The notes beneath the pieces were generated by a model that saw only the letters and a list, made by a program, of their open reading frames with translations, ran no database searches and was not told where the DNA came from. This document shows, piece by piece, positions 1 through 32,947 of a DNA stretch of 32,947 nt; position 1 is the stretch's first letter, and every line of letters begins with the position of its first letter. The position numbers and the translations under genes are program-made. This stretch comes from Pseudomonadota bacterium (lineage in GTDB: Bacteria > Pseudomonadota > Gammaproteobacteria > Xanthomonadales > Xanthomonadaceae): positions 1 to 32,947 of the forward strand of contig JAUMYP010000025.1 in assembly GCA_030528565.1 (NCBI GenBank). Direction: 5' to 3'.

Positions 1-10
1 TTTATTCCTT

Positions 11-85
11 TGGTGGGCAGTGCAGGGATCGAACCTGCGACCCTTGCCGTGTGAAGGCAATGCTCTACCGCTGAGCTAACTGCCC
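11..85 (-). tRNA. tRNA-Val (anticodon CAC)
   Basis: The minus strand folds into a complete 75-nt cloverleaf. A GGGCAGT acceptor arm pairs with ACTGCCC, the T arm carries TTCGATC, and the anticodon loop TTCACAC (minus strand, 55-49) gives anticodon CAC, reading the valine codon GUG. The 3' CCA is encoded (13-11). It stands alone in this window, with its own promoter just upstream. Confidence 0.96.
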
Positions 86-99
86 GAAGGAGGCTGCGC

Positions 100-128
100 A
101 GTATAAGCAGGCTGCCGGTGTTTGCCAA
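100..128 (-). promoter_or_regulatory. sigma-70 promoter of tRNA-Val
   Basis: On the minus strand a -35 element TTGGCA (128-123) and a -10 element TATACT (105-100) are separated by exactly 17 bp. Each matches consensus at 5 of 6 positions. The predicted transcription start near 93 lies about 8 nt before the tRNA 5' end at 85. Confidence 0.75.
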
Positions 129-157
129 GTGTTTTTTTGCGCTGCTCCAAGCCGGGG

Positions 158-433
158 TTAGCCGAGCTTTTCGGCAAGGGCCTTGCGCACGCCGGCTTCC
201 ACCATGTTCTGCATGGCCGAGAACGGAAAACCAAGTTCGGCGCTGAAATGCACCTGTTGCGGCATCAGGCGGATGCTGCCGGTTACACCGGGGCGTTCGA
301 AGCGCAGTTCATCGTCCTGCCATTGGCAGGCCAGGCCGTATTCCTGGGTCAGCCTGGCGGCGACCTGGTCAACTGCGGCACGTGCTTGCGCCATTTCAAG
401 TGTGGTGGGGTGGACGATATTGATGCTGCTCAT
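158..433 (-). CDS. polyhydroxyalkanoic acid system family small protein
   Basis: This 91-residue protein opens with SSINIVHPTTLEMAQAR and has the layout of the PHA granule-region family (pfam09650/TIGR02610 type): an N-terminal helix of the form 'hxhxxA' followed by short beta strands rich in charged residues (FERPGVTGSIRL) and a C-terminal amphipathic helix ending ALAEKLG. Members occur near PHA granule genes in some proteobacteria but also alone, as here, where no PHA synthase or phasin is visible. The exact function is unknown. The ATG at 433 was chosen because homologous family members start at this type of sequence. The frame stays open far upstream, but that extension is antisense to serC and the FHA gene. 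No clear Shine-Dalgarno is visible. It diverges from the FHA gene, with a shared gap of under 100 bp. Confidence 0.75.
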   Translation of the reverse strand: MSSINIVHPTTLEMAQARAAVDQVAARLTQEYGLACQWQDDELRFERPGVTGSIRLMPQQVHFSAELGFPFSAMQNMVEAGVRKALAEKLG

Positions 434-523
434 GTGCTTTGGGGGCGCCAAGATGTATGGAAAGCGGCATTGTAGTGCGGTGTGATAATCAATTTGCCGC
501 GCGGTATGCCAAAATCTCGCGCT

Positions 524-1336
524 GTGAATATCCCCCAGCCGTCCCGACTGATTCTGCGCTTCCCGGATCACCAGCATAGTGATCTGCCGCTGCATTTTGG
601 CATGAGCCGGCTTTGCCGTGACCCGGATTTTGACCGTGGGCTGGTGCTGGCGCGTGAGGGTAGCCGTTCGCTGATTGATTTTTGCCTGGATGCGCGTGGC
701 CTGTGGCTGCATGTAGCCGAGGGGGTGGGCGGTGTGCATGTCAACGGCAGGCCGGTACGGAATTTGGCATTGCTGCGCGCCGGTGACACTATCCACTGTG
801 AAGGCGTGGAAATGTGTGTTGGCGAGGAGGCCGGTCGTGCGGCCAGGGCGCTCCCGGAGTTTTCTGCATCTGATGCACAAACCAAGTTGCCCGTGCCGGT
901 GTTGCGTGGTTTGTGCGGGTCTGACCATGGCCGGGCATTGCCGGTTGAGCGCATGCTGAAAATTGGTGGCAAGGGTGCAGATATCGTGCTGGAAGGCCAG
1001 CAGGGTGTATTGGCGCATCTCCATTATCAGCAAGGGCAGGTGTGGTTGCAGGTGCTGAAGGCAGAGCAGGCGGTGCAGCTCAACGGTGAGCGCCTTGTGC
1101 TTGCGCAGTTGCAACATGGTGACCAACTGTCGTTTGCGCCGGGTAGCCGTTATCTGCTGGAGGTGCCGGGTCAAGCTGCGCTGGCAGCCGTGCAGAAGCC
1201 GCCGCTGGCCGCTATACCGCAGGAGGAAGCCGGGCAAAGCAGGCTGCCGCATCGCTGGCAGTTGCCGTGGCTGTTGCTGGCTGCCATTTTGAGTGCGGCG
1301 GTTTTGGCTGCGCTGCTCTGGTTTGGGGTCAAATAG
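524..1336 (+). CDS. FHA-domain membrane-anchored protein
   Basis: The protein (about 270 residues from the GTG at 524) carries FHA-like beta-sandwich segments: LHFGMSRLCRDPDFD resembles an FHA core strand-turn, followed by GGVHVNGRPVRNLALLRAGDTIHCEG, which has the typical 'vNG..v....L..GD.i..g' FHA ending. A second, weaker copy follows (VQLNGERLVLAQLQHGDQLSFAPG). A single C-terminal membrane helix (WLLLAAILSAAVLAALLWFGV) suggests tail anchoring with the FHA part in the cytoplasm. FHA domains bind phosphothreonine peptides; the partner here is unknown. Possible starts are GTG 482, ATG 506 and GTG 524, none with a good ribosome site. I prefer 524 because conserved-looking sequence begins there. 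The stop is immediately followed by serC (GTGATG), so the two are co-transcribed. Confidence 0.75.
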   Translation: MNIPQPSRLILRFPDHQHSDLPLHFGMSRLCRDPDFDRGLVLAREGSRSLIDFCLDARGLWLHVAEGVGGVHVNGRPVRNLALLRAGDTIHCEGVEMCVGEEAGRAARALPEFSASDAQTKLPVPVLRGLCGSDHGRALPVERMLKIGGKGADIVLEGQQGVLAHLHYQQGQVWLQVLKAEQAVQLNGERLVLAQLQHGDQLSFAPGSRYLLEVPGQAALAAVQKPPLAAIPQEEAGQSRLPHRWQLPWLLLAAILSAAVLAALLWFGVK

Positions 1337-1339
1337 GTG

Positions 1340-2446
1340 ATGGCTCCGTTGTCTGCCTCTGGCCGGGTATTCAATTTCAGTGCCGGTCCTGCGGTATTGC
1401 CCGAGCCGGTGCTGCGCCAGGCGCAGCAAGAATTGCTGGACTGGCAGGGCATTGGCGCATCGGTGGCGGAAATCAGCCATCGCAGTGCCGAGTTCATCGC
1501 GCTGGCGGAACAGGCCGAGGCCGATTTGCGTGTATTGCTGGAGGTGCCGGATGACTACGCGGTGCTGTTCATGCAGGGCGGGGCGACTTTGCAGCAGGCC
1601 TTGATTGCGCTGAATCTGGCTACGGCGGGACAGCGTGCGGACTATCTCATCACCGGGCATTGGGGCAATACTGCGCTCAAGCAAGCTGCGCCGTATGTCG
1701 ATGCCCGCATCGTCGCTTCCGGCGAGGCGCAGGGCTTTTGCAGCGTGCCTGCGCGTGAGGACTGGCAGCTTTCGGCCGATGCGGCCTATCTGCATGTCAC
1801 CGACAACGAAACCATCCACGGCGTGGCGCTGAATATGCCGCTGGATGCAGAGGCGCCGGTGGTGGCTGATTTCAGCTCCAGCATTGCTTCGCGCCCCATC
1901 CGCGTACGCGACTATGGGCTGATTTACGCCGGTGCGCAGAAGAATCTCGGGCCTTCGGGGATTGGCGTGGTGATTGCCGCGCGCGCACTGCTGGAGCGCA
2001 GAGGTCAGCCACGCGCGCCGATTCTTGATTACCGCGCCCATCTGGCGCGCGACTCGATGCTCAATACGCCGCCGACCTTCAACTGGTATTTGCTGGGCCT
2101 GTGTCTTGGCTGGATGCGTGCGCAGGGTGGGGTGGCGGCATTCGGCGCGCGCAATGCAGCGCGGGCGCAGAAGCTCTATGCGTTGATTGATGGCTCCGGC
2201 GGTTTCTATCGCAACCGGGTTGCCGCAGCACACCGCTCGCACGTGAATGTGCCGTTTTTCCTGCCGACAGCCGAGCTGGATGCGCAGTTTGTGGCGCAGG
2301 CAAACGCCAGCGGCCTGATTGGCCTCAAGGGGCACAAGCAGGTCGGCGGCATTCGCGCCTCGCTGTACAACGCCTTGCCGGATGCGGCGGTGGATGCGTT
2401 GATTGATTTCATGCGCGAGTTTCAGCAGCGTCATGGCCAAGTCTGA
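1340..2446 (+). CDS. serC: phosphoserine aminotransferase
   Basis: SerC (EC 2.6.1.52) converts 3-phosphohydroxypyruvate and glutamate to phosphoserine in serine synthesis. It also handles the 4-phosphothreonine step of pyridoxal phosphate synthesis. The 368-residue protein has the class-V aminotransferase features: [15 protein letters not shown] at the N terminus, GGATLQ around residue 80, and the PLP lysine in [12 protein letters not shown] (K201). Substrate-phosphate residues lie near the C terminus ([15 protein letters not shown]). Length is normal for the family. The ATG at 1340 is chosen over the GTG at 1337. It starts 3 nt after the FHA stop, and its last 14 bp overlap aroA, so translation of the two is likely coupled. 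In several relatives pheA lies between serC and aroA; it is absent here. Confidence 0.97.
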
Positions 2447-3752
2447 TTCGTCTGCCTGGCTGGCCTCGCCGCCGTCCCGTCCCTTGCAGGGCGAAATCGG
2501 CGTGCCGGGCGATAAATCCATCTCCCACCGCGCCATCATGCTGGCGGCGCTGGCCGATGGCGTTTCGCATATCAAAGGCTTTCTGGAAGGCGAGGATACG
2601 CGCGCAAGCGCACGGATTTTTCAGCAGCTTGGAGTGCGCATCGACACCCCCGCCGATGGTGAGCGCATCGTGCATGGCGTGGGCATTGGGGGACTCAAGG
2701 CGCCGCAAGCAGCACTGGATTGCGGCAATTCCGGCACCGCGATGCGGCTTCTGGCCGGGCTGCTTGCCGCCCAGCCCTTTGCCTGCCAGTTGATAGGCGA
2801 TGAATCGCTCAGTGCCAGGCCGATGCGCCGCGTTGCCGAGCCGCTGGCGCAGATGGGCGCGGATATCCGCACGGCAGAAGCGGGCAGGCCGCCGCTTGTG
2901 ATTTCTCCGGTCGGGCGTTTGCAGGGCATCGCCTATCCAAGCCCGGTGGCCAGCGCCCAGGTGAAGTCCGCGGTGCTGCTGGCGGGCTTGCAGGCAGAGG
3001 GCGAGACTTGCGTGCGCGAGCCGCATCCGACCCGCGACTACACCGAGCGCATGTTGCAGGCTTTTGGTGTGGACATTGAATATCGCCCCGGCTTTGCCCG
3101 TCTCCGTGGCGGCCAGCGCCTTGCGCCCTGCGATATTGACGTGCCGGGGGACTTTTCCTCGGCCGCATTTGCGCTGGTGGCGGCGACCCTGGTGCCGGCC
3201 TCGGACATCAGCCTGCACGATATTGGCATCGACCTGCGCCGTACCGGGTTGTTGCAGCTGCTGCAAATGATGGGTGCGGATATCGAGCTGCAAAACCGCA
3301 GGCAAACCGCGCTGGGCGAAGTCGCCAGCCTGCGTGTGCGCCATGCGCCACTACAGGGCGTGGATGTGCCACTGGGCATTGTGCCGGACATGATTGACGA
3401 GTTTCCCATCCTGTTTGCTGCTGCTGCCTGTGCCCGCGGCACCACCCGCATTCGCGGTGCGGCCGAGCTGCGGGTCAAGGAATCCGACCGCATCCGGGCG
3501 ATGGCCGATGGCCTGCGTGCGCTGGGTATTGGTGTAGATGAAACACCCGATGGCGCGGATATTCATGGCGGCCTGCCTGCGGGCGGTGAAATCCACAGCC
3601 TGGGCGACCATCGCATCGCCATGAGCTTTGCGGTGCTGGCGCAATGCGCCAAGGCGCAAGTGCGTATCACCGATACCGCCAATGTGGCGACCTCTTACCC
3701 CGGTTTTGTTGCGCAAATGCAGCGGCTGGGCTTTGCCTTGCAGGTGATGTGA
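2433..3752 (+). CDS. aroA: 3-phosphoshikimate 1-carboxyvinyltransferase (EPSP synthase)
   Basis: AroA (EC 2.5.1.19) joins shikimate-3-phosphate and phosphoenolpyruvate in the aromatic amino acid pathway. The 439-residue protein has the signature [11 protein letters not shown] (K28, S29, R33) for substrate binding and [16 protein letters not shown], where the class-I NSGTxxR motif is intact. It also has PIGRLQG-type active-site loops, the catalytic aspartate in PDMIDEFP, and RVKESDRI with [11 protein letters not shown] near the C terminus. The ATG at 2433 fits family length; the open frame extends ten codons further, into serC. It overlaps serC by 14 bp and its TGA overlaps the tadA ATG (TGATG at 3750-3754), indicating a translationally coupled operon. 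Supply of PEP links it loosely to ppsA, 2 kb downstream. Confidence 0.97.
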
Positions 3753-4237
3753 TGGCCGCAGCAGACGATGCTTATTGGATGCGGCAGGCACTGCAACTGG
3801 CCGCGCGCGCAGTGGCCGAGGACGACGAAATCCCGGTGGGGGCGCTCCTGGTTTCCCCGCAGGGCGAGGTTATCGGCCAGGGCTGGAACCGCAATATCAG
3901 CGAGCACGACCCCAGCGCCCATGCCGAAATCGTCGCCATGCGTCGCGCAGGGCAGGCGCTGGGCAATCATCGCCTGCTGGGCTGCACCCTGTATGTCACC
4001 CTGGAGCCATGCGCGATGTGCGCCATGGCGATGATTCATGCCCGGCTGGCACGGGTGGTGTTCGGCGCTTATGACCCGAAAACCGGCGCCGCCGGCAGTG
4101 TCTTCGATTTGCTGGCCGACCGGCGGCACAATCACCGCATTGAAGTCACTGGCGGGGTATTGGCCGATGAAGCCGGGCAGCGGCTGCGTGAGTACTTCCG
4201 CGGCAAACGTGGTAAACGTCCGCCCCCAATCCCGTAA
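3752..4237 (+). CDS. tadA: tRNA-specific adenosine deaminase
   Basis: TadA deaminates adenosine 34 to inosine in the anticodon of tRNA-Arg(ACG), an essential step for reading CGN codons. The 161-residue protein shows the zinc deaminase motifs HAE (H57, proton-shuttle E59, in SAHAEIVAM) and PCAMC (C87, C90). The residues around them ([24 protein letters not shown]) are those of TadA rather than of cytidine or guanine deaminases. The ATG at 3752 overlaps the aroA stop. The open frame continues upstream inside aroA, but that part is not TadA-like. The C terminus is short and basic ([12 protein letters not shown]). Confidence 0.95.
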
Positions 4238-4257
4238 ACCCTCCCAAGAACAAACCC

Positions 4258-4821
4258 ATGCAAGAGAACAAGCAACAGCGCCTGATTTGGATTGACCTGG
4301 AAATGACCGGGCTGGATACCGACCGCGATGAGATTCTGGAAATCGCCACCTTGGTGACCGATGCCGAACTCAATATCCTCGCCGAAGGCCCGGAGCTTGC
4401 CATTGCCCAGCCGCTGCAAAAACTCCAGGCCATGGACGAATGGAACCGCAACCAGCACCGCAAGTCCGGCCTGTGGCAGCGGGTGCTGGAAGAGGGCGTA
4501 CCGATGGCCGAGGCCGAAGCGCAGACGCTGGCCTTTTTGCAGCAATGGGTGCCCGGGCGCACTTCGCCGATGTGCGGCAACTCCATCTGCCAGGACCGGC
4601 GCTTCCTGCACCGGCATATGCCGCAGCTGGAGCGTTATTTCCACTACCGCAATCTGGATGTTTCAACGCTCAAAGAACTGGCGCGCCGCTGGGCGCCAGA
4701 GGTGCTGGAAAGCCTGCACAAAGCCGGCGCCCACACGGCCTTGAGTGACATCCGCGAGTCGGTGGCCGAGCTCAAGCACTATCGTCAGCATATCGCCGCT
4801 TTTGCCCTGCCCGGGGCTTGA
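4258..4821 (+). CDS. orn: oligoribonuclease
   Basis: Orn is the cytoplasmic 3'-5' exonuclease that degrades 2-5-nt RNAs and the linear pGpG product of cyclic-di-GMP breakdown. The 187-residue protein has all DEDDh positions: D13 and E15 in [10 protein letters not shown], the Asp in [16 protein letters not shown], and the His and Asp in [10 protein letters not shown] near the C terminus. Length matches the family (about 180). It starts 20 nt after tadA and is the last gene of the rightward run. A strong inverted repeat lies just beyond its stop, separating it from the convergent mscS-type gene. Confidence 0.97.
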
Positions 4822-4847
4822 GTTGCCAGGCGCATATCAGAATGCAA

Positions 4848-4883
4848 AACGCCGCGCCTGATGTTGCTATCAGGCGCGGCGTT
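4848..4883. terminator. bidirectional terminator between orn and mscS-type gene
   Basis: A perfect 15-bp inverted repeat (AACGCCGCGCCTGAT, 4848-4862, with its complement at 4869-4883) encloses a 6-nt loop. Reading leftward it is followed by GTTTTG, giving a short U-tract for the leftward gene. The rightward side has only GTTGCTTC. It sits between convergent genes and can serve both. Confidence 0.85.
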
Positions 4884-4902
4884 GCTTCAGGTAGCGGCTT
4901 GT

Positions 4903-5817
4903 TTATTGCTCGGACGCGGCCTGCTCCAGCAGCTTGTCCGGCAACATGCCCGGCTTGCCGGGGTTCTGGTGGTGGTAAACATGCAGGTCGCGCTGCGGGA
5001 AGGGGATGCTGATGCCGGCATCGTTGAACTGGCGATGGATGCCTTCCAGCAGGTCGCTGCGGGTTTGGATGACATCGCTGCTCTTGACCCACACGCGCAG
5101 GGAAAGGTCCACACTGCTTTCGCCAAGACCAGTGACCAGTACTACGGTGGCCGGGTTTTTCAGTACCTTGGGGTGGTTTTTGGCCAACTCCAGCAGCACT
5201 TCGCGCGCCTGGTCGATACGGTCTTCATAGCCGATGCCAACGTCCAAGTCGATGCGGCGCAGTGGCCGCCGGGTGATATTGACGATGGCGGCTTTGGTGA
5301 TTTCGCTGTTGGGCAGCACAATCACTTCATTCTGGTAGGTACGCAAAGTGGTGGTGAAGATACGCACTTGCTCAATCACGCCTTCCTGCCCGGCCACGCG
5401 CACGCTGTCACCGGCCTTGAACGGGCGCAGCATAATCAGCATCACGCCGGAGGCGATATTGGAAAGCGAGTCTTTTAGGGCAAGACCGATGGCAAGGCCG
5501 GCGGCGCCGAGCGCAGCCAGCAGTGAGGTGGTGGGGATGCCGAGTTTTTGCAGGGCGGCAATGACAATCACAATCATCAGCCCGGCGAAGGCGATATTGC
5601 GCAGGAAGCTGCGCAGGATGTCGTCCACCTGAAAGCGCAGCAGTACCCGGTCGAGCACGCCGATCAGGCGCCTGGCCAGCCACCAGCCGATGATGCCGAT
5701 GGCCAGGGCGGCCAGCAGGTCAAGCAATTTGTTGGCTACCCCGGCACTGAGCCAGGCCTGGAGGTCGAACAGGGTTTTGGCCGGTGCTGCGGGCACCGGG
5801 GGAGGGACTTGCATCAT
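4903..5817 (-). CDS. MscS-family mechanosensitive channel
   Basis: This 304-residue inner-membrane protein has the small-conductance channel architecture. About three membrane helices lie in residues 30-135. The third is the pore-lining, Gly/Ala-rich stretch SLLAALGAAGLAIGLAL followed by KDSLSNIASGVMLIMLRPF, which is nearly the E. coli MscS TM3. It then continues into the cytoplasmic beta domain (GDSVRVAGQEGVIEQV, TYQNEVIVLPNSEI) and the alpha-beta C terminus (ISIPFPQRDLHVY). It gates open on hypo-osmotic shock to release solutes. Two consecutive Met codons start the frame, with no obvious ribosome site. The gene is close to, and on the same strand as, ppsA, but a hairpin lies between them. 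Confidence 0.93.
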   Translation of the reverse strand: MMQVPPPVPAAPAKTLFDLQAWLSAGVANKLLDLLAALAIGIIGWWLARRLIGVLDRVLLRFQVDDILRSFLRNIAFAGLMIVIVIAALQKLGIPTTSLLAALGAAGLAIGLALKDSLSNIASGVMLIMLRPFKAGDSVRVAGQEGVIEQVRIFTTTLRTYQNEVIVLPNSEITKAAIVNITRRPLRRIDLDVGIGYEDRIDQAREVLLELAKNHPKVLKNPATVVLVTGLGESSVDLSLRVWVKSSDVIQTRSDLLEGIHRQFNDAGISIPFPQRDLHVYHHQNPGKPGMLPDKLLEQAASEQ

Positions 5818-5845
5818 GACAGGAGATATCCGTTTGCGGAGAAGG

Positions 5846-5869
5846 CAAACGCCCCTTGCGGGGCGTTTG
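5846..5869. terminator. hairpin downstream of ppsA
   Basis: A perfect 10-bp inverted repeat (CAAACGCCCC, 5846-5855, with its complement at 5860-5869) and a TTGC loop lie about 40 nt beyond the ppsA stop and just upstream of the mscS-type gene. No T-run follows on the minus strand, so termination may be partial or Rho-assisted. Confidence 0.6.
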
Positions 5870-5908
5870 GAAAGTCTAACCGTGTAGCGTCAAGGCTGTG
5901 TTGAAGGC

Positions 5909-8293
<2,385 letters not shown>

Positions 8294-8339
8294 TGGGTAA
8301 TGAGATGAGGAAGGTGCGCGGCAGGGCCGGCAACGCGCT

Positions 8340-8355
8340 ATTTTAGCAAGCTAAA
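8340..8355. promoter_or_regulatory. palindrome over a ppsA -10-like element
   Basis: A perfect palindrome TTTAGCAAGCTAAA (8342-8355) lies in the 89-bp gap between the divergent genes ppsA and ppsR. On the minus strand it overlaps TGCTAAAAT, an extended -10-like element (TAAAAT at 8345-8340) pointed at ppsA. It looks like an operator, but the binding protein is unknown. The half-sites are oriented opposite to a Cra/FruR site, so Cra is not a good fit. Confidence 0.4.
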
Positions 8356-8382
8356 CCGTCTTGTTTGTCCTGGAGTGTACAC

Positions 8383-9204
8383 ATGCCTCATACCCGCCCG
8401 GTTTTCTATGTGTCCGATGGCACTGGCATTACTGCTGAAACCATTGGCCAGAGCCTCTTGACCCAGTTCACCCACCACGAGTTTGCCAAGGACCGTTTGC
8501 CATTTGTCGATACCCCGGAGAAAGCGCGTATCGCCGCCGAAACCATCCGCAAAGCAGGGGAGGCCGCAGGCGTGCGTGCGGTGGTGGTCAATACTTGCGT
8601 GGACGAGGAGCTGAGCGCCATCCTGGCCGAAAGCGGGGCGCTGATGCTGGACGTATTCGCCCCCTTTATCGCGCCGCTGGAAGAAGAATTCCAGGCCAAG
8701 CGCCAGCCGCGGGTGGGCAGGGCGCATGGCATTGTCGATTTCGACAGCTATCACCAGCGCATCAATGCCATGAACTATGCGCTCACCCATGACGATGGCA
8801 TGCGTGTGGACTATAGCGATGCCGACCTGATTCTGGTGGGGGTTTCGCGTGCCGGCAAAACCCCGACCTGCGTGTATCTGGCGCTGCATCATGGCGTGCG
8901 CGCGGCCAATTACCCGCTGACCGATGAAGACCTGGAAAGCGACCGCCTGCCAGCGCGCCTGCGCCCTTATCGCCACAAACTGTTTGGTCTGACCATTGAT
9001 GCCGACCGCTTGCAGCAAATCCGCCAGGAACGTCGCCCGAACTCGCGTTACGCCGAGGCCAATACCATCAAACGCGAGCTGGAAGCTGCCGAAGCCATGT
9101 TTCGCAATGAGCGCATTCCGGTGCTGTCCACCACCCATGCCTCGATTGAAGAAATCGCAAGCCGGGTTCTGGAGGCGCTGGGCATCAACCGCGAAATGTT
9201 CTGA
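8383..9204 (+). CDS. ppsR: PEP synthase regulatory protein (kinase/pyrophosphorylase)
   Basis: PpsR is the bifunctional regulator of PEP synthase. It inactivates PpsA by ADP-dependent phosphorylation of a threonine next to the catalytic histidine and reverses this with phosphate. The 273-residue protein opens with the family signature [20 protein letters not shown] and has the nucleotide-binding loop [15 protein letters not shown] near residue 150, typical of DUF299 proteins. The C terminus [19 protein letters not shown] is also characteristic. The ATG at 8383 is preceded by CTGGAG at 7 nt spacing. It lies divergently from its target ppsA and 9 nt before the next gene, which is probably co-transcribed. 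Confidence 0.95.
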
Positions 9205-9213
9205 GTATCGCTT

Positions 9214-9699
9214 GTGAATGCCGTTCTCTCCCGCATCGGGCGCCTGCCCAAACTCAGCCGCCTTGGCTGGCTGATGGGCCTGTATGCGGAAAACTACCGC
9301 AAACTGGCGCGCTTGCTCTCCCCGGCCCAGCTAACCGAAGGCCAGTACCTGTGTATGCCGCCGGGGAGGCTGCCTTTGCGGCTTGAAATCATTTGCCAGC
9401 ACCGCTTTACGACCGAGCTTTCGCTGAGCTATGAAAGGCGCGATGCGCAAAGCGGCAGCACTGACCCGGCCGCGCATATCCGTGTCTATCACGATGCCCG
9501 CCAGGCGGAAGTCACGCACTTCCACGTCAGCCGCCGCTGGCAGGATGTGCTCGGGCTGGCGCCATCGCCGCAGGTGATGCTCGACCACCGGCTCAGAATG
9601 AATACCTTCCTGTCCAAATGGCTGGATTATCTGCATGAGCAGGGCTATGGCGGACAGCTCCTGGAGGCGCTCGAGTCCCGGGTTTTGTTGGAAAGATGA
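9214..9699 (+). CDS. DUF1249 (YqiB-type) protein
   Basis: This 161-residue soluble protein matches the DUF1249 family, represented by E. coli YqiB. It has the region YAENYRKLARLL near the start, a beta-rich middle ending AHIRVYHDARQAEVTHF (the most conserved block, 'vRlYHDA..AEV'), and RLRMNTFLSKWLDYLHEQG near the C terminus ('K.q.N.FL..WL'). The function is not established. In E. coli yqiB lies beside nudF and cpdA; here it follows ppsR by 9 nt, so it probably shares its transcript. The GTG start at 9214 has only a weak upstream GAG as ribosome site. Confidence 0.85.
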   Translation: MNAVLSRIGRLPKLSRLGWLMGLYAENYRKLARLLSPAQLTEGQYLCMPPGRLPLRLEIICQHRFTTELSLSYERRDAQSGSTDPAAHIRVYHDARQAEVTHFHVSRRWQDVLGLAPSPQVMLDHRLRMNTFLSKWLDYLHEQGYGGQLLEALESRVLLER

Positions 9700-9719
9700 A
9701 AATTTTTGAAAAAAAAGTA

Positions 9720-9747
9720 TTGACGTCCTGAAAAAAGGCTCTATTAT
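9720..9747 (+). promoter_or_regulatory. promoter of the tRNA-Ala/tRNA-Glu cluster
   Basis: TTGACG (9720-9725) and TATTAT (9742-9747) are spaced 16 bp apart, a strong sigma-70 match. The region just upstream is an A/T-rich run (9700-9719, AAATTTTTGAAAAAAAAG-like) resembling the UP elements of stable-RNA promoters. The predicted start near 9754 is about 13 nt before tRNA-Ala. It begins 20 nt after the DUF1249 stop. Confidence 0.85.
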
Positions 9748-9766
9748 TTCCAACTCCACAGCACGT

Positions 9767-9842
9767 GGGGCCATAGCTCAGCTGGGAGAGCGCCTGCATG
9801 GCATGCAGGAGGTCAGCGGTTCGATCCCGCTTGGCTCCACCA
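9767..9842 (+). tRNA. tRNA-Ala (anticodon GGC)
   Basis: This is a complete 76-nt cloverleaf. The acceptor arm is GGGGCCA with TGGCTCC, the anticodon stem is CCTGC/GCAGG, and the loop ATGGCAT gives anticodon GGC for codons GCC/GCU. The T arm carries GGTTCGATC and the 3' CCA is encoded. It is first in a three-tRNA transcript. Confidence 0.96.
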
Positions 9843-9887
9843 AAATTCGCAACGCTGGTTTGCCTCGCCAGCCGCGCAGAAATCGAC

Positions 9888-9963
9888 GTCCCCATCGTCT
9901 AGAGGCCTAGGACACAACCCTTTCACGGTTGCGACCGGGGTTCGAATCCCCGTGGGGACGCCA
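9888..9963 (+). tRNA. tRNA-Glu (anticodon TTC), copy 1
   Basis: This is a 76-nt cloverleaf with acceptor arm GTCCCCA/TGGGGAC, anticodon loop CTTTCAC (anticodon TTC, codons GAA/GAG), T arm GGGTTCGAATC and encoded CCA. It lies 45 nt after tRNA-Ala and is identical to copy 2. Confidence 0.97.
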
Positions 9964-9973
9964 TCTTGAGAAG

Positions 9974-10002
9974 CCTCTGACACAAGTCGGAGGTTTTCTT
10001 TT
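9974..10002 (+). terminator. intrinsic terminator after tRNA-Glu copy 1
   Basis: CCTCTGAC (9974-9981) pairs with GTCGGAGG (9986-9993) with one G-T pair and an ACAA loop, followed directly by TTTTCTTTT. This is a textbook terminator, yet it lies inside the tRNA cluster, before the second tRNA-Glu. Confidence 0.8.
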
Positions 10003-10010
10003 CAAAACTG

Positions 10011-10035
10011 CAATATCGGCGCCTCATCGATATTG
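10011..10035 (+). repeat. inverted repeat between the two tRNA-Glu genes
   Basis: CAATATCG (10011-10018) and CGATATTG (10028-10035) form a perfect 8-bp stem with a 9-nt loop, 15 nt before tRNA-Glu copy 2. It could be a pre-tRNA processing stem or an operator. The sequence alone does not decide. Confidence 0.5.
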
Positions 10036-10049
10036 CTTCAAGTATCGAC

Positions 10050-10125
10050 GTCCCCATCGTCTAGAGGCCTAGGACACAACCCTTTCACGGTTGCGACCGG
10101 GGTTCGAATCCCCGTGGGGACGCCA
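10050..10125 (+). tRNA. tRNA-Glu (anticodon TTC), copy 2
   Basis: All 76 nt are identical to copy 1, as are the 6 nt upstream (ATCGAC), indicating a recent tandem duplication or gene conversion. It sits beyond a terminator-like hairpin, so it depends on readthrough or on an unseen promoter in the 86-nt spacer. Confidence 0.97.
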
Positions 10126-10137
10126 TTTCACATAAAG

Positions 10138-10161
10138 CCCCGGTCTAGTGCCGGGGTTTTT
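10138..10161 (+). terminator. intrinsic terminator of the tRNA cluster
   Basis: CCCCGG (10138-10143) pairs with CCGGGG (10151-10156) across a 7-nt loop and is followed by TTTTTG, 12 nt after tRNA-Glu copy 2. Confidence 0.85.
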
Positions 10162-10382
10162 GTTTGGACTGTTTATAGGCAGCCAAATAGAGCTGCTTGG
10201 GCTTGCATGTGTAGAAGGCATACACATCGAGTGCGCTGAAAAAGTCGCCGACAAAGTAATGATGTGAAGTACACGCCTATACGTTGACGGGCTCTATGAG
10301 CCGTACGTTGAATGATTGAGCATACGACTCTATGGTTTGGTTTGCGCAGGCCGGGCTTGTTGTTTCCTGCGTTCTGCCAGCC

Positions 10383-11582
10383 TCAACCGAGGAGCCGGCC
10401 CAGCATCTTGGCGCCGCCCAGCCACACGCCAAGGGCGGTGCCGAGGTTGGTGAGGAAGAACACCAGCATGATGCGGGCGACGCGGTTGCGGTATATGCCG
10501 CGTAGCGAGCTGATGTCATCGCGCAGTGCTAGGAAGTCGGCATAGGTTGGTTTGCGCAGGCCTGCTTCAGCCAGTGCGCTGAGCATGCCCGAGGCCAGTG
10601 CTGGGTGCAGGGGGGTGACCGGCGAGGCCAGGGCAGCGGCCAATACGCTCAAGGGATGTCCGCCTGCGGCAATGCAGCCCAGTGCACCGAGGCCGGCGGT
10701 GAGTGCAACCCAGTACAGGACAAGCTCGCTGGCTACATTCAGCCCGCCTTGCCAGAAGCCCCAGGCAAAGCCGCCGAGCACGAATACGGCAAGAAAAATG
10801 GTGAACCAGGGGATTTCCGATTTGGGTTTGAGTTCGGAAAGTCTGGCCAGGATGCTGGCCGGGGTGTCTGTGCTTTCTTGCAAGTGTTTGGCGGTACCGG
10901 CCAGGTGGCCTGCCCCAATCACTGCCAGCACATGGCGGGCATCCCCCGCGCTTTCGCGCAGCCGCGCCGCCATCCAGGCATCGCGCTCGGCAATCACCGT
11001 GTCATACAGTGCCGGGCTATCGCTGGCAAACTCGCTGAAGCTCGCTTCCAGCATGTCGCCCTGTTTGAGTTTTTCGATGGCATCGTCTTCGACTTTTTCA
11101 TCGAACAGCAGTGATGCCAGGATGCCGCTGCCGAGCTTCAGGCGCTGCCACCAGCCAAGCTGTTCGGCAGCGCGCTTGAAGGTCAGACCGACATCGCGGT
11201 CTATCAGGTGCATCGGAAGGCTGTGTGCCTTGGCATCCTGCGCGGCGGCTTTCAGCTCTGCGCCGGGCTCAATGCCCAACTGTTCGGCCAGGCGGCGCTG
11301 GTAGGCGGCAAGGCCAAGATTGGCCGCGAACATCGGGATGCGGTTTTCGCGGATGACCTTGACGATATCGAGTTTGGCCAGCTGGTCGGGGTCATTCATC
11401 GCCGCATGGCGCTGCTCATCCAGCTCGACCGCCACGGCATCGAACTCGCCACTGGCAATCGCGGCTTTGACTGCATCTACGCTGGCACGGGAGACATGGG
11501 CGGTGCCCAGCAGGGTGTAGCGCACGCCTTCGCGCGCAACGACGGTATGTGGCTGGCTGCGCCAGTCAAAATCTGTCTGCAT
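10383..11582 (-). CDS. TraB/GumN-type family membrane protein
   Basis: This 399-residue protein has the TraB domain in its first 270 residues. The markers are TLLGTAHVSRASVDAV (GTAH motif), VAVELDEQR, DTVIAERDAWMA (the ERD motif) and VLAVIGAGHLAGTAKHL (the GxGH motif), all positions proposed to form a Tiki/EreA-like metal-dependent active site. The C-terminal third has about three to four membrane helices (WFTIFLAVFVLGGFAWGF, ELVLYWVALTAGLGALGCIA, IMLVFFLTNLGTALGVWLGG). The family is named after the enterococcal pheromone-shutdown protein TraB; its role in proteobacteria is undefined. It lies 5 nt downstream of aguB on the same strand, so it likely shares that transcript. Its 3' end carries a 16-bp sequence repeated just outside the gene. 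Confidence 0.85.
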   Translation of the reverse strand: MQTDFDWRSQPHTVVAREGVRYTLLGTAHVSRASVDAVKAAIASGEFDAVAVELDEQRHAAMNDPDQLAKLDIVKVIRENRIPMFAANLGLAAYQRRLAEQLGIEPGAELKAAAQDAKAHSLPMHLIDRDVGLTFKRAAEQLGWWQRLKLGSGILASLLFDEKVEDDAIEKLKQGDMLEASFSEFASDSPALYDTVIAERDAWMAARLRESAGDARHVLAVIGAGHLAGTAKHLQESTDTPASILARLSELKPKSEIPWFTIFLAVFVLGGFAWGFWQGGLNVASELVLYWVALTAGLGALGCIAAGGHPLSVLAAALASPVTPLHPALASGMLSALAEAGLRKPTYADFLALRDDISSLRGIYRNRVARIMLVFFLTNLGTALGVWLGGAKMLGRLLG

Positions 11583-11587
11583 GCTGT

Positions 11588-12472
11588 TTAATCGCGGTAA
11601 CGCAGGGTCAAATCGCCATAGGCATCGATACGGCGGTCGCGCAGGAACGGCCAGATGCGGCGGACGTGTTCGCTGCGCTGCATGTCCACATCGGCATACA
11701 GAATGGTGGCGTCAACGCCGGCCTCGGCGATGATTTCGCCCTGCGGCCCCAGCACGATGGAATTGCCCCAGAAATCAATGCCGGAAGCGCCCAGCGGCGA
11801 GGGCTCATGGCCGACCCGGTTGCAGGACAGTACCGGCAGGCCATTGGCCACCGCATGGCCGCGATGCGACAGCACCCAGGCATCGCGCTGGCGGGTTTTC
11901 TCGGCCTCATCATCGTCCGGGTCCCAACCAATCGCGGTGGGATAGAGCAAAAGGTCGGCACCGGCCAGCGCCATCAGCCGCGCCGCTTCCGGATACCACT
12001 GGTCCCAGCACACCAGCACCCCAAGGCGGCCGACGGAAGTTGCAATCGGCTCAAAGCCCAGGTCGCCGGGGGTGAAGTAGAACTTCTCGTAAAACCCCGG
12101 GTCATCGGGGATGTGCATCTTGCGGTATTTTCCGGCCATGCGGCCATCGGTATCGAATACCACGGCGGTGTTGTGGTACAGGCCGGTGGCGCGCTTTTCA
12201 AACAGCGAGCTGACCAGCACCACGCCATGCTGGCTGGCGAGTTTGCCAAGGCGTTCGGTGGACGGGCCGGGGATGGTTTCGGCCAGGTCGAACTCGTCTA
12301 CCGATTCGTGCTGGCAGAAATAGGCGCCGTTATGCAGCTCCTGTAACAGCACCAGTTTTGCCCCTTGCCTGGCGGCCTCGGCGATGCGGGTTTCGATGAC
12401 GGCCAGATTGGCGCTGGCATCACCGTGGTTTTTTTCTTGAATCAGCGCAACAGGAAGCGTTTTGATGGACAT
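11588..12472 (-). CDS. aguB: N-carbamoylputrescine amidase
   Basis: AguB (EC 3.5.1.53) hydrolyses N-carbamoylputrescine to putrescine, CO2 and ammonia, the second step from agmatine. The 294-residue protein is a nitrilase-superfamily member with the catalytic triad E45 (LLQELHNG), K118 (YRKMHIPDDP) and C155 (GVLVCWDQWYPE). The segment DPGFYEKFYFTPGD is specific to this subfamily. Length is normal. It lies 55 nt downstream of the aguA start region on the same strand, in the order aguA-aguB, so the two enzymes for consecutive steps are co-expressed. Confidence 0.96.
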   Translation of the reverse strand: MSIKTLPVALIQEKNHGDASANLAVIETRIAEAARQGAKLVLLQELHNGAYFCQHESVDEFDLAETIPGPSTERLGKLASQHGVVLVSSLFEKRATGLYHNTAVVFDTDGRMAGKYRKMHIPDDPGFYEKFYFTPGDLGFEPIATSVGRLGVLVCWDQWYPEAARLMALAGADLLLYPTAIGWDPDDDEAEKTRQRDAWVLSHRGHAVANGLPVLSCNRVGHEPSPLGASGIDFWGNSIVLGPQGEIIAEAGVDATILYADVDMQRSEHVRRIWPFLRDRRIDAYGDLTLRYRD

Positions 12473-12493
12473 GGGGTATCTGCGTGATAAGCG

Positions 12494-13528
12494 TTATTGA
12501 ATCAGGCCCGCAGGCAGCTGCATGGTGATGCAGTGCAGGCTGCCGTTTTGCCAAATCAGCGGTTTGCACGGCACTTGCACGATTTCGCGGCCGGGGAATG
12601 CTTGCGCCAGCACTGCGGCGGCCTTCTCGTCGGCGATATCGCCATAGGCAGGCATCAGCACTGCGCCGTTCAGAATCAGGAAATTGGCATAGCTGGCGGC
12701 CAGGCGGCGCCCGCCATCAAGAATCGGCTTGGCCCAGGGCAGCGGGAACAGCGTATAGGGCTTGCCATCGGCGGTGCGCAGCGCGGCGATTTCCCCGGCC
12801 ATGGCCTTGAGTTCTGCGTAGTGGCTGTCGGCCTCGTCATCGCAGGCCTGGAACACGATGGCATTGTTCGGCGCAAAGCGGGCGAGGGTGTCGATATGCG
12901 CGTCGGTATCGTCGCCTTCCAGATAGCCGTGGTCCAGCCACAGTACCCGCGATTGTTGCAGCCAGGCGGCCAGTTTGGCACTCAATTCTTCGCGGCTGGC
13001 TCCGGGGTGGCGCAGCGACAGGCACTGCCAGGTAGTGAGCAGGCTGCCTTCGCCATCGGTATCAATGGCGCCGCCCTCCAGCGCAAAGTCGATGCTTTCC
13101 CGCGCGGCATCGCCCAGCTCCCCGGCTGCATGCAGGCGCTCGACCAGTTGGTCGTCATCGCTGGCCTCGAACTTGCCGCCCCAGCCGGTGAAGCGGAAAT
13201 CAAGCAGCCGGAAGCCGTTGTCGCCCGCCAGGGTGATGGGGCCGGAATCGCGCAGCCAGGTATCGTCATAGGGCACGGTGACAAAACGCACGCGCTCCAT
13301 GTCGATACGGTTGGAGCGCAGCCGGGCATCGGCATAGGCTTCGACATCGTCATCGGCCACGCAGATGATGACCGGCTGGAAGCGGGTGATGGCCGCCACC
13401 AGCGTGATATAGGTGTCTTCCACTTCACCCAGGCGCGGCGCCCAGTCGGTATCGGCATGGGGCCAGGCAATCAGGATGGCGGATTGGGGCTCCCATTCGG
13501 CGGGGAGACGCAAGCGGGTTTGAGTCAT
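12494..13528 (-). CDS. aguA: agmatine deiminase
   Basis: AguA (EC 3.5.3.12) converts agmatine to N-carbamoylputrescine and ammonia. The 344-residue protein has the guanidino-modifying fold signatures: LPAEWEPQSAILIAWPH at the start, DTWLRDSGP, the FALEGGAIDTDGEGSLLTT block, DDTDAHIDTLARF (catalytic His) and the catalytic cysteine C333 in NGSLHCITMQLP at the C terminus. The ATG at 13528 gives the family N terminus. An upstream TTG at 13561 would add eleven unlikely residues. With aguB it provides the agmatine route to putrescine. Arginine decarboxylase, which makes agmatine, is not in the window. Confidence 0.96.
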   Translation of the reverse strand: MTQTRLRLPAEWEPQSAILIAWPHADTDWAPRLGEVEDTYITLVAAITRFQPVIICVADDDVEAYADARLRSNRIDMERVRFVTVPYDDTWLRDSGPITLAGDNGFRLLDFRFTGWGGKFEASDDDQLVERLHAAGELGDAARESIDFALEGGAIDTDGEGSLLTTWQCLSLRHPGASREELSAKLAAWLQQSRVLWLDHGYLEGDDTDAHIDTLARFAPNNAIVFQACDDEADSHYAELKAMAGEIAALRTADGKPYTLFPLPWAKPILDGGRRLAASYANFLILNGAVLMPAYGDIADEKAAAVLAQAFPGREIVQVPCKPLIWQNGSLHCITMQLPAGLIQ

Positions 13529-13578
13529 GGGCAAAAAAATACGTGCCGGGTTGCACGGCAATCAATGAAAAAACGCAA

Positions 13579-13911
13579 TCAGCGAACCGGCGGCTTGGGG
13601 CCGGCTTCTTGCGGCGAGGCCTGGTTCAACACCACATCCACTACGCGGCTGCGTTCGAAATACACGGTGTAGTCGGCATACACCCAGCGATGGATGGTCG
13701 GCCACTGGCGCTTTTGCCCGCCACGCGGCTCAAGCCGCGATTGCGGTGCACCGAAGCGGCGCTCGACTTCGGCCATGCTCATGCCGCGGGCAGGCTGGGG
13801 GCTGGCGCTTTCTTGTTTGATGCGCTCAAGCAGCAGCACATCACCGGCGCGGGCGGGAGAGAAGGCAAACAGCAGTGCGCAGGCAGCAGCAAACATCAAC
13901 TGGCGGGACAT
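13579..13911 (-). CDS. small secreted protein of unknown function
   Basis: This 110-residue protein has a clear signal peptide: MSRQLMFAAACALLFAFSPARA with likely cleavage after ARA (about residue 22). The mature part contains GMSMAEVERRFGAPQSRLEPRGG, a 'gMs..eV...fG.P' turn as in small outer-membrane-assembly-like proteins (SmpA/BamE-type folds). It then has strand-rich HRWVYADYTVYFERSRVVDVVLNQA. I infer a periplasmic protein of that general fold; no function is known. The ATG at 13911 has AAGGAG (13923-13918) at good spacing. The open frame extends upstream through the rpmJ terminator and is not real there. It may head the transcript running into aguA, 50 nt downstream. Confidence 0.75.
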   Translation of the reverse strand: MSRQLMFAAACALLFAFSPARAGDVLLLERIKQESASPQPARGMSMAEVERRFGAPQSRLEPRGGQKRQWPTIHRWVYADYTVYFERSRVVDVVLNQASPQEAGPKPPVR

Positions 13912-13976
13912 ATCCGGCTCCTTGAGGTTTTGAACGGATTCGATTCTACGGCTGGGGCGGGCCTTGTGTACACATG

Positions 13977-14001
13977 AAAAAACCGCCTTGCGGCGGTTTT
14001 T
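13977..14001. terminator. bidirectional terminator downstream of rpmJ
   Basis: AAAAACCGCC pairs with GGCGGTTTTT (ending at 14001) across a TTGC loop. U-tracts exist in both directions. It lies 33 nt beyond the rpmJ stop and 65 nt before the small secreted-protein gene. Confidence 0.85.
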
Positions 14002-14034
14002 CGTTCCAGTCGCTTGGGCAAGCGCCAAGGTTTC

Positions 14035-14160
14035 TTAACGCTGGCGCGCCTTGAAACGCGGATTGGACTTGCAAATCACGAAGACCTTGCCGCGACGGCG
14101 GACGACTTTGCAGTCGCGGTGACGGGCCTTCGCCGACTTCAGGGAGGACAGGACCTTCAT
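14035..14160 (-). CDS. rpmJ: 50S ribosomal protein L36 (zinc-free type)
   Basis: The 41-residue protein begins [17 protein letters not shown] and ends [13 protein letters not shown]. This is the long-N-terminus L36 type that resembles E. coli YkgO: the CxxC of the zinc-binding L36 is replaced by HRDC, leaving C17 and C30. It is very basic, as expected for an rRNA-binding protein of the large subunit. The ATG at 14160 is preceded by AGAGG. A sigma-70-like promoter with an extended -10 lies upstream and a strong terminator downstream, so the gene is monocistronic. Confidence 0.95.
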
Positions 14161-14204
14161 GACAAACCTCTGATGGCGAAAAGTGGAAACTGATGAAGCG
14201 CGGC

Positions 14205-14234
14205 ATGATAGCAGCAAGTCCCTTGCACAATCAA
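14205..14234 (-). promoter_or_regulatory. putative rpmJ promoter
   Basis: On the minus strand TTGATT (14234-14229) and TATCAT (14210-14205) are 18 bp apart, and TGC directly before the -10 makes an extended -10 element. The predicted start is about 38 nt before the rpmJ ATG. Confidence 0.55.
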
Positions 14235-14285
14235 GTCGCCCATTTGGCGCGAGCCAAGCCGGGCAGTCATCGCTAAACTTGCCGG

Positions 14286-15002
14286 ATGAAGCAGAACTAT
14301 CCATGCCCCCGCAACCCCGTTCCCGTACTTGCCATTGACGGGCCTTCCGGCTCCGGCAAGGGCACCATCAGCCGCCGTGTGGCCCAGCATCTGGGCTGGC
14401 ATTATCTGGATTCTGGCGCGCTTTACCGGGCGGTTGGCGTGGCCGCGATGAAAGCAGGTATTGACATGGCGGATGCGCAGGCTGTCGAAGCCTGCGCGCG
14501 CCGCACGCACATCAGCTTTGCCGAGGATGCGGCCGGCGAGGCGCGGGTACTGGTCAATGGCGAGGATGTCACCGATGAATTGCGGCTGGAAACGACCGGC
14601 GCTGCCGCTTCTGCAATCGCTTCGATGGCGGGGGTGCGTGCGGCACTGGTGCAGATGCAGCATGATTTCCGGATAGCGCCGGGGCTGGTCGCCGATGGCC
14701 GCGATATGGGCACGGTCATCTTTCCGGATGCCTTTTGCAAGGTGTTTTTGACCGCCAGTGCCGAGGAGCGCGCGGATAGGCGATATAAACAGTTGATGCA
14801 AAAAGGGGTTTCGGTTAATCTCGGCAGCCTGCTGGGCGAGATTATTGCCCGTGACGAGCGCGATGCCAGCCGGACGCTTTCACCGTTGAAACCTGCAACA
14901 GATGCGGTGTCCATCGACACCACGGGTGTGGCGATTGATGCGGTGGTGGCGGAAGTGCTGGCGCTTGCGAAGCAATCCGGCCTGCTGCCGGATGTTTCCT
15001 GA
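14286..15002 (+). CDS. cmk: cytidylate kinase
   Basis: Cmk (EC 2.7.4.25) phosphorylates CMP and dCMP to the diphosphates. The 238-residue protein has the P-loop [11 protein letters not shown] (about residues 17-27), the CMP-binding region [37 protein letters not shown], and the lid arginines in [11 protein letters not shown], followed by [13 protein letters not shown]. The first ten residues ([10 protein letters not shown]) are extra, so an internal start is possible, but the ATG at 14286 is the only good codon. It is divergent from rpmJ and lies upstream of rpsA, the usual cmk-rpsA pairing. Confidence 0.95.
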
Positions 15003-15042
15003 GCACCGGGTCACGGCATAAGCCCATCCGGCAGAACCCGCC

Positions 15043-15063
15043 CCGCAGGTCGCAAGCCTGCGG
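15043..15063 (+). promoter_or_regulatory. hairpin in the rpsA leader
   Basis: CCGCAGG (15043-15049) pairs perfectly with CCTGCGG (15057-15063) across a 7-nt loop, within the 174-nt non-coding stretch before rpsA. The rpsA start (15177) has no real Shine-Dalgarno (CCTAGAGAATAGAA). In E. coli the structured rpsA leader recruits S1 and mediates autoregulation. A similar role is inferred here from position only. Confidence 0.4.
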
Positions 15064-15176
15064 CTCATCCACTTCAACACTCACGGCCAATGGGCAATCC
15101 CGCCCGCGCCGACAAACGGGTGGAGCAGTTGCAAAGCGGTATGCATCTGCTCTGAAGATTAACCTAGAGAATAGAA

Positions 15177-16862
15177 ATGACTGAATCATTTGCCGAACTG
15201 TTTGAACAGAGCCAGCAGCAACTGGCCAAGCTGAAGCCCGGTGCCATCGTGACCGGCACTGTCGTTGCCGTCACCAACGATGTGGTGGTTATCAATGCCG
15301 GTCTGAAGTCCGAAGGCATCGTGCCAATCGAACAGTTCCGGAACGAAGCCGGCGAAATCGATGTGGGCATCGGCGACGAAGTAAAAGTGGCGCTGGACTC
15401 GATTGAAAACGGCTTTGGTGAAACCGTGCTCTCGCGCGAAAAAGCCAAGCGCGCGATGGTCTGGGACGAGCTGGAGGCCGCCCTGGAAAAAGGCGAAATC
15501 ATCACCGGCCGCATCAGCGGCAAGGTCAAGGGCGGTTTCACCGTCGATATCAAGGAAGTCCGCGCCTTCCTGCCGGGTTCGCTGGTGGATGTGCGTCCGG
15601 TGCGCGATCCGGTGTACCTGGAAGGCAAGGAGCTGGAATTCAAGCTCATCAAGCTTGACCGCAAGCGCAACAACGTGGTGGTCAGCCGCCGCGCCGTGGT
15701 GGAAAACGAGCACTCCGAAGAGCGCGAGGCGCTGATGGAGAAGCTGGTGGAAGGCGCCAAGCTCAAGGGTGTGGTCAAGAACCTCACCGATTACGGCGCA
15801 TTCGTGGACCTCGGTGGTATCGACGGCCTGCTGCACATCACCGACATGGCCTGGAAGCGCGTGCGTCATCCGTCCGAAGTGGTCGAAGTCGGCCAGGAGC
15901 TGGATGTGCGCGTGCTGAAGTACGACCGCGAGCGCAACCGCGTCAGCCTCGGCCTCAAGCAGATGGGCGAGGACCCGTGGGACAACATCTCCCGCCGCTA
16001 TCCGGCCAATACCCGTGCTTTCGGCAAGGTGTCCAACGTCACCGATTACGGCGCCTTCGTTGAAATCGAAGCTGGCGTTGAAGGCTTGGTGCACGTTTCG
16101 GAAATGGACTGGACCAACAAGAACGTCAATCCGTCCAAGGTGGTGCAGGTCGGTGATGAAGTCGAAGTGATGGTGCTGGACGTGGATGAAGAACGTCGCC
16201 GCATCTCGCTGGGCATGAAGCAGGTCTCCAGCAATCCGTGGGAAACCTTCGCGGCCACCCACAAGAAGGGTGACAAGGTGGAAGGCCAGATCAAGTCGAT
16301 TACCGACTTTGGCATTTTCATCGGCCTGGAAGGCGGTATCGACGGTCTGGTGCACCTGTCTGACCTCAGCTGGAATACCAATGGCGAAGACCTGGCGCGC
16401 AACTACAAGAAGGGCGACACCGTGCAGGCCGTGGTGCTGGCGGTTGACCCGGAACGCGAGCGCATCAGCCTCGGCGTCAAGCAGCTGGAACAGGACCCGA
16501 TGGGCCAGTTCCAGGCTTCCAATACCCGCGGCTCGGTGGTCAAGGGCACGGTGAAGGAAGTCGATGCCAAGGGCGCCGTGGTTGAGCTGGCCGATGGCGT
16601 GGAAGGCTATCTGGCCGCCCGCGATATCTCGGTTGACCGCGTGGACGATGCTTCGCACGTGCTGAAGGCCGGTGATGAAGTGGAAGCCAAGATTATCGGC
16701 ACCGATCGCAAGAGCCGCGTGGTGCAGCTCTCCATCCGCGCCAAGGATCAGGACGAAATGAACGAAACCCTGGCTGAATACAACCGCAGCAATGCGGAAG
16801 TTGCCAGCGGCACCACCCAGCTGGGTGCGCTGTTGCGCGAGCAGCTCGGCAAGGGCGAGTAA
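15177..16862 (+). CDS. rpsA: 30S ribosomal protein S1
   Basis: S1 binds mRNA on the 30S subunit and is needed for translation of structured or weak-SD messages. The 561-residue protein has six S1/OB repeats: two N-terminal ribosome-binding ones ([46 protein letters not shown]) and four RNA-binding ones marked by repeated 'G.V.n.tdyGaFv.l.ggvdGLvH.sd..w' blocks ([60 protein letters not shown]). Length is that of the gammaproteobacterial protein. It is followed by a strong terminator before ihfB. Confidence 0.98.
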
Positions 16863-16870
16863 TCCCGTCA

Positions 16871-16923
16871 GCCGGAGTCCAGTACACGGGGTTTCCCGGT
16901 GTGCTGGCTCCGGCGCTCTTTTT
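16871..16923 (+). terminator. intrinsic terminator after rpsA
   Basis: GCCGGAG (16871-16877) pairs with CTCCGGC (16908-16914). The stem continues inward through CCAG/CTGG and ACAC/GTGT with single-base bulges to a small GTTT loop, and is followed by GCTCTTTTT. It separates rpsA from ihfB. Confidence 0.85.
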
Positions 16924-17012
16924 GGATGCCGGCAAGAGGCCTGTCTGCACAGGTTTTCTTTTGGCTGGATAGTTGAGCCGCCCGGTGGTTCGGGCTTACG
17001 GTTTTGTTGGCG

Positions 17013-17315
17013 ATGACCAAATCGGAATTGATAGAAATCCTCAACCAGCGCCAGCGTCATCTCAAGATAGAGGACGTTGAGTTTGCTGTACGCACCCTGC
17101 TTGAATTGATGAGTGCAAGTCTTGCCACCGGCACCCGGATTGAAATTCGCGGCTTTGGCAGTTTTTCGCTGCATTACCGTGAGCCGCGTACCGGGCGCAA
17201 CCCCAAGACCGGTGCGGCGGTGGAGTTGCCTGCCAAATATGTGCCGCATTTCAAGCCGGGCAAGGAATTGCGTGAACGCGTCAGCGAAGTGACGCCGATT
17301 GCCGAAAACCAGTAA
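17013..17315 (+). CDS. ihfB: integration host factor subunit beta
   Basis: IHF-beta pairs with IHF-alpha to bend DNA by more than 160 degrees at specific sites in promoters, replication origins and recombination sites. The 100-residue protein begins [14 protein letters not shown] and has the DNA-minor-groove arm [28 protein letters not shown] with the tip proline-containing turn, then the C-terminal helix [14 protein letters not shown]. The ATG at 17013 is used; a GTT/TTG codon run upstream is in frame but not family-like. It lies 150 bp after rpsA beyond a terminator, so it has its own promoter. It precedes lapB without an intervening lapA. Confidence 0.96.
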
Positions 17316-17414
17316 AAAATCCGGTGCTGCGCCCGGAGCGCAGGCGTGTATCGCTCACGGCAGTTGCCTCACAGTGCACTGCGTGGCCTGTTTCCTCCTT
17401 CATGGATGTCTGCC

Positions 17415-18593
17415 ATGGCCTTTATCGAACAATGGTTCTGGTTTGTTTTGCTTTTGCCCGCAGCGGCAGTGATGGGCTGGGTGATTGGCCGGCGGGGGGG
17501 CGAGCGGCATAGCGATAGCCAGGTCAGCAAACTTTCGACCACCTATTTCCGTGGTCTTAATTATCTTTTGAACGAGCAGCCGGACAAGGCGATTGAGCTG
17601 TTCCTGCACATTGCCGAGCTGGATAAAGAAACATTTGAAACCCAGTTGGCCCTGGGGCATCTGTTCCGCCGCCGTGGCGAGGTTGACCGCGCCATCCGGC
17701 TGCATCAGGCACTGGTGGAGCGCAAGGACCTGAGTGATGCGCAACGGGTGCAGGCATTGCTGGCGCTGGGCGAGGATTATATGAAGTCCGGCCTGCTGGA
17801 CCGGGCTGAAACGGTGTTCATGGCGCTGGCCGAGACAGGACATCGTGCGCCCCAGGCGCTGCGGCACTTGATTGATATTTTCCAGTCCGAGCGCGACTGG
17901 AATCGTGCCATCGAAAGCGCGCAGCGTTTTGAGTCCGCCACTGGCGAGCCGATGGGCAAGCTGATTGCCATGTACGAATGTGAGCTGGCCGAGCGCCACC
18001 GTGCCAATGGCGATGTGGCAGCGGCGCGCGCGGCGATTGCCAGAGCCTATGCGGCCGATTCCAATGCCGTGCGTGCCGGGATGCTGGAAGGCCGGATTGA
18101 AGCGGCCGAAGGGAATGATGCGGCGGCCATCAAGGCACTTGAGCGCGCTGCGCGCCATGATGCCGACTATTTGCCGGATATCTTGCCGACCCTGTTGCAA
18201 TGCTATGAGCGCACCGCTGATACCCCGGGGGCGCGGCGGTTTCTTTCCGAAATGGCCGAGCATTACGCCGGTGTAGCGCCGGTGCTGGCACTGACGCATC
18301 TGGTTGAACGCGAAGAAGGCGTGCATGCGGCATGGCTGTATTTGACCCAGCAACTGAAAGACCGCCCGTCAGTGCGCGGCGAGGCTGCGCTTATCGACCT
18401 GGCCCTGCGCGATGGCGACGATATCCTGGGTACGCTGCATGCCCTGGGGCGCATCAATGACCAGCTGCTGGTGCGCAACCCCAGCTATCGCTGCAACCAT
18501 TGCGGGTTTGGTGCGCGCTCGCACCACTGGCAATGTCCTAGCTGCCGGCAGTGGGGCACGGTCAAGCCATTGCTCAATTACGCGCTGGTATGA
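17415..18593 (+). CDS. lapB: lipopolysaccharide assembly protein B
   Basis: LapB (YciM) is an inner-membrane-anchored TPR protein that controls LPS synthesis by steering FtsH degradation of LpxC. The 392-residue protein has an N-terminal membrane helix (WFWFVLLLPAAAVMGWVIG) followed by arginines. Several TPR helix pairs follow (for example YFRGLNYLLNEQPDKAIELF; LALGHLFRRRGEVDRAIRLHQAL; LALGEDYMKSGLLDRAETVF). The C-terminal rubredoxin-like zinc knuckle is intact (YRCNHCGFGARSHHWQCPSCRQWG, four cysteines). The ATG at 17415 gives the usual M-A-F-I-E-Q-W start; the ATG at 17406 is an alternative. The stop overlaps the next gene (ATGA at 18590-18593). LapA, its usual partner upstream, is missing. 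Confidence 0.94.
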   Translation: MAFIEQWFWFVLLLPAAAVMGWVIGRRGGERHSDSQVSKLSTTYFRGLNYLLNEQPDKAIELFLHIAELDKETFETQLALGHLFRRRGEVDRAIRLHQALVERKDLSDAQRVQALLALGEDYMKSGLLDRAETVFMALAETGHRAPQALRHLIDIFQSERDWNRAIESAQRFESATGEPMGKLIAMYECELAERHRANGDVAAARAAIARAYAADSNAVRAGMLEGRIEAAEGNDAAAIKALERAARHDADYLPDILPTLLQCYERTADTPGARRFLSEMAEHYAGVAPVLALTHLVEREEGVHAAWLYLTQQLKDRPSVRGEAALIDLALRDGDDILGTLHALGRINDQLLVRNPSYRCNHCGFGARSHHWQCPSCRQWGTVKPLLNYALV

Positions 18594-19573
18594 ATGCAGT
18601 TTGGCTCTGGCCTGCCGGGGCTGCGCTGGCCAGCCTGCTGGGGACCGGGCTGGCCCGGCGTTATGCCCTGCACCGGCAGCTATTGGATATGCCGGGTGAT
18701 ACGCGCCGCAATCACCAGGTGGTGACGCCGCGTGGCGGTGGCATTGCCATGGCATTGCTCATGCTGCTGGCCTGTGGCGGGCTGGCCTTGATTACCAGGC
18801 AGTGGGCCTGGGTGGCGGCAGCGGCAGGTTTGGCTGCGGTGGCAGGCATTGGCTGGTGGGACGACCACAGGCCGCTTTCGGTGCGGCTGCGCTTTGCCGT
18901 GCATCTGGCTTCGGCAGGCATGCTGGCGCTGGCGGGCATGGGCTTTGGCTGGCCGCTTTGGCTGTGCCTGTGCAGCTTTGTGGCTGCCCTTGCGCTGACC
19001 AATATCTGGAATTTCATTGACGGCATCAACGGCATCGCCGCATCGCAAGCCCTGCTGGTGGCCTTGCTGGCTGCCTGGCTGCTGACAGGCGCCGGACAAG
19101 TTTTTGCGCTGCTGCTGCTGGCAGTATGTGCAGGCTTTTTGCCGTGGAATTTTCCGCAGGCGCGGATTTTCATGGGCGATGTCGGCAGCGCCGCCTTGGG
19201 TTATCTGTTGGCGTTGCTCTGGGCGATGTCGGCAGCGGCCGAGCTGCGCTTTGGCTGGCTGCTGGCGCTGCCCTTGTCGGCCTGTGTGCTGGATGCCAGC
19301 CTGACCCTGCTGCTGCGTATCCGGCGCGGCGAAAAATGGTGGCAGGCACACTCTGCGCATAGTTACCAGATATGGGCGCGCAGGCTGGGACGGCATACCC
19401 CGGTGACCCTGGCTTACGCGCTATGGTCATTGCTTGCCGTGATACTGGCCGCCGTGTTTTTGCGCGGGGTTTCGCTGGCGTTTTTACCGCTTGCCTGTAT
19501 CTTGTGGTTCACGGCAGGGTGCGTATGCTGGCTGCGCTTGCGCAAGCCGGCGCCGAATCGGAATCCAACATGA
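18590..19573 (+). CDS. WecA/MraY-type undecaprenyl-phosphate sugar-phosphate transferase (GT4)
   Basis: This 327-residue multi-pass membrane enzyme of the glycosyltransferase 4 family transfers a sugar-1-phosphate from a UDP-sugar to undecaprenyl phosphate, the first step of O-antigen or related polymer synthesis. Seen motifs are DMPGDTRRNHQVVTPRGGG (substrate loop), the DD pair in GIGWWDDHRPLS, the magnesium and sugar-binding block NIWNFIDGINGIAASQ, and FMGDVGSAALGYLL. About ten hydrophobic helices are visible. The exact sugar (GlcNAc, FucNAc or QuiNAc) cannot be read from sequence. Pairing with a WbpM-like dehydratase favours a WbpL-like FucNAc/QuiNAc transferase. It overlaps lapB and the next gene by ATGA. 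Confidence 0.9.
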   Translation: MNAVWLWPAGAALASLLGTGLARRYALHRQLLDMPGDTRRNHQVVTPRGGGIAMALLMLLACGGLALITRQWAWVAAAAGLAAVAGIGWWDDHRPLSVRLRFAVHLASAGMLALAGMGFGWPLWLCLCSFVAALALTNIWNFIDGINGIAASQALLVALLAAWLLTGAGQVFALLLLAVCAGFLPWNFPQARIFMGDVGSAALGYLLALLWAMSAAAELRFGWLLALPLSACVLDASLTLLLRIRRGEKWWQAHSAHSYQIWARRLGRHTPVTLAYALWSLLAVILAAVFLRGVSLAFLPLACILWFTAGCVCWLRLRKPAPNRNPT

Positions 19574-21483
19574 ACGTATCGCACAAAAAACGTCTCTGGC
19601 TGTTTTTGCCGCGGCTTGCGGTCATCTGCCATGATTTGCTGATGGTGGTGCTGGTGTGGCTGGGATTGCAATGGCTGCGCTACGAAATGCAGCCGGCGGC
19701 TGCAATGCCGGCGACGGACTGGATTGAACTGCTGCTGGTGGTGGGTCTGCAAGGGGTGGCCTTCCGCCTTTCAGGGCTGTATCGCGGCCTGTGGCGCTTT
19801 GCCAGCACGCCTGACCTGCTCAATCTGGTGAAGGCCTCTGCGCTGGGGCTGGCGGCGATTGTCGGCGCCCTGTTCCTCTACAAGCGTCTGGAGGGCGTGC
19901 CGCGCTCGACCCTGGCGCTGTATCCGTTTGCATTGGTGATGCTGCTGGGCATGCCGCGCTGGCTGTACCGGATTTGGAAGGACGGAATCATTCAGGTCAA
20001 TCGTCATGAGGCTGCAATCCGGGTATTGATTCTGGGCGCAGGTCAGGCAGGTGAAAGCCTGCTGCGCAATTTGCGCAGTTCTGAAAGCTATGTGCCGGTG
20101 GGATTTCTGGATGATGCGGCCAGCCTGAAAGGGGTACGGCTGCATGGGGTGCCGGTTTTGGGGCGGATTGACGAGGCTGGCGAAATTGCCCGTGAAACGG
20201 CTGCCGGAATGTTGGCCATTGCCATGCCCTCGCTGGGCGGCGCTGCCATGCAGCGCGTGATGGCGGTATGCGAATCCACCGGGCTGCCGTTTCGCATGGT
20301 GCCGCGTGCAGAAGACTTGCTCGGCAATCACGCCAATGCCGGGGGCCTGAAAGAAGTCGCCATCGAAGATTTGCTGGGACGCAAGCCGGTCACCGCCAAC
20401 TGGCAGGAGATTCGCAACTGGCTTGGCGGACGCAATGTCCTGGTGACCGGCGCCGGTGGTTCAATCGGCTCGGAACTGTGCCGGCAATGCGCGCGCAATG
20501 GCGCAGCCTGCATCATCCTGGTGGAGCAGGATGAGCTGTCCCTGTTGCGGATGGAGCAAGAGCTGCGGCGTGACTTTGCCGATATCAGTTGCGTACCGAT
20601 ACTGGGAGATTGCGGCGACCCGGCGGTCATTACCCATGCGCTCAAACAGGCTCAGGTGGCCGCGGTATTCCATGCGGCGGCCTACAAGCAGGTGCCGGTG
20701 CTGGAGGGACAGTTGCGCGAGGCGGTGCGCAATAATGCGCTCGCCACTGATACGGTGGCCCGGATTTCAGCTCAAATGAATGTCGGCACATTCGTGCTGA
20801 TTTCTACCGACAAGGCGGTGAATCCGGCCAATGTGCTGGGGGCGAGCAAGCGCCTGGCAGAAATGGTTTGCCAGCTACATGCCCGGCAAAGCCGGACGCA
20901 TTTTGTCACCGTGCGCTTTGGCAATGTACTGGACTCGGCCGGCAGTGTGGTGCCGCTGTTCCGCGAGCAAATCCGTCTGGGCGGCCCGGTCACCGTGACC
21001 CATCCGGAAGTGACGCGCTATTTCATGACCATCCCGGAAGCGGGCCAGCTGATTTTGCAGGCGGCAAGCATTGGCGCTCACCATGCCATCTATACCCTGG
21101 ATATGGGCGAGCCGGTAGCGATTCGCGTGTTGGCCGAGCAGATGATTCGCCTGGCCGGCAAACAGCCGGGGCGCGATATCGCCATCACCTATACCGGCTT
21201 GCGCAGCGGCGAAAAACTGCATGAAGTCCTGTTCCATGATGAAGAAAGCTACCGCCCGACGGCGCATCCCAAGATTTTGCAGGGCAGGGTGCGTCAGGTG
21301 GAGCCAGAATCCTTGCAGGCTTTGCTGAAAATCTTGGCCGGGGCCGCTGCCCGTTATGATGAGACAACCCTGGCCGAAGTGCTGAGAAAAGCCGTGCCGG
21401 AATTTGAACCAGGTCATCATTTGACAGGTACTAGCGTTTCGGTCATTGTGCCGTTCCCTAGTCGCCATAATCGCAAACATTGA
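19570..21483 (+). CDS. WbpM/CapD-type nucleotide-sugar 4,6-dehydratase
   Basis: This 637-residue inner-membrane enzyme of the polysaccharide biosynthesis family (CapD, WbpM, PglF) converts UDP-GlcNAc to a 4-keto-6-deoxy sugar for O-antigen or glycan synthesis. Four N-terminal membrane helices (about residues 10-130) precede a first Rossmann-like domain (IRVLILGAGQAGESLL). The catalytic SDR domain follows (NVLVTGAGGSIGSELCRQCA, FHAAAYKQVPVLEGQ, STDKAVNPANVLGASKRLAEM, TVRFGNVLDSAGSVVPLF). ATG at 19570 overlaps the preceding stop (ATGA). With the upstream GT4 transferase and downstream galU it forms an envelope-polysaccharide operon. The catalytic site region STDKAVNP is intact. Confidence 0.92.
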   Translation: MNVSHKKRLWLFLPRLAVICHDLLMVVLVWLGLQWLRYEMQPAAAMPATDWIELLLVVGLQGVAFRLSGLYRGLWRFASTPDLLNLVKASALGLAAIVGALFLYKRLEGVPRSTLALYPFALVMLLGMPRWLYRIWKDGIIQVNRHEAAIRVLILGAGQAGESLLRNLRSSESYVPVGFLDDAASLKGVRLHGVPVLGRIDEAGEIARETAAGMLAIAMPSLGGAAMQRVMAVCESTGLPFRMVPRAEDLLGNHANAGGLKEVAIEDLLGRKPVTANWQEIRNWLGGRNVLVTGAGGSIGSELCRQCARNGAACIILVEQDELSLLRMEQELRRDFADISCVPILGDCGDPAVITHALKQAQVAAVFHAAAYKQVPVLEGQLREAVRNNALATDTVARISAQMNVGTFVLISTDKAVNPANVLGASKRLAEMVCQLHARQSRTHFVTVRFGNVLDSAGSVVPLFREQIRLGGPVTVTHPEVTRYFMTIPEAGQLILQAASIGAHHAIYTLDMGEPVAIRVLAEQMIRLAGKQPGRDIAITYTGLRSGEKLHEVLFHDEESYRPTAHPKILQGRVRQVEPESLQALLKILAGAAARYDETTLAEVLRKAVPEFEPGHHLTGTSVSVIVPFPSRHNRKH

Positions 21484-21487
21484 TGCA

Positions 21488-22387
21488 ATGAATCATCCAC
21501 GTATCCGCAAAGCCGTATTCCCCGTAGCAGGCTTGGGCACCCGTTTCCTGCCTGCCACCAAGACTGTTCCCAAGGAAATGTTGCCGGTTGTGGACAGGCC
21601 GCTGATTCAGTATGCGGTGGACGAGGCGATTGATGCGGGCTGCGATACGCTGATTTTCATCACCAACCGCTACAAACATGCGGTGGCCGATTATTTTGAC
21701 AAGGCCTATGAACTGGAGCAGCGGCTGCAAAAAGCCGGCAAGGAAAAACAGCTTGATGCGGTGCAAAACGTGCTGCCGCAAGGCGTGCGGGCGATTTTTG
21801 TCACCCAGCCTGAAGCCCTGGGACTGGGACATGCGGTGTTGTGCGCCAAGGAAGTGGTGGGCGATGAGCCTTTCGCCGTGCTATTGCCGGATGACCTGAT
21901 TTGGAGCCGGGGAGAGGGCGCGCTCCGGCAAATGGCCTGTCATGCACAGAAAACCGGCGCCAGCGTGATTGCGGTGCAGGATGTGGCGCATGAGCAGACC
22001 GGCAGCTATGGCATTGTCGATGCCCCGGATTTTGATGGCCGTGCCGGGGCAATCAGGGGGATTGTGGAAAAACCGCATCCCGATGAGGCGCCCAGTGATT
22101 TGGCCGTAGTCGGGCGTTATGTGCTTTCGCCGCAGATTTTCCGGTTGCTGGAAAACACCGGCGAAGGCGCCGGCGGCGAGATTCAGCTGACCGATGCCAT
22201 CGCCCAGCTGTTGCAGCAGGCGCCGGTCGATGCGTTCCGCTTCCAGGGCACCCGCTTTGACTGTGGCACCCACCTGGGACTGATTGAGGCCACGGTGCGT
22301 TATGCGCTTGACCATGAACTCTTGCGCGGTGAAGCCAAGCGCATGATGCAGGCGGCACTGGACGAGCTGGGGGTGGTGGAAACATGA
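21488..22387 (+). CDS. galU: UTP-glucose-1-phosphate uridylyltransferase
   Basis: GalU (EC 2.7.7.9) makes UDP-glucose for LPS core, exopolysaccharide and trehalose synthesis. The 299-residue protein has the nucleotidyltransferase signature [27 protein letters not shown]. It also has [27 protein letters not shown] (metal-binding Asp), [23 protein letters not shown] and [17 protein letters not shown]. Length is that of the family. It starts 4 nt after the dehydratase stop, and its TGA overlaps the csaA ATG. A single gene serving several polymers in this lineage is expected. Confidence 0.97.
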
Positions 22388-22728
22388 GTGCTGAGCCGGG
22401 CTTGATTGGCTGGGACGATTTCCAGCGCGTGGCGCTGCATGCGGGCACGGTGGTACGGGTCGAGCCTTTCCCCGAAGCGCGCAAACCCGCCTGGAAAATC
22501 TGGGTGGACTTTGGCGAGTACGGCATCAGGAAAACCAGCGCGCAGATTACTGCGCTGTATTCTGCCGAAGCCTTGCTGGGCAGGCAGGTGCTGGGCGTTA
22601 TCAATTTCCCGCCCAAGCAGATTGCCGGTTTTATGTCGGAATTTTTGCTGACCGGCTTTCATACCGAGGACGGCGTGGTGATTGCCAGCTGCGAGCGCCC
22701 GGTCGCCAATGGCGCGCGCCTTGCCTGA
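22384..22728 (+). CDS. csaA: CsaA-type tRNA-binding-domain protein
   Basis: This 114-residue protein is a stand-alone EMAP/tRNA-binding OB domain. It shows [47 protein letters not shown], the pattern of CsaA, followed by [30 protein letters not shown]. In Bacillus CsaA has chaperone activity in protein export; in proteobacteria the role is less clear, and tRNA binding is inferred from the fold. ATG overlaps the galU stop (ATGA). It ends the envelope-polysaccharide run before a convergent terminator. Confidence 0.88.
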
Positions 22729-22756
22729 TAGCTTGAATAGACTCTGAAAAACAAAA

Positions 22757-22780
22757 CCCCGCTGTTGCAAAACAGCGGGG
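22757..22780. terminator. bidirectional terminator between csaA and fadA
   Basis: CCCCGCTGTT (22757-22766) pairs perfectly with AACAGCGGGG (22771-22780) around a GCAA tetraloop. The leftward strand continues TTTTGTTTTT, a clear U-tract, so it is best suited to fadA. It sits between convergent genes. Confidence 0.9.
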
Positions 22781-22800
22781 CTGCCGTTTGTGGGTCTGAC

Positions 22801-24009
22801 TTAAACGGCTTCGAAAATCCCGGCCGCGCCCATGCCGGTGCCGATGCACATGGTGACCATGCCGTATTTCTGCTTGTGGCGGCGCAAGCCGTGTACCAGG
22901 GTGGCGGTGCGGATGGCGCCGGTGGCGCCCAGCGGATGACCCAGGGCAATCGCGCCGCCCAGCGGATTGACGCGGGCGGGGTCGAGCTGGCAGTCGCCCA
23001 TCACCGCCAGCGCCTGTGCGGCGAAGGCTTCGTTGAGCTCAATCCAGTCCAGCTGCTGCTGGGACAAGCCTGCCTGCTTCAATGCCTTGGGAATGGCCGC
23101 CACCGGGCCGATGCCCATCACCTCCGGGCGTACCCCGGCCACCGAGAAGCTGACAAAACGCGCCAGCGGGGTCAGGCCGTAATCCTTGATGGCCTGCTCC
23201 GAAGCCAGTAACACGGCGGCGGCACCATCGCTCATCTGCGAGCTGTTGCCGGCGGTCACGGTGCCGCCGAACTGGCCGTTGCGGAATACCGGCTTGAGCT
23301 TGGCCAGGGCTTCCATCGAGGTGCCGGGGCGCGGGCCCTCGTCGGTATCGGCCAGATGCCCGGCCGCGCTAATGCGGTAGCTGTCAAGGTCGGGCTGATA
23401 GCTGCTGATGGGGTAGGGGGTGATTTCGTCTTTGAATTCGCCCCGGGCAATCGCTGCCAGGGCTTTTTCATGCGAGGCCACGGCAAAGGCATCCTGCGCC
23501 TCGCGGCTGACTTTCCATTGCTCGGCGACCTTTTCCGCAGTAATGCCCATGCCATAGGCAATCGCGGTATTTTCGCTGCTGGCAAACACCTGTGGCGAGA
23601 GCGCGACCTTGTTGCCCATCATCGGCACCATGCTCATCGACTCGGTGCCACCAGCCAGCATCAGGTCAGCTTGCCCCAGACGAATTTGGTCGGCGGCCAT
23701 GGCGATGGCCTGCAGGCCGGAGGAGCAGAAGCGGTTTACGGTTTGCGCCGCCACGGTATTGGGCAGCCCCGCCAGCAGCACGCCGATGCGGGCGACATTC
23801 ATCCCTTGCTCGGCCTCGGGCATGGCGCAGCCGATGATGGCGTCATCAATGCGCGCAGTGTCCACGCCGGGGGCTTGCGCGACGACGGCGCGCAATACAT
23901 GCGCCAGCATGTCGTCCGGGCGGGTATTGCGGAACATGCCTTTGGGCGCCTTGCCGACCGGGGTGCGGGTGGCGGCGACGATATAGGCGTCCTGGATTTG
24001 TTTATTCAT
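22801..24009 (-). CDS. fadA: acetyl-CoA acyltransferase (3-ketoacyl-CoA thiolase)
   Basis: FadA (EC 2.3.1.16) performs the last step of fatty acid beta-oxidation, cleaving 3-ketoacyl-CoA with CoA. The 402-residue protein has the nucleophile C95 in [15 protein letters not shown], the base H358 in [15 protein letters not shown], and C388 in [12 protein letters not shown], plus [11 protein letters not shown]. The ATG at 24009 follows TGGAGA at good spacing; the longer open frame upstream is intergenic. It lies 122 nt downstream of the HAD/ECH gene on the same strand, forming the beta-oxidation operon regulated by the TetR-type gene at its head. Confidence 0.95.
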
Positions 24010-24131
24010 GGCTATCTCCAAAAGTCGGGATAACGGCACCTGGCTGTGCCGCCACGCGCGCTGCCAAAGCTCAGGCGCTTGGACAACGCGGGAAAAATTG
24101 CGGCAGGATGCCGAGTCTTTTTCATCGGGTT

Positions 24132-26501
24132 TCAATTACGCAGCGGCTTGCCGGTATTGAGCATGTGCTCGATACGCGCCTGGGTTTTCTCCTGTTGCGC
24201 CAGCTCGACAAAATGCTGGCGTTCAAGGCGAATCAGCCATTCTTCATCGACCAGCGCATGCCGGTCGATTTCACCGCCGCAGATGATGGTGGCGATACGT
24301 CCGGCAATTTCCGCGTCATAGGGACTGATGAATCGGCCTTCGAGCATGTTCACCAGCATCATCTTGAAGGTGGCGATGCCGACATTACCGGCTACGCGAA
24401 TGGCGCGTGCTGGCAGCGGCGGGCGATAGCCGCCCTCGGCCAGCGAGCGTGCCTCGGCCTTGGCGACATGCAGCAGCTCATGGGCATTCATCACGATGCG
24501 GTCATCGGCACGCAAAAGCCCCAGGGTTTTGGCCTCCATGGCTGAAGTTGAAACCTTGGCCATGGCCGCGGCCTCAAAGCCTTTTTTCAGTGCGGCAAAC
24601 ACATCGCCGTTTTCGGCCGCCGCCGATGCGCGCAGGGCAAATTCTTTCAGGCCGCCACCGGCAGGCAAGAGGCCAACCCCGGCTTCCACCAGGCCGATAT
24701 AGCTTTCCAGATGCGCCACGGTGCGCGCAGCGTGCATCTGGAACTCGCAGCCACCGCCCAGCGCCAGGCCGCGTACTGCGGCCACCACCGGCACCAGCGC
24801 ATACTTGATGGCCTGGCTGGTGCGCTGGAAGTTGGCGACCATCGCCTCGAACTCATCCACCTTGCCCTGTTTCAGCAAGCCCAGCGCACCGGCAAGGTCA
24901 GCACCGGCGGAGAACGGCTCGCTGGCCTGCCAAATCACCAGCCCTTTGAAGTCGCGCTCGGCAATGCCGATGGCTTCCTGGATGCCGTCAAGCACATGGT
25001 CATTGACGGTATTGAGCTTGGTCTTGAAGCTGATAACGGCGATATCCTCGCCTTCGTCCGCCCAAAGGCGCACGCCGGGGTTTTCCCAAATGGTCTTGCC
25101 GCTGGCGTAAACCTCGCCCAGTAGCGGGTCGGGGAAACGCTGGCGCTGATAGACCGGCAAGGCCGAACGCGGCAGCAGGGCATCCTGGCTGGGGCTGTAG
25201 CTGCCAGCGGCCATATGTACGCCATCGCGCTGCATCACCCATGCCGGCAGCGGCGCGGCGCTCATGCTCTTGCCTGCCTGGATATCCTCGGCAATCCACT
25301 GGGCAATCTGCTGCCAGCCAGCGGCCTGCCAGGTTTCAAACGGGCCCATTTTCCAGCCATAGCCCCAGCGGATGGCAAAGTCCACATCGCGGGCGGTTTC
25401 GGCAATATCGGCCAGATGGTAGGCCGCGTAATGGAACAGGTCGCGGAAAATCGCCCACAGGAACTGCGCCTGCGGGCGTTCGCTGGCGCGCAGTGCGGCG
25501 AATTTCTTTACCGGGTCTTTTTCCTTCAGGATGGCGATGACTTCTTCTGCCGCGCCGCCGCTTTGTGCAGCGTAATCGCCTTTTTCAAGGTCAAGCACAT
25601 CAATCTGCTTGCCCTGTTTGCGGTAGATGCCGATACCGCTTTTTTGCCCCAGCGCGCCTTTTTCAATCAGCGCATCCAGCCACGCGGGCGCCCTGAAAAA
25701 GCCATGCCAGGGGTCTTGGGGCAGGGTATCGGCCATGGTGTTGATGACGTGCCGCAGGGTGTCAAGTCCCACCACATCGGCGGTGCGATAGGTGGCGGAT
25801 TTGGGGCGGCCAAGCAAGGGGCCGGTGAGCGCATCGACAGTATCAAAGCCAAGCCCGAACTGCGCGGTGTGATGCAGGGTGGCGAGAATCGAGAACACGC
25901 CGATGCGGTTGCCGATGAAGTTCGGCGTATCGCGGGCAATCACCACGCCCTTGCCCAGTTGCGTGGTGAGGAAAGTCTCCAGCCCGGCCAGCAGCTTGCT
26001 GTCGGTATGGCGGGTGGGAATCAGCTCCACCAGATACATATAGCGCGGCGGGTTGAAGAAATGCACGCCGCAAAAACGCGGGCGCAGGGCTTCGGGCAGC
26101 GCATCGGCCAGCTTTTCGATGCCCAGCCCCGAGGTATTGGAGGCCAGCAGCGCATGCGCCGGGACATGCGGGGCGATTTTGCGGTACAGGTCTTGCTTCC
26201 AGTCCATGCGCTCGGCAATCGCCTCAATGATGAGGTCGCAGCCTTCCAGCAGTGCCAGGTCGGTTTGGTAATTGGCCGGAACGATGGCACTGGCCAGCGA
26301 TTTTTCCGCCAGCGGCGCTGGCGAGAGCTTGGCCAGATGGGCGATGGCTTTTTTCGCAATCGCGCTGTTGTCACCCTCTTGAGAAGGCAGGTCAAACAGC
26401 ACGGTATCGACGCCAGCATTGACCAGGTGGGCGGCGATTTGCGCGCCCATCACGCCTGCGCCCAGGACGGCAACACGGCGGACAAGTAATTTTTCGGACA
26501 T
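24132..26501 (-). CDS. 3-hydroxyacyl-CoA dehydrogenase/enoyl-CoA hydratase fusion (FadN-type order)
   Basis: This 789-residue multifunctional beta-oxidation enzyme carries the 3-hydroxyacyl-CoA dehydrogenase first. The Rossmann loop is VLGAGVMGAQIAAHL (residues 13-27), with DLIIEAIAERMDWK, GVHFFNPPRYMYLVELIP and DTPNFIGNRIG. An enoyl-CoA hydratase/isomerase domain follows from about residue 470 (ISFKTKLNTVNDHVLDG, FSAGADLAGALG, GLALGGGCEFQMHAARTVAHL, GLVEAGVGLLPAGGG). Both hydratase glutamates (GGGCE and VEAG) are present. E. coli FadB has the reverse domain order. The arrangement here is that of Bacillus FadN and of a Xanthomonadales-type family. GGAG lies 8 nt before the ATG at 26501. It is 33 nt downstream of the TetR-type gene. 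Confidence 0.93.
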   Translation of the reverse strand: MSEKLLVRRVAVLGAGVMGAQIAAHLVNAGVDTVLFDLPSQEGDNSAIAKKAIAHLAKLSPAPLAEKSLASAIVPANYQTDLALLEGCDLIIEAIAERMDWKQDLYRKIAPHVPAHALLASNTSGLGIEKLADALPEALRPRFCGVHFFNPPRYMYLVELIPTRHTDSKLLAGLETFLTTQLGKGVVIARDTPNFIGNRIGVFSILATLHHTAQFGLGFDTVDALTGPLLGRPKSATYRTADVVGLDTLRHVINTMADTLPQDPWHGFFRAPAWLDALIEKGALGQKSGIGIYRKQGKQIDVLDLEKGDYAAQSGGAAEEVIAILKEKDPVKKFAALRASERPQAQFLWAIFRDLFHYAAYHLADIAETARDVDFAIRWGYGWKMGPFETWQAAGWQQIAQWIAEDIQAGKSMSAAPLPAWVMQRDGVHMAAGSYSPSQDALLPRSALPVYQRQRFPDPLLGEVYASGKTIWENPGVRLWADEGEDIAVISFKTKLNTVNDHVLDGIQEAIGIAERDFKGLVIWQASEPFSAGADLAGALGLLKQGKVDEFEAMVANFQRTSQAIKYALVPVVAAVRGLALGGGCEFQMHAARTVAHLESYIGLVEAGVGLLPAGGGLKEFALRASAAAENGDVFAALKKGFEAAAMAKVSTSAMEAKTLGLLRADDRIVMNAHELLHVAKAEARSLAEGGYRPPLPARAIRVAGNVGIATFKMMLVNMLEGRFISPYDAEIAGRIATIICGGEIDRHALVDEEWLIRLERQHFVELAQQEKTQARIEHMLNTGKPLRN

Positions 26502-26534
26502 TTCAGGCTCCGGTGAGGATGGATGGGAGAAGGC

Positions 26535-27149
26535 TCAGGCTTTCAGCCCGGCCACGGCAAAAGCAATCAACTCCTGCGTGGCGCGCTCGCGATGGGCGGC
26601 CTCGCTGATGCCGGAAGGGCGCTTGATGACCCCGAAATCCGACATCGCATAAGTCAGCGCACCGATGACAAAGTCCAGCCGCCAGTACAGCTGCTCCTTG
26701 GACAGTCCGGGCAGGCAGGGCGCCAATGCCTTGGCAAATTCGCGCAGCACATGGCCGTAGCGGGCAGAGAGAAAGGTGCGCAGACCGTCGTTTTTTTCCG
26801 CATAGGCGCGGGCAATCACGCGGATAAAGGCCACGCCGCCGCGCTCGCTGGAAACGCCCAGCGCCGGAATAATGAAGGCGCGCAGGATGGCTTCAATCTG
26901 GCCGGACTGCTCGGCCAGGGCGGCTTTCAAAAGCGCCAGCCGCGCCTGGCTCATCTCGTCCATGCGCCGCCGGAATACCTCATTGATGAGATTTTCCTTG
27001 CTGCCAAAGTGGTAATTGACCGCAGCGATATTGACATCGGCACGGGTGGTGACTTCACGCAAGGAGGTCGCGGAAAAGCCCTGCTCGGCGAACAGGGCTT
27101 CTGCGGCATTGAGAATCCGTTCTTTGGTGCTGAACTGGATGGCAGCCAT
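26535..27149 (-). CDS. TetR-family transcriptional regulator (PsrA-like)
   Basis: This 204-residue protein has an N-terminal TetR helix-turn-helix (TKERILNAAEALFAEQGFSATSLREVTTRADVNIAAVNYHFGSKENL as seen in three blocks), very close in pattern to PsrA of Pseudomonas, which senses long-chain acyl compounds and controls beta-oxidation. A C-terminal all-helical ligand domain follows. The ATG at 27149 is preferred over a TTG at 27158. It is the first gene of a presumed tetR-fad-fadA operon. A perfect inverted repeat lies 6-30 nt upstream of its start, so autorepression, with fatty acyl-CoA as inducer, is the likely logic. That ligand is inferred from the genes downstream. Confidence 0.88.
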   Translation of the reverse strand: MAAIQFSTKERILNAAEALFAEQGFSATSLREVTTRADVNIAAVNYHFGSKENLINEVFRRRMDEMSQARLALLKAALAEQSGQIEAILRAFIIPALGVSSERGGVAFIRVIARAYAEKNDGLRTFLSARYGHVLREFAKALAPCLPGLSKEQLYWRLDFVIGALTYAMSDFGVIKRPSGISEAAHRERATQELIAFAVAGLKA

Positions 27150-27154
27150 GCAAG

Positions 27155-27208
27155 TCAATCAATTCAAACGATTGATTGATTCTAAGCCCGGCCAATTGCA
27201 CAAGTCAT
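27155..27208 (-). promoter_or_regulatory. promoter and palindromic operator of the TetR-fad operon
   Basis: On the minus strand ATGACT (27208-27203) and TAGAAT (27184-27179) are 18 bp apart and fit a sigma-70 promoter. Overlapping the predicted start is a perfect 8-bp inverted repeat, TCAATCAA (27155-27162) and TTGATTGA (27172-27179), around a 9-nt centre containing CAAACG, similar in core to PsrA/FadR-type sites. It ends 6 nt from the regulator's ATG. A bound repressor would block the promoter. Confidence 0.65.
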
Positions 27209-27235
27209 GCTGCGCCGCGTAAGGCGTTGCCTGAC

Positions 27236-29020
27236 TTACTTGAGTGCCTGCAAGGGGCGCACAACCGGGTAGCGGTGCAGCTCGCGGTCATAGGCCGGGT
27301 GGCGGCGGTAGAAAAACTCCAGGCGCTTTTCAGCGGAGGCGGCAAACTCGGCATCTTCGGCCAGGCGACGCTGGAATTCGGCTTTCAGTGCCGCGTCCTG
27401 CGCCAGCATCTTGCGGGCTTCGGCCTCGGCCACATAGTCCTCCATGTATTCTTTGCGCTCAAAGACGTTATTCATCTTGCCCCAGGCGACGAGTGCGTCC
27501 GGGGCTTGCGGTTCAAGAAGATGCATGACAAGGCGCGCCTTGGCCTGGCGGATTGGTACCCAGAGTGCGCCGGGGGCAAGGCTCTGCCTGCCTTCGGCCT
27601 GCCACTGGCCCTCGATGCTGAGCCGTTGCTGGCCTTCCACCGATGTTTTGGCGAACTCGGCCCGGCTGGCGCGGAAAACTTCCACCGGGATATCGGCAAG
27701 TGCGTGATGGATGCGACGGTATTCGATGCCATGCAGTTCCAGTTTGGGCTGGAGGAGGCTGGCCCAGGCGGCGGGAATCAGATAGCCGTTTTCCGGGGCA
27801 GTGACTTCCAGCGCCGGAGCGACCTGGTTGCGCAGCGGTACGCGCCAGACCTGCGGCGTGGTTTCGTCATAGCGGGTCATCAATGCGCCGGAAATTTCTG
27901 AGGGCGTGCGGCTATAGGCATAGCCCTGGAAGTCGATGATTTGCTCATCATCCAGTACCTTCCAGCTCAGCGGCACGCTTTGACCGGCAAGGGCAGCACT
28001 GCGTACATCGGTAGCCCGGGCGATGGCTTGCCAGTCCTGGCCGTGCCGGGCGATGCGCTTGATAAGGCTTTCCACACTGATACGGGTTGCGCGCACGCGC
28101 TCGGGATAGCTGCGCCAGCTATGGGTTTCCACCAGGATGCCGATGCGGTTGCGCAGCCAGAAATAGCCATGCGAAAAGCGCGGGCTGGGTACGCCTTCGG
28201 AAAAACCCGAGGCCGGATTGTCGTATTCGACAAAGCTGGGGTAGAAGTTCACCGGCATTGAGCCGTTTCCGGCAAGGTCGGCGATGATGCCATCACGCAG
28301 GCTGCGTCCTACTTGCGCCAGTGCTGCATCGCCCGTATTCACCGGATGCGCGGTGATGGAAATATCGTGCTGGAACTGTGCGCCATCGGTGGCATGCAGG
28401 TCGATTTCCACCAGTGGGTCCCATTGCTGCACCAGCCGCAGCATGGCCTGCATTTCCGGCGAATCGGCTTTCAGATAGTCGCGGTTGAGGTTGTAACGCT
28501 GTGCGGTGACGCGAAACCCCATTTGCTCAGGGCCGCGCTGGTTGGGACGCTGCCAGGCGCGGAAATTTTCATGGCCATCGACATTGAATACCGGCACAAA
28601 CAGCATCACCTGCTGTTGCAGCAGCGCCATTTTTTGCGGGTCTTCAAGCCATTCGCGCAGCAGCCAGAACACCGCATCCTTGCCGTCGATTTCCCCGGCG
28701 TGAATCCCGCCTTGCACCAGAATCACCGGCAATTTCCGGGCGCGGGCAGTTTCTGCATCCAGCGCGCCGCTGGCCGATATCGCCAGTGCCTTCATCGGCC
28801 GGCCTTCCGGGGTGGTGCCAAAGTCAAAACAGCGCACCCGCTGCGGATAGGTTTGCGCAAAGCCTTCGCAAAGTTCAATCACTTCTGCATAACGGCCGGT
28901 TTGGGTAAAGCCGCTGCGTTCGGCATGGCTGGACAGGGGCGGGGCGGCCAGTGACGCAAGCGGGGTCAAGGCCATCAGGCTGGCAAGGGCAAGTGCATTG
29001 AGGCGAGGCATAACAGGCAT
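27236..29020 (-). CDS. secreted zinc carboxypeptidase (peptidase M14)
   Basis: This roughly 594-residue periplasmic or exported protein has a signal peptide (LNALALASLMALTPLASLAA). The M14 catalytic set is complete: H107 and E110 in QGGIHAGEIDGKDA, R180 in YNLNRDY, H209 in IDLHATDG (zinc ligands and substrate arginine), and the catalytic E299 in GILVETHSW. NVDGHENFR is also typical. A long C-terminal extension (about residues 310-590) is beta-rich and not identified. Two ATGs (29020, 29011) are possible; neither has a clear ribosome site. The open frame upstream to 29110 is not protein-like. It lies 86 nt before the regulator gene on the same strand. It probably releases C-terminal residues from peptides outside the cytoplasm. 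Confidence 0.88.
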   Translation of the reverse strand: MPVMPRLNALALASLMALTPLASLAAPPLSSHAERSGFTQTGRYAEVIELCEGFAQTYPQRVRCFDFGTTPEGRPMKALAISASGALDAETARARKLPVILVQGGIHAGEIDGKDAVFWLLREWLEDPQKMALLQQQVMLFVPVFNVDGHENFRAWQRPNQRGPEQMGFRVTAQRYNLNRDYLKADSPEMQAMLRLVQQWDPLVEIDLHATDGAQFQHDISITAHPVNTGDAALAQVGRSLRDGIIADLAGNGSMPVNFYPSFVEYDNPASGFSEGVPSPRFSHGYFWLRNRIGILVETHSWRSYPERVRATRISVESLIKRIARHGQDWQAIARATDVRSAALAGQSVPLSWKVLDDEQIIDFQGYAYSRTPSEISGALMTRYDETTPQVWRVPLRNQVAPALEVTAPENGYLIPAAWASLLQPKLELHGIEYRRIHHALADIPVEVFRASRAEFAKTSVEGQQRLSIEGQWQAEGRQSLAPGALWVPIRQAKARLVMHLLEPQAPDALVAWGKMNNVFERKEYMEDYVAEAEARKMLAQDAALKAEFQRRLAEDAEFAASAEKRLEFFYRRHPAYDRELHRYPVVRPLQALK

Positions 29021-29152
29021 CTTGGTTGGGGAACCCGCTGATATTAGGCGGCTCAAGCGGGCGGTGGTAGTCTTGCCGTCTTTGCAAATTTGGGCAGTAC
29101 GCATGAGCAAACCCGCTAGCAGGTCTGGCTTGATGCCTTGTGGAGACAGGCC

Positions 29153-29764
29153 ATGAATCCCAGCATGACCCTTATCATCATCGCCATCACCGCGCTGGTT
29201 TCATGGCGAGCCTTTGATAACGAGCGCCTGTTGGACAGGCTGATGCTGTGGCCGGTGATGATGAGGCGCCGCAAGCAGTACGGGCGGCTCCTTATGCACG
29301 GCTTTGTGCATGCCGACTGGATGCACCTCATCTTCAATATGGTGACGCTGTACTTTTTTGGCCGCCAGATTGAGCAGCTATTTGGCGGCGGACTGGCCGG
29401 GGCTGCGGGTTTTACGTTCTTTTATCTTTCGGCCATCGTCATGGCGGCTCTGCCTGCCTGGCTCAAACACCGGCAGGACCTGCACTATCGCAGCCTGGGC
29501 GCATCTGGCGGCACTTCAGCCGTGCTGTTTGCCTTCATCCTGTTTTCCCCATGGTCGAAGCTGGTGATTTTTCCCATTCCGGTTCCAGTTCCCGCCATTG
29601 TTTTCGCCGTGCTGTATGTGGCCTATTCCATCTGGATGGAGCGCCGTGGCCGCGACAATATCGCCCATGGCACCCATCTGGCCGGGGCGGCCTATGGCGT
29701 CTTGTTCATGCTGCTGACCCAGCCGGGGCTGGCAGGACATTTTCTTCGGCAAATGAGGTTCTGA
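29153..29764 (+). CDS. rhomboid-family intramembrane serine protease
   Basis: This 203-residue multi-pass membrane protein has the rhomboid landmarks: HGFVHADWMHLIFNMVTLYFFG (residues 49-70), with the HxxxN-type pattern after the first helices. The nucleophile is S118 in SLGASGGTSAVL and the base H175 in GTHLAGAAYGVLF. Six hydrophobic segments are visible. Rhomboids cut transmembrane substrates within the bilayer; the substrate is unknown. The ATG at 29153 is preceded by GGAGACAGG. It is followed after 1 nt by a small GNAT-like gene, so the two are co-transcribed. It is divergent from the M14 peptidase gene. Confidence 0.93.
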   Translation: MNPSMTLIIIAITALVSWRAFDNERLLDRLMLWPVMMRRRKQYGRLLMHGFVHADWMHLIFNMVTLYFFGRQIEQLFGGGLAGAAGFTFFYLSAIVMAALPAWLKHRQDLHYRSLGASGGTSAVLFAFILFSPWSKLVIFPIPVPVPAIVFAVLYVAYSIWMERRGRDNIAHGTHLAGAAYGVLFMLLTQPGLAGHFLRQMRF

Positions 29765-29765
29765 T

Positions 29766-30044
29766 ATGCGTGAAATTGAACATGACGCTGCAAGCGGGCA
29801 GTTTTACCTGCAAGAAGACGGGTATCGTGCAAGCCTTCATTACCGCAGGGCGGGTGATGTGATGGTGATTTTCAGCACCCATGTGCCCGCAGCAATTGGC
29901 GGTCGCGGTCTTGCCGGGGGGCTTACCGGGGCGGCGTTGCAATGGGCGCGGGCCGAAGGCTTGCAGGTCAATCCGCAATGCTCCTATGTGGACAGCTGGA
30001 TGAAGCGTCATGCTGAATACGAAGATTTGCGTGCCCCTGCATGA
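29766..30044 (+). CDS. small GNAT-like N-acetyltransferase
   Basis: This 92-residue protein belongs to the short YidJ/Acetyltransf_CG type of GNAT proteins (about 90 residues). It has FYLQEDGYRASLHYRRAGDVMVIFSTHVPAAIGGRGLAGGLTGAAL, where IGGRGLAGGL is the CoA-pyrophosphate loop, then LQVNPQCSYVDSWMKRHAEYEDL, with the conserved cysteine near the C terminus. The substrate is unknown. Family members are soluble. The start lies 2 nt after the rhomboid stop. Confidence 0.85.
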   Translation: MREIEHDAASGQFYLQEDGYRASLHYRRAGDVMVIFSTHVPAAIGGRGLAGGLTGAALQWARAEGLQVNPQCSYVDSWMKRHAEYEDLRAPA

Positions 30045-30118
30045 GAGTTCTGCCAGCCAAGTGAAAAATCTCCCCTTATTGCGCGGCTTTGGTGTATGGT
30101 GCGCATACTGTTTCAGCG

Positions 30119-30141
30119 GGATCACGGAAACATAGTGATCC
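30119..30141 (+). promoter_or_regulatory. hairpin in the long cold-shock leader
   Basis: GGATCAC (30119-30125) pairs perfectly with GTGATCC (30135-30141), loop 9 nt, within a 203-nt non-coding stretch (30045-30247) before the cold-shock gene. A long, structured 5' UTR is typical of cspA-type genes and allows cold-dependent translation. No -10/-35 pair is convincing in the region. Confidence 0.5.
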
Positions 30142-30247
30142 GATGTGTTTGATCGTGCGGTCAGCTTCATCGCTTGCGTGTTGCCCCTTGTCTGACAGTC
30201 CGGCCTTGTGCCGTGTTTTCATCCAACTGTTTCCAAGGAGTAACAAC

Positions 30248-30457
30248 ATGTCCGATCGTCAGACCGGTACCGTCAAATGGTTCAACGATGCCAAGGGCTA
30301 CGGCTTCATCACCCCCGAAAGCGGTGCTGACCTGTTTGTCCACTTCCGTTCCATCCAGGGCACCGGCTTCAAGTCGCTGCAGGAAGGTCAGCGGGTTTCC
30401 TTCAAGGTGGTGCAAGGTCAAAAGGGCCTGCAGGCCGACGAAGTGCAGGCGTTGTAA
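30248..30457 (+). CDS. cold-shock protein (CspA family)
   Basis: This 69-residue single-stranded nucleic-acid-binding OB protein has RNP1 (KGYGFIT) and RNP2 (DLFVHF) motifs: [39 protein letters not shown] and [20 protein letters not shown]. It acts as an RNA chaperone, with roles in cold adaptation. The ATG at 30248 is preceded by AAGGAG at 7-8 nt. The open frame upstream is the leader. A terminator follows. Confidence 0.96.
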
Positions 30458-30480
30458 TCGCCTGTTCATGCCTGGCAAAG

Positions 30481-30506
30481 AAAACCCGGCTCCGGTCGGG
30501 TTTTTT
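30481..30506 (+). terminator. intrinsic terminator after the cold-shock gene
   Basis: AAAACCCG (30481-30488) pairs with CGGGTTTT (30497-30504) with the loop GCTCCGGT, and the T-run continues to 30506. It lies 23 nt after the stop. Confidence 0.85.
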
Positions 30507-30608
30507 GTTGCCAAAGACGGCAAAACAGCCTCTATCATGCGACCATGATAGAGGCATCACACGCCTTATGTCATTCTGAGCCCAGTCATTTCCAATTTGT
30601 ATATCCCC

Positions 30609-31439
30609 ATGTCTTTGCGAATTGTTCCCTTGTTAGTGTTGCTGGTTGTGCTTGTCGGCTGTCGAGTGGAAGCGCCGTCAACAGATAAGGAAACAACCGT
30701 TGCCGTCACACCTGCCGATAAACAAGAGCCAGTGCAGGCATTGGAACTGCCACTTAAAGACGTGACTGAGCGTAATTCCAGGTATCTTATCGGCATCACC
30801 TATCCAGCGGTTGCCAGCGAGCATCGCAAACTTGCCAAAGCCTTGTCTGATTATGCCCAAAGCGCACGGCAAGACCTGGACGATGCGGTCAAACTGGCCG
30901 GGGATTCGGTGGGCAGTGGCGGCAATACCTATGACCTTAGCCTGAACTTCATTGAGCTGATGAATACCCCCGCTGCGGTGGTAGTGGCTGTCGATGGCAG
31001 TCTGTACACCGGCGGTGCACATGGCATTCCGCTGATCGCACGTTTTACCTATCTGCCACAGGAAGACCGGATGCTGACCCCGCAGGACTTGGTCTCCGAG
31101 CCCTCTGGCTGGCAGGCCATATCGGACTATGTACGCAAACAATTGGGTGCCCAGGTAGAAGCACGCCTGGAGGAAGACGAAGTGCCTGAAGCCGAGCGCG
31201 CCGAAATCATCCGCAGTGCCAGCAATATGATTGAAGAAGGCACCATGCCTGATGCGGCGAACTTTGCACAGTTCGAGCCAATCCCCGCCGCCGATGGCAA
31301 ATGGTTTGGCCTGCGCTTTGTATTTCCGCCCTATCAGGTTGGGCCATATTCTGACGGCACCCAGAGTGTGGAGGTACCTGTTTCCATACTGCGCCCACAT
31401 TTGATGGCGAAGTATCGAATAATGTTTACAGGCTTTTAG
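30609..31439 (+). CDS. DUF3298/DUF4163-type lipoprotein
   Basis: This 276-residue protein has a lipoprotein signal: hydrophobic LLVLLVVLVGC, so C18 is the lipidated residue. The mature domain shows two matches to the DUF4163/DUF3298 module (also found in the RsiV C terminus). One is SLYTGGAHGIPLIARFTYLPQEDRMLTPQDLV, where GGAHG and the 'mLTp.DLv' turn are diagnostic. The other is WFGLRFVFPPYQVGPYSDGTQSVEVPVSILRPHL, the DUF3298 end. It is membrane-anchored in the periplasm; the specific role is unknown. The ATG at 30609 is used; an upstream in-frame TTG is unlikely. It is the last GC-rich intact gene before the decayed right end. Confidence 0.85.
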   Translation: MSLRIVPLLVLLVVLVGCRVEAPSTDKETTVAVTPADKQEPVQALELPLKDVTERNSRYLIGITYPAVASEHRKLAKALSDYAQSARQDLDDAVKLAGDSVGSGGNTYDLSLNFIELMNTPAAVVVAVDGSLYTGGAHGIPLIARFTYLPQEDRMLTPQDLVSEPSGWQAISDYVRKQLGAQVEARLEEDEVPEAERAEIIRSASNMIEEGTMPDAANFAQFEPIPAADGKWFGLRFVFPPYQVGPYSDGTQSVEVPVSILRPHLMAKYRIMFTGF

Positions 31440-31471
31440 ATGGGTTGCCCATGCAGCATCTTGATCATGAG

Positions 31472-31621
31472 CTTGTAGAGGTTATCGCATCGATGATTAA
31501 AGCGGAGCTTACCTTGACATGCAGGTAAGGGGCTTGGGAAATAAAAACTTCATAGTGAGCTATATTCAAGCGGGTTAAGAAGCCTCTTGTAGAGGTCAAG
31601 CTGTTGATGATTGAAGTGGAG
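31472..31621 (-). repeat. two diverged 36-bp direct repeats
   Basis: The segments 31472-31507 and 31586-31621 match at 27 of 36 positions (both begin CTTGTAGAGGT and share GATGATT and GGAG). Their spacing is 114 nt, a multiple of three. On the minus strand both read in one frame as L-x-F-N-H-x(4)-L-Y-K (LHFNHQQLDLYK and LRFNHRCDNLYK), with a stop codon between. They look like remnants of a protein repeat or duplicated tail, but no family was recognised. Confidence 0.55.
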
Positions 31622-31639
31622 TGCGCTCCGTATGCAGCC

Positions 31640-31743
31640 TTCCTCTGAGATGAGACAGTTTTAAAGGAGGACTTTGGGCAGTCTGTGATTGAAGGAAAGC
31701 TCTATACGTAAGAGCAAATTCACCGAATCACAGATTGTGGGGA
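31640..31743 (+). pseudogene. IS3-family transposase orfA remnant (5' end)
   Basis: The plus strand reads RKSKFTESQIVGI in one frame from 31707, the hallmark N terminus of OrfA in IS3-family elements (IS407-like 'MRKS.FTESQIV.ILKE.DAG'). The start codon is ATA (31704-31706) instead of ATG, preceded by GAAGGAAAG as ribosome site. AAAGGAGG near 31663-31670 and ATGAGACAG upstream resemble the left end of such elements, but no terminal inverted repeat was identified. The coding match stops at about 31743, where the Rhs fragment on the opposite strand begins. OrfB and the right end are absent. Confidence 0.65.
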
Positions 31744-31744
31744 T

Positions 31745-32110
31745 CTGAAGGAAACCGACGCTAGCATCGTAGTCGCGGAAGTCGTTGTTTCAGAGGCCAA
31801 TTTCGGTAGCGAAGTATTGACGGGGGAAGCCGAGGTTAAAGCGCAGGTAGTGCGTCTAGCGGTTGGGTGTGTGTTGGTATTCCAACTTCCAAAAGCCCGC
31901 TGGGGCCAGTAGCAAAGTAACTGGCCTGTGTGCCTGTTTGTTTGAAATTGTGCTCGCCCAGGGCGTTGATAGGGTAGTAGGTGGTGTCCCGTTTTTGTGT
32001 GCGCTGGCAAGGTGGTTGAAGGCGTTGCAGCTGTAAGCAGTGGGTGATATTGCTGTTGGCAGCATAGTTGAAGCTGCGCAAGAGATGTGCAGGCTTGCAG
32101 GCCGTTGCTA
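31745..32110 (-). pseudogene. decayed Rhs/YD-repeat core fragment
   Basis: On the minus strand two frames together match the end of an Rhs core. From about 32110 to 31880 it reads LLRSFNYAANSNITHCLQ ... INALGEHNFKQT ... SYFATGPSGLLEV, like the YD-repeat 'sy.YdanGNit..' and 'NalGqR..k...ttyFaYgp.GlLlaE'. After a frame change the stretch near 31840-31745 reads LRFNLGFPRQYFATEIGL, stop (31792-31790), NNDFRDYDASVG, FLQ. This is like 'nLRFPGQYfD.ETGL.yNyfRDYDp..GRf.q.DPIGL'. There are at least one frameshift, one internal stop and small deletions. It breaks off where DPIGL and the variable toxin tip would follow. Confidence 0.75.
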
Positions 32111-32199
32111 TTGCGGACATGCGGAGACTGGACATATAAGAATTAGTGATTCGGCAGATTCTGGCATTGCTTTTTGCTGCGCTAGATTTGCAGCAATAA

Positions 32200-32652
32200 C
32201 TAATGATGGTTGCATCTATGGAGCCCATGAATATATTTTCTTGCTTCTTCATGACTGAGTCCTGATGACTCCATTAAGATGAATGCTTTTGGGTAAGTTC
32301 GGCCATCTAAATTATTCATCATTAGGTATGCGGATATCTTGCCATTGGTGCTTTCTAGGTTAAGGATAGTTAATCCAAGATCGTCTCCTGTTGGGATGTG
32401 TATGGTCTTTTCGAAGTCAGGGTTAAAATCTTTTATTGGATAGTTGTCGATCTTATAGTTCACCTCTTTTTTGTTGGATATGATTAGCTTTGCAAAGTCA
32501 ACATCTACAGGAGCTTCATGGGTGAATATGGCTTTATGTGTGCTTTTTAGGCACAGCCTGAAGTGTTCACTTATTTTATAGGTTTCTATTTTCTCATGGC
32601 ATGAAGAAATTAGTGTAACCAGGATTGCTGTAGTTATTATTTTTTTGCTCAT
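32200..32652 (-). CDS. AT-rich lipoprotein of unknown function, candidate immunity protein
   Basis: This 150-residue protein has an intact reading frame and a lipoprotein signal: MSKKIITTAILVTLISSC, with C18 lipidated. The mature part (HEKIETYKISEHFRLCLKS and on) has a high share of Lys, Ile, Asn and Asp, unlike neighbouring genes, and ends LSHEEARKYIHGLHRCNHH. CGGAGA precedes the ATG at 32652 by 8 nt. No family was recognised. It lies on the same strand as, and just upstream of, a displaced Rhs core fragment. That is the position of an immunity gene belonging to the preceding cassette of an Rhs array. Immunity to a periplasm-acting toxin would suit a lipoprotein, but this is inference. Codon use and AT-richness indicate horizontal origin. 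Confidence 0.6.
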   Translation of the reverse strand: MSKKIITTAILVTLISSCHEKIETYKISEHFRLCLKSTHKAIFTHEAPVDVDFAKLIISNKKEVNYKIDNYPIKDFNPDFEKTIHIPTGDDLGLTILNLESTNGKISAYLMMNNLDGRTYPKAFILMESSGLSHEEARKYIHGLHRCNHH

Positions 32653-32804
32653 AGAAAAATCTCCGGATGTTGAGTATCCTTCTGTATTATTGCCAGAATT
32701 ATGTGTCTCTTGGTGCCATTTTTCCGGCAAGTGAAGAGTTGCTCATTATTGGGTTGGGTGGGTTGTCATGAGTGCATGTGTATCCAAGTAGGAAGGGCCC
32801 GGCT

Positions 32805-32947
32805 TCATGTATATAAGTGCTGTCGCCACATATGGATTTTGTGCCAAGTTGATGCATCGGAGCGGATGGATCCAGATTTTAGCTCAATAAAATTGGGTCT
32901 TAGGAAGTTAAGCCACTTCAATGGTGAGCTAAGCTTCTGTAATGACA
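32805..32947 (-). other. open frame running in from the window edge
   Basis: A minus-strand frame is open from the right edge to a TGA at 32807-32805 (46 codons, including LKWLNFLRPNFIELKSGS). It could be the C terminus of a gene that begins outside the window, such as the tip of an Rhs protein, but nothing in it is recognisable. A second minus-strand frame, open from about 32880, ends with a TAA near 32700. The stretch 32653-32804 is otherwise featureless apart from the lipoprotein's ribosome site. Confidence 0.2.

What the first reader, a model, noticed from the sequence alone, without database searches (positions are those of the whole stretch)
31745..32652. Orphan immunity-like lipoprotein beside a decayed Rhs core fragment
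The intact, AT-rich lipoprotein gene (32200-32652) is followed on the same strand by a broken Rhs core tail (31745-32110). In Rhs arrays, displaced tips and immunity genes are followed by orphan core fragments in exactly this order. A retained intact immunity gene after loss of its toxin is selectively plausible, since it protects from sibling attack. The protein itself matches no family I recognise.
Basis: partly seen in the sequence, partly recalled or inferred. Interest (0 to 1): 0.75.

Follow-up and report, generated by a model that had tools for sequence, protein, structure and literature searches.

The report
Orphan immunity gene, decayed Rhs toxin
A small gene for a surface-anchored protein, which most likely once protected a bacterium from its own metal-dependent protease toxin, has stayed intact beside the wreck of that toxin: a new example of a known pattern in bacterial warfare genes.

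Summary
The 150-residue lipoprotein frame (32200-32652, minus) is intact. Behind it, 31745-32162 is a broken Rhs core, 82-88% identical to cores of a same-genus genome. That tip belongs to a metzincin-like Rhs tip set matched in 20 of 395 family genomes, own included. An immunity profile finds 16 kept places; 13 lie in Rhs context, 9 of 12 without the four seeds. Tip and immunity distances correlate (r 0.78; 3 of 20,000 shuffles). The gene's codons show purifying selection; selection after toxin loss is only suggested. Best explanation: a retained orphan Rhs immunity lipoprotein against a periplasmic metzincin toxin. Orphan Rhs immunity is in print; this lipoprotein matched no Pfam, NCBIfam or PADLOC model.

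The parts
32200..32652 (-). intact orphan immunity gene: 150-residue predicted lipoprotein (signal peptide, lipobox LISSC, Cys18; His at +2)
   Evidence: homologue 74% identical behind an Rhs tip; remote family
32653..32897 (-). decayed C-terminal part (from about residue 69 of 153) of the cognate Rhs toxin tip (metzincin-like); frame broken, zinc-binding motif disrupted; the last 50 bases of the contig do not align
   Evidence: protein matches 32705-32842 (E 2e-12) and 32679-32897 (3.5e-7, 2 stops); 244 aligned bases, 43 mismatches, 5 gap events against the open copy; tip profile iE 2.5e-4; motif:
31745..32162 (-). decayed Rhs core C-terminal fragment of the next cassette, with stops, frame changes and a loss of about 160 bases at 31838-31842
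31636..31752 (+). relic of the left end of an insertion sequence at the end of the Rhs core fragment; 10 matches to this piece in G005, one each in G009 and G012 (IS3-type transposase start by eye and recall, no tool assignment)
31440..31620 (.). two more small repeated pieces: 31526-31620 (9 matches in G012) and 31440-31528 (4 matches in G005, 1 in G009); they include a degenerate 36-nt direct repeat (31472, 31586)
30597..31439 (+). flanking DUF3298/PdaC-like gene, conserved in the genus; marks the edge of the remnant region
   Evidence: Pfam; matched in 16 of 17 genus genomes; nucleotide similarity to G012 stops at 31432

Best explanation
The finding is the remains of one cassette and part of the next from an Rhs toxin array. 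The gene 32200-32652 encodes the immunity lipoprotein (RhsI-like) of the cassette. Its toxin, a metzincin-type zinc peptidase tip, lies broken directly in front; the core fragment of the following cassette lies broken directly behind and ends at an insertion-sequence relic. Proposed mechanism: the lipoprotein is exported by Sec, lipid-anchored at Cys18 and, having no Asp at +2 (recalled sorting rule), sent to the outer membrane. It binds an incoming metzincin tip in the periplasm and blocks it, so the cell resists siblings or relatives that still carry the tip on a live Rhs protein. Shown here: the gene is open; tip and core are broken; tip and immunity travel as a pair; genes behind the family's tips mostly carry export signals; no intact Rhs was found in this draft genome. 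Inferred: lipidation, outer-membrane location, peptidase activity, binding, present-day protection.
For: Two of three seed tips carry HEAGHLxGxGH; the G029 tip alone passes Pfam Reprolysin_3 (24.7 bits, cut-off 22.4); the weak PDB profile hits are metzincin-type peptidases (E 0.39 to 0.99; classification recalled). Behind 19 of 20 family tips a small gene could be read: 13 of 19 match a lipobox pattern, 17 of 19 by eye, the other two have a hydrophobic N-terminus. The immunity profile gives 13 kept places in 395 family genomes and 3 new ones in 398 order genomes; 13 of these 16 lie in Rhs context, 9 of 12 without the 4 seeds. Tip and immunity distances correlate over 8 pairs (r 0.78, 3 of 20,000 shuffles; 7 pairs r 0.65, 42 of 20,000). 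Between window and G012 the immunity gene has dN 0.14 and dS 0.46 (NG86; other methods dN 0.13-0.15, dS 0.30-0.38), 36 of 71 differences at third positions (0 of 2000 random placements reach that), and 85% of random placements would hold a stop. The only other Rhs trace found in the own genome is a short piece at C39:358-549 with a stop.
Against: Selection after toxin loss is not proven: tip remnant and mature immunity part differ from G012 to the same degree (17.6% and 17.4%). Gap events are 5 in 244 against 0 in 402 bases for the mature part (P 0.008), but with the signal-peptide codons it is 2 in 452 (P 0.056), and P 0.07 with the core added. dN/dS covers time when the toxin may have been alive. 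In the full-length G029 protein the Reprolysin_3 score falls below its cut-off (18.9 bits), and the direct homologue of the window's tip matches no Pfam or NCBIfam model. The open NML95-0200 tip sits on a core scrap open for only 25 codons before it (178 against 153), so it is itself a displaced tip, not a seen live weapon; and its immunity copy has no standard start codon before its signal peptide. No promoter above chance (1 found inside the gene, 2.6 expected). The fold model is too poor to use (mean pLDDT 43.8). Three of 16 homologues have no Rhs core within about 8.7 kb.
Confidence: 0.7

Rival explanations
1. Passive leftover: a former immunity gene without present function that has not yet taken a disabling hit; toxin loss is recent.
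For: Equal substitution levels in tip remnant and mature immunity part, and weak statistics once signal-peptide codons are counted (P 0.056); a family relative in G306 is split between two frames, so orphans of this family do decay.
Against: 0 gap events in 402 bases of the mature part against 5 in 244 of the tip (P 0.008); ribosome-binding site, start codon and signal peptide all kept; orphan-like copies recur in other genomes.
Confidence: 0.25
2. Unrelated cell-envelope lipoprotein that happens to stand beside Rhs debris, or a family with a second, non-immunity role.
For: No Pfam, NCBIfam or PADLOC family; 3 of 16 homologues have no Rhs core within about 8.7 kb.
Against: One continuous alignment with a tip-immunity pair; 13 of 16 homologues in Rhs context; divergence correlated with tips; not found in the 15 other genus genomes besides G012.
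Confidence: 0.03
3. Assembly or sequencing artefact at the contig end that makes a live toxin look broken.
For: The contig stops about 50 bases past the aligned part of the tip, as draft contigs often do at Rhs repeats (recalled).
Against: Damage is of several kinds (length changes, stops, a loss of about 160 bases, an insertion-sequence relic) over more than 1 kb, while the adjoining immunity gene is clean; 10-18% substitution is not sequencing error.
Confidence: 0.02

Closest known systems
Orphan rhs-CT/rhsI and cdiA-CT/cdiI modules (PMC3150448; abstract and passages seen)
   Same: Core fragment, toxin tip and downstream immunity gene in tandem; orphan tips mostly lack own starts; orphan immunity genes look expressible; insertion sequences interrupt some modules.
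   Different: Here the tip is broken, so only the immunity part is left, and the immunity protein is a predicted lipoprotein.
Orphan Rhs immunity protein SMDB11_2280 of Serratia marcescens Db10 (PMC10539506; abstract and passages seen)
   Same: Rhs immunity gene without its toxin, shown there to protect against the toxin of another strain.
   Different: NADase toxin delivered by T6SS. Here a predicted metzincin, and a T6SS sheath gene in 1 of 17 genus genomes but not in the own genome or G012.
Immunity arrays by effector displacement in Vibrio cholerae T6SS clusters (PMC5361080; outline with abstract and opening seen)
   Same: Old effectors are replaced or lost while immunity genes are kept.
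   Different: Rhs array, not a T6SS auxiliary cluster; a decaying effector is still visible.
Bcn-A Rhs bacteriocin of Xanthomonas perforans with immunity gene ORF5 (PMC7259588; passages seen)
   Same: Rhs protein from a genus that also carries the present tip-immunity pair (X. pisi); activity lost in a type II secretion mutant; small immunity protein predicted at the inner membrane.
   Different: Relation of Bcn-A's tip or ORF5 to the present family was not tested; further genes (ORF2-ORF4) take part there.
Tox-MPTase1-5 and Imm65 of the polymorphic toxin survey (PMC3482391; passages seen)
   Same: Zinc metallopeptidase tips on Rhs proteins; Imm65 was the only lipoprotein immunity in that collection.
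   Different: No immunity is listed there for Tox-MPTase1-5; Imm65 pairs with Tox-JAB-1 in Bacteroidetes. No Pfam toxin or immunity model was hit here.
Salmonella SPI-6 candidate effector with Reprolysin_4 domain and signal-peptide immunity (PMC10469887; abstract and passages seen)
   Same: Reprolysin-like candidate toxin paired with an exported candidate immunity protein.
   Different: Free-standing T6SS cargo candidate, 243 aa, prediction only; not an Rhs tip.

Membership tests
Rhs orphan toxin/immunity cassette | toxin tip directly before the immunity gene, same strand | tested here: met
   decayed tip at 32653-32897
Rhs orphan toxin/immunity cassette | Rhs core ending in DPxGL before the tip | not testable with these tools
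   contig ends at 32947, after about the C-terminal half of the tip; DPWGL present in the NML95-0200 copy
Rhs orphan toxin/immunity cassette | core fragment of the next cassette behind the immunity gene | tested here: met
   31745-32162, 82-88% to cores of NML95-0200
Rhs orphan toxin/immunity cassette | immunity protein neutralises the cognate tip | not testable with these tools
   bench test needed
Orphan immunity gene | no live cognate toxin in the genome | tested here: met
   own genome: only the broken tip at this locus and Rhs fragments at C60 and C39; completeness 99.98% but a draft of 71 contigs
Orphan immunity gene | maintained by selection after toxin loss | tested here: inconclusive
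   P 0.008 for the mature part, 0.056 for the whole gene
Bacterial lipoprotein | signal peptide with lipobox and Cys | tested here: met
   LISSC at residues 14-18; by eye, no lipidation predictor at hand
Metzincin toxin tip (cognate family) | HExxHxxGxxH/D zinc motif | tested here: met
   met in relatives G029 and G012 C29; variant in the direct homologue (HEVGH followed by LLG and a later His); disrupted in the window copy
Known Pfam, NCBIfam or PADLOC family | score over the curated cut-off | tested here: not met
   0 families for the lipoprotein at E up to 1

The most novel reading that the evidence does not exclude
The lipoprotein is one member of an unnamed family of outer-membrane-anchored protein inhibitors of metzincins. 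It coevolved with Rhs-borne metzincin tips exported by Sec and type II secretion rather than T6SS, and was repeatedly kept without a whole tip in front (8 of the 16 kept places), giving Lysobacteraceae a stand-alone periplasmic shield against protease tips.
Probability: 0.4. Interest if true: 0.55.

Novelty: new member of a known kind. Interest (0 to 1): 0.38.

Why it matters
It shows one cassette caught with the toxin broken and the immunity gene whole, and it links a lipoprotein family without a model in the libraries searched to a metzincin-like Rhs tip family. If the pairing holds at the bench, the lipoproteins would be natural inhibitors of small metzincins, and the repeated orphan-like copies would let one test whether orphan immunity is selected or just slow to decay.

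Tried and rejected
Pfam, NCBIfam and PADLOC searches of the lipoprotein gave nothing; PDB sequence search gave no meaningful hit (best E 0.85). Pattern-based scans of genome contigs and viral contigs with the lipoprotein confirmed no relative; plasmids and phages none. The fold prediction of the lipoprotein on a three-row alignment was poor (mean pLDDT 43.8), so no fold search was run; the tip was never folded because the machine stayed busy. The promoter scan gave nothing above chance. Pairwise hhalign of the window/G012 pair with single family immunities was weak (best probability 33.6); the relation rests on the family profile. A first distance correlation held one immunity in the wrong frame and was redone. 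An old Rhs site of the genus at this place was rejected: similarity to G012, G005 and G009 ends at or near the DUF3298 gene, and tip and core profiles find nothing in the stretches fetched there from five genomes, L053-L057, which reach 2.4 to 6.9 kb past that gene.

Rows dropped and cut-offs. One search gave 17 family places at E up to 0.01. I dropped four (G289 E 8e-4; G433, G243, G228 E 0.006-0.007): no tip or core near them, and in the two I looked at (G289, G433) the place lies among glycosyltransferase-like frames (named by eye). I had first dropped G198 as chance too; rereading it shows a true lipoprotein of the family (iE 2e-17), so it is kept and counts against linkage. Family places were kept at E below 1e-5, order places at E up to 1e-3; with one cut of 1e-3 and nothing dropped it is 13 of 17 in Rhs context, with all rows it is 13 of 20. 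The order search gave 8 places, 5 already known. G264 and G169 have near-identical flanks and are not independent. L025 could not be parsed. G428 and Xanthomonas pisi are one genome, counted once. First gap counts included alignment ends and are replaced.

Searches in the held library: (20, 20, 1, 12, 5, 0 and 2 papers shown); no title or abstract start shown names an Rhs metzincin tip with lipoprotein immunity. I saw passages of PMC3482391, PMC7259588, PMC3150448, PMC10539506 and PMC10469887, and the outline of PMC5361080; the other listed papers only as listings. Subscription papers are mostly not covered.

Full report
Place. The window is the whole of contig C60 (32,947 bases) of a 2.25-Mb draft genome in 71 contigs, completeness 99.98%. 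A same-genus genome (G012) is Lysobacteraceae bacterium NML95-0200, by matching contig lengths. The contig ends 295 bases before the start of the lipoprotein gene, so the upstream cassette cannot be read.

The gene. 32200-32652 (minus) reads as 150 residues without an internal stop, with a short signal peptide, lipobox LISSC and Cys18 by eye, and GGAG 8 nt before the ATG. No Pfam, NCBIfam or PADLOC family matches. Residue +2 is His; that Asp at +2 keeps lipoproteins in the inner membrane is recalled, so outer membrane is the inferred place.

The fragment behind. 31745-32162 is Rhs core: protein matches with E down to 8e-14 in more than one frame, and blastn 82-88% to cores of NML95-0200. About 160 bases are missing at 31838-31842, there are stops, and the fragment ends near 31752 at a relic of an insertion sequence, a piece with 10 matches in G005 and one each in G009 and G012. 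Standard Rhs models no longer see it (0 of 4 pieces in NCBIfam; 0 of 2 in Pfam; RHS_repeat empty in the whole own genome), but a core profile from 16 family loci does (iE 1.9e-7).

The toxin in front. Window 32195-32897 aligns in one piece at 80% (709 columns, E 1e-180) to a tip plus immunity pair of NML95-0200. There the tip is open for 153 codons, starts at the Rhs boundary DPWGL and bears HEVGH. The aligned part begins at about residue 69 of that tip; the last 50 bases of the window do not align. In the window the tip has 5 gap events in 244 aligned bases, stops and a disrupted zinc motif. So the cassette once was tip plus immunity; only the immunity is left whole. The NML95-0200 tip is itself displaced: the frame is open for only 25 codons before it (178 against 153), on a scrap of core.

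What the toxin family is. With three tips as a profile, 20 of 395 family genomes (own included), 21 places, match. Two of the three seed tips read HEAGHLMGIGH or HEAGHLLGLGH, the metzincin pattern (name of the pattern recalled). The G029 tip alone passes Pfam Reprolysin_3 (24.7 bits, cut-off 22.4), though within its full-length protein it scores 18.9; the direct homologue hits nothing. Weak PDB hits are metzincin-type peptidases (E 0.39 to 0.99). In G029 the tip sits on a complete Rhs protein with a Sec-type signal peptide by eye; in Xanthomonas pisi it sits on an orphan core fragment behind a complete, signal-peptide Rhs protein with another tip. A T6SS sheath gene occurs in 1 of 17 genus genomes, not in G000 or G012. 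Type II secretion, as reported for the Rhs bacteriocin Bcn-A (PMC7259588), is therefore the favoured but untested route.

What the immunity family is. Behind 19 of 20 family tips a small gene could be read: 13 of 19 match a lipobox pattern, 17 of 19 by eye, and two have a hydrophobic N-terminus only. These are not all one family. A profile of four immunities (window, G012, G428, G340) finds 17 places in 395 family genomes, of which I kept 13; in 398 order genomes it finds 8, of which 3 are new. Of these 16, 10 have a tip (broken in the window, truncated in G360) directly before the gene; 3 (G264, G169, G306) have an Rhs core 1.9-2.7 kb upstream on the same strand without a recognised tip, and G306's copy is split between frames; 3 (G290, G406, G198) have no Rhs core within about 8.7 kb. 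Without the four seeds it is 9 of 12 in Rhs context. With nothing dropped it is 13 of 20. The 3 new order places, found by the immunity profile, all lie directly behind a tip of this set. Distances of tips and immunities correlate over 8 pairs (r 0.78, 3 of 20,000 shuffles; r 0.65, 42 of 20,000 with G214, one of the closest pair, removed); shared ancestry of the genomes was not otherwise corrected for. The nearest partner of the G012 tip and of the G012 immunity is the same locus (G564b).

Is it still in use? Between window and NML95-0200 the immunity gene has dN 0.14 and dS 0.46 (NG86); 36 of 71 differences fall on third positions against 23.6 expected, 0 of 2000 random placements reach that, and 85% of them would create a stop. 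This shows selection at some time. For selection after toxin loss, the mature part has 0 gap events in 402 bases against 5 in 244 in the tip (P 0.008). Counting the whole gene it is 2 in 452 (P 0.056), and adding the core gives P 0.07. Substitution levels are equal (17.4% and 17.6%). The case is suggestive only. The two gap events fall in the signal-peptide codons, where the NML95-0200 copy lacks a standard start, so the window copy is the cleaner of the two.

No live Rhs was found elsewhere in the own genome: besides this locus only C39:358-549, a short piece 95.3-96.5% identical to NML95-0200 cores over 172 bases, beside what looks like a transposase end. The site is not an old Rhs site of the genus as far as seen: in G012, G005 and G009 similarity stops at or near the DUF3298 gene, and profiles find no tip or core in the stretches fetched from five genomes there.

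Verdict. This is an orphan Rhs immunity gene of a known kind, with a tip-immunity family not modelled in the libraries searched as the fresh part. Orphan Rhs immunity with tested protection is in print (PMC10539506), as are a displacement model (PMC5361080) and orphan modules (PMC3150448). The 2012 survey (PMC3482391) knew one lipoprotein immunity (Imm65) and lists no immunity for Tox-MPTase1-5.

Noticed in passing
31440-31752: A 310-base patch made of three small pieces, each repeated elsewhere in the genus (first: 10 matches in G005; second: 9 in G012; third: 4 in G005); the first looks like the left end of an insertion sequence.
   Followed up: partly
G000:C39:358-549 (L052): Second Rhs core scrap of the own genome, 95-97% identical to NML95-0200 cores over 172 bases, next to what looks like a transposase end: much less diverged than the window's scrap, so possibly a later arrival.
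   Followed up: partly
L004 1-5900 and L011 1-7300 (NML95-0200): Two Rhs arrays with several similar core fragments, followed by different tips and small genes; one tip looks like a D-Ala-D-Ala carboxypeptidase by eye (L011 1893-2537).
   Followed up: no
L004 5350-5420 (NML95-0200): The paired immunity gene there has no standard start codon before its signal peptide, next to an A-run that differs in length from the window's; possible slippage or draft error.
   Followed up: no
L085 (G290), L087 (G406), L094 (G198): Lipoproteins of the immunity family with no Rhs core within about 8.7 kb: lone shields or a second role.
   Followed up: partly
L073 and L089 (G360): Parallel case in another genus: truncated metzincin-like tip, open immunity gene, next core fragment, in the same order as in the window.
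   Followed up: partly
9888-10125: Two tRNA-Glu genes with the same anticodon (ttc) in tandem behind a tRNA-Ala.
   Followed up: no
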